NCBI GenBank assembly: GCA_018648805.1
Contig: JABGQM010000006.1
Coordinates: forward strand, 1-64,000
Origin: Verrucomicrobiota bacterium
GTDB lineage: Bacteria; Verrucomicrobiota; Kiritimatiellia; UBA8416; JABMPJ01
DNA length: 64,000 nucleotides
Direction of reading: 5' to 3'
Both the position numbers and the translations under genes were made by a program. The notes below the pieces were generated by a model. The model was not told the origin of the DNA. It saw nothing but the letters and a program-made list of their open reading frames with translations, and made no database searches. Of the stretch, positions 1-64,000 are shown in pieces. Positions within the stretch are counted from its first letter, which is position 1; every line of letters begins with the position of its first letter.

Positions 1-476
1 GACAGGCCTCCGTCGAGGATCGCAAAGCGCTGAAGGGACTGCGATGGTTGCTGTATCGGCATTCGTCAACTCGCTCCAAGAAGGACACCGAGACGCTGAG
101 GGCACTCGACAAAGCCAATCGTCGCATCTACAGAGCGTGGCAATTGAAGGATGAGTTCGAGCAGTTCTGGGAATACAAAGCGCCTTGGGCGGCCGAGCGC
201 TTCATCAGGCGATGGATGACATCTGCCCTTCGAAGCCGACTCGAGCCTATGCGTAAGTTCGTCAACACGCTGCGACAACACTACGACGGGGTGCTCGCCT
301 TCGTGGGATGCCGCCTCACCAATGCCATTGCCGAAGGGCTCAACCGTATCGTCAAGATCGTCAAGAATCGGGCCAGCGGATTCCGCAATCTCGACGCCTT
401 CACCGACATGATTCTTCTCACCGTTGGAGACTTGGACATTCCTGCACAGATCCCGAACCGCTTTCGTACACTGTAG
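1..476 (+). CDS. ISL3-family transposase, C-terminal part (cut by window start)
   Basis: The frame is open from base 3 and ends at a TAG at 474-476, so this is the last ~157 residues of a longer protein. The stretch with ERFIRRWM, then NAIAEGLNRIVK and NRASGFRN near the end, is the conserved C-terminal part of the DDE domain of ISL3-family transposases (the E of GLN/EG is the usual catalytic glutamate region). These enzymes cut and paste their own insertion sequence. The right end of the element must lie within the ~40 bases between this stop and the end of the neighbouring secreted-protein gene at 518, but I could not identify a terminal inverted repeat without the left end. Family call is from recognised motifs, not from a search. 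Confidence 0.85.
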   Translation, partial: QASVEDRKALKGLRWLLYRHSSTRSKKDTETLRALDKANRRIYRAWQLKDEFEQFWEYKAPWAAERFIRRWMTSALRSRLEPMRKFVNTLRQHYDGVLAFVGCRLTNAIAEGLNRIVKIVKNRASGFRNLDAFTDMILLTVGDLDIPAQIPNRFRTL

Positions 477-517
477 TTCATCCATAAAGGCACGTATTGT
501 TCGATGTTATGCGCAAA

Positions 518-946
518 TCACTCGTTGGGAAATCCGGATATAGCCTCTTTAAAGCCGGTTGCCAAGTACTGTAACGAACCACCTGCCAGTTGGATCCAAT
601 TAGATCCACCATTGTTCGAATATTCGAAGTAGTACTTTTCGCCGTATCCACCAGTAGGGGAGTTGACATAGAAGCGCCAGGTAACGTTGGTATACCCTGA
701 TGAGATTAAAGCGAGAGGGTCTGTAAGGGTAGCAGTCCCGCCTGTGCCGGTTGATAGCGCCAACGCATGAGGCGTACTATTGTAGGAGTAGGTCGTCCCC
801 GAATAGATTGAGGCACTATTGGCCAGGGTCCAGTCTTGCGACGTACCGTCGTCAAAATCATTGTCAACCAGAACATCCTGGGCGACAGCGCTTTGAAGGG
901 TCACTAAAGACAAAGCGCATGTGATCAAAATAAAACCTGTTTTCAT
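518..946 (-). CDS. Secreted jelly-roll/carbohydrate-binding-like protein, probably 3'-truncated
   Basis: A 142-residue protein with a clear signal peptide (MKTGF start, hydrophobic stretch to about residue 20, cleavage after AVAQ). The rest is a beta-rich Ser/Thr/Gly/Tyr sequence of the type found at the N-terminus of PVC secreted proteins with concanavalin-like or carbohydrate-binding folds (W..YVNSP, EYSNNGGSNW). Such proteins are normally several hundred residues long and often carry a C-terminal anchor. Here the frame stops about 40 bases from the ISL3 transposase end, so the IS insertion has probably removed the 3' part. Family assignment is only by general character, and function is unknown. 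Confidence 0.6.
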   Translation of the reverse strand: MKTGFILITCALSLVTLQSAVAQDVLVDNDFDDGTSQDWTLANSASIYSGTTYSYNSTPHALALSTGTGGTATLTDPLALISSGYTNVTWRFYVNSPTGGYGEKYYFEYSNNGGSNWIQLAGGSLQYLATGFKEAISGFPNE

Positions 947-1251
947 GATATCAACTCCCCTTCGTTACTCATTTACAACACTTATTAGTCCACTACTGGT
1001 ACGTAACCCAAAATCTCAGCCATACCGATACCGAGCTAAATGCCACTCTTCTCTAAGCTAGTCATACATTACCACGACCCAACACCGCCATGCATACCGC
1101 AATATTGCGACCCTAGTTCCGAAGTATTGCGACACACAGCTGCGCAGCGCATCCAGAAAGGCAAAGACCAGCAAACTGCGCTTATCCGCACGCAACAGAC
1201 AAGGCTTTGACGCTTGTCCGTTTGCGGGCTGCTGCGCTATCGTTAACGGGT
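947..1251. other. Intergenic region with a small palindrome and direct repeat
   Basis: No convincing gene. It serves as the upstream region of the leftward secreted-protein gene and the rightward nucleotidyltransferase gene. A perfect 10-base palindrome (GCAATATTGC, 1099-1108) overlaps the first of two TATTGCGAC direct repeats (1103-1111 and 1135-1143), which could be an operator but is not otherwise supported. Confidence 0.4.
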
Positions 1252-1779
1252 ATGAAGTCGACGGAAGAACTGGTGGCGGAAGGCTTGGCAGAGCGAGGCG
1301 TGCCCGTCCTGTTGATCGGGGGCATGGCGTTGCCGGCGTTTGATGTAGTACGCCAGACGGTCGACATGGATTGTCTGTTGGTCGATACGCAGGAGGGGGC
1401 CCTCAACGCGGTGCTGACGGAAGCCGGGTACGAGGAACTGCAACGCGTGGAAGGCTTCGCGCAGTACGTGAGTTCCTCCGTCTACCTCACCGATGTCGAC
1501 GTAATGCTGGTGGACGAGGGCACGTTTGAGAAGATCGTCGCGCGCAGTCAACCGCTTGACCTCGGCCGCACGATCATGCGCGTGCCGTGCGCGGCCCACA
1601 TGATCATGCTGAAGCTTCATGCCACAAAAAACAACCCGAAGCGCGCCACCAGGGACGTGGGAGATATCGTCGAGATCCTGCGCAACCGTCCGGAGCAGGT
1701 CTCAGACGATGAACTGCGGGCCATGTGCGAACGCTACGGCCCCGACGGTGTCTACAACCGCATCACGGAGGCCTTGTGA
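1252..1779 (+). CDS. Nucleotidyltransferase-fold protein (AbiEii/DUF6036-like), TA-like
   Basis: A 175-residue protein with the nucleotidyltransferase signature: a GG-x-A loop (IGGMALPAF, about residues 22-30), then RQTVDMDCLL with the paired Asp residues of the hDxDh metal site, and a third acidic position in DVDVMLVDE. This fold is used by AbiEii/MenT toxins and related housekeeping enzymes to transfer NMP groups to proteins or RNA. The ATG at 1252 is preferred over an upstream TTG, because the fold starts shortly after it. The stop overlaps the ATG of a 59-codon gene (ATGA at 1779), a spacing typical of toxin-antitoxin or nucleotidyltransferase/partner pairs. The TA role is inferred from fold, size and setting among other TA modules. 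Confidence 0.72.
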   Translation: MKSTEELVAEGLAERGVPVLLIGGMALPAFDVVRQTVDMDCLLVDTQEGALNAVLTEAGYEELQRVEGFAQYVSSSVYLTDVDVMLVDEGTFEKIVARSQPLDLGRTIMRVPCAAHMIMLKLHATKNNPKRATRDVGDIVEILRNRPEQVSDDELRAMCERYGPDGVYNRITEAL

Positions 1780-1958
1780 TGGATGACTTGAAGCTGCCTG
1801 CACTCCCTCTCACGCAACACAAACACAAGACACCGCCCCCCGATGTCATTTGTGAATGGAGGTCTGAGAATGTTCGTCTCCTCAAGGAATCAGGCCAGAT
1901 GAAGCGAATCCGTGCGCAAGCCTCCCGCCAGCCCTCGGCGGTACGGTTCACACTCTAA
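1779..1958 (+). CDS. Small protein coupled to nucleotidyltransferase
   Basis: A 59-residue frame beginning at an ATG that overlaps the preceding stop by one base, so translation is probably coupled. It is polar and positively charged, with a short helix-like centre (ENVRLLKESGQMKRIRAQ). I do not recognise a family. Its last codons run into the remnant of an EamA transporter on the other strand, so its 3' end may be chimeric. Position suggests a partner of the nucleotidyltransferase, but there is no motif to prove it. Confidence 0.5.
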   Translation: MDDLKLPALPLTQHKHKTPPPDVICEWRSENVRLLKESGQMKRIRAQASRQPSAVRFTL

Positions 1959-2207
1959 TCCGACGCTGTGTGCGTCGTTGCAGCCCGCGCCTCCCGCTTC
2001 AGTAGCGGCACGAGCTGCACAATCAGGACCCCGCCAAAGATCAGGGCGCAGCCGAACAGGGCGCGCAGGCTTAGGGTTTGGCCCAGCACGAGGTAGCCGG
2101 TGATGGCGGCGAAGACAGCTTCGAGGCTCATGATGATGGCGGCCGGCGCGGGCGGGCAGCGTTGCTGGCAGATCACCTGCAGCGTGAAGGCCCAGGGGGA
2201 CAGTCCT
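1955..2207 (-). pseudogene. EamA/DMT-family transporter, 3' remnant (copy 1)
   Basis: Reading leftward, the frame encodes the end of a ten-helix drug/metabolite transporter: PPAPAAIIMSLEAVFAAI, GYLVLGQTLSLRALFG and a final helix LIFGGVLIVQLVPLLKRE. These are the diagnostic last two membrane segments of the second EamA domain. The normal ~220 upstream residues are missing, and homology fades near 2200, just before the promoter region of the VapBC-like module. A second, shorter remnant of the same gene end lies at 6260-6390. Both copies share flanking sequence beyond the stop (CGGTTCAC.CTCTAA at 1943 and 6256), so they derive from one ancestral locus or from a duplicated segment. Confidence 0.75.
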
Positions 2208-2244
2208 GTTTTGTGCCCGTACATCATGGTTTCGCTGATTTCGG

Positions 2245-2271
2245 TTGACCAAGCAGGTAGATGTTTATACT
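2245..2271 (+). promoter_or_regulatory. Candidate promoter of the VapBC-like module
   Basis: TTGACC at 2245-2250 and TATACT at 2266-2271 with a short 15-base spacer. The predicted transcription start would fall within a few bases of the antitoxin ATG at 2280, giving a leaderless or nearly leaderless message; no Shine-Dalgarno sequence is seen there. The spacer is shorter than ideal, so this is tentative. Confidence 0.35.
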
Positions 2272-2279
2272 CTTGCCAC

Positions 2280-2495
2280 ATGAGTCATACATTAACAATT
2301 CGTATTCAGGACGATCTGGCACGCTGGTTGGCCGACACGGCAAAGGCCATGCGAGTCCCGCAAGGTAAACTCGTCCGCGACCAGCTTGAACTTGCACGCG
2401 AGCAGGATAAGCAAGGCCGCGGATTCATGCGGTTGGCCGGCTCTGTTCGTGGGGACAAAGATCTTTCGTCCCGAAAAGGATTCTCGCGATCGTGA
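2280..2495 (+). CDS. Antitoxin of VapBC-like module (ribbon-helix-helix type)
   Basis: A 71-residue protein opening with MSHTLTIRIQDDLARWL, the beta strand followed by helix pattern of ribbon-helix-helix antitoxins (alternating T-I-R, then D-L-A-R-W-L and a second helix KLVRDQLELARE). The N-terminal part should bind the operator, and the C-terminal tail with RGDKDLSSRKGFSRS should wrap the toxin. It overlaps the PIN-domain toxin gene by four bases (GTGA), the usual arrangement for coupled VapBC expression. The ATG at 2280 is chosen because upstream codons in this frame belong to the EamA remnant. Confidence 0.8.
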   Translation: MSHTLTIRIQDDLARWLADTAKAMRVPQGKLVRDQLELAREQDKQGRGFMRLAGSVRGDKDLSSRKGFSRS

Positions 2496-2893
2496 AGGGC
2501 ATCGCCGACACAGGTTTCCTGGTTGCGTTTGCCAACGCTCGAGATCATCACCACGATTGGGCCGTTGCTGTCGCCGAACGCATCACCGAACCGCTGTTGA
2601 CCTGCGAAGCCGTTCTGGCCGAGACCGCCTTTCACTTGAACAGCGCCGCCATCACGCTCGACATGATCAACGAGAAGCTGGTGAGCCTCTCTTTCAACTG
2701 CCAGGATCATCTGCCCCACCTTGTCGCATTGGCCAAGCAGTTTCAGGACCGCGCGCCGGATCTCGCAGACCTATGCCTGATCCGTATGAGTGAGCTGTAT
2801 CCCAAGCATAGTGTCATCACGGTAGACCGGAGCGATTTCAGCATCTACCGCCGCAACAAGCGGCAAGTCATTCCAATCATATCCCCCACATGA
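2492..2893 (+). CDS. PIN-domain ribonuclease toxin, VapC-like
   Basis: A 133-residue PIN-domain protein with a GTG start inside the end of the antitoxin gene. The acidic site expected for Mg-dependent RNA cleavage is visible: D6 in IADTGFLVAF, E44 in the AVLAETAFHL segment, the ADLCLIRMSE aspartate near residue 91, and a late D in VITVDRSDF. Length and residue spacing fit VapC toxins, which cleave tRNA or rRNA when released from the antitoxin. It lies immediately left of the truncated AraC duplicate. Confidence 0.85.
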   Translation: MKGIADTGFLVAFANARDHHHDWAVAVAERITEPLLTCEAVLAETAFHLNSAAITLDMINEKLVSLSFNCQDHLPHLVALAKQFQDRAPDLADLCLIRMSELYPKHSVITVDRSDFSIYRRNKRQVIPIISPT

Positions 2894-2943
2894 TCACGCG
2901 GAACATTGGCTCTACGGCCTGCAGGCGTTGAACTCCGTCCGTG

Positions 2944-3105
2944 TCAGTCCGTGTTCTTGCTGCCCTGCCCCAGCCGATACTGGCGCGGGGTCACACCGAA
3001 GGCCTGCTTGAAGCTGGCGTGCAGGTAGTCATTGGACCGGAACCCGATCATGGGGGCGATGTCGGAGATGGTGATCTCCGTGCTGCGCAGTAGTTCGCAG
3101 CAGCG
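2944..3105 (-). pseudogene. AraC/XylR regulator, duplicated 3' end
   Basis: Bases 2968-3105 match 4074-4211, the 3' end of the intact AraC/XylR gene, with only three mismatches that I can count. The translated part ends in the HTH signature FGVTPRQYRLG and then a different tail to a TGA at 2944-2946. Homology stops abruptly at 3105, directly before the end of the DUF5615 gene. The fragment has no start and only part of one helix-turn-helix, so it is not a functional gene. Together with the intact copy it brackets the DUF433/DUF5615 module. Confidence 0.85.
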
Positions 3106-3116
3106 CCAAGGAGGCC

Positions 3117-3479
3117 CTACTGCAAGGGGCGACGTATACGCAGTTTGGTGTCCGTTGCCACGACGACGCAGGCAGCCCAGTCATCCACGTCTTCTGTCCG
3201 AAACAGGTCCTCGAGTCGGGCTCTGAGGGCCCGGATTCCAGGGTCGCGCAATCTGACCAGCAAAATGCCGTGATGGGAGCCGGGAGCAAAGCGCCGTATG
3301 TCAGAGAAGTCGAGATCCTGCGTTATCAGGAACCGGCCCGACTCAGTCGCGTAGCGCCAGACAACATCATCATCTTTGCCTGCGATGCCTTCGGAGATCA
3401 CGGTATCAACATCATGGCCATGGTGGGCAATGACGTCCTTGAGCGAAGACGGGATATTCTCGTCCAGCTTGATCTTCAT
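3117..3479 (-). CDS. DUF5615 PIN-like toxin
   Basis: A 120-residue protein with the DUF5615 pattern: MKIKLDENIP at the N-terminus, a helix with HGHDVDTV, then FLITQDLDFSDIRR and a GILLVRLRDPG strand. DUF5615 proteins have a PIN-like fold (related to Mut7-C) with conserved Asp residues at D6 and in QDLDFSD, and are paired with DUF433 antitoxins. The gene follows the DUF433 gene with a four-base overlap. RNase activity is known or predicted for the family; here it is inferred. Confidence 0.85.
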   Translation of the reverse strand: MKIKLDENIPSSLKDVIAHHGHDVDTVISEGIAGKDDDVVWRYATESGRFLITQDLDFSDIRRFAPGSHHGILLVRLRDPGIRALRARLEDLFRTEDVDDWAACVVVATDTKLRIRRPLQ

Positions 3480-3715
3480 GCAAAGGCCGGTAGTGCCGAA
3501 ACGGGAATATCCTCTTCAGCCGTCCTCGCCGCAAAGGCGATGACGGCACGAATCGCGGCCTCTGTAAGTGTTGGGAATTCCTCCAGAATATCGGCGATGG
3601 TACAGCCTTCGGCCAAGCTGGCCAGAACGGTGCGAAGCGGAACACGTGTACCCGTGATCACGGGTACCCCCCCGCACAGTGATGGATCCCGCACAATGTA
3701 GTCTGCGTATTTCAT
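3476..3715 (-). CDS. DUF433 antitoxin
   Basis: A 79-residue protein with the whole DUF433 signature: IVRDPSLCGGVPVITGTRVPLRTVLASLAEG, then a helical region IADILEEFPTLTEAAIRAVIAFA. DUF433 proteins are winged-helix-like antitoxins (VapB45 type) encoded upstream of DUF5615 toxins. The pair here is in the expected order with a four-base overlap, transcribed leftward. Its upstream region holds the repeat arrays described at 3776-4018. Confidence 0.88.
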   Translation of the reverse strand: MKYADYIVRDPSLCGGVPVITGTRVPLRTVLASLAEGCTIADILEEFPTLTEAAIRAVIAFAARTAEEDIPVSALPAFA

Positions 3716-3775
3716 AGGTTCATTCTGGGCGGCGGGCCACTTTCAGTCAAGGTGATTTGCGGCGTGTGTCATGAT

Positions 3776-3834
3776 GCGTTTGAAAATTCCGAAAACGTGC
3801 GTTGAAAGTTCCGCGGTGTGCGTTGAAAGTTCCG
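3776..3834. repeat. Three tandem ~21-bp repeats
   Basis: Three copies of GCGTTGAAAGTTCCG occur at 3776-3791 (one extra T and two changes), 3799-3813 and 3820-3834. Their ends are 22 and 21 bases apart, about two DNA turns. This could be the multi-repeat end of an IS21-like or TniA-like transposon, or a binding array upstream of the DUF433 module. No transposase is nearby to decide. Confidence 0.6.
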
Positions 3835-3854
3835 GGCAGGCCAGCTGATCTAGA

Positions 3855-4018
3855 TCGTTTCAGTACACGACAAAGTTCACGCGATAGTTAGTTTCGCTAT
3901 AGTTCACGACAAAGAGCACGATTCAGTTTGTGTAGTCGCATGTCCTCTACACCGTGAACTTTGTCGCAAACTGGTTCGACCTTAACTGATTCGAGAACTT
4001 TGTCGTGAACTGGTTCGA
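3855..4018. repeat. Inverted element with paired ACGACAAAG repeats
   Basis: ACGACAAAG occurs at 3867-3875 and 3906-3914, and in the opposite orientation at 3998-4006 and (one change) 3959-3967. The spacing is 39 bases in both arms. Shorter AGTT(C/A) units inside each arm follow the same 12-12-15-12 spacing from outside inward. The flanking context (TCGnnnCAG before each ACGACAAAG) is shared, so each arm is made of ~25-base units. The structure is what is expected of a miniature transposon whose ends carry two transposase sites each. No open frame lies inside and no target duplication was found. Confidence 0.65.
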
Positions 4019-4064
4019 CGGCCCCAGGTACAGGCCGCACATATCCTGCAGGCCTTTCCCAACC

Positions 4065-5249
4065 CTATCTCTTCCCCAGCCGGTACTGCCGCGGGGTCAC
4101 ACCGAAGGCCTGCTTGAAGCTGGCGTGCAGGTAGTCGTTGGACCGGAACCCGATCATGGGGGCGATGTCGGAGATGGTGATCTCCGTGCTGCGCAGTAGT
4201 TCGCAGCAGCGTTCGAGCCGCTTGCGGCGCAGCTCGGCATTGACGCCGCGTTTGATGTGCTGGCGGAAGGCGCGCTCGAGCTGGCGTCGGGCAACACCAG
4301 CCTGCAGGGCGACGTCCTCGACGGATACATTCTGGTCAAGATGGTCCCACATGAAACGCATCGCCCGCGCGACAGTGGGATCTTCCACGGCCAGCACATC
4401 GGTGCTGCGGCGCGCGACTACACCGCGCGGCGGGATCATCACCGGCGACGCCGGCGCTGGTTCACCTCGCATCAGCCGATCAAGCAGCCGCGCCGCCTGC
4501 CGCCCCCACTCATCCAGGGACGGATCGATCGACGAAAGCGCCACCGGAGCCATCTCGCAGTTCAACAGCGAGTTGCCCAGCCCGAGCACGGCGACATCCT
4601 CGGGGACGGTCAGCCCTGCCCGGCGAATCATCGTGCAGAGGGTTGCGGCCTCGCTGTCATTGAACGCCAAGATCCCAACCGGCTTCGGAAGTTTGATGAG
4701 CCACTCGCCCACCTGGCGCGCGCGGATGTCGTACTTTTCGGTCCCTTTCTCGGGCCCGGTGCGCAGACGTAAGAGATGACACCCACACTCCAACTCCTCG
4801 GCACGCTCACGGTATGCGTCATACATGGATTTCAGAAGGGCCCACGGTTTGCGCCCGACATAGGCGACATGGCGAAACCGGCGCTCGGCGAAATGGTCTG
4901 CAGCCAAGCGACCGGTCGCAATGAAATCCGGCAACACAGCGGGGAGCAGGTCGTCCTTGGGATGCGGCAGTTTGCCAAGTCGTACGGCGGGGCACCCCAA
5001 CGTGCGCAGCCTCCGGGCCAGTGGCTCGGTCGGCAACGACTGAATCAGTGCACCGCTCGGTTTGCGATCATCAGGCAGCGAACCATTGGTAAACCGTAGA
5101 TTCAACAGATCCCAACCAAACGCACGCGCCTGCTCCGCAATCGCATGTCCGGTAGCGTCATCCAACGCCCGTCCCTCCCGCGTCGACAACACGACCAGTG
5201 GCCGGTCACGCCTCTTGATTGCAGGTCTATCCACATTGCGATGGTCCAC
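4065..5249 (-). CDS. AraC/XylR-type transcriptional regulator with periplasmic-binding-like sensor
   Basis: A 394-residue regulator. Residues ~18-285 form a LacI/XylR-type sugar-binding fold (PLVVLSTREG, ATGRLAADHFAERRFRHVAYVG, GILAFNDSEAATLCTMIRRAGLTVPEDVAVLGLGN). The C-terminal ~100 residues form a double helix-turn-helix AraC domain (NVSVEDVALQAGVARRQLERAF, then ITISDIAPMIGFRSNDYLHASFKQAFGVTPRQYR). This architecture senses a sugar and activates catabolic genes. The GTG start at 5249 is supported by an AGGAGG a few bases upstream. It is the closest regulator to the leftward glycoside-hydrolase cluster, although TA genes lie between, so control of that cluster is plausible but unproven. Its 3' end is duplicated at 2968-3105. 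Confidence 0.9.
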   Translation of the reverse strand: MDHRNVDRPAIKRRDRPLVVLSTREGRALDDATGHAIAEQARAFGWDLLNLRFTNGSLPDDRKPSGALIQSLPTEPLARRLRTLGCPAVRLGKLPHPKDDLLPAVLPDFIATGRLAADHFAERRFRHVAYVGRKPWALLKSMYDAYRERAEELECGCHLLRLRTGPEKGTEKYDIRARQVGEWLIKLPKPVGILAFNDSEAATLCTMIRRAGLTVPEDVAVLGLGNSLLNCEMAPVALSSIDPSLDEWGRQAARLLDRLMRGEPAPASPVMIPPRGVVARRSTDVLAVEDPTVARAMRFMWDHLDQNVSVEDVALQAGVARRQLERAFRQHIKRGVNAELRRKRLERCCELLRSTEITISDIAPMIGFRSNDYLHASFKQAFGVTPRQYRLGKR

Positions 5250-5630
5250 TATGCCTCCTCAGCAGAAACGGTAGATCTGATCTATCAGCTTCGCGGTACA
5301 AAAACAAGAGAGGAAAGGGGTGGATGTGCTGGCACAACGGCCTCACCCATCCCGAAAATTTCACCACGAGTGGGGGAATGTCGGGAAATACCCAAGCGCC
5401 AAATGCCCAAGCACCCAAGGAAGTCCGAAACCAGAATGACGAAGGGGCAGACCAGAGCTCATGTTTCTCCTCCACTAGCGTCCCGTAGGGGGAAGGGAAC
5501 TGACCACGGAGTTCGCGGAGGCATGGAGGCGAACGAAACGGGATCCCGCTTCGCCCAAGCTACGTAAGACAGGGAGGTCGCGAGAATCGGGTGCGGGGTT
5601 CTGCTTGATTGCCGACAACCGAAGAAGAGT
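5250..5630. other. Gene-free region of degenerate repeats
   Basis: No credible gene; frames here are composed of repeat-like DNA. It contains short-unit repeats: ACCACGGAG / TTCGCGGAG / GCATGGAGG units near 5501-5530, and a CTTCGCCCAAGCTACGTA motif at about 5550 that resembles CTTCGCTAAAGCTACGGA at about 32180. These look like decayed intergenic repeats of the kinds seen elsewhere in the window. Confidence 0.45.
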
Positions 5631-5631
5631 G

Positions 5632-5660
5632 TTGCATAATGCAGCAGTCTGTTGTAGTTT
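5632..5660 (+). promoter_or_regulatory. Candidate promoter/operator of the ParD-like module
   Basis: TTGCAT (5632-5637) and TAGTTT (5655-5660) are separated by 17 bases. The -35 box overlaps a perfect palindrome TGCATAATGCA (5633-5643), a likely operator for antitoxin autoregulation. The antitoxin ATG follows 31 bases later with a GGAGGTGG ribosome site at 5680-5687. Confidence 0.45.
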
Positions 5661-5691
5661 TGTATCGTCACTAAGAAATGGAGGTGGTGCA

Positions 5692-5910
5692 ATGACAACC
5701 GCAGTTCGAGTTTCTGAGAGCCTTGTGCGCGAGGCACGTCTTATCAGTGCCGTTGACAACCGTTCTGTAACGGGCCAGATCGAGCACTGGGCGAGAGTGG
5801 GGAAGTGTGCGGAAGATAACCCTGAGCTGACCTACCGTATGATCAAGGACATCCTTGTGGGAGTTGAGGAGCTGGATCAGGGCGAATCTTCAGAATACCA
5901 GTTTGGGTGA
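5692..5910 (+). CDS. ParD-like antitoxin
   Basis: A 72-residue protein that fits the ParD-like antitoxin family (PF11903 type): AVRVSESLVREARLISAVDNRSVTGQIEHWARVGKCAEDNPELTYRMIKDIL. The N-terminal half is a ribbon-helix-helix DNA-binding unit, and the SVTGQIEHWARVGK segment is the family hallmark. The ATG at 5692 is fixed by the preceding GGAGGTGG. A RelE/ParE toxin gene follows after six bases. Confidence 0.85.
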   Translation: MTTAVRVSESLVREARLISAVDNRSVTGQIEHWARVGKCAEDNPELTYRMIKDILVGVEELDQGESSEYQFG

Positions 5911-5916
5911 TAGGCC

Positions 5917-6204
5917 ATGCGAATCATCCAATCCCGCACCTTTGAGCAGAGAGTCCGTCGCTTCAGAAAACAAGAGAAGACGATTCTGGACCGGCAGATC
6001 CGAAGCATTGCCGAGGATGCATCCGTCGGGCATGAGAAACGAGGTGAGCTGCGTGGCGTATTTGTCCACAAGTTCAAGATCCACGCCACCCGGTATCTCT
6101 TGTCTTACCGCATGGCGGGGCCAGACACACTGGAGTTGATCATGATTGGGCCGCACGAGAACTACTACCGAGACTTAGCGACTTACCTGAAGACAAGACA
6201 TTAG
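5917..6204 (+). CDS. RelE/ParE-family toxin
   Basis: A 95-residue basic protein with the RelE/ParE fold: a helical N-terminal half (FEQRVRRFRKQEKTILDRQIRSIAED), then strands GELRGVFVHKF, ATRYLLSYRM and DTLELIMIGPHENYYRDLATYLK. The ending GPHENYYRDL is typical of ParE/RelE toxins with a late His/Tyr pair. It is co-transcribed with the ParD-like antitoxin. Whether it cleaves mRNA on ribosomes or poisons gyrase cannot be told from sequence alone. Confidence 0.85.
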   Translation: MRIIQSRTFEQRVRRFRKQEKTILDRQIRSIAEDASVGHEKRGELRGVFVHKFKIHATRYLLSYRMAGPDTLELIMIGPHENYYRDLATYLKTRH

Positions 6205-6259
6205 GCCGAAGCGAACAAGCCCGTATCGGTCTTGCCGCCAGCCGGACGCTACCTTCGGT

Positions 6260-6390
6260 TCACGCTCTAAGCTTGGCGCCCCGCTTCAGCAGTGGCACCA
6301 GCTGCACGATCAGCACGCCGCCAAAGATGAGGCCGCAGCCGATCAGCGCGCGGAGGGTTAGGGTTTGGCCCAGCACGAGGTAGCCGGTTA
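6260..6390 (-). pseudogene. EamA/DMT transporter, 3' remnant (copy 2)
   Basis: Leftward translation gives GYLVLGQTLTLRALIG, LIFGGVLIVQLVPLLKRG and then a stop, matching the last helix and a half of an EamA transporter and closely similar to the remnant at 1955-2207. Only about 40 codons remain, and similarity ends at 6388 in the same codon region. The sequence just beyond the stop (CGGTTCACGCTCTAA) is also shared with copy 1. Confidence 0.78.
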
Positions 6391-6435
6391 TACTCGTACT
6401 TGAGAGGGCTATTCTTGTCCGACATTCGGCCGCCC

Positions 6436-8319
6436 CTACTTCAGCTTCAGCTTGGAGCTCAGACGAATCTCGCGCCGGGTGCCATCCTGCTTTGTCACCT
6501 CGATGACACAGACGTTGCCCTTCTCCTTGCTCAGCTTGAGGCCAAGCTTCCTGCTGCCGGGATTGAGGGCGACGACGTGCAGGTTGTCGTGCACAGGCTG
6601 CGCGTCCATCCAGCGGTAGATCGTGGTCGCCTTGATGCTCGGATTTGAGGGCATACCCACCGCTTGTTGCATGACCCCCTGCCCCAACGAGGCGAAGGTC
6701 ATCATCATGCGCTCCCTGCCACTCTTAAGGGCGACCCAGTTCTTGCCGCTCTTGCTCTCAGCAAGGGTGTGAAAACGAGACTCCATCCAGTGTGCGTCAA
6801 TGGGCCCCGTGGGTTCAACCCGGTCGATCACCAGCCAGTAGGAGTTCTCGACCAGGAGAACCAGCCGACCGGTGAACAGGTTCTTCCAGCGCGGGAGATA
6901 GATGCCAGAACCATCAACCCGAATCCCCAGCAGATCATCGCCCTTGACGACTTCGGTTTTCTTGCAGACCACGTCCGTATTGCACCCGAGTCCATCCACC
7001 AGCAGCGTGCTCTTTGATGCCGCACTACGTCCGTAGAGTTCATGACCGCGCCTCGTAAAGGTTGTGGGCAGGTAGCCACCGTCCTGCTGATCGGTGATCA
7101 TCAGCTCGCCGTTGACGCGACACCGAATGCTCAACAGGTCGATCATGCCGTGCCCGGTAACCGCGCTCGAACCGCCACGGACCGCCATGCGTAGTGAAGG
7201 AAAGGCTTCGTCGTCTGAAAGCGCCGCCCAGTCCATGCCTTTGAAGACGCGCGCGACCGGCACGCACTGCTTTGTATGCGCCTTCTTCAACGTCTCCATC
7301 TCAGCCATGGTAGGAATGGCGTCGGCGGCATAGAGCAAATCGCCGCCATTGACCCGGTCACCGCGACGGCGGCGGGTCGGCTCAACCGGCTTGAGCAGGT
7401 AGGCCGCGGCATTCAGAGCCGCGCTCGGCTGCTTCATGCGTTTGGCGAGCATGAAGAAGAAACAGGACGGGCCCCACCCATCGTTGTCACCAAAGGTGAC
7501 CCCGGTGAAGTCGAGCGGGAAATAGAGCGACTGACCGAGCTGCCTGATTCTGAACGCCGGGTGCTTTTCACCCGTGGCGTTCTCCCAGCTCAGCAGGTAG
7601 CGCATGGCGTAGTTCATGCCGTAGTTCCAGTAACCAGTGCCCTCGAGACAGCCGCCGCCATTCTCGATGTACGACTTCAAATACTCGCCCAGACTCTTCT
7701 CAACAAACGGGATCAGCTTGCGTGCCGCCGGCAGGTCGTCATAGAAGGCCAGTGCCATGATGCCCATGCCACCCGCGCAGACGCCGTTCCAATTCGACCA
7801 CACCGTGTTCGCCCACCAGGGCGGACGCTCCAGGCAATTCACGGCCGCTTTCATCAGGAAGCGATCGAGCACCGCGAAGAAGACCTGCTGCTCTTCATCG
7901 GTGAGGGCCGGGCGAAAAAGGTCGTACATCAGCCCCACGGTCGCACACAGCTCGCCATAGCTCAGACAGAACGTCATATCGACGTTGGCTGAAATTGTAT
8001 GGTTGGCTTCACAACTGATCTGGTTGAAGGTGACCAGGTTGCCGAGGTGTTTGATCGCCGCCCTGCGATAGCGTTTCTCGTGCGTGAGCACCCACGCGGC
8101 CGTGAGGCACTGCAAGTGCGTATCGATCGGGCGCGTAACGGACTGATAGCCGCCCTTGGTTTCATCCTCGCGCAGCGGCTTCGTCCGCACGAGCCAGTCG
8201 GCATCGCGAATCACCTGCTCCGCCGAGTTCTGCAGATAGGGACTGTGGAGCTTGTCCTTCAGGTTGTCGGCACTGTCGGCCGTGACGTAGAGACGGGGGG
8301 AGGCATTCAGCTTCAGCAT
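6436..8319 (-). CDS. Heparinase II/III-like polysaccharide lyase-family protein
   Basis: A 627-residue protein (647 if the upstream ATG at 8379 is used). The N-terminal ~350 residues are an (alpha/alpha)-toroid of the alginate-lyase/heparinase II type (KSYIENGGGCLEGTGYWNYGMNYAMRYL, GDNDGWGPSCFF). The C-terminal part is beta-rich as in the heparinase II/III C-terminal domain (LSIRCRVNGELMITDQQDGGYLP, YGRSAASKSTLLVDG). The TxGYWNYG and late beta-sandwich H/Y region fit lyases that cleave uronic-acid-containing glycans by elimination. The ATG at 8319 has an AAGGA eight bases upstream and is favoured. No signal peptide is visible, so it may act on imported oligosaccharides. It is the last gene of the leftward sugar cluster. 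Confidence 0.75.
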   Translation of the reverse strand: MLKLNASPRLYVTADSADNLKDKLHSPYLQNSAEQVIRDADWLVRTKPLREDETKGGYQSVTRPIDTHLQCLTAAWVLTHEKRYRRAAIKHLGNLVTFNQISCEANHTISANVDMTFCLSYGELCATVGLMYDLFRPALTDEEQQVFFAVLDRFLMKAAVNCLERPPWWANTVWSNWNGVCAGGMGIMALAFYDDLPAARKLIPFVEKSLGEYLKSYIENGGGCLEGTGYWNYGMNYAMRYLLSWENATGEKHPAFRIRQLGQSLYFPLDFTGVTFGDNDGWGPSCFFFMLAKRMKQPSAALNAAAYLLKPVEPTRRRRGDRVNGGDLLYAADAIPTMAEMETLKKAHTKQCVPVARVFKGMDWAALSDDEAFPSLRMAVRGGSSAVTGHGMIDLLSIRCRVNGELMITDQQDGGYLPTTFTRRGHELYGRSAASKSTLLVDGLGCNTDVVCKKTEVVKGDDLLGIRVDGSGIYLPRWKNLFTGRLVLLVENSYWLVIDRVEPTGPIDAHWMESRFHTLAESKSGKNWVALKSGRERMMMTFASLGQGVMQQAVGMPSNPSIKATTIYRWMDAQPVHDNLHVVALNPGSRKLGLKLSKEKGNVCVIEVTKQDGTRREIRLSSKLKLK

Positions 8320-8399
8320 GGGAGTGTCCTTCACTGTTCTTGTTCCATTATCGCGCGCGCCATCCTTGGTATCATTCAAACGTCACCACCTGCAAGGCG

Positions 8400-8589
8400 C
8401 CCCCCGCCGGTTCATCCGGCGGGAGCAAAAGATATCCATAATAGAATTGGGGCTCACAAGCAATTCGTGGCTGGTCAGCGCGAGGCACGTCTGCAAGGCT
8501 CTCCTCGCGCTCTATCAGCCGCAGATCATCTCCCTATCACATCCATGGTCCAGAAATCTTTGACTCCTGCCGGGTAAACCGGCAGGGGG
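8400..8589. repeat. Inverted pair of hairpin repeats (REPIN/MITE-like)
   Basis: Two ~34-base segments (8400-8433 and 8556-8589) are inverted copies of one another, with 28 of 34 bases matching. Each contains its own perfect hairpin: CCCGCCGG-5-CCGGCGGG at 8403-8423 and CCTGCCGG-5-CCGGCAGG at 8566-8586. One difference is a compensatory C-G to T-A exchange within the stem, and both are followed by A-rich AAAGAT. The ~120 bases between hold no gene. The design resembles a REPIN or small MITE. Confidence 0.7.
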
Positions 8590-8623
8590 TCCATGATCGA
8601 ATCCTCTGCGGACAGCCTCCTGT

Positions 8624-9865
8624 CTAAGCGCAGTACCTGTCGATGACCCCTTTCACCGTGGCGGCCCATTGCGTCAGGGTGTCGGGGTTGTTGGCGATGG
8701 TGCTGATGTCCTTCAAGACAAACTCGCAGGGGGTACCGTGGCGCTTGCAGGCGTCCAGGTAACCGCTGATTTCCTCCTCCACAATCGTGGGATTGAAGGT
8801 GCTGGAGCTGACGTTGGCCGGATTGGGTTTGGCCGCCATCACCAGATCCTTGCCCATCGCCGCGGCGGCCCGTTCCGGGTTGGCCCAGGGAGTGATGGAG
8901 ACCTTGCGCAGGTTCTTGAAGCGCTTGCGCAGAATATCGATCTTCAGATCCATCGGCTCGCAGCAGCCGTAGTAGAGCAGACCACAGCCGCCGAACGTCT
9001 TCTCATTGTATGCCAGATCGAATTCATCGTGCATGTCGGGTGAGACCGACCCGAAGATCTGCGCGGCACAGCGGCCCCACACATCCTTGCGCCGTACGGT
9101 GCCGTCGAAATCGGCGGCGGGCAGCTCATTCGAGCAGGCCACGGTGCAGTGGAGCAGCGTCTGCTGGGGATCCAGCAGACCAAGCGCCTCTGTCTGACTG
9201 AAGACGGCCTCGACGACCTCGGTGAACCGCGCCGCAATCTGGTGCATGAATTCCGGCCGCATCGCCAGATCCATCAGCAGACTGTCCACGCCGCGGTAGC
9301 GGGCAATGACATCCCAGATGTTGTACTGCAGCGCGTGGCCATGCAGTTCTACGGGCATAATTCCGTCGAACACCTCACTGGCCAGCTCAAGCGCCTGCTC
9401 CGTGCCCTCCTTGTTGTACGAGACCTCAGGGATCTGCACCTTCGCGAGGTCCTCTTCGGTCTTCAGGATGTCCACATACTCATGCGCGCTGATGTTCGTG
9501 CCGGTCTCGCTCTGGATCTGCGTCTCCTCCACGCGGATCCCGATGCCGGTGGAGCGCGACCGCTTCATGACCGAGAAGACCGGTGGCACCACAGTGTCGA
9601 CCTGGAAGTGCTCCCATTGGTAGAGCGTACGGCGCAGATTGCCTTCAATCCCTTGGAGCTCGCCCGAACACGTGTTGACCAGCGCCTCGTCTTGAATCTC
9701 GCCCCAAGGCACCTCACTGATCAGCACCACCGGCCGGACCGCCTTCAGTGCATTGGTCTTGTAGTAGCGATCGATTCGCTCCTGCTGCACATCCAACTGC
9801 GAAATCTCGGCATAGCGCTCGGCCAGTCCCCGGATTGTCTCTCTGTCTTTCGTGCTCATCGTCAT
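8624..9865 (-). CDS. Uroporphyrinogen decarboxylase-superfamily protein (methyltransferase-like)
   Basis: A 413-residue TIM-barrel protein of the UroD superfamily. It has the later family segments YYGCCEPMDLKIDILRKRFKNLRKVSITPWAN and KPNPANVSSSTFNPTIVEEEI, which in PVC bacteria and clostridia mark UroD-like proteins distinct from heme-pathway HemE. A LLHCTVACSNELP segment and the GCC motif supply Cys/His that could bind zinc, as in corrinoid methyltransferases (MtaA type). It overlaps the FAD oxidoreductase gene by four bases, a pairing that suggests action on the same substrate, perhaps a methylated or oxidised sugar derivative. That role is inference. Confidence 0.8.
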   Translation of the reverse strand: MTMSTKDRETIRGLAERYAEISQLDVQQERIDRYYKTNALKAVRPVVLISEVPWGEIQDEALVNTCSGELQGIEGNLRRTLYQWEHFQVDTVVPPVFSVMKRSRSTGIGIRVEETQIQSETGTNISAHEYVDILKTEEDLAKVQIPEVSYNKEGTEQALELASEVFDGIMPVELHGHALQYNIWDVIARYRGVDSLLMDLAMRPEFMHQIAARFTEVVEAVFSQTEALGLLDPQQTLLHCTVACSNELPAADFDGTVRRKDVWGRCAAQIFGSVSPDMHDEFDLAYNEKTFGGCGLLYYGCCEPMDLKIDILRKRFKNLRKVSITPWANPERAAAAMGKDLVMAAKPNPANVSSSTFNPTIVEEEISGYLDACKRHGTPCEFVLKDISTIANNPDTLTQWAATVKGVIDRYCA

Positions 9866-11199
9866 GGTAAGTAGCCCCCGTTTTTCTTGATCGTCTCTCT
9901 GAGTTGGTTGGTATCAACGGCATGTACGTCATGCCCCTCTGCCACGGCGGCCATCGCGGCCGCCACCCCGGCCGCTTCGCCCATGGCCAGGCAGACCGGC
10001 ATCACGCGGGTGCTGCCCTGGACCACGCGGTCGGTCGAGATAGAGCGTCCCGCGACCAGCACATTCGGCAACCCCTTCGGCGTCAGGCAGCGGTAGGGTA
10101 TGCCGTGCGACTCGCCCTTGCCATAGTTCTCAAAGCGGTTCATGGCCTCGACCTCATGCCCCTCCTCCGCCTCCTTGGCGGTGGTGTGGATATCGATCGG
10201 ATAACTATTGCGGCAGATCTCGTCGGGAAATGAACGACGGGCGAAGTAATCTTCCGTCGTGAGCACGTAGTCGCCCACGATGCGGCGGGTCTCACGGACA
10301 CCCAGCAACGAACCGGTTGCGGAGAGATGGGCATTGCCGAAGGCCGCCGGCAGAAACTCGGCACAGGCATCGCGAAAGGCCTGGGCGATCTTGCGTCCCT
10401 GCATCAGCGCCTGGCTGGTAGAGCCAGGATCGGTGTTATCCACGGCCCACATGTGGCCCGCATTGAAGCCCACCGCTCCCGGGCCTACCACGTTGTTGCA
10501 ACCGTGCACATCGGGAATATCGGGGTACTTCCCCGAGGCGACGATCTCATCCAAGGCAGGGCTGGCATCCCCATACTTGAGCTTGCGGCCATACTGGTAC
10601 GCGTACATGTCCACGTTGGTGAGGGTGAAGCAGTGTGTGACCGGCTGCAGGTCGCCCGCGTCATCGCCCTTCTCCCACTCCCCGCCGGCCCACGCGGTGA
10701 GGTCCGCATCACCGGTGGCATCCACATAGACCTTGGCCTGGTAGGCCTTCAGGCCCGCCTTACTCGATATCACCACGGCCTCGACCGCTCCATTGGCGCC
10801 ACACTCCACGCTGGACATGAAGGAGTTGAAGCGCACCGTCACCCCATGCTCGATCATCAGGTCGTCGTAGATCCGCTTCAGAAGCTCGGGATCGATGGGG
10901 GTCCAATCGAAGCGGTCAGCCGGGACATGCGGCATGCCAGCCATGCCCGCTTTCAGGACGCGCTCGGCCATGCCTCCATAGATGATGCGCTCCTTGTCGG
11001 TGAAAGGGCACCACGCCGGCACGAGTCCCGAGGTCCCCATACCACCCAAGGCACCGGTCACCTCGACGAGTAGCGTCTTGGCCCCCTCCCGTGCGGCCGC
11101 GGCCGCGGCCGCGCAACCTGCCGGCCCGCCGCCCACCACTATCACATCCCACGTATCATCGCAGGGGATGGTCCGTTCCTTCAGTGTGTAGTCTGCCAT
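9862..11199 (-). CDS. FAD-dependent oxidoreductase
   Basis: A 445-residue flavoprotein. The dinucleotide-binding loop is at residues ~19-36 (DVIVVGGGPAGCAAAAAAAREGAKTLLVE), followed by GALGGMGTSGLVP. This is the FAD_oxidored family common in Lentisphaerae, Verrucomicrobia and Planctomycetes catabolic clusters, with the second half motif VYVDATGDADLTAWAG and the C-terminal NVLVAGRSISTDRVVQGSTRVMPVCLAMGEAAGVAAAMA. The ATG at 11199 lies 14 bases from a hairpin repeat. It is coupled by ATGA to the UroD-like gene downstream. The substrate is unknown; context suggests a sugar or cyclitol derivative. Confidence 0.88.
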   Translation of the reverse strand: MADYTLKERTIPCDDTWDVIVVGGGPAGCAAAAAAAREGAKTLLVEVTGALGGMGTSGLVPAWCPFTDKERIIYGGMAERVLKAGMAGMPHVPADRFDWTPIDPELLKRIYDDLMIEHGVTVRFNSFMSSVECGANGAVEAVVISSKAGLKAYQAKVYVDATGDADLTAWAGGEWEKGDDAGDLQPVTHCFTLTNVDMYAYQYGRKLKYGDASPALDEIVASGKYPDIPDVHGCNNVVGPGAVGFNAGHMWAVDNTDPGSTSQALMQGRKIAQAFRDACAEFLPAAFGNAHLSATGSLLGVRETRRIVGDYVLTTEDYFARRSFPDEICRNSYPIDIHTTAKEAEEGHEVEAMNRFENYGKGESHGIPYRCLTPKGLPNVLVAGRSISTDRVVQGSTRVMPVCLAMGEAAGVAAAMAAVAEGHDVHAVDTNQLRETIKKNGGYLP

Positions 11200-11212
11200 G
11201 ACTTAACCTCTT

Positions 11213-11263
11213 ATGGCGGCCACTAATGGCCGCCGGCTGTTACTGCGGTGCGCGGCACATCTC
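11213..11263. repeat. 51-bp hairpin repeat, copy 1
   Basis: Identical over 51 bases to 13008-13058. The core GGCGGCCA-CTAA-TGGCCGCC (11215-11234) is a perfect eight-pair hairpin. It lies between the stop of the GH29 gene and the start of the FAD oxidoreductase gene. It has no T-run, so it looks like an mRNA-stabilising or processing hairpin or a REP element rather than an intrinsic terminator. Confidence 0.85.
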
Positions 11264-12968
11264 ACACGGTCACCAGAGTCAACTCAACGGCCAGCAACTT
11301 CAATCCATTAGCCGCCTCGGCATCAATCCGGTCGGCGACAAGTTTCAGCGTGTGCTCACCGGCGTCACTGATGCTGACTATCCCCATCGGGCTCCGAGGA
11401 TACTGGGTCCACGGGGCCGCATCGCTCATATCCATATCCTTGATGCCGGCCGTCGCGGCAACCGTATTGCCCGCGATGGTGATGCTGAGATCATGGTTGC
11501 CGAAACGCTCGGTGTTCACCTTGTTGCCGCGCGTGACGACCTCGACGGCGTAGTCACCAGGCGTTTGCGCGCGAAAGGTCCATGTCGCACGGCTATCGGT
11601 ATCGTGCCAACCGGCCGTACAGCCGTCGTTGCGTACGCTGACCGGGCCGGCAACCTTCGCCAAATGCATCGGCAATGCGACGGGACAAGCCCCGTCCTGA
11701 ATCAGCATCTGTTCCACATCTGGCTCGCCCACGATATTGAGTGCCACCACGGAGACAATCGTCTCGGGTGCCTCCGCCGGCAGGGCCACGCAGAGGAAGT
11801 CGCCATCGCGGCGCGGCGCCACCTCAGCATCGGGGTTCCCCAGGACGCGCGCTCCGCGCACCTCGTTGCGCAGTCCCGGCAGGCGTAGCTCGCCCGCAGG
11901 CCACTGCTTCACCAGCAGATAGAGCGTCTCGCCTTTCATCGTGATCCGGCCCCAGGCCGGGTCACTCGGGAAGGGACTGGCCTGCGTGCCAGTGATCGCC
12001 TCGCCGTTGCGTTCCATCCACTCGCCCACCTGCTTGAGCAGATCCACGCTGGGCTGAGGAATGATCCCCTCTGCCGTGGGCCCGACGTTGAGCAGGTAGT
12101 TCACGCCTTTGGAAGCACAGTTGACCAGCAGGTCGAGCAGGTAATCGAGGGATTTCCAGTTGTGGTCATCCGTCTTAAATCCCCACGTGTCGTTAAGCGT
12201 CGCAGGCGTTTCCCAGGCCCCTTCGACCCGGCCGGCCGGATGCTCGTTGTCGCCCAGGCTGCCGTAGTCGCCCACATCGTGCCCCACCCTCCCGCTGACC
12301 AGGCACTCCGGCTGCAGGGCATGCACGAAGTCGCGCAACTCCTCGCTCTGCTCCTTGTTGATCATCACCGGGGTATCGAACCAGATCAGCCCGATGGGAC
12401 CGTAGTTGCTTAACAGCTCGCGCAGGTTGGGCTTAACCACGTCGTCCAGATACTTCCGAAAATCCTCGGGCGGGCGGGCGTAGCTGAGCCAATCCTTGCC
12501 ATCGCCAATCTCATCCCAATGGCCCGCCCCACCCTCGGCATGCCAGTCCAGCGCCTGAGAATAGTAGAAGCACATCTTGATGCCGCGTTTGGCGCAGGCC
12601 TCGGCCAACTCCTTCATGGGATCGCGCTTGAAGGGGGTCCGGTTGACGATGTTGTAGGGGTTGCTCGGAGAGTCGAACATGCAGAAGCCGTCGTGGTGCT
12701 TGGCCGTAATCACCAGGTACTTCATCCCGGCCTGCTTCGCGATTTCGGTCCACTCATCCGCATCGAACTTGACGGGATTGAAGGCGTCTGCCAACGGTTC
12801 ATACTGATCCACGGGGATCTTGGCATTGCGCATGATCCACTCGCCGATGCCCTTGATCTTTTCGCCCTTCCATTCACCCGCCAGGCTCGCATAGAGCCCC
12901 CAGTGGATAAACATCCCGAACCGCACCTCGTGCCACCACTCCAACCGCTCTTCTGCGCTAATCGTCAT
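11262..12968 (-). CDS. Alpha-L-fucosidase, GH29
   Basis: A 568-residue GH29 enzyme. The N-terminal TIM barrel shows the family landmarks: WWHEVRFGMFIHWGLYASLAGEW, EWTEIAKQAGMKYLVITAKHHDGFCMFDS, KMCFYYSQALDW, and YGPIGLIWFDTPV, where the Asp is the expected nucleophile. After about residue 340 comes a beta-sandwich region, then a segment with WTFRAQTPGDYAVEVVTRGN and DAGEHTLKLVADRID, resembling an added carbohydrate-binding module. It removes fucose from oligosaccharides or fucan fragments. No signal peptide is seen, so a cytoplasmic role is likely. It is in the same leftward cluster as GH95 and GH78 genes. Confidence 0.92.
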   Translation of the reverse strand: MTISAEERLEWWHEVRFGMFIHWGLYASLAGEWKGEKIKGIGEWIMRNAKIPVDQYEPLADAFNPVKFDADEWTEIAKQAGMKYLVITAKHHDGFCMFDSPSNPYNIVNRTPFKRDPMKELAEACAKRGIKMCFYYSQALDWHAEGGAGHWDEIGDGKDWLSYARPPEDFRKYLDDVVKPNLRELLSNYGPIGLIWFDTPVMINKEQSEELRDFVHALQPECLVSGRVGHDVGDYGSLGDNEHPAGRVEGAWETPATLNDTWGFKTDDHNWKSLDYLLDLLVNCASKGVNYLLNVGPTAEGIIPQPSVDLLKQVGEWMERNGEAITGTQASPFPSDPAWGRITMKGETLYLLVKQWPAGELRLPGLRNEVRGARVLGNPDAEVAPRRDGDFLCVALPAEAPETIVSVVALNIVGEPDVEQMLIQDGACPVALPMHLAKVAGPVSVRNDGCTAGWHDTDSRATWTFRAQTPGDYAVEVVTRGNKVNTERFGNHDLSITIAGNTVAATAGIKDMDMSDAAPWTQYPRSPMGIVSISDAGEHTLKLVADRIDAEAANGLKLLAVELTLVTV

Positions 12969-13007
12969 GCCTATTGATCTCCTCTTTGCTCTGGCTATTC
13001 ATTCACA

Positions 13008-13058
13008 ATGGCGGCCACTAATGGCCGCCGGCTGTTACTGCGGTGCGCGGCACATCTC
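13008..13058. repeat. 51-bp hairpin repeat, copy 2
   Basis: Identical to 11213-11263, with the same GGCGGCCA-CTAA-TGGCCGCC hairpin at 13010-13029. Its right part encodes the last seven codons of the small ORF 13035-13220, while in copy 1 the same bases are untranslated. This supports movement or conversion of the repeat between intergenic sites of the operon. Confidence 0.85.
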
Positions 13059-13220
13059 CTGCACCCATCGGTTCATCTGCAGGCAACGGTCGCGAGTCAG
13101 GGTCTGTATCCGGCCAGTGTAAGGGAATGCCGTGAGCACCAGCAAGCGCCCTTCTGCACAAAGACCCAAATAGGTGCCGGAAGGCTTGTAGAAGGGCGGA
13201 AACATACGCTTGCCTTGCAT
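13035..13220 (-). CDS. Small ORF, possibly a C-terminal gene fragment
   Basis: A 61-residue frame between the GH78 and GH29 genes, on the same strand, with GAAAGGG about 5 bases before the ATG. The sequence (PPFYKPSGTYLGLCAEGRLLVLTAFPYTG, then DRCLQMNRWVQEMCRAP) is well-behaved and looks like part of a folded protein; the GRLLVLTAFPYTG...CLQMNRW pattern recalls the end of DprA/SMF-like Rossmann domains. Its length is too short for that family, so it may be a translated remnant. Its stop lies inside the 51-base repeat. I am not confident that it is functional. Confidence 0.45.
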   Translation of the reverse strand: MQGKRMFPPFYKPSGTYLGLCAEGRLLVLTAFPYTGRIQTLTRDRCLQMNRWVQEMCRAPQ

Positions 13221-13232
13221 CGGACCCTTTCA

Positions 13233-13274
13233 ATGGCGGTCACTAATGGCCACCCGCTGCTACTGCGGAGTGCC
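13233..13274. repeat. Diverged hairpin repeat, copy 3
   Basis: A diverged copy of the 11213/13008 repeat: ATGGCGGTCACTAATGGCCACC followed by GCTGCTACTGCGG.. The hairpin is imperfect, with one mismatch and one G-T pair. It contains the stop codon of the GH78 gene, so all three copies sit at or just after gene ends in this cluster. Confidence 0.7.
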
Positions 13275-16124
13275 ACTGTGAGCGGGAAACTCAAAACAAA
13301 ACACCCCACTCCCCACCTCAAACACGCACGCCCCGCTCTCGGTGCGCAGCAGGGCCACGCCCTCGGCTGCGGCGGCCGGCAGGCCGCCCTCGGTGATGGT
13401 GCCGGGATCGGGTGCGGGGATGTGCACCGTGGCGGTGCTGTTGGCGGGCACGGTGATGTTGAGCGTGGCGATGCGGCCGTCTTGCTCCCAGTCGCACGCG
13501 ATCGTGCCGCGCGCGGTTTGCAGCGAGGCCTTCACCCAGGGGAGGTCGGCGGGGAGGTAGGGTTTCAACACAATCTTCTCATAGCCCGGCGCGCTTTCAT
13601 CGGGCTGGATGCCGGCCAAGCCCCAGTAAAACCACTCATCGATGGCGGCACCCAGCGTGGTGTGGCAACGCGAGGCAGTGCCCAACCAGTTCTCGGCGAT
13701 GGTGGTGCTCACATCCGCCTGTATCTTCTCTTCCTTGTTCGCGGCCAGCATATAGCCCCAGCTCGGATAATCGGTGGCGGTGGCGCGGGCCCATATGATG
13801 TCATTGCGTCCGGATGTGGCGATGGAGTTCACCACCCACTTGGTGCCGGCATAGCCGGAGGTGATGCGGCGCTGGCGAAAATTGACTGAGCTGTTGAGAT
13901 AGCCCTGCACCCGGCCACGCTGCGCTTCCGGCACCAGGTCGAAGCAGAGCGCAAGGGCCTGGGCGCTCTGGCAGCCCACATCGTAGTAGGCCCCGTACGC
14001 ATCGAAAAACGTTTCGTTGTAGGCGTCCTTGATCTTGCCCGCCAGCTCGCGGCAGTGCGCGGCATCATCCCCATGGCCCAACGTTTCAGCGATCCGGCCC
14101 ATCACCGTGGCGTCCATATGATAGAAGGCCGTCGCCATGGAACGGGGCTGATCCTTGCCCATCCCCGAAGCGCCCTCGTTGGTGGCCAGGTGATCGGCAA
14201 ACCAGGAGTGCTGGAGGTAACCGTGTTCTTCGGGTGAGGAAAAACGCTTCTCGATTGGCGTCTTGGGAAAGAGCAGGTCGCTCGGCTCCCTGCCTGAAAG
14301 GTCCGGAAGCCTCTTCTTACCGGTCTTTTCCAGGTAGGCGAGATACTTCTTCAGATAGGGATAGCTCCTCTCCAAGATACGGCGATCGCCGTAGTGCACA
14401 TAGTGCCACCAGGGGATCAGCACAAACGCGGCACTCCAAATCATGGCCTCACCCCAGCCCGGCAACGGGCAGATATAGCCCACCATGCCGCTTTCCTCAT
14501 CCTGCTGGTCGTAGAAGTCGGCGATCCACTTGGTCCAGAAACGGGCCGTATCCAGGTTGTAGAAGCTCTCCTCCGCATAGCTCCAGGCGTCGCCGCACCA
14601 CCCCAGCCGCTCCTCACGCTGGGTATCGTCGGTCGGCACCCCCATCTGCATGTTGCAGCGCTGCGACTGCAACGTGCAGGCGTGGATCTGGTTGATGAGC
14701 TCGTGCCCGCACTCAAAGCTGCCCGCCTGCTCCACCCCCTGGTGCACGAAGCAGGCCTCAAGGGTCTCCAGTGTCGGTGTTCCGGGGAACCCAGTCACCT
14801 CCACGTAGCGAAATCCGTGATAGGTGAAACGGGGCTCGTAGGTTTCGTTTGCTTCGCCCTTCATCGTGTAGAGCTCCGCCTGGCGGGCCTGGCCGCAGCT
14901 TCGCCGCTGGGCGATCATGCCACTGTCAAAGAGAAGCTCAGAGTACTTAAGCGTAACGGTCTCCCCCGCCCTGCCCTGCGGAACCATGAGCTTCGTCCAG
15001 CCGGTCATGACCGTGCCCATATCGAAGACAAACACACCGGGTTCGGGCTCGGAGACGCTCTTCGGCTGCCAACGCTTCATCACCCGATTGGACTGGTGGT
15101 CCATGGCGGTGAGCCTACCGCCAGGCGCGGCCACCACTTTCACCGCCTGCCACGCGGCCGCATCAAAGCCGGGTGCATCCCAACCATCCTGCTCCAGGCG
15201 GGCGTCGTAGTCTTCGCCGTCGTAGATGCAGCTGAAGGTAATGGGCGACCAATCGCCCTGCCAGCTCTCATCGCTTACCACCCGCTCAGTGGTGCCGTCC
15301 GCATACTCCACCTCCAACTGCACCAGGGCACGCGGTGAGCCGTGCCAGGGGGACTGCCAGTGCCAGTGCTTCTTCTGGGCATTGAACCAGCCGTTGCCGA
15401 GGATGATGCCCACAGCATTCTCACCCTCTTGGAGTGCGGCGGTAATGTCGTAGGTGGTGTAGAAGGCGCGCTTGCGGAAGTCGGTGCGTGGCGTGGCCAG
15501 CACGTCATCCCCCACCTTGGTGCCATTGAGGCGCAGTTCAAAAAGGCCCAGTCCGCAGATGAATGCGCGGGCGCGCTTCACCGGCTTAGCCAGCGCAAAG
15601 CTCTTGCGTAGCAACGGCGAGCGCTGGTCGGGCTTCAGGTCACGCAGCTCGAACGGCATCTTCTGCATATCGTCTTCGGCCAGCCTGAGCCCGCCTGAGG
15701 TGGCATCATCCTGGTGCAGAGAGTAGGGATCCAGCTCGGGCTCCGTGGCGGGTCCCATGCCGATCCAGTCTGCCTTCCAGTCGGAGGAATCAAAGAGCGC
15801 CGTGCAAAAATGCCCGGCCGCGGTGAACTCGCCGGGGTTGCCGGCTTCATCCCACACCTGCACGGCCCAGAAGCAATCCATGTTGCTGCACAGCGCTTCG
15901 CCCGCATAAGCCACGTTCGCCGACTGCGCGCTGGCTACCTTGCCGCTGTCCCAGAGATCAGCTTTGCCGGGTTTGAGGAGCGTCTCGGATGTGGCCACCA
16001 GCAGGCGGTAGGCGGTCTGTTTCCGCCCACGGCCCTCCAGTGGCACCTCCCATGAGAAGCGGGGCGTGCGTGTACCTATGGCGAGTGGGGCTTGGGCGTA
16101 TTCAACCAGCATGTGTGTCTGCAT
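13260..16124 (-). CDS. Alpha-L-rhamnosidase, GH78
   Basis: A 954-residue GH78 protein. It has the beta-sandwich N-terminal domains (TPRFSWEVPLEGRGRKQTAYRLLVATS, RKSFALAKPVKRARAFICGLGLFELRLNG, NAVGIILGNGWFNAQKKHW), then the (alpha/alpha)6 catalytic domain with DDTQREERLGWCGDAW (catalytic acid Glu region) and YNLDTARFWTKWIADFYDQQ, and a C-terminal beta domain (PWVKASLQTARGTIACDW). It hydrolyses terminal alpha-rhamnose. The start at 16124 has GGGAGA just upstream and begins exactly at the domain (HMLVEYAQAPLAIG); an earlier ATG would add 45 unrelated residues. No signal peptide is present. Confidence 0.92.
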   Translation of the reverse strand: MQTHMLVEYAQAPLAIGTRTPRFSWEVPLEGRGRKQTAYRLLVATSETLLKPGKADLWDSGKVASAQSANVAYAGEALCSNMDCFWAVQVWDEAGNPGEFTAAGHFCTALFDSSDWKADWIGMGPATEPELDPYSLHQDDATSGGLRLAEDDMQKMPFELRDLKPDQRSPLLRKSFALAKPVKRARAFICGLGLFELRLNGTKVGDDVLATPRTDFRKRAFYTTYDITAALQEGENAVGIILGNGWFNAQKKHWHWQSPWHGSPRALVQLEVEYADGTTERVVSDESWQGDWSPITFSCIYDGEDYDARLEQDGWDAPGFDAAAWQAVKVVAAPGGRLTAMDHQSNRVMKRWQPKSVSEPEPGVFVFDMGTVMTGWTKLMVPQGRAGETVTLKYSELLFDSGMIAQRRSCGQARQAELYTMKGEANETYEPRFTYHGFRYVEVTGFPGTPTLETLEACFVHQGVEQAGSFECGHELINQIHACTLQSQRCNMQMGVPTDDTQREERLGWCGDAWSYAEESFYNLDTARFWTKWIADFYDQQDEESGMVGYICPLPGWGEAMIWSAAFVLIPWWHYVHYGDRRILERSYPYLKKYLAYLEKTGKKRLPDLSGREPSDLLFPKTPIEKRFSSPEEHGYLQHSWFADHLATNEGASGMGKDQPRSMATAFYHMDATVMGRIAETLGHGDDAAHCRELAGKIKDAYNETFFDAYGAYYDVGCQSAQALALCFDLVPEAQRGRVQGYLNSSVNFRQRRITSGYAGTKWVVNSIATSGRNDIIWARATATDYPSWGYMLAANKEEKIQADVSTTIAENWLGTASRCHTTLGAAIDEWFYWGLAGIQPDESAPGYEKIVLKPYLPADLPWVKASLQTARGTIACDWEQDGRIATLNITVPANSTATVHIPAPDPGTITEGGLPAAAAEGVALLRTESGACVFEVGSGVFCFEFPAHSGTPQ

Positions 16125-16197
16125 GTCCGTCTCCCTCTTTGGACCCCTGTGGAAAGCATCGTCGCTGTGGCCCACAGCGGATGCGGTCATCACACTA

Positions 16198-17358
16198 TCA
16201 GGCGTCTGGTTCAATACGGAGTTCGGCGGGGGGCGTGACGGACCGTTCCACTTGCTCACCCAGGGACTGGAAGGCCGCGCAGTAATCGTAGGGGTAGCGG
16301 TAGACGCGCTGAGCGGGGTCGGTCAGGACATGCTCCCAAACGATCTCCTTCTCTGGGGTCACCTCAAACAGGCGGCGACACAATGACTCGAGGATCAGGG
16401 TGTTGCCATTGGGCAACCGCTGACAGTTGGCCGTGAAGCGGGCAAAGAAGCGATGTGCATCATCATATACCCAGACCAGGCTGTTATCACTGGGGTTGAT
16501 CTCCAGCACATACGAGCAGCCGCAGTGGGCCAAATCCACGAGGGGTGATGCGCCATTGTCAAAGACGATGATATGGCCGGCCCCGGGCAGGCCCTTCTCA
16601 ATCATATGCGGCTCATGCTGACCGGAGAGGCCGCCGTTGTAGTCGCCGGTATACGCCCAGACCACCTCGCCACTGTCACGGTCGATGATGCTGATGGTGT
16701 CGAGTTGGCGCAGGCTCTGCAGAATATTGCCCGGCTTGAAGCGGGCATCGCCGCCATCGTACCACTGGTTCTCCGGCAGTTCCTGTATGGTGTTGGTATG
16801 CGTCCAGTCGGCGACGGTATTGTTACCGGCCCCACCCATCCAGTTGAGGTTGGCCGGAATCTGATTGCACTGGTTGACGTCCATGTGCTCATGCTGAAGC
16901 CAGCGCCAGATCACCTCGCCCTCGCGGCTCACCTCAATCAGCTCATCCCCCGACACGCCGCCCTCACGGCGCTGCGGATCGGTGATGGTTGCCGCATACT
17001 CCGGCGGCACAGGAATGCAGCAGAGCAGAAAGACGGAACCGCGGTCGGTCGGCCAGAAGTCATGGTGCGCCCCATTCGCAGGCGTATAGGACCACGCCTC
17101 AGTACCATCCCAGTCAAATTCCGCCACATGCCCGGCAATATCCTTGCCGCCAAAGAGCAGCATCAGCTGGCCATTCGGCAGAAGCCGTGCGCGGTGGATA
17201 AAGCCCTTCTTGCCTTCCGGGTCGACCGGCCACGTATGCACCACCTCGCCATTCATATTGACCAACTTCACACTGCCGCTGGCGCCAATCAGGTTGTAGC
17301 CACCACTGCATGCCGCCGGTTTATAGAGGGTCGTGCCAATCGGGTATACGCTTTTCAT
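16198..17358 (-). CDS. Arylsulfotransferase (ASST)-like beta-propeller protein
   Basis: A 386-residue protein with repeated propeller blades rich in tryptophan and aspartate: VKLVNMNGEVVHTW, GHVAEFDWDGTEAWSY, HHDFWPTDRGSVFLL, DELIEVSREGEVIWRW, TISIIDRDSGEVVWAY, VLEINPSDNSLVWVY and RLFEVTPEKEIVWEHV. This is the ASST/PQQ-like propeller family, whose members transfer sulfate between phenols or serve as structural propellers. Conserved His residues (HHDFWP, HEPHMI, HTNTI) sit where ASST uses His for catalysis. The ATG at 17358 overlaps the preceding GH95 stop by four bases. A role in handling sulfated glycans is suggested by context only. Confidence 0.75.
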   Translation of the reverse strand: MKSVYPIGTTLYKPAACSGGYNLIGASGSVKLVNMNGEVVHTWPVDPEGKKGFIHRARLLPNGQLMLLFGGKDIAGHVAEFDWDGTEAWSYTPANGAHHDFWPTDRGSVFLLCCIPVPPEYAATITDPQRREGGVSGDELIEVSREGEVIWRWLQHEHMDVNQCNQIPANLNWMGGAGNNTVADWTHTNTIQELPENQWYDGGDARFKPGNILQSLRQLDTISIIDRDSGEVVWAYTGDYNGGLSGQHEPHMIEKGLPGAGHIIVFDNGASPLVDLAHCGCSYVLEINPSDNSLVWVYDDAHRFFARFTANCQRLPNGNTLILESLCRRLFEVTPEKEIVWEHVLTDPAQRVYRYPYDYCAAFQSLGEQVERSVTPPAELRIEPDA

Positions 17359-19841
17359 TCTTTGCCTTTTTGTTTTAGCTCTCTTGATAACCAACATGAC
17401 TCGCCCTGCTGCAACTGCAGCCCTATGGAGAGCTCGCCGTACTCGATCAAGCAGGTGCGGTCGAGCAGACTGGTGATGTTGACGGATTCGAGTTTGCCAT
17501 TCTGCCATGAGACATCGACCTCAAACCCACCACGGCAGCGCACACCGCGCAAGCGCCCTTGGACCCACGCATCCGGCAGACACGGAAGCAGGCGAATCAC
17601 CCAGGGCTCACCCGGCGTCTCCGGCAGCAGCGACTGCACCAGCATCGTGATGATGACCGCCGGCAGACCGCCGGAAATGTCCATATTGAGGACATCGCAG
17701 TGGTTATGCTGTGAGACCATCACCGGCGACCAATAGCTGTTCACCAGATACTCGACACACTCATAGGCCAACGCCCTGTCGCCAAGATGAGCAGAGGCCA
17801 TCCCCAACTGGGTCAACCCGAAGGCCATGAAACCACCATGCTCGGGACGCCGGAACACCAGGCGCTGATCAATCGCCACGCGACACGCCTCCTGCAGATC
17901 GGCACTGGCCGCGATCTCAGGAGCCACTCCATCATAGAGCGGGTAAAGGTGCGAGGCATGCCGATGGGCCTCCTCATTCTCAATCCCCGGCCAGCACCAC
18001 TCCTTCAATGCCCCATTGGCCCCGATCTGGTAGGCCGGCATCTTGGCCCGCATCCCCTGCCATGTCGCCACTTGTGCGTCGTCAACCCCGAGCTTGTCCG
18101 ATAACCGCAGCACGGTCCTCAGGATCTGTTTGATCGCGGCAATGGTCATCGTGGGATTCGGTGCCATCCAGATATTGTCGGCGGTCTCATTCTCCGGCGA
18201 GGATGCGGGCGAGAGGACGTAGACCCCATCCTGCTCGAGGGTCAGATAATCCTCATAGAAGGCCACGGACTCCAGCAGGAAGGGCTTGAGGCGCGTTTCA
18301 AAGAACGTCTCATCGCCCGTATAGAGGTAGTAGTCATAGTACAGCTGAGCGAACCATGCCGCGCCCGCAAACCAGTAGATGCCGGGAAAGTCGTGTTGGT
18401 ATTGCTTGTAGGCCAGATAGTGGGTGCGACCATGCGTGCTGGATCGCCAGGGAATCAACGGACCGCGAAAGCCCAACAACTCCCGGGCATTCTGGCGGAA
18501 GTCATCCATCAGCGCGTCCATGTAGTCCATCAGGGACTCCATACACTCGAAATGGTTGCCGCAAAGGCTGGCGGCTACCATGGATTGTACATTCCCATTG
18601 AGGGTGTAGTCGCCCGACCAGCAGGGCTTCCACGTGCCGGTCCAGACCCCCTGCAAGGCGGGAGGCAGGTTGCCCGTACTGCTGATAATCCCATAGCGTG
18701 CACCGGCGAAGGCTTTCTCGACAAGGGCGGGCGAGGTGCAGCCGACCGACGACTCGGCCTGCAGGCTCTCTGTGCTGCGGCCCTGTCCATCAGGCGTCGA
18801 CAGCTGCAGTGAGCAACGATTGAAGAGTTCGCCGTGAATCTCGGCATGCGCCTCAAGCAGCGCGTCATAGTCGGCCTCGATCCGATCGATAGCCACGGCC
18901 TCATCTTCGAACGAGAGCTCCTCCCCGCGCCTGTCGGGGATCGTCCTGACGAGTAGCAGCAGCTCATCCGCATCGGTGATCGTGAGCTGCTCGCGTCCAG
19001 TCACGACCGCCCCACCCCGCGTGATCACGCGGGCCATGGTGCAACAGCCGTTGACGGGCTGCGACTCCCAGCGGCGCTGGAAGTGCATACGGTGCGTGAG
19101 CAACGTCTCAGAAACCGTCCCTTCACAACGGTCGATGGTCTTCTGATAGATGTCGTGATCTTTGGGGTCCGTCGGCGGGATATACTCGATCTCGCGCAGC
19201 CCGAGCGACAGGTTCAGTTTGCTGCCTGACGGGCTGTTCAGCCGGAGAACCATGACATCATCAGCACGCGAGTAGAAGAAGCGGCGATGATAGAGTCCGG
19301 TGGCATCCTGCCAGGCCGTGATCGCCTCACCCGATTCGAAATCGACCGACCGGACATAGCGTTCGTAGTCACACGCCGCCTGCATCAACAGATCCAGCGA
19401 GCAGGCCCCCACAAAGGGGTCGGTCGTGTTGTAACCGGGGACGTCTTTGTCCTGCTTCAACTTACGAATAAACGCCTGTGCCTCATCCGCTTTGCCGTCG
19501 CGGACCAGCTGCTGGATGGTGTCGTAAAGCGCTTTGACCGGCAGATAGCCGTGATCGGGGAAGAGCGGCAGAAAGAGTTCCTCATGGCTCAAGACCAGCT
19601 CTTCGGCGCTGGTTCGGCAGAACGCCAGCGCGCCCTGCCTGCCGTTGCCGACGACCGTGCCGAAGTCCCACTTCCGCGCCGGCTCCAGGCAGACGCACCC
19701 GCGGCGTGGATAGGCCACCTGCAGCTGCTGCAGCAGCGCCAGCTCCCTCGCCTCGACCTCTCCAGGCTCTCGCACCATATTCACGCCTCGTGCCCCGCTA
19801 TAAACTTCTGGCGCTTCCGGGATTTGCGGGTGTTTTTTCAT
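17355..19841 (-). CDS. GH95-family alpha-L-fucosidase/galactosidase
   Basis: An ~828-residue GH95 enzyme. The N-terminal part matches the family opening (WDFGTVVGNGRQGALAF, LSHEELFLP). The (alpha/alpha)6 catalytic region shows LPPALQGVWTGTWKPCWSGDYTLNGNVQSMV, EEAHRHASHLYPLYDG, FMAFGLTQLGMASAHLGD and NMDISGGLPAVIITMLVQS, then a C-terminal domain (RLRGVRCRGGFEVDVSWQNG). It inverts fucosidic (or galactosidic) linkages. The start is uncertain: ATG 19841 is used here, while ATG 19778 has a better ribosome site (GAGGCG). No clear signal peptide. It is the first gene of the leftward cluster and lies downstream of the repeat array at 19872. Confidence 0.88.
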   Translation of the reverse strand: MKKHPQIPEAPEVYSGARGVNMVREPGEVEARELALLQQLQVAYPRRGCVCLEPARKWDFGTVVGNGRQGALAFCRTSAEELVLSHEELFLPLFPDHGYLPVKALYDTIQQLVRDGKADEAQAFIRKLKQDKDVPGYNTTDPFVGACSLDLLMQAACDYERYVRSVDFESGEAITAWQDATGLYHRRFFYSRADDVMVLRLNSPSGSKLNLSLGLREIEYIPPTDPKDHDIYQKTIDRCEGTVSETLLTHRMHFQRRWESQPVNGCCTMARVITRGGAVVTGREQLTITDADELLLLVRTIPDRRGEELSFEDEAVAIDRIEADYDALLEAHAEIHGELFNRCSLQLSTPDGQGRSTESLQAESSVGCTSPALVEKAFAGARYGIISSTGNLPPALQGVWTGTWKPCWSGDYTLNGNVQSMVAASLCGNHFECMESLMDYMDALMDDFRQNARELLGFRGPLIPWRSSTHGRTHYLAYKQYQHDFPGIYWFAGAAWFAQLYYDYYLYTGDETFFETRLKPFLLESVAFYEDYLTLEQDGVYVLSPASSPENETADNIWMAPNPTMTIAAIKQILRTVLRLSDKLGVDDAQVATWQGMRAKMPAYQIGANGALKEWCWPGIENEEAHRHASHLYPLYDGVAPEIAASADLQEACRVAIDQRLVFRRPEHGGFMAFGLTQLGMASAHLGDRALAYECVEYLVNSYWSPVMVSQHNHCDVLNMDISGGLPAVIITMLVQSLLPETPGEPWVIRLLPCLPDAWVQGRLRGVRCRGGFEVDVSWQNGKLESVNITSLLDRTCLIEYGELSIGLQLQQGESCWLSRELKQKGKE

Positions 19842-19871
19842 TGGCCTATATGCAGATACACTCTCACACAA

Positions 19872-20045
19872 TCCGGTTAAGTCAGGCGATTAAGCGTATC
19901 CAAGTAAGTGTTGCGGTTAAGAGTGCGACGAAGTGTACGCTTAAGTGTGTGCGCTGCGCTCTCCATACACCTTCTCGGACACTTAACCGCTTCCTTAACC
20001 GCTACCCTTACCCGGTTACCCTTAACCGATCAACTTACACGATCC
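19872..20045. repeat. Inverted array of GNTTAAG units at 12-14 bp spacing
   Basis: Rightward TTAAG-like units lie at 19877, 19890, 19904, 19917, 19929 and 19941, and leftward units (CTTAA-like) at 20034, 20021, 20007, 19994 and 19982, with a weaker one at 19971. The spacing from the outside inward is 13, 14, 13, 12 in both arms. The consensus is roughly GCGGTTAAGTGTA. The 174-base palindromic array fills the space between the GH95 gene and the histidine kinase promoter. It could be an operator array for both directions or a miniature transposon with multi-site ends. Confidence 0.75.
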
Positions 20046-20174
20046 CTATCCGCCTCCGTCCAGAACGCGATTCATCAATAGAAAATCCCCCGCTAATACC
20101 TGAAGAGCCTTTTTTTGTGCCCTCTTTTGGGGGCCTTTGAGCAGGACGTATAGTCACGTTTCGCGGGTTTAACA

Positions 20175-20203
20175 TTGAGGCCGCACGGGGCCTTGAGTAT
20201 AGT
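20175..20203 (+). promoter_or_regulatory. Sigma-70-type promoter of the histidine kinase gene
   Basis: TTGAGG at 20175-20180 and TATAGT at 20198-20203 with a 17-base spacer. The ATG at 20213 is only nine bases after the -10 box, and there is no ribosome site before it, so the transcript is probably leaderless. Confidence 0.55.
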
Positions 20204-20212
20204 CTCCCCTCC

Positions 20213-21835
20213 ATGAGTACAGCAAAGGATAGTCTATCCCGTAGTCGCCATTCGAGCAGCACCATGCGCATTGATATGGATGCGGTTTTGGGTGATACCG
20301 TGCGTGGGCCTGAGCGGTCGGTTGTTGATCGGTCGGTTCCGGACGATGAGCGTGGCGGTAGCGGTGGGGAATCTACGTTTGCGGCCCTTTTGCAGAGCAT
20401 TTACGATGGGGTCCTGATCGCGGCACCCAACGGGCGCATTATGGAATATAATTCGCGCGCCGTGGAGTTGCTGGGGGGTGGGCGTGACTACCTCGATGGC
20501 AGTGATGTGATGAAGCTGATCTCGGGGGCCGATACCGCGCTCTGGGAAGCGCTGCGTAAGAACCTGGATGACCGCCGCTACACATTGCTGGAAGCACGTG
20601 TCATCCGGTTTGATGGGTCGAGTTTCCCGGCTGAAATCGCAGTAAACTGGATGACACACGGGACTTCCGGGCGTCTCTGTTTCTTTATTCGTGATATCTC
20701 GATTCGCAAGCAGGCTCAGGAGGCGCTCGAAGATGCCGTGGCGCGTCTGGAGGAGCACGACCGCGCGCGCATGCAGTTTGTATCCAATGTGTCGCACGAG
20801 CTGCGCACCCCGCTGACCTCTATGATCTACGCTGTGGCCAACATGTTGCGCGGCGTACTGGGGCCGATTTCGGATCCTGTCCGCAAGTATCTGACGATGC
20901 TGGATGGCGATAGTAAGCGGTTGCTGACGACGGTGAACGATATTCTTGATCTGCGTAAGATTGAAAATGAGAGTCTGACGCTGACCCGGGCCACGATCCC
21001 CTTTGGCCGTCTGGTGTCGCGCAGCCTTGAGTCGCTGGCCGTGCGGACGCAGCAGAAAGGGGTTGCGTTCAGCGTGGATCCGGGCGCGTCGGGTCTGTTT
21101 GCAGACTGCGACCCACAGCGCATGGAGCGGGTCGTGCTCAATATTGTGGGCAACGCGGTGAAATTCACACCCGAGGGCGGGACGATTGCGGTCACGGTGA
21201 CGGATGATAGCGCCAATGAGGGGTGCCTCCGCCTGGAAGTGCGCGACAGCGGGATTGGCATTCCGCCGGATGCGTTGGACCGGGTGACGGAGCGCTATTT
21301 CACGGTGGGCAAGCAGCCGAGCGGATCGGGGCTGGGCTTGGCCATCGTCAAGGAGATCGTGGCGCTGCATGGTGGTAGTATTGGAATTCAGAGTCCGGTG
21401 CCGGGCGGAGACAGAGGAACGCTGGTCACCGTATCGCTGCCGCGCGTTGATCCACCGATCATTCTGCTGGCAGGAAGTGACGATTTCGTTTGCACCAAGC
21501 TGGGACAGCAATTGACCGCTGCGGGCTATCGGGTTATAAGGGGCGGTGACGGTGAGGATGCGCAGCACATCGTTGAGCACCGTCGCTTCCATGGCGCCGT
21601 TGTGGGGCTGGGTATGGAAGGCATGTCCGGGACGGAACTGATTCTCAAGATGAAAAGTGACCGGCGACTGAGGACGACGCCGTTGATCGCGATCGGGGGC
21701 GCGGGTCTGAACAAGGCGCGCGAGCAGATCTTGAAGAGTTTTTCGATTCCTTTGGTTCCACGCCACTGGACAGAGACCATGCTGCTGGACCGAATTGAGG
21801 AGGCCTTTCTGGGGCCGATGGCTATGATGAAATAG
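20213..21835 (+). CDS. PAS-domain hybrid histidine kinase with degenerate receiver
   Basis: A 540-residue cytoplasmic kinase. Residues ~55-170 are a PAS domain (LLQSIYDGVLIAAPNGRIMEYN); ~180-250 form the dimerisation domain with the phospho-acceptor His195 in SNVSHELRTPLTSM; ~290-410 form the ATP-binding domain with N box LNIVGNAVKFT, G1 box VRDSGIGIPP and G2 box GSGLGLAIVKEIVALHGG. The C-terminal ~110 residues resemble a receiver, but the phospho-Asp position is Gly (GAVVGLGMEGMSG), so this part cannot be phosphorylated in the normal way. No membrane segments are present. The double-receiver regulator gene follows and is the likely partner. Confidence 0.9.
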   Translation: MSTAKDSLSRSRHSSSTMRIDMDAVLGDTVRGPERSVVDRSVPDDERGGSGGESTFAALLQSIYDGVLIAAPNGRIMEYNSRAVELLGGGRDYLDGSDVMKLISGADTALWEALRKNLDDRRYTLLEARVIRFDGSSFPAEIAVNWMTHGTSGRLCFFIRDISIRKQAQEALEDAVARLEEHDRARMQFVSNVSHELRTPLTSMIYAVANMLRGVLGPISDPVRKYLTMLDGDSKRLLTTVNDILDLRKIENESLTLTRATIPFGRLVSRSLESLAVRTQQKGVAFSVDPGASGLFADCDPQRMERVVLNIVGNAVKFTPEGGTIAVTVTDDSANEGCLRLEVRDSGIGIPPDALDRVTERYFTVGKQPSGSGLGLAIVKEIVALHGGSIGIQSPVPGGDRGTLVTVSLPRVDPPIILLAGSDDFVCTKLGQQLTAAGYRVIRGGDGEDAQHIVEHRRFHGAVVGLGMEGMSGTELILKMKSDRRLRTTPLIAIGGAGLNKAREQILKSFSIPLVPRHWTETMLLDRIEEAFLGPMAMMK

Positions 21836-21896
21836 GCGTGGCCCCTGGTAGGAAGAGTGGTGAGGCACGGAAACGGCGGTAGCCGGAGAATGCACT

Positions 21897-22664
21897 ATGG
21901 ACAATACAAAAAAGACGATCCTTCTGATAGATGACGACACCAGCTTGCTGGTGACCCTGAGCGATTTTCTACGCTTCGAGGGCTACGACGTCACGACGGC
22001 CGATAGTGGGGAACAAGGCCTGAAACGGCTGAAAACGCTGGAGCCGGATCTCATTATCCTCGATATGAGTATGCCTGGAATGGGGGGCATCGGGTTTTTG
22101 AAGGAGATCTCAGTAGTAGGCAAGCCCAAGCACCCGGTGCTGGTGCTGACAGCGCGCGCCAACATGGCCGAGTTCTTTGCGGATATCGATGTGGATGGAT
22201 TTGTGGCCAAACCTTGTGCGCCGGATGACCTTCTTATGGAAGTGGGGCGCATCCTCTTTCTTCGTTCCGGCCACGACGACCAGGCGATCGACCCGGGCAC
22301 GCCGAGCAAGGTGTTGTTGGGTGAAGACGATGCCATGGTGGCGGCCCGAATCGAGAAACACCTGGAGGATGCGGGCTGGTTGGTCTCGTCGGTCGAGCAC
22401 GGCCCCGAAATGATCGAGCAAGCCATTCTGCAGCGTCCGGATGCCATTCTGATCAAGCAGATTCTCTCCAAGATGAATGGTGATGCCGTGGCGGACATGC
22501 TGCAGGCCATGCCGAATGCGCGTTCCATTCCGGTGGTGCTTTACGACGATTCAGGGCATCTCGAGGGCAGTGCCCTGCCACGAGGGGTGACCCAGGTGGT
22601 GCTGAGTAGTGACCCCGCGGCGCTGTTGACGTCACTTCAGGGCCTCAGTGATTCAGGGGTATAG
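21897..22664 (+). CDS. Double-receiver response regulator, second receiver degenerate
   Basis: A 255-residue protein without DNA-binding domain. The first receiver is complete: DDD at residues 12-14, phospho-acceptor Asp56 in LIILDMSMPGMGG, Thr85 and Lys105 (TARAN, VAKPCAP). The second (from ~138, KVLLGEDDAMVAARIE) has Lys187 where the acceptor Asp belongs (PDAILIKQILSKMNG). It likely relays the signal of the upstream kinase through protein contacts rather than through DNA. nrdR begins two bases after its stop, so the genes are co-transcribed. Confidence 0.88.
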   Translation: MDNTKKTILLIDDDTSLLVTLSDFLRFEGYDVTTADSGEQGLKRLKTLEPDLIILDMSMPGMGGIGFLKEISVVGKPKHPVLVLTARANMAEFFADIDVDGFVAKPCAPDDLLMEVGRILFLRSGHDDQAIDPGTPSKVLLGEDDAMVAARIEKHLEDAGWLVSSVEHGPEMIEQAILQRPDAILIKQILSKMNGDAVADMLQAMPNARSIPVVLYDDSGHLEGSALPRGVTQVVLSSDPAALLTSLQGLSDSGV

Positions 22665-22666
22665 GT

Positions 22667-23128
22667 ATGCGCTGTCCCAAGTGTGCGAACCTGGAAGACA
22701 AGGTCATTGATAGCCGATCGGCCCGTAGCGGTGCCGTTATCCGGCGTCGGCGTGTCTGTCTGGGATGCGGGCACCGCTTCACGACGTACGAAGAGATTGT
22801 GCGGGCACGGCTGCGGGTCGTGAAGAATGATGGCCGCCACGAGGACCTGAATCGCGAAAAGTTGGTTTCGGGGATTGAGCGCGCCTGCCAGAAGCGGCCG
22901 GTCAGCGCCGAGACGGTTGAGGGGGTCGTGGACGCCATCATCGACGATCTTGAGCGTGACTACGAGCGTGAGGCACCGAGCCAGGCCATTGGGCAGAAGG
23001 TGATGGAGCACCTTGAACGTCTGGATGAAGTGGCGTATGTACGCTTCGCCTCGGTTTATCGGCGGTTTAAGGATGTAAATCAGTTCATGAGCGCGATCCA
23101 GGGCCTGGTGGCCAAGGAGGACGGCTGA
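22667..23128 (+). CDS. nrdR: Transcriptional repressor NrdR
   Basis: A 153-residue NrdR of normal length. The zinc ribbon uses Cys3, Cys6, Cys31 and Cys34 (MRCPKC and VCLGC), followed by RFTTYEE and the ATP-cone (LRVVKNDGRHEDLNREKLVSGIERACQKRPV, YVRFASVYRRF). NrdR senses ATP/dATP and represses ribonucleotide reductase genes at NrdR boxes. No reductase gene is in this window. It directly follows the double-receiver gene and precedes an unknown gene and purC. Confidence 0.96.
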   Translation: MRCPKCANLEDKVIDSRSARSGAVIRRRRVCLGCGHRFTTYEEIVRARLRVVKNDGRHEDLNREKLVSGIERACQKRPVSAETVEGVVDAIIDDLERDYEREAPSQAIGQKVMEHLERLDEVAYVRFASVYRRFKDVNQFMSAIQGLVAKEDG

Positions 23129-23162
23129 TGGGTGGCAGCAGCTATACCGAGGTGGCATCGCT

Positions 23163-23777
23163 ATGATCTGGAAGGCGGCCGAAACCGGTGGGGATCCAGG
23201 CGTATTTGATCACTTGGTCTTACAGATCGAGAGCATGTGCGCGCAGGAGTATGAGACGGACATCAGTGAAGCCTCCGAGGTGGCGCGTGCGGTCGAGTGC
23301 TATGTCGAGCAGGATTGCGGTGGCTGCTGCGCGGATGCGCGGGCGTTGGTTTTGATGACATCGCGCGGGCTGAACTCGGTGGGCAAGGAGGGCGTCGCGC
23401 GGCGTTTCCTGTTGCACGGGACCGGGCTGATCAAGCCCTCCGAATGGGAGGTCACGCATGGCGAAACCATGTGGGTTGTCGATCTCAAGCAGTTGACCGT
23501 CCGGGATGGGGCGCCACTGGAGCTCATCTTCTTCACGGGACTGGGAATCATCATAGACGCGCTGTCTGATATCTGGGATAGCACGCGTGGTCGGGGGGTA
23601 TTGGGATTGCGCCATGTTTGTGGTACGGCTGAGGCCCTCTTGGGTGGCGGCGGCAAGCTGGCCGATGTGGTCTCACTGAGCGACGAGATTCAGCGCCACT
23701 GTCATGGGCGCCTGGATCGTTTGCGCCGTGCGCGCGGGTGGGATGAGCAACCCCAGGTCATGAATTTGGATATGTGA
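23163..23777 (+). CDS. Conserved-looking protein of unknown function
   Basis: A 204-residue protein I do not recognise. It has a Cys-rich segment around residues 45-60 (EQDCGGCCADARAL), a predicted beta/alpha core with TMWVVDLKQLTVRDGAPLELIFFTGLGIIIDALSDIWD, and a helical C-terminus rich in Arg and His. There is no signal peptide; one moderately hydrophobic stretch (ELIFFTGLGIIIDAL) is too short and polar to be a safe membrane helix. The base composition matches its neighbours. It lies in the nrdR-purC run and could belong to nucleotide metabolism, which is only a guess from position. Confidence 0.6.
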   Translation: MIWKAAETGGDPGVFDHLVLQIESMCAQEYETDISEASEVARAVECYVEQDCGGCCADARALVLMTSRGLNSVGKEGVARRFLLHGTGLIKPSEWEVTHGETMWVVDLKQLTVRDGAPLELIFFTGLGIIIDALSDIWDSTRGRGVLGLRHVCGTAEALLGGGGKLADVVSLSDEIQRHCHGRLDRLRRARGWDEQPQVMNLDM

Positions 23778-23820
23778 AGGGGTCCTGAGTTCGAAGGTGT
23801 AAGCTGAGAAGGAGATATCG

Positions 23821-24777
23821 ATGATTAGTGACGATAGAATTAAGGCGCAGTTGGCGAACGTACTGGAGGGCACAGAGTGCCCGGAATTGGCGGAACGGAT
23901 TCAGGGCAAGGTTCGTGACAGCTACAAGCTGGGCGACCGCCGTGTATTGGTCGTAACAGACCGTATCTCGGCTTTCGATTGTGTGTTGGGAACCATCCCG
24001 TTCAAAGGGCAGGTTCTGAACCAGATCGCGGCGTACTGGTTTGAGCAGACCCAAGACATCGTTCCCAACCACGTGCTTGATATCCCCGATCCGAACGTCA
24101 TGGTGGTCAAGGAGTGCGAGCAGCTTCCTCTGGAGTTCATTGTGCGAGGGTACATCACGGGGGTGACCAAGACCTCGGCCTGGTACAACTACGAGCGGGG
24201 TGTTCGCAACCTGTGTGGCAACCCGTTGCCCGAGGGACTTCGCAAGGATCAGAAGTTGGAGTCGCCGATTATTACGCCGACGACCAAGCTGGAGAAACAT
24301 GACCGCAACGTGTCGCGGGCAGAGGCCATCGACGAGGGATTAATCGATGGTGAGACCTTTGATGGTGCGGCGGAAATCTGTATGGCTCTGTACAAGCGTG
24401 GGGTAGAGCTCGCCGCAGATCGCGGCTTGATCTTTGTGGATACGAAGTATGAGATTGGCCGTGTGGATGGCGTCCTGACCATTTCTGATGAGATCAACAC
24501 ACCCGATTCATCGCGCTACTGGTATACCGACACCTATGCCGAATTGTTCACAGCAGGCAAAGAGCAGCGCAAGCTCGACAAGGAGTACGTGCGTACATGG
24601 TTGGCCGATCAAGGCTTCCGGGGCGACGGCGAGCCACCCGCACTGACCGACGAAGTCCGCATTGAGGCGGCCAAGCGCTACATCCGGGCCTACGAGATGA
24701 TCACGGGCAAGGAGTTCGTCGTCGATGACGAGCCGGTGCAGGAGCGTGTCGCACGTACGCTGAAGAGCCTGGCCTGA
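23821..24777 (+). CDS. purC: Phosphoribosylaminoimidazole-succinocarboxamide synthase (SAICAR synthetase)
   Basis: A 318-residue SAICAR synthetase, which joins CAIR and aspartate using ATP in purine synthesis. The signature segments are present: GKVRDSYKLGDRRVLVVTDRISAFD, FKGQVLNQIAAYWF, PLEFIVRGYITG, and LIFVDTKYEIGRVDGVLTISDEINTPDSSRYW. It is of the longer type with a C-terminal helical extension. A clear AGAAGGAGAT ribosome site lies just before the ATG at 23821. It is the last rightward gene, facing dapL across a palindromic repeat. Confidence 0.96.
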   Translation: MISDDRIKAQLANVLEGTECPELAERIQGKVRDSYKLGDRRVLVVTDRISAFDCVLGTIPFKGQVLNQIAAYWFEQTQDIVPNHVLDIPDPNVMVVKECEQLPLEFIVRGYITGVTKTSAWYNYERGVRNLCGNPLPEGLRKDQKLESPIITPTTKLEKHDRNVSRAEAIDEGLIDGETFDGAAEICMALYKRGVELAADRGLIFVDTKYEIGRVDGVLTISDEINTPDSSRYWYTDTYAELFTAGKEQRKLDKEYVRTWLADQGFRGDGEPPALTDEVRIEAAKRYIRAYEMITGKEFVVDDEPVQERVARTLKSLA

Positions 24778-24786
24778 TCGGGGACA

Positions 24787-24909
24787 ATCACCACGAAGAT
24801 CACGAAGATCACGAAGGGGACTCGTCGTCTGCTGCATGAGGTCCGTTCTACGGCTTGCAGATGACAAGCATCCTACATTCTCTTCATGTTCTTCGTGCTC
24901 TTCGTGGTT
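24787..24909. repeat. Palindromic element with 9-bp units, between convergent genes
   Basis: The left arm has ACGAAG every nine bases (24793, 24802, 24811), and the right arm has the reverse complement every nine bases (24882, 24891, 24900), with AACCACGAAG/CTTCGTGGTT at the outer ends. About 60 bases separate the arms. It fills the gap between the ends of purC and dapL and would form a long hairpin in either transcript, so it may serve as a bidirectional terminator or mRNA end-stabiliser. Confidence 0.75.
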
Positions 24910-26137
24910 ATCTATTGCCCAGCACGGCGGCGATCCGCTGCATGGCTTCTTCGACTTTGGACCGGTCGTTGAAGGCGCTGATCCGAATGTAGCCTTGCCC
25001 GCAGGACCCGAAGCCTGCACCGGGGGTGGTTACCACGGCGGCATCGTTGAGAAGCCGATCGAAGAAGTCCCAGGAGTCGATGCCCGTCTTGATCCAGATA
25101 TAGGGTGAGTTCTCGCCCCCGACCAAGGCGTAACCCAGCGCACTGATCTTCTCCCGGATCAGAGCCGCGTTGCCAAGGTAACCGTCGTTGACGGTTGTGA
25201 TCTGGGCCTGTCCCGCTGCTGAGAAGACGGCTTCGGCGGCACGCTGTACGGGGTAGGAGACGCCGTTGAACTTGGTGGTATGGCGGCGGTTCCAGAGGGC
25301 GTGCAGTTCCTGCGGGTTCCCCTCCGCATCGTAGGCGCGGCACGCTTTGGGAACGACGGTGTAGGCGCAGCGAGTGCCGGTGAAGCCGGCGGTCTTGGAG
25401 AAGCTGCGGAACTCAATGGCCACTTCATCTGCCCCCTCGATTTCGTAAATGCTGCGAGGGAGTGAGTCGTCACGAACGAAGGCTTCGTAGGCGGCATCAA
25501 ACAGAATGAGGGCCTGGTGTTCGTGTGCATAGTCCACCCACGTTTTGAGCTGGGCGTGCGTGGCGGTGGCGCCGGTGGGGTTGTTGGGGAAGCAGAGGTA
25601 GATCAGGTCAACCGGTTGGGCGGGCGGTGTCGGGACATAGTGGTTGTCCTCCGTGCTGTCGAGGTAGACCAGTCCGTCGTAACGCTCATCCTGGACCTCA
25701 CCGGTGCGTCCGGCCATAACGTTGGTGTCGACGTAGACCGGGTAGACCGGGTCGGGCACGGCAATGCGGGCGTCCTGGGCGAAGAGTTCCTGGATATTGG
25801 CGGTATCGCATTTGGCCCCGTCGCTGACAAAGACCTCGTCGGCCTGAACCGCGATGCCGCGTGCTGCGAAATCGTTGAGCGCAATGGCCTCACGTAGGAA
25901 ATCATAGCCTTGCTCGGGGCCATAGCCGCGGAAGGTGGCATCGCAGCCCATCTCGTCGACGGCCTTGTGCATAGCCTCTGTGCAGGCCGCCGGTAGCGCG
26001 TGTGTCACATCTCCGATCCCCAACTTGATCAGGTCGCTATCGGGGTGGCTGGCCTGAAACTCCGCCATGCGTTTGGCGATGGCAGAAAAAAGGTAGGACG
26101 CCTGTAGTTTGCTGTAATGCGGGTTGACTCTAATCAT
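24908..26137 (-). CDS. dapL: LL-diaminopimelate aminotransferase
   Basis: A 409-residue fold-type I aminotransferase that makes LL-diaminopimelate directly from tetrahydrodipicolinate, supplying lysine and peptidoglycan. Family features include [80 protein letters not shown] and the PLP-binding [15 protein letters not shown]. The DapL route is known in Chlamydiae and other PVC bacteria, in agreement with the suggested lineage. The start codon overlaps the stop of the acyltransferase gene by one base (TGATG). Confidence 0.95.
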
Positions 26138-27087
26138 CAGTTGGCCTCGTTCGTAGTTTGGCTGTTCGGCTGTTCGTTCTTCGATGGTTCAACAGGGTCA
26201 AGCACCCAGCGTCTATTGTGCCAGAACCACTGCTCCGGGTACTTTCGAATGGCGGCATCAAAGGCCTCCATAACGGAGCGGGTCATTCTTTCCATATCGT
26301 CGTGTTTGTCGAGTGTTTTGTCGGGCCGAATGGGGGGATAGGTTTCGGCGACACGGTGGCGAGTCCAGCCGTCACGCACAATGCAGCAAGGGTAGATGGG
26401 GAGGTTGGTCATGCGTGCAAAGAGCGCCATGCCGCTGCCCAGGTTGGCGGTGCCGCCCAGGAAAGGGATCGCCAGGTCGGGGTAGGACATGCGGACATCG
26501 GGCAGGATGGCGAGGTACTTGCCTGCCTTGAGATGGCGTGCGATGGGACGCATGATGTCGGTACCCCGTTCAATGATGACGGATGCCGCGGCGGCGCGCA
26601 GCTCATGCAGGTACTGGTTGGTCAAGGGGTTGCGCTGTTTGCCGACGATGATGATGATCGGGATGTCGTGGACATGGCTGGCCAGTCCTGCCATCTCCCA
26701 GTTGCCCATGTGGGGCAGGGCGATGATGGCGCCGCGTCCGGCGTCACGCTCCTTGCTTAGATCCGTCATCATCGTGCCGGGCGTGAAATGCTTGCGCACC
26801 CAGGCGGGCGAGGTGCGTGGAATGCGTAGCGCCTCAAACGCATTGAACACCATGTTGCGCCAGGAGATCCATGCGATGTGCCGCACTCTGGATGGCGCCG
26901 TATCATCCCCCAGTACGGCCAGAATGCGGCGGCGGGTTTCCCGTCTACAGGTGCCTGTTAAGGCGAACGAGATGCCTGCCACGATCCATCCTATGAAGAG
27001 CAGGAGGCGATAAGGCACCACCTGCACCAGGCCGGCGGTCAGGCGTAGCGCGACATACTCGGCAACATGTTTGGGGCGATAGGCCAT
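26137..27087 (-). CDS. Lipid A-type lysophospholipid acyltransferase (LpxL/HtrB family)
   Basis: A 316-residue inner-membrane protein with one N-terminal hydrophobic segment ([18 protein letters not shown]) and the catalytic HX4(D/E) site as [12 protein letters not shown] (about residues 122-133). The following [12 protein letters not shown] and [26 protein letters not shown] match the LpxL/LpxM family that adds secondary acyl chains to lipid A. This implies an LPS-bearing outer membrane. The last ~17 residues ([17 protein letters not shown]) are encoded by a half copy of the GTTC-type repeat (26158-26191), so the natural C-terminus has been altered by repeat DNA. Confidence 0.88.
26158..26191. 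repeat. Half copy of the GTTC/GAAC-unit repeat inside a gene end
   Basis: GTTC units at 26159, 26164, 26172, 26176 and 26187, with the CGTAGTTTGGCTGTTCGG context, match one arm of the elements at 32332, 37582 and 40335. The other arm is missing. It lies within the coding end of the acyltransferase gene. Confidence 0.6.
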
Positions 27088-27099
27088 GGGGGTGCGTGG

Positions 27100-28185
27100 T
27101 TACTTGGCGGGTGTGGGAACGCCCAGCTTCTCTGCCATCTGGTTGACGTCGAGCAGGTCCACCTCGAGCGTGGAGACGGTGATATCGGCCAGGTTGAGAT
27201 TGCGGGCGGCTTCGAGGGCGACCATGATGTCGCCGCCGGCGCCGGTCAGGGCCTCGTTGCGCAGGCGCTCACCTTCAGCTTCTGCCTCCTTAACCATGCG
27301 CTGTCCGGCGGCCTGTTTCTGGTCGGCAATCAAGTCGGCATCGGCGGTTTTCTCGGTGACATACTTCTTGTACTGCGCCTCAATCTTGGCGACCTGGAGA
27401 TCCGTTGCGGCCTCCATGCCGATCAACTCGGCTTCCTTCTTCTTCGTGATAATCTCGATCAGTTTTGTGGTCTCGGCCTCGATGACTTGTGTCTTGCCGC
27501 TCATACGCTCGGCATCGGCCAGTGATGTGTAGAGTTCGACCTCTTGGTCCGCCAGTTTCTTGCTGCGGATCTTAGCTTCGTACTTGGAATCAAATTCAAC
27601 ATTACGGATCAGGACATCAATGACCTCAATGTAGTTGTCTGCCAGGGAGGCGGTCAGCTCATCGAATACCTCTTTGGAGCGGAGCCGCTTCTGCTCGGGG
27701 TCGTAGAATTCCTCGGTGGTCATCTGTCCGAAGCGTCCCATGCTGGCTTTCTCGGCCTCGTTGCGCACGATGGCGCGGTACTTTGTGCCTGCCCCTGTGT
27801 CCTCGTAAAGCTTGTGGGCCATACCCTCTGCGATGCGGTATTTCACGGTCACATCAAGCGAGATCTTGTTGCCGTCGACCGACTGTACCTTGACCTCGTC
27901 CTCACCCATGCTGCTGCCATGGCGGGCCTCTTTCGTCATTTCGAGGGTCTGCACGGTGCTGTCGTAGCCCACCCAGGAATCGATGGGGCCCAGATCGCGA
28001 TGCCAGCCCGGACCGAAGTCGGCTTGCACGACGCCCTTCTTGCCGAAGAGTCCATATTGCTGAATCCTGACCCCCGTCTGTCCGATGGGTATATCGACCG
28101 TCAGAAGTTGAACCGTAAGCCATCCGCCCAGGATGAGGGCGATCACGATAACTGATATTGCTTTAATACTTTTCATGGTCTTCAT
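27100..28185 (-). CDS. SPFH/band 7 (prohibitin-like) membrane protein, A
   Basis: A 361-residue protein with one N-terminal membrane anchor (residues ~7-30, ISVIVIALILGGWLTVQLLTV), then an SPFH domain (IGQTGVRIQQYG, LEMTKEARHGSSMGEDEVKVQSVDGNKISLDVTVKYRI), and a long Glu/Lys/Ala-rich coiled coil (about 200-330) ending in AEGERLRNEAL. Such proteins assemble into large ring or cage oligomers on membranes (HflK/HflC, prohibitins, flotillins). It follows a related gene after 18 bases, suggesting a two-subunit complex. There is no adjacent ftsH. Confidence 0.85.
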   Translation of the reverse strand: MKTMKSIKAISVIVIALILGGWLTVQLLTVDIPIGQTGVRIQQYGLFGKKGVVQADFGPGWHRDLGPIDSWVGYDSTVQTLEMTKEARHGSSMGEDEVKVQSVDGNKISLDVTVKYRIAEGMAHKLYEDTGAGTKYRAIVRNEAEKASMGRFGQMTTEEFYDPEQKRLRSKEVFDELTASLADNYIEVIDVLIRNVEFDSKYEAKIRSKKLADQEVELYTSLADAERMSGKTQVIEAETTKLIEIITKKKEAELIGMEAATDLQVAKIEAQYKKYVTEKTADADLIADQKQAAGQRMVKEAEAEGERLRNEALTGAGGDIMVALEAARNLNLADITVSTLEVDLLDVNQMAEKLGVPTPAK

Positions 28186-28203
28186 GTCCTTCGGGGTGAC
28201 TTG

Positions 28204-29322
28204 CTATTTAACGGAGACGCCAATGGTCTCGGCGCCGCGCAGATGTTCGAATCGTTCGACGGATCCCTCGACCGAGAAGGGCTTTCCTGTGATGGGCACG
28301 CTCTTGAGTTTGCGGGCGTATTCCAGTTTGACCATGTTGGCGCCACCGGGCCCCTCCAGGGCCTCACGCAGGGCCTTGATACCGGCGGCTTCAGCGGCCT
28401 TCTGGGCCGTGATGGCTTCAGCACGCTTCGACAGCTGGTAGAACTCGGCCTCGGCCGCGATGGTCTTCTGCTCGTAGTAGGCATCGCCCTGTTTCATGGC
28501 CCTGTCGGCTTCGGCGTCTGCCGCAATAACATTCTGTTGCATCTTGCCTTCGAACTGCTCGACGGCCACGTTCTTGAGGTTGGTCTCCGTGACCGTCATG
28601 GTCTCCTGCTTCTGTTTGGCCGCCAAGGCCTTGGACTCCTGGGCCTGTACGGTCTGGTCGGCTTCTTTCTTCTTCTTAATCATCTCTTCATATTCCGCGT
28701 AGAATTGGGGGCGCCGTGGAATCAGGATGTGGTCGATGCGAATACCGAAGCGCTCCAGTCGCTGGTTGCACTCGGCGCGGGCGAGATCGACCTTGGCATC
28801 CCGCTTGTTGGAATCGTAGAACTCCTCGGTCGTCAATTCGCCGAGATAGTTGCGACTGATGGAGCGGATGTAGTCACGCGCCCATTTCACCTTGTATTGA
28901 TCGCCGGGGCCCGAGGTAAGAATGATCGTTTCGGCCATATCGGTGTTGATGCGGTACTGCACCTTCAGGTCAACGTAGACGTCGCTGCCGTCGACGGTCT
29001 TTATTTTGAGATCATCGCGCTCGGCGCGGTCGCCGCGCCCGATCTGTTCGGTCATCTCGAGGGTCTGCAGGGTCTTCTCCATGACATAGAACTGCTTGGT
29101 CAGACCATTGAAGATCTGTTTGCCGGAGCTGTCGATGACCTCGATATCACCGCTGATGCGGCTGAGGAGAAAACCGACATCCTCGCCGCTGACGGTTTCG
29201 ATGCGGATCGTTTGGGCCACAAAGATGGCAAAGACGAAGATGGCCGCGGCCACCCAGATGCCGCTGCCGCTTAGCCGCCGGCGCAAATCATCGAGGTTAA
29301 TGGGGGCTTGGGGTTGGTTCAT
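28204..29322 (-). CDS. SPFH/band 7 (prohibitin-like) membrane protein, B
   Basis: A 372-residue relative of the downstream SPFH protein. It has a single membrane segment at residues ~22-41 (GIWVAAAIFVFAIFVAQTI), an SPFH domain (RGDRAERDDLKIKTVDGSDVYVDLKVQYRINTDMAETIIL, FGIRIDHILIPRRPQFYAEYEEMI), and a coiled coil rich in Gln/Lys/Ala with VQAQESKALAAKQKQE. The C-terminus contains LREALEGPGGANMVKLEYARKL, the usual flotillin/prohibitin ending. The paired genes probably form a hetero-oligomeric membrane scaffold. tRNA-Ile2 lies just upstream on the same strand. Confidence 0.85.
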   Translation of the reverse strand: MNQPQAPINLDDLRRRLSGSGIWVAAAIFVFAIFVAQTIRIETVSGEDVGFLLSRISGDIEVIDSSGKQIFNGLTKQFYVMEKTLQTLEMTEQIGRGDRAERDDLKIKTVDGSDVYVDLKVQYRINTDMAETIILTSGPGDQYKVKWARDYIRSISRNYLGELTTEEFYDSNKRDAKVDLARAECNQRLERFGIRIDHILIPRRPQFYAEYEEMIKKKKEADQTVQAQESKALAAKQKQETMTVTETNLKNVAVEQFEGKMQQNVIAADAEADRAMKQGDAYYEQKTIAAEAEFYQLSKRAEAITAQKAAEAAGIKALREALEGPGGANMVKLEYARKLKSVPITGKPFSVEGSVERFEHLRGAETIGVSVK

Positions 29323-29347
29323 AGTGATATGCTCGCTTTCAGTGGAG

Positions 29348-29421
29348 TGGGCCCAGCTGGACTCGAACCAGCGACCTAGGGATTATGAGTCCCCAGCTCT
29401 GACCAACTGAGCTATGGGCCC
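29348..29421 (-). tRNA. tRNA-Ile2 (anticodon CAT, lysidine-modified type)
   Basis: A 74-base cloverleaf with acceptor GGGCCCA/TGGGCCC, D arm GCTC...GAGC, anticodon stem GGGA.../TCCC with loop CTCATAA (anticodon CAT), and T arm GCTGG-TTCGAGT-CCAGC. Overall it matches the sequence pattern of tRNA-Ile2 (GACTCATAATC, GGTCGCTGGTTC) rather than elongator or initiator tRNA-Met, so it is expected to be modified by TilS and to read AUA. The CCA end is not encoded. Confidence 0.9.
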
Positions 29422-29440
29422 GTGTTCAATTCAAGGGGAG

Positions 29441-29469
29441 ACCATACCCCAGCCAGAGGAGGGTGCCAA
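29441..29469 (-). promoter_or_regulatory. Promoter of tRNA-Ile2 (leftward)
   Basis: On the minus strand, TTGGCA (29464-29469) and TATGGT (29441-29446) are 17 bases apart, and the tRNA 5' end is 19 bases further. Transcription may run on into the SPFH genes. Confidence 0.55.
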
Positions 29470-29551
29470 GTTTCTTTGCAGGGTTGACGTGCGAAGGGGT
29501 GACGTGCGAAGGTGCTGGCCGTGTCCAATTAACATAGCAAAGGGGCGAGAG

Positions 29552-31108
29552 ATGAAACGGTCTGGTTTGATTTGTGGTGTGGTGGCGGGGCTTTTGGTGG
29601 GGACGCTGTGCCAGGGCGTGGCGGCGCAGGCGGTGCGCGATCCGGAGGCGGTACGCCAGGCCTTTACGGCGGTGGCGGCGCGGCTTGACCAGGGCGGCGA
29701 CCTCATGGTGGTGGCCAACGTGGACGGACTGATCGAGCGCTCGATGGCGGACATGGTGGAGATCATGTCGACGGCGACGGTGGATGATGCGAAGGCCAAA
29801 GAGGCGATGGCGGCGGTCAACAAGCTGCACACCTTTCTCAAGAAGAACGGTTTCTACGCGATCAACGGTTTGGGGATGAGCAGCGTGCCGCGCGCGGACG
29901 GCCAGAATGTGGTCAAAATGTTCATCAGCCGGGATGCGCAAGCGGCGATGCTGCCGCTGTGGCGCGCCTGTGTGGGCGGGGCGCCGCGGGAGCTGCAGAG
30001 CCTTCGGTTTCTACCGGCCACTACCGAGCTGGCTCGGGCCGGGACGACCGACATCAAGCAGCTGTGGGCCATGATTCAGAAGGGCGTATCCGAGGTGGCG
30101 CCGGCCGAGGCGGCTCAGCAGTTTGCGCAGGGCATTGAAGGTGCCGCGATGATGATCGGGGTGCCGATTGACGACCTGATCGGGTCAATTGGGGTGGACA
30201 GTGTGATCGGTATTCAGTTTTCCTCGGATGCCAAGATTACGATCCCGGCCGGGGAGAAGCAGATGGCGATTCCTTCGCCGTCGCTGCTGTTGGCCATGCA
30301 GGTCAAGGATGACACGCTGATGACGCTGGTGAAGGGGCAGGTGGTGAAGACCGGCATGCCGCTGATGGAGTCGCAGGTGGAAGGTACAACGGTCTACGCG
30401 CTCAACCTGCCGGTGCCGGTGGTGCCGGTGCAGTTGGCGATGGCTCAGCACAAAGGCTATCTGTTGATCGGGACGACCGTGCAGACGGTGACCGAGGCGA
30501 TCAAGGCGTATACGGGCAAGGGCGGCTTGATCGCCACGGAGGCCTACAAGGTCGCTTTCGCGGGGCAGCCGGCCAAAAACAATGGTATTGCCTATGTCAG
30601 TGCGCGTTTCGGCGAGATCATACGCAGCATCCAGGAGTCGGCCATGGCGTTGGCCCCGTCTACGGGCGCGCAGGATAAGGCGTCACGTGATCTCGTGACG
30701 CGCCTGCTGGATCGCCAGCAGAACTATAGCTGTGCCATTACGATTATGAACTACAAGAGCGGCGTGCGGGCTTCGGGGACGACCTCGGCCAGCGGCCAGC
30801 AGCTCGTGGCGTCGATGGCTATTGCGCCGGTGGGTATGGTGGCGGCGATTGCGATTCCGTCCTTTGTGAAGGCGCGTGGGAAGGCGCAGGCGTCTGCTTG
30901 CATCAATAATCTGAGGATGCTGGATTCGGGCAAGGAGCAGGCGGCCATGGAACAGAACCTGCAGGATGGCGCAGCCGTGGATGAGGCGGCCGTGACGAAG
31001 TATCTGCCCACCGCGGCGATTCCAGTGTGTCCCAAGGGCGGCATCTATACGCTGGGACCGATTGGCACCAACCCGACCTGCAGTGATCCGGGGCATGTTC
31101 TGCCATGA
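29552..31108 (+). CDS. Exported protein with C-terminal pseudopilin-like domain
   Basis: A 518-residue protein starting at ATG 29552 behind AGGGGCGAGAG. Residues 1-25 are a signal peptide (GLICGVVAGLLVGTLCQGVAAQA). Residues ~30-420 look like a DUF3352-type exported domain with helices and strands (LDQGGDLMVVANVDGLIERSM, MIGVPIDDLIGSIGVDSVIGIQF, GYLLIGTTVQTVTEAIKAYTG). The last ~95 residues are pilin-like: GMVAAIAIPSFVKARGKAQASACINNLRMLDSGKEQAAMEQ, then AVTKYLPTAAIPVCPKGGIYTLGPIGTNPTCS. This copies the body of PVC type IV pseudopilins but lacks the prepilin cleavage site, being preceded instead by the exported domain. The function is not known. Confidence 0.75.
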   Translation: MKRSGLICGVVAGLLVGTLCQGVAAQAVRDPEAVRQAFTAVAARLDQGGDLMVVANVDGLIERSMADMVEIMSTATVDDAKAKEAMAAVNKLHTFLKKNGFYAINGLGMSSVPRADGQNVVKMFISRDAQAAMLPLWRACVGGAPRELQSLRFLPATTELARAGTTDIKQLWAMIQKGVSEVAPAEAAQQFAQGIEGAAMMIGVPIDDLIGSIGVDSVIGIQFSSDAKITIPAGEKQMAIPSPSLLLAMQVKDDTLMTLVKGQVVKTGMPLMESQVEGTTVYALNLPVPVVPVQLAMAQHKGYLLIGTTVQTVTEAIKAYTGKGGLIATEAYKVAFAGQPAKNNGIAYVSARFGEIIRSIQESAMALAPSTGAQDKASRDLVTRLLDRQQNYSCAITIMNYKSGVRASGTTSASGQQLVASMAIAPVGMVAAIAIPSFVKARGKAQASACINNLRMLDSGKEQAAMEQNLQDGAAVDEAAVTKYLPTAAIPVCPKGGIYTLGPIGTNPTCSDPGHVLP

Positions 31109-31965
31109 CGGCTGCGCCTGAGGTCCTGGTACGGCAGTCGTGCGATACGGGTGAGGGTCCGCTATGGCATCCGGATGCACTATGCCTCTACTGGCTGGAT
31201 ATTCCCAACGGGTTGATCTTTAGGTATGACCCGGTTTCGCAGGTTGTGACGACCTATAAGGCCGGAGCGCCCGTGGGCGGCATGACACTGCAGCAGGATG
31301 GGGCGCTGGCACTGTTCATGGCTGAGGGGGCGGTGCGGATCTGGCGCGATGGTGTGTTCATCCGGACGGTGCGGGAGGAGATCCCGGCCGAGCGCGGCAA
31401 TCGGTTCAATGACGTGATTGCCGATCCGGAGGGGCGTGTGTTTTGCGGCGTGATGTCGACGCCGGAGCGGGCCGGCCGACTTTACCGGCTGGACCCGGAC
31501 GGGACGCTCACGGTGGTCGTGGACGGCACCGGTACGGCCAATGGCATGGGGTTTGCACCGGGGCTGAAGCAGATGTATTTCTGTGACTCGCGGCAGCGGA
31601 CGCTGTCCGTGTTTGACTACGACCGTGCCTCCGGCGCCATCTCAAACCGGCGTATTCTGCTGAGCCCGCAAGGCGATGAGGGCAAGCCGGACGGGATGAC
31701 CGTGGACGCCGAGGGCTGTGTGTGGTCGGCACGCTGGGACGGGGCGCGACTGGTTCGGCTGGATGCCAACGGGGCGGAGCTGTTGCGCGTGGACTTCCCG
31801 GTGCGGAACGTATCCTGTCTGGCGTTCGGTGGGGCGGACCTGACCGACATTTTTGTCACGACGGCCCGTGCGGGCGATCCGGAAGCCAATGGTGAACTCT
31901 CGGGATCACTGTTTCACCTGAATCTGGGGATCAAGGGCCGTCCGGAGTTTCGTTCGGCGCTGTGA
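31105..31965 (+). CDS. SMP-30/gluconolactonase-family protein
   Basis: A 286-residue six-bladed propeller of the SGL family: CDTGEGPLWHPDALCLYWLDI (metal-binding Glu), GAPVGGMTLQQDGALALF, RFNDVIADPEGRVFCGVMST (Asn/Asp site), NGMGFAPGLKQMYFCDSRQRTLSVFDYD, and GKPDGMTVDAEGCVWSARWDGARLVRLDANG (Asp site). Members hydrolyse sugar lactones using a divalent metal. The ATG overlaps the stop of the preceding gene by four bases. Its substrate here is unknown; a sugar lactone from aldose oxidation is likely. Confidence 0.9.
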   Translation: MTAAPEVLVRQSCDTGEGPLWHPDALCLYWLDIPNGLIFRYDPVSQVVTTYKAGAPVGGMTLQQDGALALFMAEGAVRIWRDGVFIRTVREEIPAERGNRFNDVIADPEGRVFCGVMSTPERAGRLYRLDPDGTLTVVVDGTGTANGMGFAPGLKQMYFCDSRQRTLSVFDYDRASGAISNRRILLSPQGDEGKPDGMTVDAEGCVWSARWDGARLVRLDANGAELLRVDFPVRNVSCLAFGGADLTDIFVTTARAGDPEANGELSGSLFHLNLGIKGRPEFRSAL

Positions 31966-31993
31966 GTTTAGGCGAAAAAGAGTGCGAAATGCT

Positions 31994-32022
31994 TTGACCT
32001 GTAGTGCCGGGCTGACTATTAT
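31994..32022 (+). promoter_or_regulatory. Promoter of tRNA-Leu
   Basis: TTGACC (31994-31999) and TATTAT (32017-32022) with a 17-base spacer, 21 bases before the tRNA 5' end. A near-consensus sigma-70 promoter. Confidence 0.75.
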
Positions 32023-32043
32023 CCGCGCTGATTTTCCAAGTAT

Positions 32044-32131
32044 GCACCCGTGGTGAAATTGGCATACACGCATGGTTCAGGTCCATGTGCCCGTTAAGGG
32101 CGTGGAGGTTCGACTCCTCTCGGGTGCACCA
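32044..32131 (+). tRNA. tRNA-Leu (anticodon CAG)
   Basis: An 88-base class II tRNA. Acceptor stem GCACCCG pairs with CGGGTGC, the anticodon loop is TTCAGGT with anticodon CAG at 32078-32080, a long variable arm (TGCCCGTTAAGGGCG) follows, and the T arm is GGAGG-TTCGACT-CCTCT. The CCA end is encoded (32129-32131). It reads CUG codons. Confidence 0.96.
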
Positions 32132-32139
32132 CTCGCTCA

Positions 32140-32238
32140 GCAGGGGGATGCCCTCCTTGGCTGGAGTATCGCTTCCTCCTTCGCTAAAGCTACGGAGGAC
32201 AAGTCGCGATAATAGGCCTGCGGAGGGCATCCCCCTGC
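32140..32238. repeat. Inverted repeat with perfect 17-bp arms after tRNA-Leu
   Basis: GCAGGGGGATGCCCTCC at 32140-32156 is matched perfectly in reverse complement at 32222-32238. The interior contains a second hairpin-prone stretch with CTTCGCTAAAGCTACGGA, related to a motif near 5550. It begins eight bases after the tRNA, so it may end or process the tRNA transcript, or be a mobile repeat inserted next to the tRNA. Confidence 0.7.
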
Positions 32239-32331
32239 TTCGCTCGTTCGATAGGTCTGCTTATCCGGCCTCCGCTTGCCCTCCATAGCCCGAAGGGCGA
32301 CGGAGGGACCTCCGACCTCCGCCACACTGAA

Positions 32332-32460
32332 GTACGAACATTCGAACAGCCGAACATTCGAACTACGAAGTGGGACGCCAACGGGCCGGGCAATGAATGG
32401 CCATCGGTTTCCCCGTTCGTAGTTCGGCTGTTCGAATGTTCGATTGCTCGGCTGTTCGCC
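32332..32460. repeat. Palindromic element with 8-bp GAAC/GTTC units (copy 1)
   Basis: GAAC occurs every eight bases at 32336, 32344, 32352 and 32360, ending in GAACTACGAAG; the right arm has GTTC every eight bases at 32422, 32430, 32438 and 32454 (one unit decayed to GCTC at 32446). The core between the arms (about 40 bases with GGGCCGGGCAATGAATGG) is shared with 37582-37721. No gene lies here; the space up to the ilvE start at 32575 holds nothing else recognisable. Confidence 0.85.
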
Positions 32461-32574
32461 TGCTCCGGAGCGGTTTTACAGCTTGAGTGTTGGCGGGGGG
32501 GGATCTATCCTTGTCGACTTGTGGAAAAGCCCTGCCTGTGCGGGGCGTTGTTGTGTTGTAGAGAGGGGCTTGAG

Positions 32575-33495
32575 ATGGCGTTTGGTGAAGGCAAAATCTG
32601 GGTTGACGGTAAGCTGGTCGATTGGGCTGACGCTACGTGTCATGTGATGAGTCATGCGCTCCACTACGGATCGTCTATCTTTGAGGGGATCCGCTGCTAT
32701 GACACGGGGGCAGGGACGGTAATCTTCCGGCTGGGTGACCACATGCGTCGTCTGTATGAATCGGCCAAAATCTACCGCATGGATATACCTTTCGAGCAGG
32801 CCGCGTTGGAGCAGGCGGTCATTGACACGGTGCGCGAGAATGGGTTGAGTTCCTGCTATATCCGTCCGTTGGCGTTTCGCGGACTGGGTGAGATGGGGGT
32901 CAACCCTCAGAAATGCCCGGTCAACGTGGTAATTGCCGCGTGGTCATGGGGCAAGTACCTCGGCGAAGCGGCCATGGAAGATGGCGTATCGGTGCGTGTT
33001 TCCTCGTGGCGGCGCCCGGCGCCTGACACGTTCCCGACCCTGGCGAAGGCGGGGGGTAACTATCTGAACTCCCAGCTGATCAAGATGGAAGCCACGAATG
33101 ATGGGTTTGATGAGGGTATTGCGCTGGACTATCAGGGCTTCGTGTCTGAGGGGTCTGGCGAGAATATCTTTCTTGTGCGCAATGGGGCGATCTATACGCC
33201 GCCGACGAGTTCTTCAATCCTCCCGGGCATCACCCGTCACTGCGTGGTGACCCTGGCCCGTGAGATGGGCATCCCCATGCGTCAGCAGGTGATTCCACGT
33301 GAGGCGCTGTATGTGGCCGACGAGGTCTTTTTCTCGGGCACGGCGGCCGAAATTACGCCGGTGTCAAAAATCGACAATATCGTGATTGGTGAAGGTCGAC
33401 GCGGTCCCGTAACGGAGCGTATCCAGTCGGCTTTCTTTGACATTGTTGAGGGGCGTACGCCGGATACGCACGACTGGTTTACGCCGGTCGCGTAG
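32575..33495 (+). CDS. ilvE: Branched-chain amino acid aminotransferase
   Basis: A 306-residue fold-type IV PLP enzyme that transfers amino groups between glutamate and branched-chain 2-oxo acids. It has [37 protein letters not shown], the [14 protein letters not shown] segment with the PLP Lys, [25 protein letters not shown] and [18 protein letters not shown]. The ATG at 32575 follows GAGAGGGG and removes 18 unrelated residues of the longer frame. It leads a run with mcsA, mcsB and clpC (21-base gap to mcsA). Confidence 0.94.
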
Positions 33496-33516
33496 GGCCG
33501 TGCAGGGAGAGCAACC

Positions 33517-34011
33517 GTGAAGTGCGAAATCTGTGAGTGCCAGGAAGCATCCGTACATTTCAAGCAGGTCTGCAATGGACAGATCAAGGAGATGTATGTG
33601 TGTGAAGAGTGCGCGGCCGAGAACGGGTTCGATCTGCAGTCGCCGCTCTCCATGCCTGACTTTCTGTTTGGCGCCGGCCTGAAGCCAGAGAAGCAGGGCC
33701 AGTCGTCCGAGAGGACCTGCCTGGTGTGCGGGACGACCGGTAAGGACTTCAAGAAACGGTCTCTGCTGGGGTGCCCCTCCTGTTACGAGGCCTTTGCGGA
33801 GGAGCTTTCGCCCTATCTGCGCGCGATGCAGAAGGGGGGACGGCATGTGGGCAAGGCCCCGGCCGGGGAGGCCCTGACGGCCGAGATTGCCGCGTTGCAG
33901 CAGGCCCTTGAGCGAGCCGTAGCGGCACAGGATTTCGAGGAGGCGGCAACACTGCGGGACCGCATTCGGGATCTGCAGGCGCAGCAGGACGGTGTGGTTG
34001 AAGGGGCATGA
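33517..34011 (+). CDS. mcsA: McsA-like zinc protein, activator of arginine kinase
   Basis: A 164-residue protein with the McsA layout: four Cys pairs (MKCEIC at 3-6, YVCEEC at 29-32, TCLVCG at about 69-72, GCPSC at about 87-90) forming two zinc-binding units, then a C-terminal UVR coiled coil (AALQQALERAVAAQDFEEAATLRDRIRDLQ). In Firmicutes McsA activates McsB and links it to ClpC. The GTG start at 33517 is fixed by the first Cys pair. It overlaps mcsB by four bases. Confidence 0.9.
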   Translation: MKCEICECQEASVHFKQVCNGQIKEMYVCEECAAENGFDLQSPLSMPDFLFGAGLKPEKQGQSSERTCLVCGTTGKDFKKRSLLGCPSCYEAFAEELSPYLRAMQKGGRHVGKAPAGEALTAEIAALQQALERAVAAQDFEEAATLRDRIRDLQAQQDGVVEGA

Positions 34012-35075
34012 GTATGTTTGTGGATGAGTTAGTCAAGCAGCCGGGTTTGTGGTCAAGCGATGACCTGGAGGCGGGCATTGTGGTCAGCAGCCGTGTGCGT
34101 TTGGCACGCAACCTGAAAGGCGCGGCCTTTCCCGGGTGGGCTAAGGATGATGAGCGCCTGCGCCTCTGCCGTTCCGTTCGCAAGGCCTGTGACGGTCTGC
34201 CGGGGCTACGCCGCAGCACGTTTCTGGATATGGGCGAACTTGAATCGGTCGATAAGGAGGTCCTGATTGAGCGCCATCTTATCAGCCGCGAACTGGCCGC
34301 CATGGGTGCGGGCAGCGGCGTGGTGTTGCATCGCGAGGACAACGTGGCGATCATGGTGAACGAGGAAGACCATCTGCGCATGCAGGTGATCCGTCCCGGG
34401 ATGAGTCTGCGTGCGTTGTGGGAGGCCATGGACGCGCTTGATAGCGAGCTTTCGGGATCACTCGACTTTGCATTTTCTCCCCGCCTGGGTTACCTGACGG
34501 CCTGTCCCAGCAATGTGGGTACCGGGCTGCGTGTCAGTGTTATGCTGCACCTTACCGGGCTGCGGTTGCTGAATGAGATCGATCCGGTGGTTAAGGGGTT
34601 GGACAAGATCGGGTTGACCGTGCGCGGCGTGATGGGGGAGGGCAGTGATGCCGAGGGGAACATCTTCCAGGTGTCGAACCAGGCCACGCTGGGCGAGTCC
34701 GAGTCCGACATTGTTGACCTGCTGGGTGAAGTGGGGTCCGAGCTGGTGCAGCATGAGCGCAATGCTCGCGCGCGTCTTCTGGAGGACCGCTACGCGTTTG
34801 TGCAGGACTACGTGGGGCGCGCGCTTGGAATCCTGTCACACGCCCGCCTGCTCTCTTCCGGGGAGGTGACCGACCTGGTGGCGGCCTTACGCTTTGGTGT
34901 TGAGCTGGGGATGGTCCGCAAGGTGGCTCCGTCGGAGCTCAACGAAATAATGCTTTTGACACAGCCGGGGCACTTGCAGAAACTCTATGACCGCGTAATC
35001 AATCCCGATGAACGGGACGAAATGCGCGCACAACTGGTGAAGAAAAGAATCGCTTCGTGCGAATTGGTGGACTGA
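34008..35075 (+). CDS. mcsB: Protein-arginine kinase McsB
   Basis: A 355-residue member of the ATP:guanido phosphotransferase family, which phosphorylates arginine on proteins and so marks them for ClpCP degradation. Landmarks include IVVSSRVRLARNLKGAAFPGW, LIERHLISRELA, VLHREDNVAIMVNEEDHLRMQVI (the NEEDH loop with catalytic Glu), LDFAFSPRLGYLTACPSNVGTGLRVSVMLHL (catalytic Cys and the nucleotide-binding loop) and GVMGEGSDAEGNIFQVSNQ. The start overlaps mcsA; clpC begins two bases after the stop. Confidence 0.95.
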   Translation: MSMFVDELVKQPGLWSSDDLEAGIVVSSRVRLARNLKGAAFPGWAKDDERLRLCRSVRKACDGLPGLRRSTFLDMGELESVDKEVLIERHLISRELAAMGAGSGVVLHREDNVAIMVNEEDHLRMQVIRPGMSLRALWEAMDALDSELSGSLDFAFSPRLGYLTACPSNVGTGLRVSVMLHLTGLRLLNEIDPVVKGLDKIGLTVRGVMGEGSDAEGNIFQVSNQATLGESESDIVDLLGEVGSELVQHERNARARLLEDRYAFVQDYVGRALGILSHARLLSSGEVTDLVAALRFGVELGMVRKVAPSELNEIMLLTQPGHLQKLYDRVINPDERDEMRAQLVKKRIASCELVD

Positions 35076-35077
35076 CT

Positions 35078-37576
35078 ATGGACGGATTTGCAAATTTCAC
35101 GCCGCGGGCGCAGCAGGTAATCAAGCTGGCGCGCCGCGAGGCGGATCGTTTTAACCACCCCTATGTGGGGACGGAGCACCTCCTGCTGGGACTGATTGTC
35201 CTGGGCGAAGGCGTGGCCGTGAATGTGCTCGAACGCATGGGCATATCGCTGGAAAGCGTACGGTACGAGGTCGAGAAGGCCGTGGGCCAGGGGCCCGAGA
35301 CCAAGACGGTCGGCAACGTGCCCTTCACGCCGCGTTCGAAGAAGGTGCTGCAGCTGGCCCTGGCCGAGGCCCAGTCGCTCAATCACACCTATGTGGGCAC
35401 TGAGCACATATTGCTCGGGCTGTTGCGCGAAGGTGAGGGCGTGGCGGCACAGGTGCTGAAGAATCTGGATGTGGATCTCGATTCGGCGCGTGAAGAGGTG
35501 ATGCGGGAGTTGGATCCGAGCTTTGACCTTGATGACGACGAGTTTGATGATGACCCCGAGGGGCATGAAGCGGCGGGGCCGTCAGCCGGAAAGAAGGGCG
35601 CGAAGGAGTCCAAAACCCCGGCTTTGAACGCCTTTGGCCGCGATTTGACGGCCTTGGCGGTGAAGGGCGACCTGGACCCGATGATCGGACGCCAGGAGGA
35701 GTTGGAGCGCGTCATTCAGATTCTATGTCGCCGCAACAAGAACAACCCCGTGCTTCTGGGGGAAGCGGGCGTGGGCAAGACGGCTATTGTCGAGGGGCTG
35801 GCCCAGTTGGTGGTGTCGGGCGATGTGCCCGAAGTGCTGCATGGACACAAGGTCATCACGCTCGACATGGCGCTCATGATTGCCGGAACCAAGTATCGCG
35901 GTCAGTTCGAAGAGCGGATCAAGGCCGTGATGGATGAAATCCGCCGTGTGGGGAGTATCGTGCTCTTCATCGACGAGCTGCACACGATTGTGGGTGCGGG
36001 CGCGGCTGAGGGGGCGATGGATGCCTCCAACATCATTAAGCCTGCCCTGGCCCGTGGCGAGTTGCAGTGCGTGGGGGCCACCACGCTCAACGAATACCGC
36101 AAGTTCGTTGAGAAGGACTCCGCCCTGGAGCGGCGTTTCCAGTCGGTCATGGTCGAAGAGCCCAACGTGGATGAGACGATCGCCATTCTGAAGGGCATTC
36201 GGGATCGCTACGAAGCACATCACAACGCCCGCTACACGGATGCCGCCCTGGAAGCGGCAGCGCGCCTCTCGGCACGCTACATCACGGGGCGTTTCCTGCC
36301 TGACAAGGCCATCGATATGATTGACGAGGCTGGTGCCCGGGCCCGTATTCTCTCCACCAAGCGTTCACCCGACCTGCGCGAGCGCGAAGCGGGTATCGAG
36401 GAGACACGCATCCAGAAGGAGAAAGCGATCAAGGCGCAGCTGTTCGAAGAAGCCGCCGAGCTCCGCGATCGGGAGCGGCGCGAAAAAGAAGCCCTGGAGA
36501 AGATCCTCACGGCATGGCGCGAGGAGAACAGAGCGAATACGGCCACTATCACGGAGGAAGATATCATGGCCGTGGTGTCGAAATCGACGGGGGTTCCGTT
36601 GCGTCGCATGGACCAGAAAGAGCTGGCGCGTCTGCTGGGCATGGAGAAAGAGCTGGCCAAGAAAGTGATAGGCCAGGATGAGGCCGTGGGAACGATTTCG
36701 CGGGCCTTGCGGCGTTCGCGGGCCGATCTGAAAGATCCACGCCGGCCGATCGGCTCTTTCATCTTTCTGGGCTCGACCGGTGTGGGCAAGACGCTCCTGG
36801 CCAAGGTCCTGGCCGAGTTCATGTTTGGGGATGCTCAGTCGCTGATTCAACTCGACATGTCGGAGTACATGGAGAAGTTCACGGTGTCACGTCTGATTGG
36901 GTCGCCTCCCGGCTACGTCGGTCACGAAGAGGGTGGCCAGCTGACCGAGAAGGTACGGCGGCGTCCGTACTCGGTGGTGCTGTTCGACGAAGTGGAGAAG
37001 GCGCATCCGGATGTGATGCATATGTTGCTTCAGATTCTCGAGGAAGGCACCTTGACGGACAGCCTGGGGCGCCATGTTGATTTTCGCAACACCCTTGTAA
37101 TCCTGACATCGAACCTCGGCTTTGACGCCGCAAGCAAGGGCGCAGGACTCGGGTTTGGTGGCGGTGGGGGAGCAGGCGAGGACCAGGCGGCCTTCCGTCG
37201 CAAGATTGAGGAAGAGGCCAAGCGGGCCTTCAAGCCGGAGTTGCTCAATCGGTTTGATGACCTGATCGTTTTCCGACGCCTCACTCGCAGCGATGTATCC
37301 AAGATTCTCACGCTTGAGTTGGGCAAGGTGCGTGAGCGCCTGGCGGCTAAGGGGCAGAGCATTGACCTGACGCGCTCCGCACGGGAATTTCTGATCACCA
37401 AGGGCTTTGATGAAGCATCCGGGGCCCGGCCGTTGCGTCGTGCCGTAGAGCGATTTATCGAGGATCCGCTGGCCGAGGAGATCCTCAAAGGCGGCCTGGG
37501 AGAGAGTGGCAAGATAGTGATTACGCGGAAGGGCGAGGCGTTGACGTTTAAGTCGAAAGAGATGGCCAAAGGCTAG
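35078..37576 (+). CDS. clpC: ClpC AAA+ unfoldase
   Basis: An 832-residue Hsp100 chaperone that feeds substrates to ClpP. It has two Clp_N repeats ([33 protein letters not shown] and [33 protein letters not shown]), D1 Walker A GEAGVGKT (~227), a UVR-type middle segment ([19 protein letters not shown]), D2 Walker A GSTGVGKT (~565), and the C-terminal D2-small domain. The ATG at 35078 is used since earlier codons overlap mcsB. No clpP is nearby. An acidic linker (~148-170, [13 protein letters not shown]) is unusually charged. A repeat element follows the stop. Confidence 0.96.
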
Positions 37577-37581
37577 GAAAG

Positions 37582-37721
37582 GAACAGCCGAACATTCGAA
37601 CAGCCGAACATTCGAACTACGAAGTGGGGACGCGACCGGGCCGGGCAATGAATGGCCATCGGTTTCCCCTTTCGTAGTTCGGCTGTTCGATTGTTCGGCT
37701 GTTCGAATGTTCGTAGTTCGA
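37582..37721. repeat. Palindromic element with 8-bp GAAC/GTTC units (copy 2)
   Basis: Five GAAC units at eight-base spacing (37582, 37590, 37598, 37606, 37614) and, in the right arm, GTTC at 37677, 37685, 37693, 37701, 37709 and 37716. Core sequence shared with 32332-32460 (GGCAATGAATGGCCATCGGT). It begins six bases after the clpC stop and ends six bases before the rpsP -35 box. Confidence 0.88.
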
Positions 37722-37727
37722 TAAGGC

Positions 37728-37757
37728 TTGCAATAAACAGGCAGAGATGGTTACTAT
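37728..37757 (+). promoter_or_regulatory. Candidate promoter of rpsP operon
   Basis: TTGCAA (37728-37733) and TACTAT (37752-37757) separated by 18 bases, 64 bases before the rpsP ATG. It lies just beyond the right arm of the repeat element. Confidence 0.5.
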
Positions 37758-37820
37758 CCACGGCTTTCGGATGAAATCGGAATAGAAGTGTAGTAAGAAG
37801 CAGACCGGACAGGAGTTTTC

Positions 37821-38180
37821 ATGTCAGTTAAGATCAGGTTGACGCGGACAGGTGCGCGTAATGCAGCCGCTTTTCGTGTGGTTGCGGCGGATAGCCGTTC
37901 ACCTCGCGACGGGCGATTTCTCGAGATTCTGGGCTGGTACGATCCCAAGCTGGAAAGCAACAACTGCGAGGTGAAGCTGGACCGGGTTGCGTATTGGAAG
38001 AGCCAGGGCGCCGAAGTGAGCGATACGGTGAAGAGCTTGGTGAAGCGCCAGGTACCGGCTCCCGAGGCGGTCGCTGAGGAAGCACCCGTAGAGGACGCAG
38101 CGGCAGAGGAAGCCGTTGTGGAGGCGCCGGAAGCTCCGGCGGCTGAAGAGGAAGATGTGAAGGTGACTGCTGAGGCCTGA
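37821..38180 (+). CDS. rpsP: Ribosomal protein bS16 with acidic tail
   Basis: A 119-residue bS16. Residues 1-75 are the conserved ribosomal protein ([40 protein letters not shown]). The last ~45 residues are a low-complexity Ala/Glu/Val/Pro tail ([18 protein letters not shown]), as seen in several PVC and Bacteroidetes bS16 proteins. It starts the rpsP-trmD-rplS-rnhB-yraN run; the usual rimM gene between rpsP and trmD is absent. Confidence 0.95.
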
Positions 38181-38208
38181 ACCGGGTCGACGCAGCATCG
38201 GCGGCATC

Positions 38209-38916
38209 ATGTCCGAGCCTCTAGAGATTGATGTTATTACGATTTTCCCCGGGATGCTGAAAGGCTTTCTCGAGGAGAGCATGTTGGGGCGCGCCACGGC
38301 GAATGGCCTGGCGGTGTTCCGCACGATTGACCCTCGGGATTTTACGGAGGATGTTCACCGCTCGACGGATGATCGGCCCTATGGGGGCGGACCGGGCATG
38401 GTGATGACACCGGGGCCACTGTTTAGAGCGGTGGAGTCGGTTAAGCGGCCGGAGTCGCGCGTGATTCTGATGACGCCTCAAGGGGCGCCATTCGCGCAGC
38501 GGCGGGCGCAGGATTTGAGCCGGGAACGGCATTTGATTTTTGTGTGCGGGCATTACGAGGGCGTGGATGAGCGCGTTCGGGAGTGCTTGGTTACGGATGA
38601 GATTTCGATAGGCGACTATGTGCTGACCAACGGAGCACTGGCCGCAACCGTGGTGATTGACGCGGTTGTCAGGTTGGTTCCCGGAGTGTTGGGCGGTGAG
38701 GGCGCTACGGAAGAGGAGTCGTTCAGCCAGGATCTGTTGGAGTATCCGCAGTATACCCGGCCGGCGGTTTTCAGGGGCATGGAAGTGCCCGCCATACTTA
38801 TGTCGGGTCATCACGCTGAAGTCGCGCGATGGCGGCAGGAACAGGCCGTTCAGCGGACACAGCTGCGCCGACCGGACTTGATAGCGAGCAGGACAATAGA
38901 GACGGAAGACCACTAA
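38209..38916 (+). CDS. trmD: tRNA (guanine-N1)-methyltransferase
   Basis: A 235-residue TrmD, which methylates G37 of tRNAs reading CNN and some other codons, using a trefoil-knot SAM site. Visible motifs are [90 protein letters not shown] and the late [22 protein letters not shown]. Rightward, 8 bases before rplS. Confidence 0.96.
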
Positions 38917-38924
38917 GGGGGCTA

Positions 38925-39281
38925 ATGGTGTCGCAAGTCATTGATAAAATCAACGCAGAGCAGGTCGAAGGCAGCAACGTGCCTCCGTTTCATGTGGGAG
39001 ATACGGTGCGTGTGCATGTGCGCATTCGCGAAGGAGAGAAGGAGCGTATCCAGGTGTTTCCCGGGACGGTTATCGCCCGGGATGGTGGTAGCTCCAACGA
39101 GACGTTCACGGTCCGCCGCATATCGCATGGCGTGGGGGTCGAGCGTGTCTTTCCCGTGCATTCGCCGCATCTGGCCAAGATCGAGGTGGAGCGCGAAGGC
39201 AAAGTCAAGCGCGCCAAGCTCTACTTCCTGCGGAATCTGACGGGGCGCAAGGCCCGTATGAAGATCCGCTCACGCCGCTAA
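38925..39281 (+). CDS. rplS: Ribosomal protein bL19
   Basis: A 118-residue bL19 at the 30S-50S interface. It has [59 protein letters not shown] and [22 protein letters not shown]. The ATG at 38925 follows AAGGGGG; the longer frame would extend into trmD. It is followed by rnhB after 22 bases. Confidence 0.97.
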
Positions 39282-39303
39282 ACAGCGACCAAGGAGCGGA
39301 CGC

Positions 39304-39957
39304 GTGCTCGCATTCGAGCGCCAACACTGGCAGGCTGGTTATGTCTTGCTGGCGGGTGTGGATGAAGCCGGGCGGGGTCCGCTGGCGGGCACCGTGGTGG
39401 CCGCGGCCGTGGCCATCGAGGCCGACCTCCTTGAGCGTGCGAGTGAGGGATTCCTGCTGGGACTGACCGATTCAAAGAAGCTCACTGAGCGCAAGCGCGA
39501 ACACTTCTTTGCCCTGTTGGACGAGCACCCCGATATCTTGATCGGCGTGGGAGAGGCCTCCCCGCACGAGATCGATCACCTCAATATTCTACGCGCTACG
39601 CACGTGGCCATGGCGCGTGCCGTGCAGGCCCTGCCTCGCCTACCGGACCACGTCCTCGTGGATGGCCGTCCGGTTTCCGGTCTGCCTTGCAGTTCTACGG
39701 CCATTGTGGGCGGTGACGGGCGCAGTATCTTGATTGCCGCGGCGAGCGTGGTGGCCAAGGTGACGCGCGACCGGCAGATGGTGGCCATCGACAAGCTCTA
39801 TCCCGCCTACGGTTTTGCGCGGCACAAAGGGTATGGCTCACGTATGCATATGCAGGCGCTGTTTGAGTTTGGCCCCACGCCCGTGCATCGCCAGAGCTTC
39901 CGGCCGGTGCGGGAGGCCGGCGCTATTCGACGGAAGGCCGCCGATGAGTCACAATGA
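39304..39957 (+). CDS. rnhB: Ribonuclease HII
   Basis: A 217-residue RNase HII, which removes ribonucleotides and RNA primers from DNA. The catalytic set is visible: VDEAGRGPLAGTVVAAAV (Asp-Glu, residues ~20-21), LTDSKKL, DHVLVDGRP (third Asp), and the fourth acidic residue region AASVVAKVTRDRQM. The GTG start at 39304 is used; 22 bases follow rplS. It overlaps yraN by 14 bases. Confidence 0.94.
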   Translation: MLAFERQHWQAGYVLLAGVDEAGRGPLAGTVVAAAVAIEADLLERASEGFLLGLTDSKKLTERKREHFFALLDEHPDILIGVGEASPHEIDHLNILRATHVAMARAVQALPRLPDHVLVDGRPVSGLPCSSTAIVGGDGRSILIAAASVVAKVTRDRQMVAIDKLYPAYGFARHKGYGSRMHMQALFEFGPTPVHRQSFRPVREAGAIRRKAADESQ

Positions 39958-40330
39958 GGATACCGGCAAGTGGGGTGAGCAGGTCGCCGAGCGGCTTCTG
40001 CGGGGCAAAGGCTACCGCATCCTGGGGCGCCGCGTACGCGTGGCCGGACGGGATGAGATCGACCTGGTGGCGCGCGATGGACGCGTGCTCGTCTTCGTTG
40101 AGGTGAAAACGCGTGCCAGTGAGCGTTACGGGCGTCCACTGGCGGCGGTGGATCGCCACAAGCGCCAGGTAACCAGTCGTGCCGCCATGCGCTACATGCG
40201 CAAGTTGAAAGACCCTGACATCCTATTTCGCTTTGATGTGGTGGAGGTGATCGGCAGTGCAGAGGGCGATCTGCCCCGGGTGCGCCACGTCGAAGAGGCC
40301 TATCCGCTGGATCGCCGCTATATGGTCTAA
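39944..40330 (+). CDS. YraN/UPF0102 nuclease-fold protein
   Basis: A 128-residue UPF0102 protein with the Holliday-junction-resolvase-like core: GEQVAERLLRGKGYRILGRRVRVAGRDEIDLVARDGRVLVFVEVKTRASERYG. The E-x-D...E-V-K residues match the PD-(D/E)XK site. The ATG at 39944 lies within the end of rnhB, as in many genomes (rnhB-yraN pair). The repeat element follows five bases after the stop. Confidence 0.92.
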   Translation: MSHNEDTGKWGEQVAERLLRGKGYRILGRRVRVAGRDEIDLVARDGRVLVFVEVKTRASERYGRPLAAVDRHKRQVTSRAAMRYMRKLKDPDILFRFDVVEVIGSAEGDLPRVRHVEEAYPLDRRYMV

Positions 40331-40334
40331 GGGA

Positions 40335-40523
40335 GAACAATCGAACAGCCGAACAATCGAACAGCCGAACTACGAAGGGGCACAGGTCGCATCGGTACGG
40401 CGCTTCAAGCAGGGCACGGAGTGTATCGCCAGGGGAGCAGCACATGCATAGCAATAGGGGCTCCCGTTCCCCTTCGTAGTTCGATTGTTCGATTGTTCGA
40501 ATGTTCGGCTGTTCAATCGTTCA
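40335..40523. repeat. Palindromic element with 8-bp GAAC/GTTC units (copy 3)
   Basis: GAAC units at 40335, 40343, 40351, 40359 and 40367 (alternating GAACAATC and GAACAGCC), then GTTC at 40479, 40487, 40495, 40503, 40511 and 40519. The ~100-base core differs from copies 1 and 2 but keeps CTACGAAG/CTTCGTAG at the inner arm ends. It contains no gene. Confidence 0.88.
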
Positions 40524-40531
40524 AGCAATGC

Positions 40532-40560
40532 TTGACTTCTGCGGGCGTGATCTGCATGCT
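40532..40560 (+). promoter_or_regulatory. Candidate promoter of small basic protein gene
   Basis: TTGACT (40532-40537) then a weak CATGCT (40555-40560) at 17 bases, about 40 bases before the ATG. It abuts the right arm of the GTTC element. Confidence 0.4.
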
Positions 40561-40601
40561 CTCGGGCGCATTTGTGAAAGTGAAAAGAGGGAGTCCTTAC
40601 G

Positions 40602-40754
40602 ATGTCTCAACATCCTAGTTTGAAGTCGGCCAGCAAGATCAAGGCACGGCGCAACGTTCTCAAGCGCTTCGAGCGCATCGACCTGCTCAAAGAGCAGGGC
40701 AAGTGGAAAGACGGCGACCGTGGCGTGGGTCTGCCGAAGACCAAGTCCGCTTAG
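40602..40754 (+). CDS. Small basic protein of the Chlamydiae/Verrucomicrobia type
   Basis: A 50-residue, strongly basic protein: MSQHPSLKSASKIKARRN, then VLKRFERIDLLKEQGKWKDG and GLPKTKSA. This fits the small basic protein family (TIGR04137 type) conserved in Chlamydiae, Verrucomicrobia and relatives, thought to associate with the ribosome or rRNA. AAGAGGGAG about 10 bases before the ATG is a good ribosome site. It is a useful lineage marker for the PVC assignment. The SH3-domain gene begins two bases after its stop. Confidence 0.9.
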   Translation: MSQHPSLKSASKIKARRNVLKRFERIDLLKEQGKWKDGDRGVGLPKTKSA

Positions 40755-40756
40755 TG

Positions 40757-41701
40757 ATGAGCCGGACGATGCTCATCGGCTGGCTGGGTCTGGCGCTTGT
40801 CAGCGCCGGGACCTCGGCCGAAAAGATGCGGGTCAAGAGCGGCAACGTCAACGTACGTTCTGGTCCGGGTACCCGCTATGAGATCGTGTGTCAAGCCGCT
40901 GCAGGTGAGCTTGTAGCAGTGCGACGCACGACCGACGAATGGTCCGAGATCGCCCCCCCCGCCGGGGCGAAGCTATGGGTATACGCTGAGCTTATCGAGG
41001 AATCGGCCGTGGTGACACGGGTTCAGGTTCGCTCGGGACCGGGCATCAGCTATCGCCCGGTGGGTAAGCTTGAACAGGGCCAGGCGGTCACGATCCATGA
41101 GACGGTCGGCGAGTGGGCGCGCATTGCGCCACCGCGCGAGGCCTCGGTCTGGATCAGTAGTCAGTTTCTTGAATCCCCGAATGCACCGCAGGCACCCGTG
41201 GTGTCTCCACGCGCAACGCCCACGCCGACTAAGCCGACTAAGCCGGCCAAGCCGGTAGTCGCGCCGGTTGTGGCGGCCCCGAAGCCTGTGCGGACACACC
41301 CGCCGAAGCCGGCACCCGCCGTAACGCCTGTGCGGCGGCGTACACCACCGCCGCAACCCGCACCGGTCGCGACACCCGCGGCGCCAGAGGAGGCGATCAC
41401 GCCTGATGTGCCGGCAGCGCTAGTGGGGCGCGAGCTGGCGGTCGGTAAACCTCAGGGCGATGTCGTGGAACTGTCGGGTGAAATCCGGGCGTCTGGATTC
41501 TCCTGGGGCAAGCTGGGCCCCTATCGGCTGGTGGGCAAGGGCGCCCGCGGGCGTACGGTCACGATCTGCTACGTGCTGGGCAACTCGAAGCAGCTGGACT
41601 CTATCCTGGGCCGTCGGGTATCCATCAAGGGGCGGCAGTACTGGGTGCGCCGTGTGCGCTATCCCGGCGTGCGCCCCGACCGCATCCGCGTGCAGCGTTA
41701 G
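40757..41701 (+). CDS. Exported double SH3b-domain protein with Pro/Lys linker
   Basis: A 314-residue protein: signal peptide (residues 1-20, TMLIGWLGLALVSAGTSA), two bacterial SH3 domains (~24-80, KSGNVNVRSGPGTRYEIV, and ~90-145, VQVRSGPGISYRPVGKLEQGQAV), a long Pro/Thr/Lys-rich linker (~155-225) and a C-terminal beta domain (VVELSGEIRASGFSWGKLGPYRLVG, ending GVRPDRIRVQR). SH3b domains commonly bind peptidoglycan, so it probably sits in the envelope. Its stop overlaps the ispH stop on the other strand. Precise role unknown. Confidence 0.82.
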   Translation: MSRTMLIGWLGLALVSAGTSAEKMRVKSGNVNVRSGPGTRYEIVCQAAAGELVAVRRTTDEWSEIAPPAGAKLWVYAELIEESAVVTRVQVRSGPGISYRPVGKLEQGQAVTIHETVGEWARIAPPREASVWISSQFLESPNAPQAPVVSPRATPTPTKPTKPAKPVVAPVVAAPKPVRTHPPKPAPAVTPVRRRTPPPQPAPVATPAAPEEAITPDVPAALVGRELAVGKPQGDVVELSGEIRASGFSWGKLGPYRLVGKGARGRTVTICYVLGNSKQLDSILGRRVSIKGRQYWVRRVRYPGVRPDRIRVQR

Positions 41702-42528
41702 AAGGCTTCCAGCTGTGCGCGTACCTCTGCGATGATGAACGAGGGGGTCGATGCGCCGGCAGTGAGCCCGACGATTCTGACGTCTTCGAACTCCCCCGGC
41801 TGCAGGTCGCCGGCGGTCTGGATATGGACCGTGGGTTTAAGCCCGCGGGCGAGTTCCACCAGACGGAGCGTGTTGGCGCTGTGTGATCCCCCCACGACGA
41901 CGAAAGCGTCCACCTGATCTGCCATCTCGACAATATCGCCCTGCCGATGGCGCGTGGCATCGCAGATGGTGTCGATCGCGATCAGCGCGGGGTAGCGCGC
42001 GCGCATGGTGTGTGCGGTAGCCTCGAAGCGGCTCGGAAACTGGGTGGATTGTGAGACGAGGCAGACCTTCTCCATCTCCGGAAGCCGCGCGACGTCCTCA
42101 GGGCCGGCAATGACGTGGCCACGGCCTTCGGCGAACCCGAGCAGGCCTACGACCTCAGCATGCCCCGAATCGCCCAGGATGACGACCTGGTAGCCTTGGC
42201 GGGCGTGTTTGCGGATGAGGCCCTGGATCCGGGCCACGTCGGGGCAGGTGGCATCCCTCAGCCGGCAGGGCAGGGCTTGCAGCCGCTTGCGCCGGGCGGG
42301 GGGGATGCCGTGCGCTCGGATCAGGAGGGTGTCATCCCTGAGCGCGGCAAGGTCCGGGCACGGCCTGATGTTTTCGGAATCCAGCTGCGCCATCATCTGC
42401 TGATTATGGATCAGGGCTCCGTCTGTATAGACGGGCCCCTCCTGTCCGGATGCCAGTCGGCGCGCTTTTTCGACAGCGCGCTGCACTCCCATGCAGAAAC
42501 CGGCGGACCTCGCAACAATCACTTCCAT
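41698..42528 (-). CDS. ispH: 4-hydroxy-3-methylbut-2-enyl diphosphate reductase
   Basis: A 276-residue IspH/LytB, the last enzyme of the MEP isoprenoid pathway, making IPP and DMAPP. The three iron-sulfur Cys are Cys12 (SAGFCMGV), Cys95 (DATCPDV) and Cys189 (DTICDAT); LIRAHGIPP and GHAEVVGLLG supply substrate residues. It stands alone on the minus strand, converging with the SH3-domain gene, with overlapping stop codons. Confidence 0.95.
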   Translation of the reverse strand: MEVIVARSAGFCMGVQRAVEKARRLASGQEGPVYTDGALIHNQQMMAQLDSENIRPCPDLAALRDDTLLIRAHGIPPARRKRLQALPCRLRDATCPDVARIQGLIRKHARQGYQVVILGDSGHAEVVGLLGFAEGRGHVIAGPEDVARLPEMEKVCLVSQSTQFPSRFEATAHTMRARYPALIAIDTICDATRHRQGDIVEMADQVDAFVVVGGSHSANTLRLVELARGLKPTVHIQTAGDLQPGEFEDVRIVGLTAGASTPSFIIAEVRAQLEAF

Positions 42529-42694
42529 GCCGTGAGACTAGCAGGTTGACGTCTCTCCGCCCATGATTATGCTCCTCGTTTCACGTTCACGGTTGAGGGG
42601 ATTGAATTTGCATTTCCTTCGCCGTCGCCCTATCTTGCTGGTTCATCCGTGTCGGGCGCTACGCCGCCCTTTGGTAGATCTGAATAGAGAGAGT

Positions 42695-43105
42695 ATGACC
42701 GCAGTTCCGTGTGACCGTCGACGTGTACTGGTTGTGGATGACGAAGAGATCATCCAGAAGCTCTTCAGTATGGTGCTCTCCTGGGAGCTGCCGGAAGCCA
42801 GTGTCGATATTGCGTGCAACGGTGCCGAAGCGCTGGACGCCTTTGCGGCCAACCATCATGGCGTCCTTCTGATGGACCTCCACATGCCGGTTATGGACGG
42901 TCAATCGGCCTTCCTGGCCTTGGAGAAACAGTGTCGTGAGCAGGACTGGGAGATGCCACGGGTGGTGTTCTGCTCCGGGTTTGCCCCGCCGACTGAGTTG
43001 CGTAAGCGGGTCGCCGAGGACGACATTCACTGCATGCTTTCCAAGCCTGTGGCCAATGATGTGCTCGTCGATGCTGTGCGGCAGGGCCTCTCTCTCTCTG
43101 TTTGA
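42695..43105 (+). CDS. Single-domain response regulator
   Basis: A 136-residue CheY-like receiver: RRVLVVDDEEIIQKLF (acidic triad), acceptor Asp about residue 61 in GVLLMDLHMPVMDG, a Ser/Thr switch region (RVVFCSGFAPP) and the conserved Lys in CMLSKPVAND. There is no output domain. The ATG at 42695 follows AGAGAGAG and trims 44 unrelated upstream residues. Its kinase is not adjacent; panC follows 43 bases later. Confidence 0.9.
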   Translation: MTAVPCDRRRVLVVDDEEIIQKLFSMVLSWELPEASVDIACNGAEALDAFAANHHGVLLMDLHMPVMDGQSAFLALEKQCREQDWEMPRVVFCSGFAPPTELRKRVAEDDIHCMLSKPVANDVLVDAVRQGLSLSV

Positions 43106-43148
43106 GCGCGGCCGTGGCCGTGTCGCTGTAACCTGACGAGGCTATCCG

Positions 43149-43997
43149 ATGCGTGTAATCCATGATGTCGACACCATGCAGGGCCTGGCGCGAACGCGCT
43201 ACGGCCAGGTATCGACGGCCCTGGTCCCTACCATGGGGGCCTTGCACGAGGGGCACCTCTCCCTGATCCGGTTGGCACACGATCGGGCCGAGCAGGTCGA
43301 TGTCACGATTTTTGTCAACCCGACCCAGTTTGGTCCGGGCGAGGATCTTGAGCAGTACCCGCGTCCCCTTGAGGACGACCTGGCGGCCTGCCGGCGTGAG
43401 GGGGTCACGACGGTATTCTGTCCTCAGGCGGGGCAGATGTATGCCGGGGATCACAGCACCCTGATCGCTGAGTCGGTAGTGTCGGAGGGGCTGTGCGGCC
43501 GTTTTCGAGCGGGGCACTTTGATGGGGTCGTCACCGTGGTGGCCAAGCTCTTCAACATCATGTTGCCGACGGTCGCCGTTTTCGGGCAAAAGGACTATCA
43601 ACAGGTTTGTGTCATTCAGCGGATGGTGCGTGATCTGGCTTTTCCTGTTGAGATCGTCGTGGCACCGATCGTACGCGAGGCCGACGGATTGGCCATGAGT
43701 TCGCGCAACCGCACTCTCGGAGCCGATGAACGCGCCCGGGCGCTCGCCCTGTCGCAGGGGTTGATGCAGGCCCGCGCGGATGTTGCGGGCGGAGAGCGAG
43801 ATGCCCGTCGGTTGGAGCAGGCGCTCAGCAGGGCCCTGGGCAAGGCGGGACTCCAGGTGCAGTATGCCGCGTGCGTAGATGCCGATACGCTGGCGCCGGT
43901 CCGGGCGGTGGTTCGCCCCACACTGTTCGCGGTCGCCGCACTGGTGGGGCAGACGCGCTTGATTGACAATGTGATCTTGCAGCCGCGGGTGGAATAG
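43149..43997 (+). CDS. panC: Pantothenate synthetase
   Basis: A 282-residue PanC that condenses pantoate and beta-alanine with ATP to form pantothenate, the CoA precursor. Motifs: ALVPTMGALHEGHLSLIRLA (HIGH-type ATP site), VTIFVNPTQFGPGEDLEQYPR, FRAGHFDGVVTVVAKLFNI, VFGQKDYQQVCVIQRMVRDL and EADGLAMSSRNRTL (KMSKS-like). It ends one base before the end of the opposing pseudokinase gene. Confidence 0.96.
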   Translation: MRVIHDVDTMQGLARTRYGQVSTALVPTMGALHEGHLSLIRLAHDRAEQVDVTIFVNPTQFGPGEDLEQYPRPLEDDLAACRREGVTTVFCPQAGQMYAGDHSTLIAESVVSEGLCGRFRAGHFDGVVTVVAKLFNIMLPTVAVFGQKDYQQVCVIQRMVRDLAFPVEIVVAPIVREADGLAMSSRNRTLGADERARALALSQGLMQARADVAGGERDARRLEQALSRALGKAGLQVQYAACVDADTLAPVRAVVRPTLFAVAALVGQTRLIDNVILQPRVE

Positions 43998-43998
43998 C

Positions 43999-45678
43999 TC
44001 AGCCGGGCGCTGTGCGGCCGCGAGCCGCGGCGAGGCTGCGTGCTTCGACCAACGCCATCAGGATGCTGTCCACGTTGGCATGGCTGGGTGCGTAGACGAC
44101 GCCGGGCAACGGCCGTCCGCTCGTTCGGGTCTCGGTGTCGCGCAACACCACGATCCCTGAGCCGGGCGACAGCTTGGCCAGTGCCTTGAGTGCGCCCTCT
44201 TCCTCGCTCCCCAGCAGCGGCCAGTCGATGATGACCGCGTCGAGCTTCCTATCGCCTTCTGTGGCCGCCAGAACCGCCGCGATGGTGTCGACAAGGGTGA
44301 CCTCGGCCTGCATCTCTTCGATCCGCTTCAGCAGGCCCAGGTGGCGATGCTTGTGGCCTGCAATGAGCACATTCCAGTTGGCCAGGTAGCGGTCAATATC
44401 GAAGGGAAGCTCGGCTTGTTCGGCCAAGTGGTTGACGGCCGTGGCGACGGGCAAAGAGAGTCGGAACGTGGAGTGCCGGTCAGCGCCGGTCAGCTGGTTA
44501 AGTGCTCCGCCTGCACCGTCCAGTATCGACTGGATGACAGAGAGGATGATGCCCGCATCATCGCCGTCGGATTCATGGGGGGTCATGACGTCTGAGCTGC
44601 CGACTTCGGAGCAGGTCAGCACAATGCCCCCCGCGAACTGGTCGTCAATATGGAGCAGGGGATGTGAGCCTGGCGGTCCAAGGATGATCGAAATCACGCC
44701 CGTATCACCGGCTTCAGCGGTGATAATCTGGCCGAGATTGAGCACGAGTTGCTCGATCTGCATGCCGGTGAGTGCTGTGGCCGGCGTTTGCATGACATCG
44801 ATGTCCACGTTCCAGCCTGCGGGCAGCGAGTCGCGCAGGGCGTTGGCGGCGGTCGTCACGTGGGCATCGATCATGCTCGTGGGTTGCGCGCTTCCGAGAG
44901 GGCGGGAGAGCTCCATGAGGTGGCCGGCCAGCCCAATGCCACGCTCGGCCCCTTCCGCGATGGCCTGTATCGATTCGGCCACCTCGCCGGCTCCGGCCGG
45001 CAGGCGAGGCAAGAGGGCCGCGTGGCCGGCAATGCCGCACAGCAAGTTGTTGAAGTCGTTGGCGACCGCGCGGGCCAGCTGGCCCACCAGCTGGAGCTTA
45101 GCGGCCTGTTGATGGTGCTTACGGCTGGCCTGGGCCCTGGTGACATCGCTCACGAGGATCAGTGTGACACCATGGGATGGCTGGGAACGGAAGCGGAGGG
45201 TATGGGTCAGACCCTCGTCAATATGTGAGCGTTCGACCTCCTGGGGCACGGGGTCGTGCAGCAGCAGTTCAACGTCGTTGGGTTGCAGCGACGTGAAGAG
45301 CTCGGCGAGGGGGCGACGGTGGTAGGGCCCAGCATGCATCATCGCGGCTCCCGCCGGATTGCAGGCGGTGAGACGATCATGCGTGTCGACGGCCAGGAGT
45401 CCATCCTGGATATAGTCCATCGACTCGATAATGGCCGCGATGCGCCGGCTGCTCTCTGCGGCGCCGGCGAACTGAATGGCCCACAGGCCAAAGGCACCGG
45501 CGATGAGCATGAACCCGAGGGTCAGGGTCCACAACATGGTGGTGACGATGGGGATCTCGTCGGCCGGTACGCGCGTTTCAAGGAAGACGATGGTCTGCCA
45601 TACCGCGATGGTCGCAATCGCAAAGAGGATGACCAGCAGGACGGCGTAGCTCCACGTCTCTTTCTGAAAGAGCTTCAC
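43999..45678 (-). CDS. Membrane histidine-kinase homologue lacking the phospho-His (pseudokinase)
   Basis: A 559-residue protein with two membrane helices (~13-33 and ~48-70), a PAS-like domain (IIESMDYIQDGLLAVDTHDRLTACNP), then the phospho-acceptor region KLQLVGQLARAVANDFNNLLCGI, in which the usual His is Asn207. The ATP-binding domain is also eroded: the N box reads QLVLNLGQIITAEAG, and the G boxes are not recognisable. A C-terminal receiver-like part (NVLIAGHKHRHLGLL, LDAVIIDWPLLGSEEEG) keeps an Asp. It follows pilQ by six bases and is the last gene of the pil operon. Probably a non-catalytic signalling or scaffold protein. Confidence 0.85.
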   Translation of the reverse strand: MKLFQKETWSYAVLLVILFAIATIAVWQTIVFLETRVPADEIPIVTTMLWTLTLGFMLIAGAFGLWAIQFAGAAESSRRIAAIIESMDYIQDGLLAVDTHDRLTACNPAGAAMMHAGPYHRRPLAELFTSLQPNDVELLLHDPVPQEVERSHIDEGLTHTLRFRSQPSHGVTLILVSDVTRAQASRKHHQQAAKLQLVGQLARAVANDFNNLLCGIAGHAALLPRLPAGAGEVAESIQAIAEGAERGIGLAGHLMELSRPLGSAQPTSMIDAHVTTAANALRDSLPAGWNVDIDVMQTPATALTGMQIEQLVLNLGQIITAEAGDTGVISIILGPPGSHPLLHIDDQFAGGIVLTCSEVGSSDVMTPHESDGDDAGIILSVIQSILDGAGGALNQLTGADRHSTFRLSLPVATAVNHLAEQAELPFDIDRYLANWNVLIAGHKHRHLGLLKRIEEMQAEVTLVDTIAAVLAATEGDRKLDAVIIDWPLLGSEEEGALKALAKLSPGSGIVVLRDTETRTSGRPLPGVVYAPSHANVDSILMALVEARSLAAARGRTAPG

Positions 45679-45684
45679 AGTTAC

Positions 45685-47709
45685 CTAGCGGCGCTTGAGC
45701 AGTTTGGATCTTTCCTCGCTGCTGTCACGCTCTCTCTCGGCCTTGGCCGCTTCACTGATTTCATTGATCTCAGCCATGAACGCACGACGCTTGGCTTCGG
45801 CGGCGATGATATGACGGCGGGTCAGTTCGGTATTCTCCGGCAGGCCCGTCTCACGCAGGAGTGATTCCGGCATGGCCAGTCCGACCGATACAAAGATAAT
45901 GGTCTCTTCCTGGGACTTCTCTTTGTGCGTATGCGAGAAGAGGTACTTGCCCAGAAGGGGGATGTCGCCGAGGAGAGGGATCTTGGTTGTGACGTCACGG
46001 TCACTGGTTTCGGTGAGACCGCCGATGGCCACGGTCTTGCCGCTATCGAGCGAGAAAACCGTTGAGATGGTCTTACGCGCAATGATGGGATAGGTCTGAC
46101 CGTTGGGGGCGATCGCATCACTCAGGAAGCGCGTCAGCTCCGGTTCGATCTTGACCGTAATGTTGCTGGAGGTGTTGACGGTGGGGGTCACGGTGAGCTT
46201 GACGCCGAGATCAACCGGATCGCCCGGGTTATAGGTGACGACCGGGGCGATGCCCTGCTGCCCTGGCGTGACGCTGGAGATAAAGGGGCGCTCGGTCTGC
46301 CCGATGTGAATCGTGGCCGACTCTTCGTTGGCGACGATGATCTTCGGGTTGGACACCACGCTGATGCCGCTCATCTGTTTGAGGGCACTCAGGACCAGCT
46401 GGAAATCGGCCGCGCTTAGCACCGCGGTACGTGCATCCCCGATGGTCTTGGTGAAGGTCGAGGTCACATCCGAGGCGAGGTCGGAGCCCGAATCAATCGT
46501 ATCCGTAAGGGTACGCGTAGGCGTGATGCTCGACTGTGAAATGAAGTTACCTGACTCGGGCGGGGATTCCAGGAATTCGAGTGTTTCTTCCTGGTACTGA
46601 TCGCTGTAGATGTCGTACCGCTCGTTGACCAGATCGATCGCGCCACGATTGGAGCGTCGTGCGGCGGCATCGGCGCGCTGGTCTTCCCAGGTGCGGTTCT
46701 TGCTCAGATCAATCTTCATGCTTGAGGCTCCGATGCCGTAGCCGGAGAGGGCCTGCCAGTTGATGCCGAGATCCTTGATGGCTTGATCGTTCAGCTCCAT
46801 GAACTTGGCCTCGATAAAGACCTGGTCGCGTGGAATATCGATCTCCGTCACCAAGGTCTCGATTTCACCAAGGTTAGCCGGCGTGCTGCGCACCACCAGG
46901 GCATTCTTGGAGGGGAACTCGGAGGCCGTTCCGCCCGCGATCAACATGGACTTCACCACGGGTGACACGTTGGCCACGCTGGCGTACTTAAGAAAAAGGG
47001 TTTGGACCTTCATGGGCTCCGGGGTGCCGGCCGGGCGGGGGATGATGCGGTAGACCCCTGAGCCCGGTAGCTTTTCGTCCAGAGCCAGGCTGTGCATGTC
47101 GAGTATGGATTCCAACGCGGGTTTCCACTCCACATCGTTCAGGTTGACCGTCACACGGCCCTGCAGGTTGCTGGGGGTGGCGATGATGTTGGCCCCCGAG
47201 ATGCGTGTAAACATGCGGACTACATCCAGAATATCCACGTCGTCGAGGGTGATGCTGATCAGTTCGCTGCCGGCCTCGCGGTCGGGTGCAGAGAGATCCG
47301 CATCGGATTCATCTTCGAGCGTCAGGAAACCTGATGGCTCATCCGAGTCGTCGGTGGCGCGCGGGGCGGCCCTGTCCGGGGCGGCATCCACGTCGGCCGG
47401 GGGGGCGGCCATGGGGACAACAGGGGCAACAGGTGCCGCAGGCGCAACAGGGGCAGCGGGGGGCGGTGCCTCGCTCAGGGGCATCCCGTCGGGCGTGGTC
47501 ATAGCGTCGACCGGGGGGTCGGCTATGGGTGCCGCCGGAGCAACGGCTGCAGCCGGTGCAACGGGAGGCGGTTCCTCGCTCAGAGCCTTCCCGTCGGGCG
47601 TGGTCATGGCGTCGGCCGGGGGCATGTCCTGGGCGGTCAGCCATAGTGAGCCGACGACAAGTAGCGCGGCGGCGGCGGGCAGTAGTATATTTCTCAATGT
47701 GTGATTCAT
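45685..47709 (-). CDS. pilQ: Secretin, PilQ/GspD type
   Basis: A 674-residue outer-membrane secretin. There is a signal peptide (~1-26), then a Pro/Ala-rich region (~27-115) with two copies of DAMTTPDGxxLSExPPPxAP, an N0/STN-like domain (ISITLDDVDILDVVRMFTRISGANIIATPSNLQGRVTV), an N1-like domain (VSPVVKSMLIAGGTASEFPSKNALVVRSTPANLGEIETLV), and the secretin core ending with KTISTVFSLDSGKTVAIGGLTET and DIPLLGKYLFSH. It is the pore of a type IV pilus or type II system. It is preceded by the Ig-like lipoprotein gene and pilMNOP. Confidence 0.92.
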   Translation of the reverse strand: MNHTLRNILLPAAAALLVVGSLWLTAQDMPPADAMTTPDGKALSEEPPPVAPAAAVAPAAPIADPPVDAMTTPDGMPLSEAPPPAAPVAPAAPVAPVVPMAAPPADVDAAPDRAAPRATDDSDEPSGFLTLEDESDADLSAPDREAGSELISITLDDVDILDVVRMFTRISGANIIATPSNLQGRVTVNLNDVEWKPALESILDMHSLALDEKLPGSGVYRIIPRPAGTPEPMKVQTLFLKYASVANVSPVVKSMLIAGGTASEFPSKNALVVRSTPANLGEIETLVTEIDIPRDQVFIEAKFMELNDQAIKDLGINWQALSGYGIGASSMKIDLSKNRTWEDQRADAAARRSNRGAIDLVNERYDIYSDQYQEETLEFLESPPESGNFISQSSITPTRTLTDTIDSGSDLASDVTSTFTKTIGDARTAVLSAADFQLVLSALKQMSGISVVSNPKIIVANEESATIHIGQTERPFISSVTPGQQGIAPVVTYNPGDPVDLGVKLTVTPTVNTSSNITVKIEPELTRFLSDAIAPNGQTYPIIARKTISTVFSLDSGKTVAIGGLTETSDRDVTTKIPLLGDIPLLGKYLFSHTHKEKSQEETIIFVSVGLAMPESLLRETGLPENTELTRRHIIAAEAKRRAFMAEINEISEAAKAERERDSSEERSKLLKRR

Positions 47710-47769
47710 CAGCCTCTCCCATTCATTGCGGTCGGCATTGCTGTTGTGCCGTCAGTGCTCAAGATCATT

Positions 47770-48945
47770 CTATTCTTTCGTGATAATTACGTAGGCCGTC
47801 TGTGGCGTTCCATAGGTCGACCCAATACGATCGATGAGTTTCACCACGATTGAGCCGCTCCCGCTTGTGCGAGAAAAGACTACAGATGCGCCCTGCGCTG
47901 CCGGTTGACCGGCGAAGTTGCCATCTGCCGTGGCCGTGGGTACAGACCATTGGTAGGTCGGGGCGCCCCCAACGGCCGAAAGCACGATAACTGTCTGATT
48001 GGAGGACATGGTGGCAGGCGACGGCACAATGGTCAGCGTGGCTATTGTCGACTGCGTAATGGTCGCTTGGGTTGTCTCACCCGCTGAGTCCTCGAGCACA
48101 ATGATCTGGTCCCCCTCTCCCTGGCGCCTGTAGGTCATGAGGTCGGCGGTGGCACCCGAAACGATTTCACCGCGGGTGGGGTAGACGACGGACCACGAAT
48201 AGGGCGACAGACCGCCGGTGCCGATAAAGATGGCCTCTTCGCCGTCGGTGCTGAGAGTGGTGGACGACGGCACGATGCTCAGCGCGTCGAGATCAAGGAC
48301 ATGCGATACCGTGGCCGAGGCGATGTCACCGGCGGCATCGCTGATCGTGACAATGTTGGTGCCGACCAGGGTGGGGTTCATGACATAGTACGTGCCGCCC
48401 TGGCTTACAACGCCGAGCTCAGGAAACAGCTCGGTCCACGAGCTGTAGGGGGGCACACCACCCGATACGACGAAATTGGCGGCCGGGCCGGCGGGCGGTC
48501 TCGCGAGCGTGATGTCGGTGGGAATAATGGTCAGCGGGTCGGCACCGACCCTGATGGTGGCCGTGGCGGAACGGCCTACCGCATCGATGGCGACGATCGT
48601 GTTGTCCGCGACGACAATGCTCTCGTAGAGGGCGTAGTCTGTGCGCAGGCCCACGGTCGAGATCGTTCCTCGTGCCGCGCTGGCCACGGACCAGGCCACC
48701 GGGGTGACCGCGCCTTTGGCGCGGAACGAAATATGCTGCCCGATCACGGCCACATTCTCGATGATGGGGCTGACGAGAAGGGGGATCTCGCCATCGATCC
48801 GTGTTTCATTCTCAAATGCGTTTGTGTCGAGCAGGGCACCGGCATTCGACAGTCCCGGCTCATCTTCACAGCCGGTGAAGATGGTGAATGTGGCTATGGC
48901 AGCGACCAGCAGTGATGCTGACACCCAGAATTGTAGCTTACGCAT
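47770..48945 (-). CDS. Lipoprotein with four Ig-like (BIG-type) repeats
   Basis: A 391-residue lipoprotein: signal peptide and lipobox at FTIFTGC (Cys about residue 26), then four repeats of ~80 residues (each begins LTIIPTDITL / LSIVPSSTTL / LTIVPSPATM and contains PYSWSVVYPTRG-like loops). The Asp after Cys (CEDEPG) might favour inner-membrane retention by the E. coli rule, but this rule is not general. The ATG at 48945 has GGAGGT upstream. The gene lies between pilP and pilQ, so it probably assists the secretin, as a PilW-like pilotin would, or decorates the pilus. No known homologue is recognised. Confidence 0.75.
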   Translation of the reverse strand: MRKLQFWVSASLLVAAIATFTIFTGCEDEPGLSNAGALLDTNAFENETRIDGEIPLLVSPIIENVAVIGQHISFRAKGAVTPVAWSVASAARGTISTVGLRTDYALYESIVVADNTIVAIDAVGRSATATIRVGADPLTIIPTDITLARPPAGPAANFVVSGGVPPYSSWTELFPELGVVSQGGTYYVMNPTLVGTNIVTISDAAGDIASATVSHVLDLDALSIVPSSTTLSTDGEEAIFIGTGGLSPYSWSVVYPTRGEIVSGATADLMTYRRQGEGDQIIVLEDSAGETTQATITQSTIATLTIVPSPATMSSNQTVIVLSAVGGAPTYQWSVPTATADGNFAGQPAAQGASVVFSRTSGSGSIVVKLIDRIGSTYGTPQTAYVIITKE

Positions 48946-48991
48946 AATCTCATACCTCCGTACCAGTGCCCGGCGTTCCGGATCTCCTGGC

Positions 48992-49456
48992 CTATTGTGT
49001 GCGGCCTCCGACAAGGGGTGGCGTGTAGGGGCGTGCTTCCAGGCGCGTGAACCTCACGCCCTTGGCACTCACTTCATCAATGATCCATGTGTAGAGCAGT
49101 CCATCGCGCTGCATCGTGACGGTCTGGCCGGTTTCGATGAGCCCGACGCCTTCGATGATGGCCATGTAGCGCCCCCGGCTTGCCCGGGTGATGCCTTTGA
49201 GGAGCAGCGGCGGCCATTTTGTCTTGGCCTTGGTTTCGCGCGCTTCCTCTATCTTGGCGACCTCCGCTTCCGAAATATCAGGCTGCGGCGGTGCGGGGAC
49301 GTATCCCACGGGCCAGAACGGATCGCGCATGACCTCCAGTATGGTTTCGGCCTCCAGGGTCGTGTTGGTGGGGATGCTGTTCGTGGCGGGCTCCTCCGCG
49401 GCCATCATCGGCTGGCTCAGCCATAGTCCCAGTAGCGCATACATGAGCAGTCTCAT
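48992..49456 (-). CDS. pilP: PilP-like inner-membrane/periplasmic protein
   Basis: A 154-residue protein with a signal peptide (MRLLMYALLGLWLSQPMMAAE) and an RDPFWPVGY motif (~46-54) typical of PilP and GspC-type linkers. It is followed by a small beta-barrel-like HR domain (LKGITRASRGRYMAIIEGVGLIETGQTVTM, VSAKGVRFTRLEAR). PilP links the PilMNO platform to the PilQ secretin. The start codon overlaps the pilO stop by four bases (ATGA). Confidence 0.75.
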   Translation of the reverse strand: MRLLMYALLGLWLSQPMMAAEEPATNSIPTNTTLEAETILEVMRDPFWPVGYVPAPPQPDISEAEVAKIEEARETKAKTKWPPLLLKGITRASRGRYMAIIEGVGLIETGQTVTMQRDGLLYTWIIDEVSAKGVRFTRLEARPYTPPLVGGRTQ

Positions 49457-50166
49457 ACGGCGGCTCCCTGTTCTGGCTCCGGAATCGCTTCCGGCGCGGG
49501 TGCGTCTTCCTCTTCCTCCACCTGCTTGGAAATCTGCTCTTTGAGCTGTTCTTCGATTTCGGCTGGAAATTCCGGGTCGGCCCATACCGGCCACTGCACT
49601 TCAATGCTGATACTGTGTCTCTCGATGTCCACGCCGGTACGCGGCCTGATCATGACGCTGGTAATGCATACGTAGGGATTCTGGTTCTCGATCTCGCGCA
49701 TCATGGCGAAAGCGTCATGATAGGGGGCCACCAGGTTGACGCGGACCGTATAGGCCTTCAGAAGTCGATCTTTCTTGGCATTGGCATTCCGTGGGATATC
49801 CGAGATGGCGACTTCGCGCACGGGGTCAATGGCGATGTTCAGCGCGCTGGCGTGCGCTTCGATGATGCCGGTGGCTTCCAGTAGATAGTTGCCCAGCACG
49901 GGGTGCAGGATGTACTGGTCGGAGGCGCGCTTGATGCTGTCGAGCGTCTCCATGCGGTGTGTGAAACTGCGCGCCGCTTTCTTGATCTCCTTGCGGGCGC
50001 GTTCCACCCCCCTCTGGCACTCTTCCATGCGTACCATTCGGTTGGCCCGTGAGGTCCGCAAGGGGTTGATAATGCCCTGCACGATGCCGAGCACGACCAG
50101 GGCGGCACCCAGGCCGATCATGACAAAGATCTTAACGCGCTGCTGTTTGTCGTCGGGTAGTTTCAT
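49453..50166 (-). CDS. pilO: PilO-like pilus assembly protein
   Basis: A 237-residue bitopic membrane protein: membrane helix ~13-31 (VMIGLGAALVVLGIVQGII), coiled coil (~40-75), then a ferredoxin-like periplasmic domain (YTVRVNLVAPYHDAFAMMREIENQNPYVCITSVMI) and a Glu/Pro-rich tail. It fits PilO in size, topology and position, between pilN and pilP with four-base overlaps on each side. Sequence identity with characterised PilO is likely low. Confidence 0.75.
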   Translation of the reverse strand: MKLPDDKQQRVKIFVMIGLGAALVVLGIVQGIINPLRTSRANRMVRMEECQRGVERARKEIKKAARSFTHRMETLDSIKRASDQYILHPVLGNYLLEATGIIEAHASALNIAIDPVREVAISDIPRNANAKKDRLLKAYTVRVNLVAPYHDAFAMMREIENQNPYVCITSVMIRPRTGVDIERHSISIEVQWPVWADPEFPAEIEEQLKEQISKQVEEEEDAPAPEAIPEPEQGAAV

Positions 50167-50771
50167 TCGAACAGACTGAGTGTGTACTCACAGTTGAGCT
50201 GGAATATCCGGTTGTTCTTGTCATCGGGGTCTGCGCCGTAGCGGGGGATTTCTGCGCTGGCAATCAGATCTTTGAAGTCCGTGCTTTCGATGAAGTGTTT
50301 CTGGAGTCCTTCGACGGCCGTCTCCGCCGCCTTCCCGACGGCTTTGCCTGCCAGCGAAAGCGTGAAGCTGCGCGCCGCGATGCCCTTATCATTCTGTTTC
50401 AGTGTCTGGCTGATTCGCATGGAGTCGAGCTGGATGTTGGGGCTGATCGATTCTTGTATGGAAAGGAACTGCGGGGCCCAGTCGACGCTCGAGTGCCTCC
50501 AGGTTTCGATCTCGGACAGGATATCGTCATTGATTCCTCCCGCGTTGAGGACCTTGAGGGCCTGCTCCTTACGTGGCTCTGTATCCAACCATTCGCGCTC
50601 GATGTTCTTTACCTTGTTGGCGAGCGTCAGGGCATTCATCACGATAAACGCGATCAATCCCGCGGCAATGACCGGGCCCACAATGGAGGCCACGCGCGTA
50701 ATCGAGCGCAGACTCACCACGTTGGCGCTACGCTGCTCACTGGCAAATATCAGGTCTGCACGAAGGTTCAT
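50163..50771 (-). CDS. pilN: PilN-like pilus assembly protein
   Basis: A 202-residue protein: short cytoplasmic N-terminus (MNLRADLIFASEQRSANVV) that should dock on PilM, membrane helix ~32-52 (VGPVIAAGLIAFIVMNALTLA), coiled coil, and a periplasmic ferredoxin-like domain (RSFTLSLAGKAVG, ENNRIFQLNCEYTLSLFE-like end). Assignment rests on position and topology in the pilMNOPQ order. Confidence 0.72.
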   Translation of the reverse strand: MNLRADLIFASEQRSANVVSLRSITRVASIVGPVIAAGLIAFIVMNALTLANKVKNIEREWLDTEPRKEQALKVLNAGGINDDILSEIETWRHSSVDWAPQFLSIQESISPNIQLDSMRISQTLKQNDKGIAARSFTLSLAGKAVGKAAETAVEGLQKHFIESTDFKDLIASAEIPRYGADPDDKNNRIFQLNCEYTLSLFE

Positions 50772-51799
50772 GATTCCTCAAATGTAGCCATACAGGCTCC
50801 CACGGCTGCCGAGAAACGCGGCTCCTGCCCGGCACACTCTGCGGGTACGGCCTCGGGGGCCATGGTCAGGCCGCTGAAGGGGTTCCACGACTCTACGTCG
50901 ACGCCCATGGCGCCGTGCACCGCGTTCTGTGCATCGCGCGAGACCGCCAGGCCGCCCGCCAGGAAGATGGCGCTGACCTTGCAGTTTTCACGCCGTTCGA
51001 CGAAATCACGCGATACGACGAGTTGACGGACCAGTGGCTGCATGACCTCTTCGGCCGCGGCCGAGATGTCGAACGATCCATCCGATATGATCCCGAGTGC
51101 GGTCTGGCGGTCGACCCCGAGGGTGGATTGGACTTTCTCCAGCAGGGCGTTCGTGCCGCGGTCCAGCTTGCGGATGAGGACGGGTGTGCCGCCACTGAAA
51201 AAGGCGAAAAGGCAGGATGTCTCGCCGAAGTCGATCAACCCCAGCGTTTCGGCCTCCCGGGCAGCAACGGGTCCGTTCATGAAGGCGGTCATGGTTGCCA
51301 GTCCGGCCACCTCAAGCGAAAAAGGGGCGGGTGTTCCGGTGGTGGGCAGCATGTGAATAGCGGCCTCGGCCAGCGTGTCGGGGTAGGCGACGGCCACAAC
51401 GCGCGTTTCGCTACGGGCGCCGCCATCGGTCAGCAGGTTATAGCTGATGCGGAAATCATCCGGATTCTCGAGTCCAAGGTTCTCGATGACCCGTTCATCA
51501 AGATCGGCTTCACCCTTACCGGGGAGGGTCAGCAATCGAATGGTTGCGGGACTGGTTTCGACGGTCAGGGAGGCGTAACGGGCCTTGATGGCGGAGGGAA
51601 GATGGAGGAGTGTCGGGGCGGCTGTGTCGTCGTCGCGGTCGGAGGGGGGGAGTTCCAGGATGTCGATCGCCGCAACTGTGAGCGTATCGCCATTCTTACG
51701 CATGCGAACGGCATGCACCGACGTGCTGCCGATATCGAGGCCGACCACGTCCGTTGGCTTGCGTTTCAGGCTCCCAATTATCTCTGCAGGTGATTTCAT
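50768..51799 (-). CDS. pilM: PilM-like actin-fold pilus assembly protein
   Basis: A 343-residue actin-fold protein, cytoplasmic: the phosphate loop VVGLDIGSTSVHAVRM, then KGEADLDERVIENLGLENPDDFRISYNLL, the second loop LGLIDFGETSCLFAFFSGGTPVLIRKLDRGTNALLE and the adenosine motif IFLAGGLAVSRDAQNAVH. PilM binds the N-terminus of PilN. The ATG at 51799 is preferred to an upstream GTG-like start. A good promoter lies just upstream; this is the first gene of the pil operon. Confidence 0.85.
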   Translation of the reverse strand: MKSPAEIIGSLKRKPTDVVGLDIGSTSVHAVRMRKNGDTLTVAAIDILELPPSDRDDDTAAPTLLHLPSAIKARYASLTVETSPATIRLLTLPGKGEADLDERVIENLGLENPDDFRISYNLLTDGGARSETRVVAVAYPDTLAEAAIHMLPTTGTPAPFSLEVAGLATMTAFMNGPVAAREAETLGLIDFGETSCLFAFFSGGTPVLIRKLDRGTNALLEKVQSTLGVDRQTALGIISDGSFDISAAAEEVMQPLVRQLVVSRDFVERRENCKVSAIFLAGGLAVSRDAQNAVHGAMGVDVESWNPFSGLTMAPEAVPAECAGQEPRFSAAVGACMATFEES

Positions 51800-51819
51800 A
51801 GCTCGTATATAGTGACGAC

Positions 51820-51848
51820 ATAGTATGAGCAAGTTCTGTGCTAGACAA
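51820..51848 (-). promoter_or_regulatory. Promoter of the pil operon (leftward)
   Basis: On the minus strand, TTGTCT (51843-51848) and TACTAT (51820-51825) are separated by 17 bases, 20 bases before the pilM ATG. A standard sigma-70 layout. Confidence 0.65.
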
Positions 51849-51911
51849 CAGTAAAGTCATGAATTTACGGGCAGAATTGCGGTGTGCGGCACGCGGCAGC
51901 AGCCACGGGAT

Positions 51912-53153
51912 CTAGTCCGTCGCCCAGGGGGCGCGGCGGGGCCGGTCGCGCAGGGCGTTGGCCTCATCATCGTCGATGAACTGTTCGGCGGCCGGATCCC
52001 AGTTGAGCGGACGATTGAGCCGTATGGCGATGTTGCCGAGGTGGCACACCGTGGCGCTGCGGTGACCCGTTTCGGGGGGGCAGATGGGCTGCTGGCGTGT
52101 GCGAACCGAGTCGAGGAAGTTCTCCATGTGATTGTCGCTATGGCAGAGGCGGAGGGCATCTGCACCGAGCGTGAGATCGTTGAGTGCGGCGGGGCTGGCT
52201 TCGAAATGGCCGCGTCCGACCTCGATGGATCCCTTTGCGCCGCTGAAACGACAGTGGGGTGTCCCGGTGGTGCAGCGGACGGTCACGCCGTTGGCGTACT
52301 CCCACGAGACATCCACGTCGTCGGGTGTATCGAAGAGCCCGTCGCTGGGAAAGGTGCCGCTGCCGCTGATACGCACCGGACCGGTGGTGTCCGCGTCCAG
52401 AGCCCACTGCACGATGTCAAGATTGTGCGCGCCCCAGTTGGTCATTTGGCCGCCCGAGAAGTCGGAGATGAAGCGGAAGGCGTAGTGGCAGCTCTCGGCG
52501 TGATAGGGGCGGTAGGGGGCGGGGCCGAGCCAGAGCTCGTAATCCAGCTCCGGCGGAACGGGATCGGGGTCGCCCACATGGTTGCTATGGCGGTTGTTCC
52601 TGGGGATGCAGAGGTCGACGGTTTGGATGACACCCAGATGCCCGTTACGGATCAGTTCACAGGCGTGCCGGAATTCCCGGCTGGAACGCTGTTGGCTGCC
52701 GGTCTGGCAGATGCGCCCTGTCGCGGCGGCCACATCGCAGAGGCGGCGCCCCTCGGCGATCGTGAGCGTGAGGGGCTTTTCTATATAGGCATCCTTGCCG
52801 CACTGCATGGTCGCGATGCCCTGCAGGGCGTGCCAGTGATCGGGGGTGCTGATCACAACGGCATCCACCCCGTCGCTGCGGAGCAGCTCCCTGAAGTCGT
52901 GAAAGCGTTCGAAGCTGTCCGCGCCCTGGGCCTCTGTCACGCGTTCAGCGGCCCGGTCCAGGCGGTGGGCATCAACATCACACAACGCGGTTACCGTAAC
53001 GTGTCGGCGCGTCAGCATGTTGGTGAGCGAATCGCCGCCCATCAGGCCCACGCCAATGAACCCGATGCGAAGGGGGGCCTTCGCGCGGAGCGTGTGGTGG
53101 GGCGTGTCGCCCACGTCCGGGGCCTGCCACTGGTATGCCCGTGTCAGAGCCAT
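51912..53153 (-). CDS. Gfo/Idh/MocA-family oxidoreductase
   Basis: A 413-residue NAD(P)-dependent dehydrogenase. The Rossmann motif IGFIGVGLMGGDSL is near residue 30, followed by DAVVISTPDHWHALQGIATMQCGKDAYIEKPLT (EKP is the catalytic Lys motif) and a C-terminal substrate domain (WGAHNLDIVQWALDAD with the family HxxD-like region). In PVC bacteria these are numerous and act on sugars and cyclitols. The ATG at 53153 begins four bases after the previous stop. No Tat signal is visible, unlike many PVC members. It is paired with a sugar isomerase gene. Confidence 0.88.
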   Translation of the reverse strand: MALTRAYQWQAPDVGDTPHHTLRAKAPLRIGFIGVGLMGGDSLTNMLTRRHVTVTALCDVDAHRLDRAAERVTEAQGADSFERFHDFRELLRSDGVDAVVISTPDHWHALQGIATMQCGKDAYIEKPLTLTIAEGRRLCDVAAATGRICQTGSQQRSSREFRHACELIRNGHLGVIQTVDLCIPRNNRHSNHVGDPDPVPPELDYELWLGPAPYRPYHAESCHYAFRFISDFSGGQMTNWGAHNLDIVQWALDADTTGPVRISGSGTFPSDGLFDTPDDVDVSWEYANGVTVRCTTGTPHCRFSGAKGSIEVGRGHFEASPAALNDLTLGADALRLCHSDNHMENFLDSVRTRQQPICPPETGHRSATVCHLGNIAIRLNRPLNWDPAAEQFIDDDEANALRDRPRRAPWATD

Positions 53154-53157
53154 GGTG

Positions 53158-53946
53158 CTACTCGCTTCCTGTGAGCTGTTTGAGTATGGCGGCATCCTGG
53201 ACCGTCTGCTCCGGATCGTTGTTCCGGGAGAATTCGAGATAGGTCCAATACTCGCGTTCAGATCCGTCGAGCGCCTCCAGGTAGCGGCGCCATGCGGTGA
53301 CGCCGTCGGCGAGGGGATGGCGCTCTATCGTCTGCTTGCCCTCAGGGGTGGAGGTCTTGCTCCAGTGAAAAACATGCAGGTGGCGCAACCAGGGCTTCAC
53401 CGTGAGCAGGCTGGCAAGGTTATCGGCCTCGCAGGCGCCGGCAACGGGTTGCCAGTAGGTGCCCACGGCTTCGCAGCCGATGGCCTCCATCAGGGCGCGA
53501 CAGCCGGCCGGCGTATTGGTCAGGGAGCCGTTGTGAAATTCAAAGGCCAGCATGATGCCGCGTGCGACGGCCCGCTCGGCGAGGCGGTAGGTTTCGGCGG
53601 CAATGTGCTCCACGTAGTCCGGCGGGGCATCTTCGCTGTTGCGCGCGCCGGCCCATACACGGATCAGGGGCACGCCCAGTGCCTCGGCCGTGTCGAGCAC
53701 GGCATCGAACTTCAGACCGTCTTCCTCGCTGTGACCGATCTTGTAGTAGGACCCATAGGATGGGCAGAGCAGGCCCGCCGCCAGAGTTCTGTCGAGCACC
53801 GTCTCGGCCAACTCGATCTCACCGTGCGGCACATGCACGTCGCCGCCCCACTCAATGCCCTCCAGCCCGCATGTCAGGGCCAGTTCAATGATCTGGTCAA
53901 CCGAGAGGTCGCGGTGGGTGATGGAGCACAGACCGGTTCTAAACAT
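53158..53946 (-). CDS. Sugar phosphate isomerase/epimerase (xylose isomerase-like TIM barrel)
   Basis: A 262-residue AP_endonuc_2-type barrel: LCSITHRDLSVDQIIELALTCGLEGIEWGGDVHVPHG, IRVWAGARNSEDAPPDYVEHI, IMLAFEFHNGSLTNTPAG (metal-binding Glu/His) and HLHVFHWSKTSTP. These use a divalent metal to isomerise sugars or keto-sugars. The start at 53946 has GAGGAAGTG upstream. It is translated just ahead of the Gfo/Idh/MocA gene, so both likely process one sugar. Confidence 0.87.
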   Translation of the reverse strand: MFRTGLCSITHRDLSVDQIIELALTCGLEGIEWGGDVHVPHGEIELAETVLDRTLAAGLLCPSYGSYYKIGHSEEDGLKFDAVLDTAEALGVPLIRVWAGARNSEDAPPDYVEHIAAETYRLAERAVARGIMLAFEFHNGSLTNTPAGCRALMEAIGCEAVGTYWQPVAGACEADNLASLLTVKPWLRHLHVFHWSKTSTPEGKQTIERHPLADGVTAWRRYLEALDGSEREYWTYLEFSRNNDPEQTVQDAAILKQLTGSE

Positions 53947-54083
53947 GGCAGTCACTTCCTCTGCGTGGTGAAAAGGGCAGAGTCTACGAGGCGCTGGGAT
54001 GGGGTGCAAGACTCAAGAACACGCTTGCTGAAGGGCCGCGGGTTCTGGCAGGATGGTGGCAGCATAATTAGAGGAGGTCGGTG

Positions 54084-54569
54084 ATGAGTATCAGATTCAA
54101 TGCAGATGAGATTTTTGCCATAGCCGTTCAGATTGAACGCAACGGGCAGGCGTTCTACCAGAAGGCGGCGGACATCCAGACGGATGATGCGTCGCGGGCC
54201 TACTTCATGAATCTGGTCGATATGGAGAAGGAGCATGTCGCCATGTTTCAGTCCATGCGCGAGCAGTTCAGCGACTCCGGCGAGGCGATCGACCCCTATG
54301 ACGAGGCCGGCCAATACCTGGCCACCATGGCCGATGGCTACCATGTGGAGGGCTCGCCCAAGGTGACGGCCGAGCTGACCGGCAGTGAGAGCCAGGAGGA
54401 CATCCTGCGTTTGGCGATTGGTTTGGAGAAGGACGCCGTCCTGTTTTATCTCGGCATGAAGGATGTGGTGCCGGAGGCCCTGGGACGGGACAAGGTTGAC
54501 CTGATTATTGAAGAGGAGAAGCAGCACCTCGTCACCCTGACGGCTGAACTGAAGAAGCTCAAGGGGTAG
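54084..54569 (+). CDS. Rubrerythrin/ferritin-like diiron protein
   Basis: A 161-residue four-helix bundle. The diiron ligands of the ferritin-like family are at the expected places: QIERNGQAFYQKAA (helix 1 Glu), VDMEKEHVAMF (helix 2 ExxH), GLEKDAVLFYLGM (helix 3 Glu) and IIEEEKQHLVTL (helix 4 ExxxH). There is no C-terminal rubredoxin domain. Probably a peroxide-scavenging or iron-handling protein. The ATG at 54084 has AGGAGG six bases upstream. phoH begins seven bases after its stop. Confidence 0.88.
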   Translation: MSIRFNADEIFAIAVQIERNGQAFYQKAADIQTDDASRAYFMNLVDMEKEHVAMFQSMREQFSDSGEAIDPYDEAGQYLATMADGYHVEGSPKVTAELTGSESQEDILRLAIGLEKDAVLFYLGMKDVVPEALGRDKVDLIIEEEKQHLVTLTAELKKLKG

Positions 54570-54576
54570 CCCGACT

Positions 54577-55908
54577 ATGACCGACGCAGAGCGCAAGATC
54601 TTCATCCTGGACACCAACGTCATCCTGCATGACAGCGCCTGTATCGATCAGTTTGAGGAGCACGATGTCGTCGTGCCGATCGTGGTGCTGGAAGAGCTGG
54701 ACCATTTCAAAAAGGGCCACGAGAGTATCAGTTACCACGCGCGCACCTTCCTGCGCCGGCTGGATGAGCTGAGTGGCGATACGCTATTCGAGGATGGCGT
54801 GCGCATCGGGCCCGGGCGCGGCCGCCTGAGTGTGGGGCTGGCGTGTCCGATGCATCAGGATCTCCGTCTCAACTTTGCGGGCAATGAGCCTGACCACCGC
54901 ATTCTCAACATTGGCTACACCCTCGCCGCGGAGCATGCCGGCCAGGAGGTGGTGCTGGTCTCCAAGGATGTCAACTTGCGCCTCAAGGCCAAGGCCGTGG
55001 GGCTCAAGGCCTGCGACTACACGACCGATAAAGTGCGTGATGTCTCCGAACTCTACACCGGCAAACGCCTTGAAGAGGAGGTGGATGCCGCCCTGGTTGA
55101 GCAGCTCTATACCCCTCCGCAGGAGCTGGCCGTGGAGGCGCTGCCCTTTGCGGATGACCTCACGCCCAACGAGTTTGTGATCCTGCGCAGCGGCAAGAAG
55201 TCCGCTTTGGGCATCTACGATGCCGCGACCAAGATGCTCAAGCATGTCGATAAGCTCCCGGTCTACAACATCATGCCGCGCAATGCGGAGCAGATATTTG
55301 CGCTGTGTGCACTGCTCAATCCGGCCATTCCGCTGGTCTCCCTGACCGGCAAGGCGGGCACTGGCAAGACTCTGCTCGCACTGGCCGCCGCGCTGGAAGC
55401 GCGCAAGCAGTACCGGCAGATCCTGCTGGCCCGCCCCATCGTGCCGCTCAGCAACAAGGATACCGGCTTCCTGCCCGGCGAGATCAACGAGAAGCTGGCC
55501 CCCTACATGCAGCCGCTCTACGACAACCTGGGGGTCATCCGCAACCAGTTCTCCAAGTCGGATACGCGCCACAAAAATATCCACAAGCTGCTGGAGGAAG
55601 AGGAGCTGGTCATCACGCCGCTCTCCTATATTCGTGGTCGTAGCCTTGTAAACACCTTCTTCATCGTGGATGAAGGGCAGAACCTGACGCCGCATGAGAT
55701 CAAGACCATCATCACGCGCGCCGGAGAGGGCACCAAGATCGTCTTTACAGGCGATATCTACCAGATTGACCATCCCTACCTGGATTCACAATCGAACGGC
55801 CTCAGCTACCTGATCGAGAAGATGCGCGGGCAGTCCGTTTACGCCCACATCAACCTCGAAAAAGGCGAGCGCTCCGAGCTGGCCGAGCTGGCCAGCGACC
55901 TGCTCTAG
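54577..55908 (+). CDS. phoH: PhoH-family protein with N-terminal PIN domain
   Basis: A 443-residue PhoH2-type protein: PIN nuclease domain at ~7-140 (FILDTNVILHD, IVVLEELDHFKKG, DHRILNIGYTLA, VVLVSKDVNLRLKA) followed by a PhoH ATPase domain (Walker A GKAGTGKT at ~258, RPIVPLSNKDTGFLPG, FFIVDEGQNLTPHEIKTIITRAGEGTKIVFTGD). PhoH2 proteins unwind and cleave RNA. A 22-base palindrome lies just after its stop. Confidence 0.92.
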   Translation: MTDAERKIFILDTNVILHDSACIDQFEEHDVVVPIVVLEELDHFKKGHESISYHARTFLRRLDELSGDTLFEDGVRIGPGRGRLSVGLACPMHQDLRLNFAGNEPDHRILNIGYTLAAEHAGQEVVLVSKDVNLRLKAKAVGLKACDYTTDKVRDVSELYTGKRLEEEVDAALVEQLYTPPQELAVEALPFADDLTPNEFVILRSGKKSALGIYDAATKMLKHVDKLPVYNIMPRNAEQIFALCALLNPAIPLVSLTGKAGTGKTLLALAAALEARKQYRQILLARPIVPLSNKDTGFLPGEINEKLAPYMQPLYDNLGVIRNQFSKSDTRHKNIHKLLEEEELVITPLSYIRGRSLVNTFFIVDEGQNLTPHEIKTIITRAGEGTKIVFTGDIYQIDHPYLDSQSNGLSYLIEKMRGQSVYAHINLEKGERSELAELASDLL

Positions 55909-55917
55909 GCAGATTAT

Positions 55918-55969
55918 TCACCATGAAGGACATGAAGGGAATGAAGGCCCTTCATGTCCTTCATGGTGA
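55918..55969. terminator. Bidirectional palindrome between convergent phoH and rsmB
   Basis: TCACCATGAAGGACATGAAGGG (55918-55939) pairs perfectly with its reverse complement at 55948-55969, leaving an eight-base loop. The arms contain the ATGAAGGAC unit repeated at nine bases, as in the dapL/purC palindrome. It lies 9 bases from both gene ends. It is not T-rich, so it might act as a structural 3' end rather than a classic intrinsic terminator. Confidence 0.65.
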
Positions 55970-55977
55970 TGAATAGA

Positions 55978-57249
55978 TCAGATGCGCTCGAGCACGGCGG
56001 CGAAGGCGCCGTCGGTTTGCGTCTCGGGCGGGAAGCAGCTGCGTGACTCCCGCTGTCTAAACTCCGGGTGCTCCTGCAACCACTGCGCAATCTGCTCCTC
56101 GTTCTCCTCGGGCTCCAGGCTGCAGGTGCTGTAGACCAGGCGGCCACCGGGGGTGAGCAGGGCGGCCATGCGATCGAGCAGGGCGCGCTGCAGGGCGACG
56201 GTTCTTCCGAGACGGTCCGGGTCGAAGCGCCAGCGGGCATCCGGGCGCCGCCGCAGAACGCCGGTGTTGGAGCAGGGCACATCCAGCAGAATGCCGTCGA
56301 ACGGCTCCTGTATAAGCGGTTCGGGCAATCCATGCTTCCGCAGGTCGGCTTTGACGACTTCAACATCGGGCAGCTTCAGGCGGGTGAGGGTGTCCTGCAG
56401 GAGCGCGATGCGATCGGCATGCACATCGCAGGCCACGATGTGGCCTGCGCTACCGGTGCGGTCGGCGATGAGTGCGGTCTTGCCACCCGGCGAGGCACAG
56501 GCGTCCAGCACGCGTTCTCCGGGTTGAGGATCAAGCAGGTCGACCGCCATGGCCGTGGCGGGATCGTGGATTGCCACGGCACCTTCCCTGAAGCCGGGCA
56601 GATCAGTGGCCCGGGTGCCGTGCGCAATGTCCATGAACTCATGCGGCGCATAGGGGTGTGGTGTGAAGGCGATGCCGGCCTCGGTCAGGCGGGCCTGGTA
56701 GTCTGCCAGGGCCGCCGGGCCCGGGCGGGGACGCACCACGATGCCCGGGCGCGAATTGTTCCAGTGGCAGAGGGCCTCACAGCGTTCGTCGCCATAGGTG
56801 GTCTGCCAGCGTTTGAGCAGCGCCTCGGGATGCGATTCGCGGATGCCGAGAGGTTGTGCGGCCAGCTGTTTGAGCAGCCCGTCGCGCTCGCGCACCACGC
56901 GGCGCAGGATGGCGTTGACGTACTTCACCCGGCCGGGGTTGCGCGTGGTGCCCTTGAGTGCCCGCACGGTGTCGTTCACGGCGGCATAGTCGGGCACGCC
57001 GTCCATGAAGAGAAGCTGCTGCATGCCCAGCATCAGGGCGGGCAGGGCGCCCGGGGTGGGGGCACGGTCAGAGCACTCTGTGGCCAGCCATTCGAACGTG
57101 CGGCGGCGGCGCACAGCGCCGTAGACCAGCTCCGTCAGGAGGGCGCGGTCGGTTCCGGTTCCGGAGATCATGCGGTCGGGGAATTCGGCGGTATCAAGCC
57201 AGCGTGCGATGATGCGCAGGGCTTCAGATCGTACATCGGTCGGGGGCAT
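55978..57249 (-). CDS. rsmB: 16S rRNA (cytosine-C5)-methyltransferase, RsmB type
   Basis: A 423-residue protein with an N-terminal NusB-like RNA-binding domain (LTELVYGAVRRRRTFEWLA, YAAVNDTVRAL, GRVKYVNAILRRVVRERD) and a C-terminal SAM methyltransferase: VLDACASPGGKTALIAD, IVACDVHADRI, ILLDVPCSNTGVLRRRPDARW (first catalytic Cys) and RLVYSTCSLEPEENE (second Cys). It methylates C967 of 16S rRNA. It is the only gene facing phoH on the minus strand. Confidence 0.93.
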   Translation of the reverse strand: MPPTDVRSEALRIIARWLDTAEFPDRMISGTGTDRALLTELVYGAVRRRRTFEWLATECSDRAPTPGALPALMLGMQQLLFMDGVPDYAAVNDTVRALKGTTRNPGRVKYVNAILRRVVRERDGLLKQLAAQPLGIRESHPEALLKRWQTTYGDERCEALCHWNNSRPGIVVRPRPGPAALADYQARLTEAGIAFTPHPYAPHEFMDIAHGTRATDLPGFREGAVAIHDPATAMAVDLLDPQPGERVLDACASPGGKTALIADRTGSAGHIVACDVHADRIALLQDTLTRLKLPDVEVVKADLRKHGLPEPLIQEPFDGILLDVPCSNTGVLRRRPDARWRFDPDRLGRTVALQRALLDRMAALLTPGGRLVYSTCSLEPEENEEQIAQWLQEHPEFRQRESRSCFPPETQTDGAFAAVLERI

Positions 57250-57296
57250 AAAGGATCACCCGCAGTTGCCTGTCCGGACCGGGTGTGGACCGCTGA

Positions 57297-57581
57297 CTAG
57301 GGGGTGGCGATGGCACCGGCCTGGGGAATGGCCCCGGTGTAGAAGGAGTTTTCGATGACCTGCATGGCAATCAGCCCGCCCAGCAGGCCACAGGCCAACA
57401 GTCCCATAATAACGAACGGCACAAACGATCCACCGCCCTTGCGCGAGGCGGAGCCGGATGCGGGCATCACGGCCGCTACGACTGCGCCTTCCTCTTCCGT
57501 CACGGCCGACTCCTCTGTGGCGCCATTCGCGGGTGTGTTCGACTTCAGTTTGAGCGATTTTTTTTTGACAGTAATAGCCAC
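57297..57581 (-). CDS. Small single-pass membrane protein
   Basis: A 94-residue protein: Lys-rich N-terminus (MAITVKKKSLKLKSN), a Thr/Glu/Ala linker, then one membrane helix (~52-72, FVPFVIMGLLACGLLGGLIAM) and a short tail. It follows the TMTC-like gene by three bases, so it could be a partner of that membrane protein. I do not recognise the family. Confidence 0.6.
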   Translation of the reverse strand: MAITVKKKSLKLKSNTPANGATEESAVTEEEGAVVAAVMPASGSASRKGGGSFVPFVIMGLLACGLLGGLIAMQVIENSFYTGAIPQAGAIATP

Positions 57582-57584
57582 GGT

Positions 57585-59642
57585 TCAGATCCCTCCTGCA
57601 TTGGTAGGTGCGACCATAGGGGCTGCGTCCGCCGAAGGCAAGGAGAAAGGCTTCCCGCTTCTGTTTTCAGCGGGCCCATCCCGCTCCAGAATCACGTCCA
57701 GCAGGGCGGGCCGTGCCTGCCTGCTCCCGGAGGGGCCGTAGCCCTGTGCCCAGAGGTCGCTTGCCCGTCGGGCGTACCGGTGGGCTTCGGCGGCTCTATG
57801 TTCCATGTCGAGCGCACGCGCCAGGTTGTAGTTGATCGCAAAGGCGTCGTCGCTCGCCCCACGGTCGAGGGCCTGTAGGGCCGTGAAAAGATGCGGGATG
57901 GCCTTGTCCGCATGGCCCTGTTCGATCAGGGCCAGTGCCAGGTTGCTGCGGATGCGCGGGGTGGATTCGGTCTGCCACGCGCGGCAAAACTGCCGATAAG
58001 CTTCATGTGGCTTCTTCTCGGCGAGAAGACACTCTCCCAGGTTGTTGCGGGCGGCAGCGGTCTCGGTGAGTGCGAGCGAGTTCTGGTACGCTTTGCGGGC
58101 CTGGGCAAGGTCACCCAGCGCGCGATAGGCGTTGCCGAGACTGGTATAGGTGACCGCACTGTTGTCGCCGAGAGTGAGTGCTTTCCGCAGGCAGGTTATC
58201 GCATCCATGTGGCGTTCTGTGCGTCCCAATACGATGCCCATATTAGCGAACGCCTTGGTGTAGCCGGGTTCCTGTTGCACTGCCCTCAGGTAGGCCTGCA
58301 GCGCGAGTTCGTGGGCGCCATCGGCCGTGCGGCTGTTGGCGAGGTTGTACTGAATATAGGCCGAGCGCGGCGACGTCACGGCCGCCTGTTCGAATAGCCG
58401 CCGATTGTTGGCCCAGTACCCCGTGTGCAGGACCGTCAACGTGATGGAGACAGCGGCAAACAGCAGGACGAGGCCCGGGCCCAGCAGGCGGCGCAGTGGT
58501 GTGATGGCCTGAATCATGTGGCTGTGCTGCCAGACGCAGATGCCGGCCATGATAAAGCCGATCGAGGGGAGGTAGAGGAAGCGATCGGCATAGAGGACAT
58601 CGCCAAACGTTCCAAACTTTAAGACGGGCAGCAGGACGATCAGAGGCCAGGCCAGGAGGAACGCCTGGTGGCCATGGCGACGGGGGCGGGAGCACGTAAG
58701 CAAGGCGGCATAGGCGGCCAGGATCAGCAGACCGGTGATGAGCGCCGGTCTGCGGGTCAACTGGTCGAGCGTATCGGCATGATGGGGCGTGATCGACACC
58801 ACGTGTACGAGCAGGCCCAGGTAGCGCGCCAGGACGGCGGGAATGGCGAGCAGTCGATCTGTCGCGCTGCCGAACAGGCTGGGTCCCACCACGCGGCCGA
58901 GGACCGTGATGCGGACCAGAAGATAGACCCCCGTGACGGCCAGGCTGCCCGTCACGATCGGCACAAAGCGGCGCCAGCGCGCCCTGTACTCCGGCACCAG
59001 TGTGACATATGCCAATAGGATGATGGGCAGCGACAGCGCCATCTCTTTGCCGAGCAGAGCGAGCATATAGAGGGTGCACAGGGCGATGCATTGCCACACA
59101 AAGCGGGCGCGACGGGCGTCGGGTGGGGGAACCGCCAGCAGGGCGGCCAGGTAGAAGAGGGCGCAGACCATGTCGGTTCGCCCCGAGATCCATACGACGT
59201 TTTCAACGTGTGATGGGTGCACGGCAAAAAGGGCGGCCGCGAGCAGTGCCGTGGTGCGGCACCCCAGCCATCGCCGTCCGAGGAGGAATACGAGAGTGGC
59301 TACGATGGCGTGGAGCAGCAGGTTGGTCGCGTGATAGCCACGGGGCGCGAGCCCCCACAGGGCATAGTCGATCATGTACGACAGGCTCACCAGCGGCCGA
59401 TAGAAGCTGCGGGTCGGATCTTCTGCATTAGCCCCCGTCTGCCAGAAACTCCGCAGGAACGGCGTGGACCAGTGGGTTGTGACGCGGATGTCGGGGTTCT
59501 GTACAATCAGACCGTGGTCGTCCCACGCAAAATCATGCGTCAATGCCGGAGCAAAGACGCCGACCACCAGGAGCGTCAGAAGCAGGCCGGCGACGGCGAG
59601 AGAAATCCACGCGGGCGGCCATTGCGCTTGTGAACCCGGCAT
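57585..59642 (-). CDS. TMTC-like multi-spanning membrane protein with TPR repeats
   Basis: A 685-residue protein with ~10-11 N-terminal membrane helices, including FAWDDHGLIVQN (conserved Asp pair in the first loop), RPLVSLSYMIDYALWGLAPRGYHATNLLLHA, HPSHVENVVWISGRTD and FLYLPSIGF, all typical of the GT-C/TMTC (DUF1736) family. The C-terminal ~220 residues are TPR repeats (AYIQYNLANSRTADGAHELALQAYLRAVQQEPG, KAFANMGIVLGRTERHMDAITCLRKAL). It may transfer sugars to exported proteins using a lipid-linked donor. That activity is inferred from the family. Confidence 0.85.
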   Translation of the reverse strand: MPGSQAQWPPAWISLAVAGLLLTLLVVGVFAPALTHDFAWDDHGLIVQNPDIRVTTHWSTPFLRSFWQTGANAEDPTRSFYRPLVSLSYMIDYALWGLAPRGYHATNLLLHAIVATLVFLLGRRWLGCRTTALLAAALFAVHPSHVENVVWISGRTDMVCALFYLAALLAVPPPDARRARFVWQCIALCTLYMLALLGKEMALSLPIILLAYVTLVPEYRARWRRFVPIVTGSLAVTGVYLLVRITVLGRVVGPSLFGSATDRLLAIPAVLARYLGLLVHVVSITPHHADTLDQLTRRPALITGLLILAAYAALLTCSRPRRHGHQAFLLAWPLIVLLPVLKFGTFGDVLYADRFLYLPSIGFIMAGICVWQHSHMIQAITPLRRLLGPGLVLLFAAVSITLTVLHTGYWANNRRLFEQAAVTSPRSAYIQYNLANSRTADGAHELALQAYLRAVQQEPGYTKAFANMGIVLGRTERHMDAITCLRKALTLGDNSAVTYTSLGNAYRALGDLAQARKAYQNSLALTETAAARNNLGECLLAEKKPHEAYRQFCRAWQTESTPRIRSNLALALIEQGHADKAIPHLFTALQALDRGASDDAFAINYNLARALDMEHRAAEAHRYARRASDLWAQGYGPSGSRQARPALLDVILERDGPAENRSGKPFSLPSADAAPMVAPTNAGGI

Positions 59643-59724
59643 GTTACGTGCTTTCTTGTATGTGATCTGAAAGGGGAACCAACATGTGCATGAGCAAAGC
59701 AGCGGCGGGCAGGGAAGTCAATCC

Positions 59725-60546
59725 ATGATCGCGGCCAAGATTGGCAAGCCGTATGCGGCGGCGCAGCGCTATTGGGATGCATCCCCCGATCCGCTTAATC
59801 GCGGGAGGGGGCATCGACGCAGCGGCGCGGCACGCCGTATGCAGTTGGCCTACGACACCTATCTCTCTCCGGAGACGATGCGCGGAGTGGCGTGGCTGGG
59901 CGACCTGGCCGACCGGCGGGTCGTTGTGTTGGGAAGTGGCTTGGGCGTGGGTGCCCTTCATCTCGCGCAGCGCGGTGCAGAGGTCATCGGGACGGACCTG
60001 TCGGCCACCCGGTGTGCCGCAGCGGAAGCGTGGGCGCAGTCACGCGAGGTTGTCGGGTCGCTGCAGTTCCGCGTCATGTCAGCGGAGGCCTTGCAGTTGG
60101 ATGTCCATAGCGTGGATGCCGTGTTTGCGCGTGATGTGTTGATGTACACCTCGCCCGCCCGCGTGGCAGCGGAGTGCGCCCGCATTCTGCATCCCGGGGG
60201 CCGGGCGGTCTTTGTAGAGTCGCTGCGTGGCGGCAGGACCGTAAGGACGCTCCGTCGGCTGGTCAGCCCTGCCCCGTGGCGGCCCTTTACCCGCCATCTG
60301 GACTTGGCCTCCCTGGGGGCGCTGGGCAATGGCCTGTGCCTCGAACAGATTGAAGGCTGGCACCTCTTTGGTATGGCGGCCTTTTTCATGCTCTTTGCAC
60401 TGGGATGGGAGGGGGGCTATAGGGGGCTGCAGCGCGGCGCCCTTCCGCTTGACCGCTATCTCCTGTCGCGCTATCCCACGCTGCAGAACCAGGCGTGGCG
60501 CGGCGTGGCGCGCTACCGCGTAGAAGAGGGCCCCCCCCATGTGTAA
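59725..60546 (+). CDS. SAM-dependent methyltransferase (class I)
   Basis: A ~273-residue methyltransferase. The SAM site is VVVLGSGLGVGALHLAQRGAEVIGTDLSATRC (residues ~70-105), then VDAVFARDVLMYTSPARVAAECARILHPGGRAVFVESLRGG, typical of small-molecule or lipid-like acceptors. Alternative start GTG at 59686 would add 13 residues. It overlaps the GT-C-like gene by eight bases (ATGTGTAA). The setting with a sugar aminotransferase suggests methylation of a surface glycan or of a lipid carrier, unproven. Confidence 0.82.
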   Translation: MIAAKIGKPYAAAQRYWDASPDPLNRGRGHRRSGAARRMQLAYDTYLSPETMRGVAWLGDLADRRVVVLGSGLGVGALHLAQRGAEVIGTDLSATRCAAAEAWAQSREVVGSLQFRVMSAEALQLDVHSVDAVFARDVLMYTSPARVAAECARILHPGGRAVFVESLRGGRTVRTLRRLVSPAPWRPFTRHLDLASLGALGNGLCLEQIEGWHLFGMAAFFMLFALGWEGGYRGLQRGALPLDRYLLSRYPTLQNQAWRGVARYRVEEGPPHV

Positions 60547-62821
60547 CCGCTTAACAGTCAGGCATGGCGCGGTGGTGGCGGGAGGCCTGTGTGTCTTGCT
60601 GCTGGCCGTGTTCAACGTGTGGCAGGTCCGGCGTACGTCGGGCCACGACCTGACGCTACGCTGTGAGAACGGCCGTGTGACGGCCGTGTTGGATGGCGCG
60701 GACCGTATGATGCTCGCGATGCCGCCTGGTATGCCCGGCACACGCGTCGGACTCTATGTCTATCATCCCTATGGGGGGGAGTCCCACCGCCAGCAGTTTG
60801 TGGATCTGCGCGTCAGAGGCGGCGGGCCCGGGGGGCGCAGCCTGCTGCGCTACCACCTCCTGGACGAGGCGCGGGATGGTCCGCGCCTGCAGCCGGACGC
60901 GGGGTGGCAGTTCGCGCATGGCCGCGGGCTGTGGCATGCCGGCGAAGAAGGGGCGCGCGGGATCATGCTGCTCCCACGGCCCGTCGGTCCGGATGTGGAT
61001 GTCTCGGTGCATCTGCAGCATCCGGCTGATGCCGGCCTGCTGATTTGTGCGGATGAAAGTGGGAACGGCTTGGTCTGCGCCTTGCGGCCCGACGTGAATG
61101 ATATGATTGTCTTCGAACTTGCATATGGCGTCCCGGAAGGCGTTTTGGCGGTGCAGCCGTTGCGATCGCTCAGCGTGTGGTCCGAGCTGCTCTGCCTGGC
61201 CGGCGAACTGGGCCGGTTGGGTGTCCACGCGGCCGTGGCCTGGCTGCTGCTCTGGCTGCTCACCCGGGCCGGGAGCTACATGCCCTGGTTTCCGCACCGC
61301 CGGTTCCGTCTGCCGCGCCACGTGCGCGGCGCCATCTTGTTTGCGGTACCCGTCGTGTTGACCGCGTGGGTGGGGGCCGTGGGCCTGCAGCGGGTCCCTC
61401 ACGTGGCGGACGAGACGGCCTATTGGTTCCAGGCCCGCATTTATGCCTCGGGGCATCTGTGGGCCGCGGTGCCGGCGCTGCCTGACTTCTTTCAGCACGA
61501 TCACATCCTGATGTTGGGGCAACGCTGGCTCTCCAAATATCCGCCTATGTTTCCGCTTCTGCTGGCGGTGGGTATGTGGTGTCACGTGCCGTGGCTGGTC
61601 AATCCGCTCCTGGCCGGGGTGGTGGCGGTCGCGGTGTATCGGTTGGCCGCCGGCTGGTACGGACGTGCCGCCGGCTGGGCGGCTTGGGGCCTACTGGTCA
61701 GTTCGCCTTTCTTTCTGCTGATGGGGGGTAACCTTATGTCACACATGGCCGCAGCGACATTCCTGCTCCTTTTCCTGCTGGCCGGCCGAAGGGCGTTGCG
61801 CGGAGGGCGCATGGGGTCCGCCCTGCTGGCCGGAGCGGCGGGCGGTGCCGCCCTGTTGACCCGGCCCTACACGGCGCTGCTCCTCGGCGCGGTGGCGCTC
61901 GTGGGGGGCGCCTGGTGGGCCGTGCGTGCGCATCGCGTGAAAGGAGCCGCCCTGCTCTGTACGGTGGCAGTGGTGGGCGGACTCCCCTTCGCCGCGGCCG
62001 GTCGCTTCTGGATATCACAGTTCACCCATGCGGAAGCCGGTGGGGGCATCCCGAATGTCTACGCGCTGTATGATGAGGCCGATACGTTGGGGTTCGGCCC
62101 TGAGAAAGGCAAGGGTTGGCTCAAGACATGGGGCACGTGGGGACATACCCCGGCCAAGGCGGTGCGGAGTGTGCGCTGCTATCTCGCCCACACCGCGTAC
62201 TATCTGCAGGGATGGCCCTGGCGGCTTTCGCTGATGTTGGTTCCCCTCCCTCTGCTCCTGTGCCGGCACCGCAGACGTTACCTGTTGCTGGGGGCGCTCA
62301 TGCTCGTGCTTGTGGTGGGTCACATGGCGTACTGGGCCACGCAGCACATCGGCTATGGTGCGCGCTACTGGTTTACAGCCGTGCCCCTTGCGGCGGTGCT
62401 GTCGGGTGTGGGCCTCATGGCACTGGTGGCCTCCGGTCGGCGCCCCGCGGCGCGGTCGGCCGGGGCGGGCGGCCTGCTCAGCCTGTTGTGCGTGGCAGGG
62501 CTCATGCTATGGAACGCGACGGTCTATATGCCTAAACGGTTGCGCGAAGCGCGTCAGTACGGCAATGTCACGGCCGATCTGCACCGCGAGGTGGTGCGCC
62601 GGGGACTGCAGCAGGCCGTGGTGTTTGTGCGTACCGAGGACCTGCTCTTCAATGATGGGTTCTTCATGAACGATCCCGCGCTCAAGAGTGGACCGGTTTT
62701 TGCGCGTGACCTGGGGGCGCGGAATCGCGAACTGCTGGATGCTTTTCCCGGCTACGAGGGGTATGTGTGGGACAAGGTCGACCTGCGGCCATTGACGGTC
62801 GCCGACGGAGAGTCGCCGTGA
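60539..62821 (+). CDS. GT-C-like glycosyltransferase membrane protein
   Basis: A 760-residue protein. It begins with a signal-anchor-like helix (~10-27) and a ~200-residue beta-rich extracytoplasmic region (GTRVGLYVYHPYGGESHRQQFVDLRVRGG), then ~10 helices with the GT39/PMT-type loop ADETAYWFQARIYASGHLWAAVP (first-loop Asp-Glu) and FPLLLAVGMWCHVPWLVNPLLAGVVAVAVYRLAAGWYG. It probably uses polyprenyl-phosphate sugars outside the membrane. The large N-terminal insert is not typical of ArnT/PMT proteins. Coupled to both neighbours by overlaps. Confidence 0.75.
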   Translation: MCNRLTVRHGAVVAGGLCVLLLAVFNVWQVRRTSGHDLTLRCENGRVTAVLDGADRMMLAMPPGMPGTRVGLYVYHPYGGESHRQQFVDLRVRGGGPGGRSLLRYHLLDEARDGPRLQPDAGWQFAHGRGLWHAGEEGARGIMLLPRPVGPDVDVSVHLQHPADAGLLICADESGNGLVCALRPDVNDMIVFELAYGVPEGVLAVQPLRSLSVWSELLCLAGELGRLGVHAAVAWLLLWLLTRAGSYMPWFPHRRFRLPRHVRGAILFAVPVVLTAWVGAVGLQRVPHVADETAYWFQARIYASGHLWAAVPALPDFFQHDHILMLGQRWLSKYPPMFPLLLAVGMWCHVPWLVNPLLAGVVAVAVYRLAAGWYGRAAGWAAWGLLVSSPFFLLMGGNLMSHMAAATFLLLFLLAGRRALRGGRMGSALLAGAAGGAALLTRPYTALLLGAVALVGGAWWAVRAHRVKGAALLCTVAVVGGLPFAAAGRFWISQFTHAEAGGGIPNVYALYDEADTLGFGPEKGKGWLKTWGTWGHTPAKAVRSVRCYLAHTAYYLQGWPWRLSLMLVPLPLLLCRHRRRYLLLGALMLVLVVGHMAYWATQHIGYGARYWFTAVPLAAVLSGVGLMALVASGRRPAARSAGAGGLLSLLCVAGLMLWNATVYMPKRLREARQYGNVTADLHREVVRRGLQQAVVFVRTEDLLFNDGFFMNDPALKSGPVFARDLGARNRELLDAFPGYEGYVWDKVDLRPLTVADGESP

Positions 62822-64000
62822 AGGCGTCCGCCTGTGATCGCCCGGCTCTGGAGGGGGGCACACCGCTGCGCCGTGAGCGGCTGCCGCTCTTCTTTGCGCA
62901 GGTATCCGAGGAGGCGATCCGGGATGTGGGCGAGGTATTGCGCTCCGGCTGGCTGGCCACGGGCGCTCACGTTGATACGTTTGAAACCCGGTTTGCGGCC
63001 TACGTGGGTGTCGCGCATGCGGTCGCACTGACCTCGGGAACGCAGGCCCTCGAGTTGGCGCTTGAAGCGATGGGGGTCGGGGATGGCGATGACGTTATAA
63101 CCACGCCTCTCACGTTCGTGGCCACGGCGCATGCCATTATGAACCGCGGCGCACGGCCGGTCCTGGTGGATATCGATCGCACCACGTGGACGCTCGATGC
63201 CGCGCGACTGGAAGCCGCCATTACGCCGCGCTCGCGCTGTATACTGCCTGTTCATTTTGCCGGCCGGCCGAGTGACATGGCGGGTATCGCGGCACAGGCC
63301 TCGGCCCATGGACTGCCGGTGCTGGGCGATGGTGCCCACGCCATCGAGGCCCGGGCCGAGGGTCGTAATCTCGCCACGTGGGGCACGGCCAACGCCTACA
63401 GTTTTCACCCCTGCAAGGCGCTTACGACGGGCGAGGGCGGCATGGTTGTGACCCATGATGCCGCCCTGGCTGAACGTGTCAGGAAACTTCGGTTTCACGG
63501 ATTGGTCGTGGCTGAGGCGGGTTCCGCGTGGGCGCGCGATGTCACCGGCCCCGGCCATAAGGCCAACATGAGCAACCTGCAGGCCGTTCTGGGCCTGCGA
63601 CAGCTTGAGCATCTCGAGTCGCGTTATGCACATCGCTGCGCACTGGTCGCACGCTACCGTCATGGCCTGCAGGATGTGGGCGCCTTCGAGCTGCCGGCGC
63701 CCTGTCAGCCCTCACAGCGCCACGCCTGGCACCTGTTCACTATTCTTCTCAAACCGGAGACGTTGCGCATCGACCGTCAGACGCTTATCTCGGCCATGGC
63801 CAGCGAGAATATCGAGGTGGGCATTCACTATCGGCCGTTGCATTGTCTTAGCTATCTTCAGGATCGTTATGGTTTCACCGCGCAGAGTTGCCCCGTGGCG
63901 ACGGATGTGGCCGGTCGTATCCTCTCGCTGCCCCTGCATGCGGCGATGCGTGAGGCGGATGTCGATACGGTCGTGGCGGCCCTGGCCAGAGTGGCGGACT
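62818..64000 (+). CDS. DegT/DnrJ/EryC1/StrS-family sugar aminotransferase (cut by window end)
   Basis: The first 394 residues of a PLP-dependent aminotransferase that usually makes amino sugars for surface glycans. Seen are VGVAHAVALTSGTQALELALEAMGVGDGDDVITTPLTFVATAHAIMNRGARPVLVDID, VLGDGAHAIEARAEGR, the PLP Lys200 in YSFHPCKALTTGEGGMVV, and GPGHKANMSNLQAVLGLRQLE. It starts at GTG 62818, overlapping the previous stop by four bases, and the frame is still open at base 64000. Confidence 0.93.
   Translation, partial: MKASACDRPALEGGTPLRRERLPLFFAQVSEEAIRDVGEVLRSGWLATGAHVDTFETRFAAYVGVAHAVALTSGTQALELALEAMGVGDGDDVITTPLTFVATAHAIMNRGARPVLVDIDRTTWTLDAARLEAAITPRSRCILPVHFAGRPSDMAGIAAQASAHGLPVLGDGAHAIEARAEGRNLATWGTANAYSFHPCKALTTGEGGMVVTHDAALAERVRKLRFHGLVVAEAGSAWARDVTGPGHKANMSNLQAVLGLRQLEHLESRYAHRCALVARYRHGLQDVGAFELPAPCQPSQRHAWHLFTILLKPETLRIDRQTLISAMASENIEVGIHYRPLHCLSYLQDRYGFTAQSCPVATDVAGRILSLPLHAAMREADVDTVVAALARVAD

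Follow-up and report, generated by a model that had tools for sequence, protein, structure and literature searches.

The window analysed here comprises 64,000 nucleotides from a Verrucomicrobiota bacterium (assembly GCA_018648805.1, contig JABGQM010000006.1, positions 1 to 64,000). In the gap between two divergent genes it contains a palindromic array of short repeated units, which raises the question of what this array is and where it came from. The original prediction offered two answers, a large regulatory array read by a multimeric DNA-binding protein or a miniature transposon with multi-site ends.

Structure of the array

The twelve claimed units are all present at the predicted places, six pointing right and six pointing left. 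The left array (19874-19951, + strand) consists of six units of about 13 bp with cores starting at 19878, 19891, 19905, 19918, 19930 and 19942 (steps of 13, 14, 13, 12 and 12). The six inverted units of the right array (19966-20041, - strand) have cores starting at 20034, 20021, 20007, 19994, 19982 and 19971 (inward steps of 13, 14, 13, 12 and 11); the outer limits of both arrays were set by eye. Counted from the outside, the claimed order 13-14-13-12 is exactly mirrored. Since one arm is roughly an inverted copy of the other, the mirroring of the steps should not be counted as an additional, independent coincidence. The 14-bp step corresponds to a distinct spacer containing TATCC at the mirrored place in both arms (by eye), and an extra CTTC is found at 19990 within a spacer of the right array. 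The 174 bp contain 4+3 copies of the strict motif GNTTAAG/CTTAANC, compared to a mean of 0.17 and a maximum of 2 in 2000 dinucleotide shuffles of this region. Not one of the 2000 shuffles contained seven or more strict units, which rules out the chance origin already regarded as unlikely.

On its left side the array is flanked by an ORF encoding a glycoside hydrolase of family 95 (GH95; 17355-19871, - strand) and on its right side by the gene of a PAS/HisKA/HATPase histidine kinase (20213-21835, + strand). It is not located in a 23S rRNA gene. Rfam gave no entry at this site and only two tRNAs in the window.

Dispersed copies in the genome and in relatives

A search of the genome to which the window belongs (G000, 4.85 Mb in 138 contigs) with the array region gave 59 matches (40 of the 94 candidates were scored). 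Manual merging reduces these to about 40 places including the window. At least four of them are contig ends, so that some places may be halves of one copy. Matches were also found in 22 of 37 relatives; the region is therefore not unique DNA in related genomes. Alignment of the copies revealed a gene-less element of 300 bp at 19810-20109 (no strand assigned). The limits first given, 19872-20045, enclose the array and are too narrow for the element. Five other copies share 90-91% identity with it, four of them along positions 1-300 and the fifth along 15-300. Because the listed GH95 ORF runs into the element, the gene probably starts at an internal ATG near 19778.

The copy alignment, an end pattern and an end scan agree that the family has terminal inverted repeats, and that these are imperfect. 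The left repeat at the window, GGCGCTTCCGGGATTTGCGGGTG (19810-19832, + strand), fits the family end pattern with at most 3 mismatches, a threshold at which this pattern gives 39 matches in the genome and its reversed control none. The imperfect right repeat (20089-20109, - strand) was placed by the copy alignment and by the end scan with 3 mismatches in 21 bases. Eight of the 22 elements with both ends are bordered by an 8-bp target duplication (7 or 8 of 8 bases matching), compared to an expectation of 0.37 when the flanks are permuted. The copy at the window retains none (2 of 8 flank bases match).

By eye, identical ends enclose arrays of the GGTTAAG, GACGAAG or GACAACGATC type or almost nothing (145 bp). 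Furthermore, the GGTTAAG array is found between other ends, namely those of the TGCCACGACATCG, GGTTCTGTCAAAAG and GTCAACATTTGAACG types (by eye). Arrays and ends are exchangeable among these elements.

The window contains a second gene-less family. Inverted arrays of 8-bp CGAACANN units are located at 32335-32465, 37582-37722 and 40335-40522 (no strand assigned), and a search with one such array gave 110 matches in G000. No target duplication was seen in this family. Its unit also flanks a gene of the PF05635 family described below (locus L123, contig C66). Several copies seem to start at a stop codon; the one at 40335-40522 begins four bases past a TAA (both observations frame-blind). About a dozen of these elements lie within 41 kb of contig C58 (13962-55139).

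A gene for a four-helix-bundle protein lies between inverted arrays

At one of the matches, on contig C18, the two arrays are about 770 bp apart and enclose an ORF. The encoded protein belongs to PF05635, the 23S rRNA-intervening sequence protein, a four-helix bundle with relatives 2gsc and 2rld in the PDB. G000 gave 21 hits to this family at 13 loci. A home-made profile confirmed 12 of these; the weak hit L142, missed by the profile, was not counted. At all 12 confirmed loci inverted arrays of short units flank the gene, with about nine or ten different units among them.

Two of these loci carry GGTTAAG-type arrays. The C18 locus (L126) shows GGTTAAG arrays, with the unit of the window element, around a two-domain PF05635 gene; one of its ends is within 4 mismatches of the 23-base family end pattern and the other is cut by the contig. 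On contig C47 (L128), an element of about 950 bp is complete at both ends, with a 29-bp outer inverted repeat of 96% identity and an exact 8-bp duplication, ACAACTCT. Its GGTTAAG-type arrays surround a PF05635 gene whose first domain is split over frames, and which appears to be a disrupted two-domain gene. At L125 on contig C77 the outer repeat is of another kind, with the 5-bp duplication GAATG (by eye).

Hits of the four-helix protein to bAvd and DivGenRetAVD, below the cut-offs of these models, point to a distant relationship to Avd of diversity-generating retroelements. A search of phage records with one four-helix protein gave no match at E 0.01. The structure of the two-domain protein, predicted without alignment, had a mean pLDDT of 39.5 and was discarded.

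The pairing occurs in many phyla

A scan of GTDB contigs with six PF05635 proteins gave at least 566 confirmed loci, the best 80 of which were used and belong to many phyla. Two 250-bp flanks per locus were compared, and 10 of 121 loci with short flanks were left out. Inverted similarity between the flanks exceeded the 95th percentile of mismatched flanks at 92 of 111 loci, i.e. at 11 of 12 from G000, 16 of 24 from relatives and 65 of 75 from the database (the latter from the best 80 of at least 566). L128 fails this test, its arrays being located beyond the 250 bp used. As a further control, windows 750 bp further out at the same loci were taken for the 132 loci having all four windows. Inverted similarity was above the 99th percentile of these distant windows at 105 of the 132 loci and not above it at 27; tandem repetition in the weaker flank exceeded the 99th percentile at 91.

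Among plasmid records 41 were found and 12 read. The left array is visible in all 12 loci; the inverted right array is clear in nine, short in L314 and L316 and not evident in L319. Comparison of homologous plasmids revealed empty sites. In the Nostoc plasmids L306 and L307 a gene with GGGAACA arrays is inserted between a TraM-like gene and the one that follows; this insertion is absent from the homologous plasmids L308 and L313, and L309 carries gene-less inverted arrays at the same place. The Calothrix plasmids L304 and L305 contain a gene with GGGTGTA arrays between an integrase gene and the next gene, and three related plasmids (L310-L312) are empty there. These cyanobacterial insertions have no outer repeats and no target duplication, and they take the place of some 12 to 42 bases present in the empty site. 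As target duplications thus differ, with 8 bp in some copies of the 300-bp family and none on the plasmids or in the family with 8-bp units, one insertion mechanism does not fit all of these elements.

Two plasmid loci are located in CRISPR-Cas operons. The four-helix gene of an Anabaena sp. 90 plasmid (L319) lies between cas6 and cas4, and that of a Picosynechococcus plasmid (L320) between cas10/cmr2 and a cmr3-family gene. A figure legend of PMC10910872 names '23S rRNA IVP' among CRISPR-linked domains, an entry that insertions of this kind may explain.

Unit length follows the number of domains

A clear period was present at 124 loci and absent from 37. Two-domain proteins were accompanied by units of 12-13 bp in 15 of 16 cases, one-domain proteins by units of 6-8 bp in 106 of 108, with periods of 14 and 16 counted as 7 and 8 but 12 not counted as 6. 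The exceptions are L209 and L273 (one domain, 12-13 bp) and L257 (two domains, 14 bp). Adding L128, which has a 14-bp period in a wider window, and removing L196 (same record as L144) left the counts by domain and period unchanged. Without a threshold the best period was 12 or 13 in 21 of 26 two-domain loci (11, 14, 15, 15 and 18 in the rest) and 6-8 or 14-16 bp in 129 of 137 one-domain rows; in this unselected set, 4 of the 26 two-domain loci do not beat their own shuffles.

When the period label is mapped on a tree of the 124 proteins, 24 changes are required, compared to 53.3 for shuffled labels, with 0 of 200 shuffles as low. The two-domain proteins fall into one or two clades, next to one-domain proteins whose units are 6 bp long (L168, L169); the doubling thus reflects one or two events and not many. 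Similarity of units and similarity of proteins are correlated over 145 loci (Mantel r 0.27, 0 of 2000 permutations), a link that common descent of whole elements could explain as well.

GGGAATC and TAACTGA repeats

Arrays of GGGAATC in Xanthomonas, often as inverted pairs, and of GGGGA(C/T)T in Nostoc are described in passages of PMC4692102 as over-represented in non-coding DNA; a term search of its text returned neither S23 nor helix bundle. If such repeats belong to the elements described here, GGGAATC should flank a PF05635 gene. Of 369 genomes taken from a single class, one (G406) contains three exact tandem GGGAATC units. The only PF05635 hit of this genome (L328) is located between accB- and accC-like genes. 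GGGAATC units precede it, inverted GATTCCC units follow it, and near-copies lie between these units. The prediction thus held in G406. As the profile match covers positions 1-64 only, the gene looks broken. A gene-less GGGAATC pair of the same genome shares GTTCAAGC with L328 just inside the array.

The corresponding test with TAACTGA, which according to sections of PMC4679880 forms short-unit intergenic arrays in Beggiatoaceae, Cyanobacteria and Bacteroidetes, failed. Three tandem TAACTGA units were present in 4 of 59 cyanobacterial genomes (G039, G429, G431 and G449), but none of the seven PF05635 matches in these four genomes is flanked by tandem TAACTGA; G429 has no match at all. This speaks against a universal rule, or these arrays outlived their gene. 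One TAACTGA locus (L336) reads as inverted pairs, with no four-helix gene beside it.

Origin of the array and possible function of its units

Taken at the window alone, the location in a divergent gap would suit a regulatory array for the sugar cluster or the histidine kinase operon. Matches at about 40 places of the genome, some of them with target duplications, argue against this first option of the original prediction; with copies this dispersed, regulation of the neighbours was rejected as the origin of the array and we regard it as very improbable. The second option fared better. The element is dispersed, has terminal inverted repeats and shows 8-bp duplications in 8 of 22 copies, which comes close to a miniature transposon with multi-site ends, but no ISL3-family transposase could be matched to it. 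As in MITEs there are terminal inverted repeats, and target duplications in those 8 of 22 copies, the window copy not being among them. Could it then be an ordinary MITE of a single insertion sequence family, with the array serving as a multi-site end of the transposase or as passive filler? The ISL3 family is a candidate, as its ends start with GG like those found here and it generates 8-bp duplications, and G000 contains three loci with ISL3-family transposases. Nevertheless, a search of this family gave no transposase with matching ends. The ends read at two of the three loci differ from those of the element, so the ISL3 loci were rejected as parents as far as ends were read; in addition, the present elements carry arrays inside. 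By eye, the array is also enclosed by three or more other types of end, and identical ends can enclose either of two other arrays or hardly any. Finally, such arrays flank PF05635 genes in many phyla, and on plasmids they do so without outer repeats. An ordinary MITE is therefore an improbable explanation, albeit a better one than neighbour regulation.

A more serious alternative is an RNA element, in which pairing of the two arrays in the transcript would place the gene in a loop and RNase III would excise the whole from operon messages. The protein family and the inverted layout are shared with the intervening sequence of 23S rRNA (sections of PMC4990558). The gene is oriented like its co-directional neighbours in 76 of 78 other loci, a rough count with strands called by ORF length and many loci uncallable, and like both annotated neighbours in all 12 plasmid loci, two pairs of which are homologous. 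Sense orientation would, however, also be expected if the gene needs a host promoter, and the array at the window sits between divergent genes. Folding was better than that of shuffled sequences (z -4.0 for the window element, -10.2 and -8.2 for two copies of the 8-bp family), which at the window is what an inverted repeat would give anyway. Among 75 loci whose arms each contain three or more units, matching of arm units in register was above unit shuffling in 37 and below in 35, although L259 and L261 are clearly in register. In the 8-bp family 12 of 68 were in register compared to 30% expected (21 parses, a few of them overlapping), and 23 copies of the element showed no covariation (term -0.08 kcal/mol). 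Columns conserved among the copies coincide for the most part with the unit cores and the TATCC spacer. These three observations, no in-register arms at most loci, no covariation and conserved cores and spacer, favour separate recognition sites over a maintained stem. They speak against a maintained RNA hairpin, and we consider the RNA element unlikely.

The reading we prefer, with a probability of roughly 0.7, is that the array at the window belongs to a gene-less, MITE-like derivative of an element composed of array, gene and inverted array, the units of which are read by a cognate, probably ring-forming protein. A full element would consist of an array of short units, a gene for a four-helix-bundle protein of the S23/23S-rRNA-IVP type and the same array inverted, each protein lineage having its own unit. 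Most likely the cognate protein recognises these units and reads them repeatedly; that this protein is a multimer is our best guess. A Xanthomonas S23 protein forms a homopentameric torus (part of PMC4990558), and a ring-shaped protein could plausibly read a repeated unit. The two inverted arrays might allow the protein to mark or pair the two ends of the element. In G000 the module sits inside terminal inverted repeats. There it was probably moved by a transposase acting in trans, as the outer inverted repeats are bordered by 8-bp duplications in some copies. We infer that the protein binds the units, that in this group it assembles into a ring and that its binding helps the element to move.

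Relation to known systems

The closest parallel is provided by the 23S rRNA intervening sequences. Sections of PMC4990558 describe an S23/PF05635 ORF between inverted repeats, as in the gene-bearing relatives of the window element, and tandem GACAGAT heptamers upstream of an S23 ORF, and give no known function for S23 proteins. In contrast to these sequences, which are inserted in rRNA genes, the array elements are found between protein genes, also exist as dispersed copies without a gene and in G000 often sit within transposon-like ends. With REPIN/RAYT systems (PMC3116915, relevant parts) they share dispersed gene-less inverted repeat pairs and a cognate gene beside them. The RAYT protein, however, is a Y1 tyrosine transposase and not a PF05635 four-helix bundle, and the repeats described here are tandem arrays of 6-13 bp units. 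The Xanthomonas GGGAATC and Nostoc GGGGA(C/T)T repeats (parts of PMC4692102) resemble them as arrays of short units, and here GGGAATC flanks a PF05635 gene. TAACTGA repeats are short-unit intergenic arrays as well, but differ in that they flank no PF05635 gene in the four genomes. Among the top matches listed for the open-access literature, none describes a pairing of S23/PF05635 genes with arrays.

A wider reading, which we find slightly more probable than the opposite, is that these elements form a widespread and so far unrecognised class of mobile elements, in which a gene for a ring-forming four-helix protein lies between inverted arrays of its own unit. Protein and unit would co-diversify and the number of domains would set the length of the unit; many intergenic repeats would be gene-less relics, and the rRNA intervening sequences would be members that landed in rRNA. 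If this is true, the rRNA intervening sequences join a larger family of mobile elements and many dispersed bacterial repeats gain an origin. If the proteins read units of a length given by their domain number, they would represent a new kind of repeat-reading protein. The pairing provides short-unit repeats and S23 proteins each with a testable partner, and at least one unexplained bacterial repeat, GGGAATC, gains a partner gene.

Further repeats and transposase remnants in the window

A partial ISL3-family transposase is located at the contig start (15-404); by eye, its right end looks unlike that of the 300-bp element. At 47423-47622 the window contains an imperfect tandem repeat of 105 bp in about 1.9 copies.

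Follow-up and report, generated by a model that had tools for sequence, protein, structure and literature searches.

The window analysed here is a 64,000-nucleotide stretch of DNA from a Verrucomicrobiota genome (part of contig C95 of a 138-contig, 4.85 Mb assembly), and it carries a gene, P0001, whose product places part of a pilin behind an exported domain (Table 1). The reading frame is intact, with AAGGGG 5' of its ATG. By eye, the N-terminus, MKRSGLICGVVAGLLVGTLCQGVAAQA, looks like a type I signal peptide, and nearly all orthologues begin with similar signal-peptide-like sequences. Within the tail lie AAIAIPSFVKAR (aa 431–442), CINNLR (aa 450–455) and YLP..VCPKGGIYTLGPIGTNPTCS, the motifs that a first-pass annotation had quoted from this locus. 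F1, E5 and a prepilin-peptidase site are all missing. The layout described in that annotation, a signal peptide and some 390 residues followed by a pilin-like tail that has no prepilin leader, is thus present in full in the 518-residue frame, and the domain architecture of the family and its conservation are established.

Table 1. P0001 and associated features in the window (window positions; aa, residues of P0001)
Feature	Position	Strand	Details
Whole gene P0001	29552..31108	+	518 aa + TGA; open frame, full-length homologues
Predicted Sec type I signal peptide, aa 1–27	29552..29632	+	Cleavage after A25 or A27, by eye
N-domain, divergent DUF3352, aa ~28–412	29633..30787	+	Pfam PF11832, AF2
Hydrophobic helix with central Pro, aa ~416–442	30797..30877	+	Family-specific start, then second half of pilin alpha-1 (MVAAIAIPSFVKAR)
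Pilin alpha-1C and C-terminal pilin domain, aa 443–518	30878..31105	+	Contains C450, C493, C510 and H515
SMP-30/gluconolactonase gene	31105..31965	+	ATG overlaps P0001 stop (ATGA)
Type IV pilus assembly genes	45685..51832	-	Secretin 45685–47709, PilM 50768–51832; between them ORFs without Pfam match

The overlapping SMP-30 gene also adjoins the P0001 homologue in two other genomes of the genus; outside the genus it was not found beside P0001 homologues, and synteny is not conserved there. Downstream, at 32521–35075, lie genes that by eye resemble a branched-chain aminotransferase, then McsA and then McsB/arginine kinase. PilM and the secretin stand 15–20 kb from P0001, not close enough to count as linkage.

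The sole Pfam domain recognised in P0001 is DUF3352 (PF11832), over part of the N-domain at aa 241–383 (E 7.9e-7). The score of 28.5 bits against a curated cut-off of 26.8 places P0001 within the family, on a partial match to positions 121–263 of the 536-position profile. DUF3352 itself is also present in Synechococcus elongatus and Deinobacterium, as a control search indicated. Among 388 genomes of the phylum, a dedicated N-domain model used as an N-domain-only query finds the domain in 118 (~30%), compared with 24 for PF11832. An AF2 model of the N-domain alone, computed with 49 relatives, has a pLDDT of 93.5 and a pTM of 0.89. The full-length AlphaFold model (pLDDT 82.7) renders aa 415–467 as a single long helix, with low confidence at 424–438. 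PDB fold searches with the full model and with the N-domain returned nothing at E<=0.001, nor did PDB sequences yield a match when searched with an N-domain profile; DcrB/EagT6/PsbP-like folds appeared at E about 0.1, too weak to be used as evidence, and were set aside. A limited literature search found no paper with the term DUF3352.

The tail is pilin sequence; the first-pass annotation had named a tail unrelated to pilins in profile searches as a refuting outcome. A model built from true prepilins only matches it at E 1e-35, with the alignment starting at mature residue 9, and a prepilin of the same genome shares 54% identity with it (E 6e-26). The best PDB sequence matches of P0001 are Geobacter and Myxococcus pilins, over aa 422–466 (E about 0.006–0.06). 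The tail has four matches in the genome: P0001 itself, the prepilin (L002), and two further loci, one encoding a 237-aa exported protein with a PilA C-domain tail, no leader and no helix (L003:1018-1728, on C24), the other a 138-aa protein with a leaderless PilA C-domain (L004:1384-1800, on C69). The prepilin (MKKNLGFTLVEIMIVVAIIGLLAAIAIPSFVKARNTSQQNACINNLRQID...) adjoins pilB, pilC and a PilR-like sigma-54 regulator on their downstream side. Since this sole leader-bearing match sits directly behind pilB-pilC-pilR, the P0001 tail is PilA-type; the earlier label of pseudopilin gives way to a PilA-type pilin as nearest relative, and origin from a T2SS pseudopilin was rejected on the same grounds.

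The processed N-terminus is taken to define a pilin, and a class III leader has G/A at -1, F/M at +1 and E at +5 beside that terminus. P0001 has homology to the pilin C-domain; it has neither a class III leader nor a complete alpha-1N. A candidate internal prepilin site at G415 (SG/QQLVA) was rejected because +5 is not E and the other tail flavours lack the G; G415 is conserved in near relatives. In all three flavours the alignment to pilins starts at a median of mature residue ~10–13. Homology thus begins near mature residue 9–13, and the missing residues are those for processing and for the filament core. The first-pass suggestion that the domain is integrated differently is supported to this extent: the protein has no prepilin site, and the usual way into a filament is closed to it. 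Its suggestion of a minor tip component is disfavoured: P0001 has no leader and no E5, and the first ~8–12 mature residues are missing.

The same domain order, which the first-pass annotation had proposed to look for in PVC genomes, recurs across the phylum. Models from true prepilins only recognise a pilin tail on 88 of 94 distinct N-domain proteins (all loci), and a prepilin leader precedes the tail in none of the 94. With the N-domain as sole query, 47 of 51 fetched frames continue into a pilin tail; of the four that do not, one (L233) ends with its fetched stretch. Three other genomes of the genus hold full-length copies 67–69% identical to P0001, and a search of 115 relatives recovered full-length copies in many families. 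Those named in a scan of genome contigs with a near-relative alignment come from Kiritimatiellae, Lentisphaerae, Pontiella, Limisphaerales and a Sumerlaeota bin; most are MAGs labelled Kiritimatiellae/Lentisphaerae or otherwise Verrucomicrobia. One homologue, L053, comes from a record that carries no MAG label. The tree computed from 131 tails spans 72 columns, too few to tell one fusion origin from several.

Individual loci vary on this layout. Within the genus, L032 (G002:C54:16927-17372) resembles a gene remnant, the start of the N-domain and the end of the tail lying in different frames. A tandem pair of pilin C-domains is found on one DUF3352-like protein at L021, L235 and L239, and a Sumerlaeota bin has two adjacent DUF3352-like genes, of which one has a recognised pilin tail and the other has none (L069:5004-7773).

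Three flavours of tail occur on the same N-domain: C..C..C..H in 57 proteins, DUF1559/H-X9-DG-like in 19 and VxGEDY-like in 12. The flavour follows lineage, and prepilins of the same flavour accompany it in nearly all cases. For VxGEDY, 10 of 10 genomes tested had same-flavour prepilins; for H-X9-DG-like, 9 of 10 had matches of that flavour, with prepilin leaders seen in seven. Pairs could be compared in two flavours, and there identity between tail and pilin was 55.7% within a genome against 49.3% in shuffled pairs, and 60.2% against 51.6% (shuffle p 0.0002 in both groups), a resemblance confounded by relatedness, since pilins are alike among related genomes. Single genomes offer clearer cases than this pooled comparison. 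For instance, the fused tail of G063 is 63% identical to its own pilin and at most 49% to any other pilin and 50% to any other fused tail, and in G235 one stretch, FNKVREDSREKAITNNLRQIASAGQQYIL, is identical in the fused tail and the prepilin. Such matching could arise through conversion by the resident pilin gene, co-evolution or repeated renewal of the fusion, all of which would point towards the pilus.

Within the C..C..C..H flavour, 139 distinct tails combine the three Cys with a following His, partly defined as any His in the short end after the last Cys; one further tail (L069) has C,C,C,C. No partial Cys sets were seen in this flavour, and Cys-free tails lack all three. Four candidate ligands are thus conserved together, a nearly all-or-none pattern that suggests a candidate metal site rather than one disulfide. 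Fused tails from which all three Cys are missing include those of L023, L025, L027, L028 and L072; in two of the genomes concerned, G073 and G052, sampled prepilins keep the first Cys.

The tail is not confined to DUF3352-like proteins. Among the fusions drawn from loci L115-L134, L095 and L102, leaderless pilin C-domains end, begin or lie inside various exported or membrane proteins, often in the absence of a helix. Carriers include M48 peptidases (L118, L120), a metallophosphoesterase (L125), a GYF_2 protein (L123), DUF4190 proteins (L121, L124, L126, L132, L102) and zinc-ribbon proteins; in L122 the tail lies in the middle of a DUF2059+LysM protein, and in L128 and L129 it directly follows a signal peptide. 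These fusions support an extracytoplasmic location of the tail, and show that the module does not require the helix to be present.

As for pilus machinery, the same genome has pilB-pilC-pilR-pilA, one clear prepilin peptidase and 23 N_methyl proteins above the family cut-off. It also has 14 loci above the PF00437 cut-off (type II/IV secretion ATPases), 10 of them with E <1e-99. Across the phylum, 8 genomes that are near-complete (99%) have no prepilin peptidase, and none of the 8, all from two families, contains the N-domain; three less complete MAGs in which no prepilin peptidase was detected do have the N-domain.

We tentatively read P0001 as a pilin mimic of the periplasm that docks on the machine of the type IV pilus and does not polymerise, a reading drawn from sequence comparison to which we give a probability of about 40%. 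A decoy had been among the options named in the first-pass annotation. Sec would export the protein, and the N-domain would then fold in the periplasm. The prepilin peptidase would be unable to cut or methylate the pilin part, nor could this part be packed as a normal subunit, and the tail would offer a surface resembling a pilin to the pilus machine or to membrane pilins awaiting assembly. It may thereby recruit the N-domain to the base of the pilus, with a role in assembly, quality control or regulation. The grounds are the conserved, always leaderless layout (88/94 and 47/51 tailed), an alignment that starts past the processed end of the pilin in every flavour, and tails that match the flavour of their own genome's prepilins and resemble them more than shuffled pairs do. 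To these are added the pilus genes, prepilin peptidase and 23 prepilins of the host genome, and the missing N-domain in the 99%-complete genomes that have no peptidase. Against it count the lack of a conserved link between the P0001 gene and pilus genes, the confounding, the two-family limit and the three MAGs given above, and the presence of the tail on M48 peptidase, metallophosphoesterase and DUF4190 proteins, which have no evident pilus role.

An artefact in which a sequencing or assembly error joined two genes, raised at the outset as a refuting case, is refuted: dozens of independent genomes carry the same fusion in open frames, nothing was found in favour of an error, and its chance is negligible. 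More has to be said about the internal helix, which the first-pass annotation suggested might insert the domain in the membrane. The segment is indeed hydrophobic, its best 19-residue Kyte-Doolittle mean reaching 2.11, and the KAR that follows suits the positive-inside rule. Tail-less paralogues (L022, L033) keep a helix stub, so the stub goes with the N-domain family, and the junction with pilin sequence falls inside it. A true transmembrane helix could make P0001 a membrane-anchored periplasmic domain, with a tail that is cytoplasmic or merely part of the anchor. Yet the hydrophobicity is clearly weaker than in true pilin helices (leaderless internal segments average 1.94, true prepilins 2.95), a central Pro is conserved among relatives and model confidence is low here. 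Moreover, a helix spanning the membrane after a cleaved signal peptide would leave the Cys-rich tail facing the cytoplasm, whereas in pilins and in the helix-less signal-peptide fusions that tail is extracytoplasmic. Membrane insertion appears borderline, and we consider an anchor of this kind improbable.

Two further explanations are serious rivals of the mimic reading. The pilin C-domain may have become a general small extracytoplasmic module, probably metal-stabilised and reused on exported proteins that are no longer related to the pilus. Its strongest argument is the use of the leaderless tail on other proteins, from DUF4190, M48 and GYF_2 to proteins that offer little besides a signal peptide, often with no helix, and the nearly all-or-none Cys/His set is in keeping with it. 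In the DUF3352-like family, however, the tail changes with the lineage's own pilins, a correspondence needless for a module independent of the pilus, and we regard this explanation as somewhat unlikely. The variety of exported domains that bear the tail would suit a tag for export or display, by which the protein rides the pilus or a T2SS-like piston with the N-domain as surface cargo. Cargo bound to a pilus has a precedent in TcpF, which is hooked on the minor pilin TcpB of type IVb pili (PMC9565799). TcpF, however, binds by a short N-terminal peptide and not by a copy of a pilin (PMC9565799), and the pilin part of P0001 is truncated in the very segment that packs into the filament core, leaving a display tag rather unlikely.

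The mimic reading could extend beyond DUF3352-like proteins. In this phylum, a leaderless C-domain of the genome's own pilin, kept matched by gene conversion or co-evolution, might act as a pilin tag that recruits many exported proteins, DUF3352-like ones first, to the type IV pilus machine unpolymerised; we consider this wider proposal unlikely. The recurrence of the P0001-type layout suggests that the pilus system has an accessory part that has gone unstudied. In ~30% of the sampled genomes of the phylum the other part of a pilin has been kept, C-terminally, behind an exported domain. Should such tails bind the pilus machine, type IV pili would acquire functions by a new kind of attachment, and this poorly cultured phylum would have accessory factors that have not been studied. 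Pilin searches that rely on the C-domain will also count non-pilins.

The first-pass annotation knew of no characterised protein of this layout, and a limited literature search likewise found none, nor any leaderless C-terminal pilin domains. Closest is the type IVa-like major pilin PilA of the same genome (L002; L191:14450-14803), which has in common with P0001 the second part of alpha-1 and the C-domain with its CINNLR, CPxGG and C..H motifs. PilA has a GFTLVE leader and its alpha-1 is complete, with no domain ahead of it, whereas a signal peptide and a 385-aa domain stand before the pilin part of P0001. Elsewhere in the phylum, other lineages have on this N-domain a tail of the pilin type seen in DUF1559/H-X9-DG-like prepilin-type proteins; those proteins themselves start with a prepilin leader and lack an exported domain upstream. 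DUF3352 resembles P0001 over aa 241–383, above the curated cut-off, although the N-domain covers only part of the profile. TcpF with TcpB (PMC9565799) offers the likeness of an exported non-pilin protein that works with a pilus; unlike P0001, TcpF is not itself part pilin.
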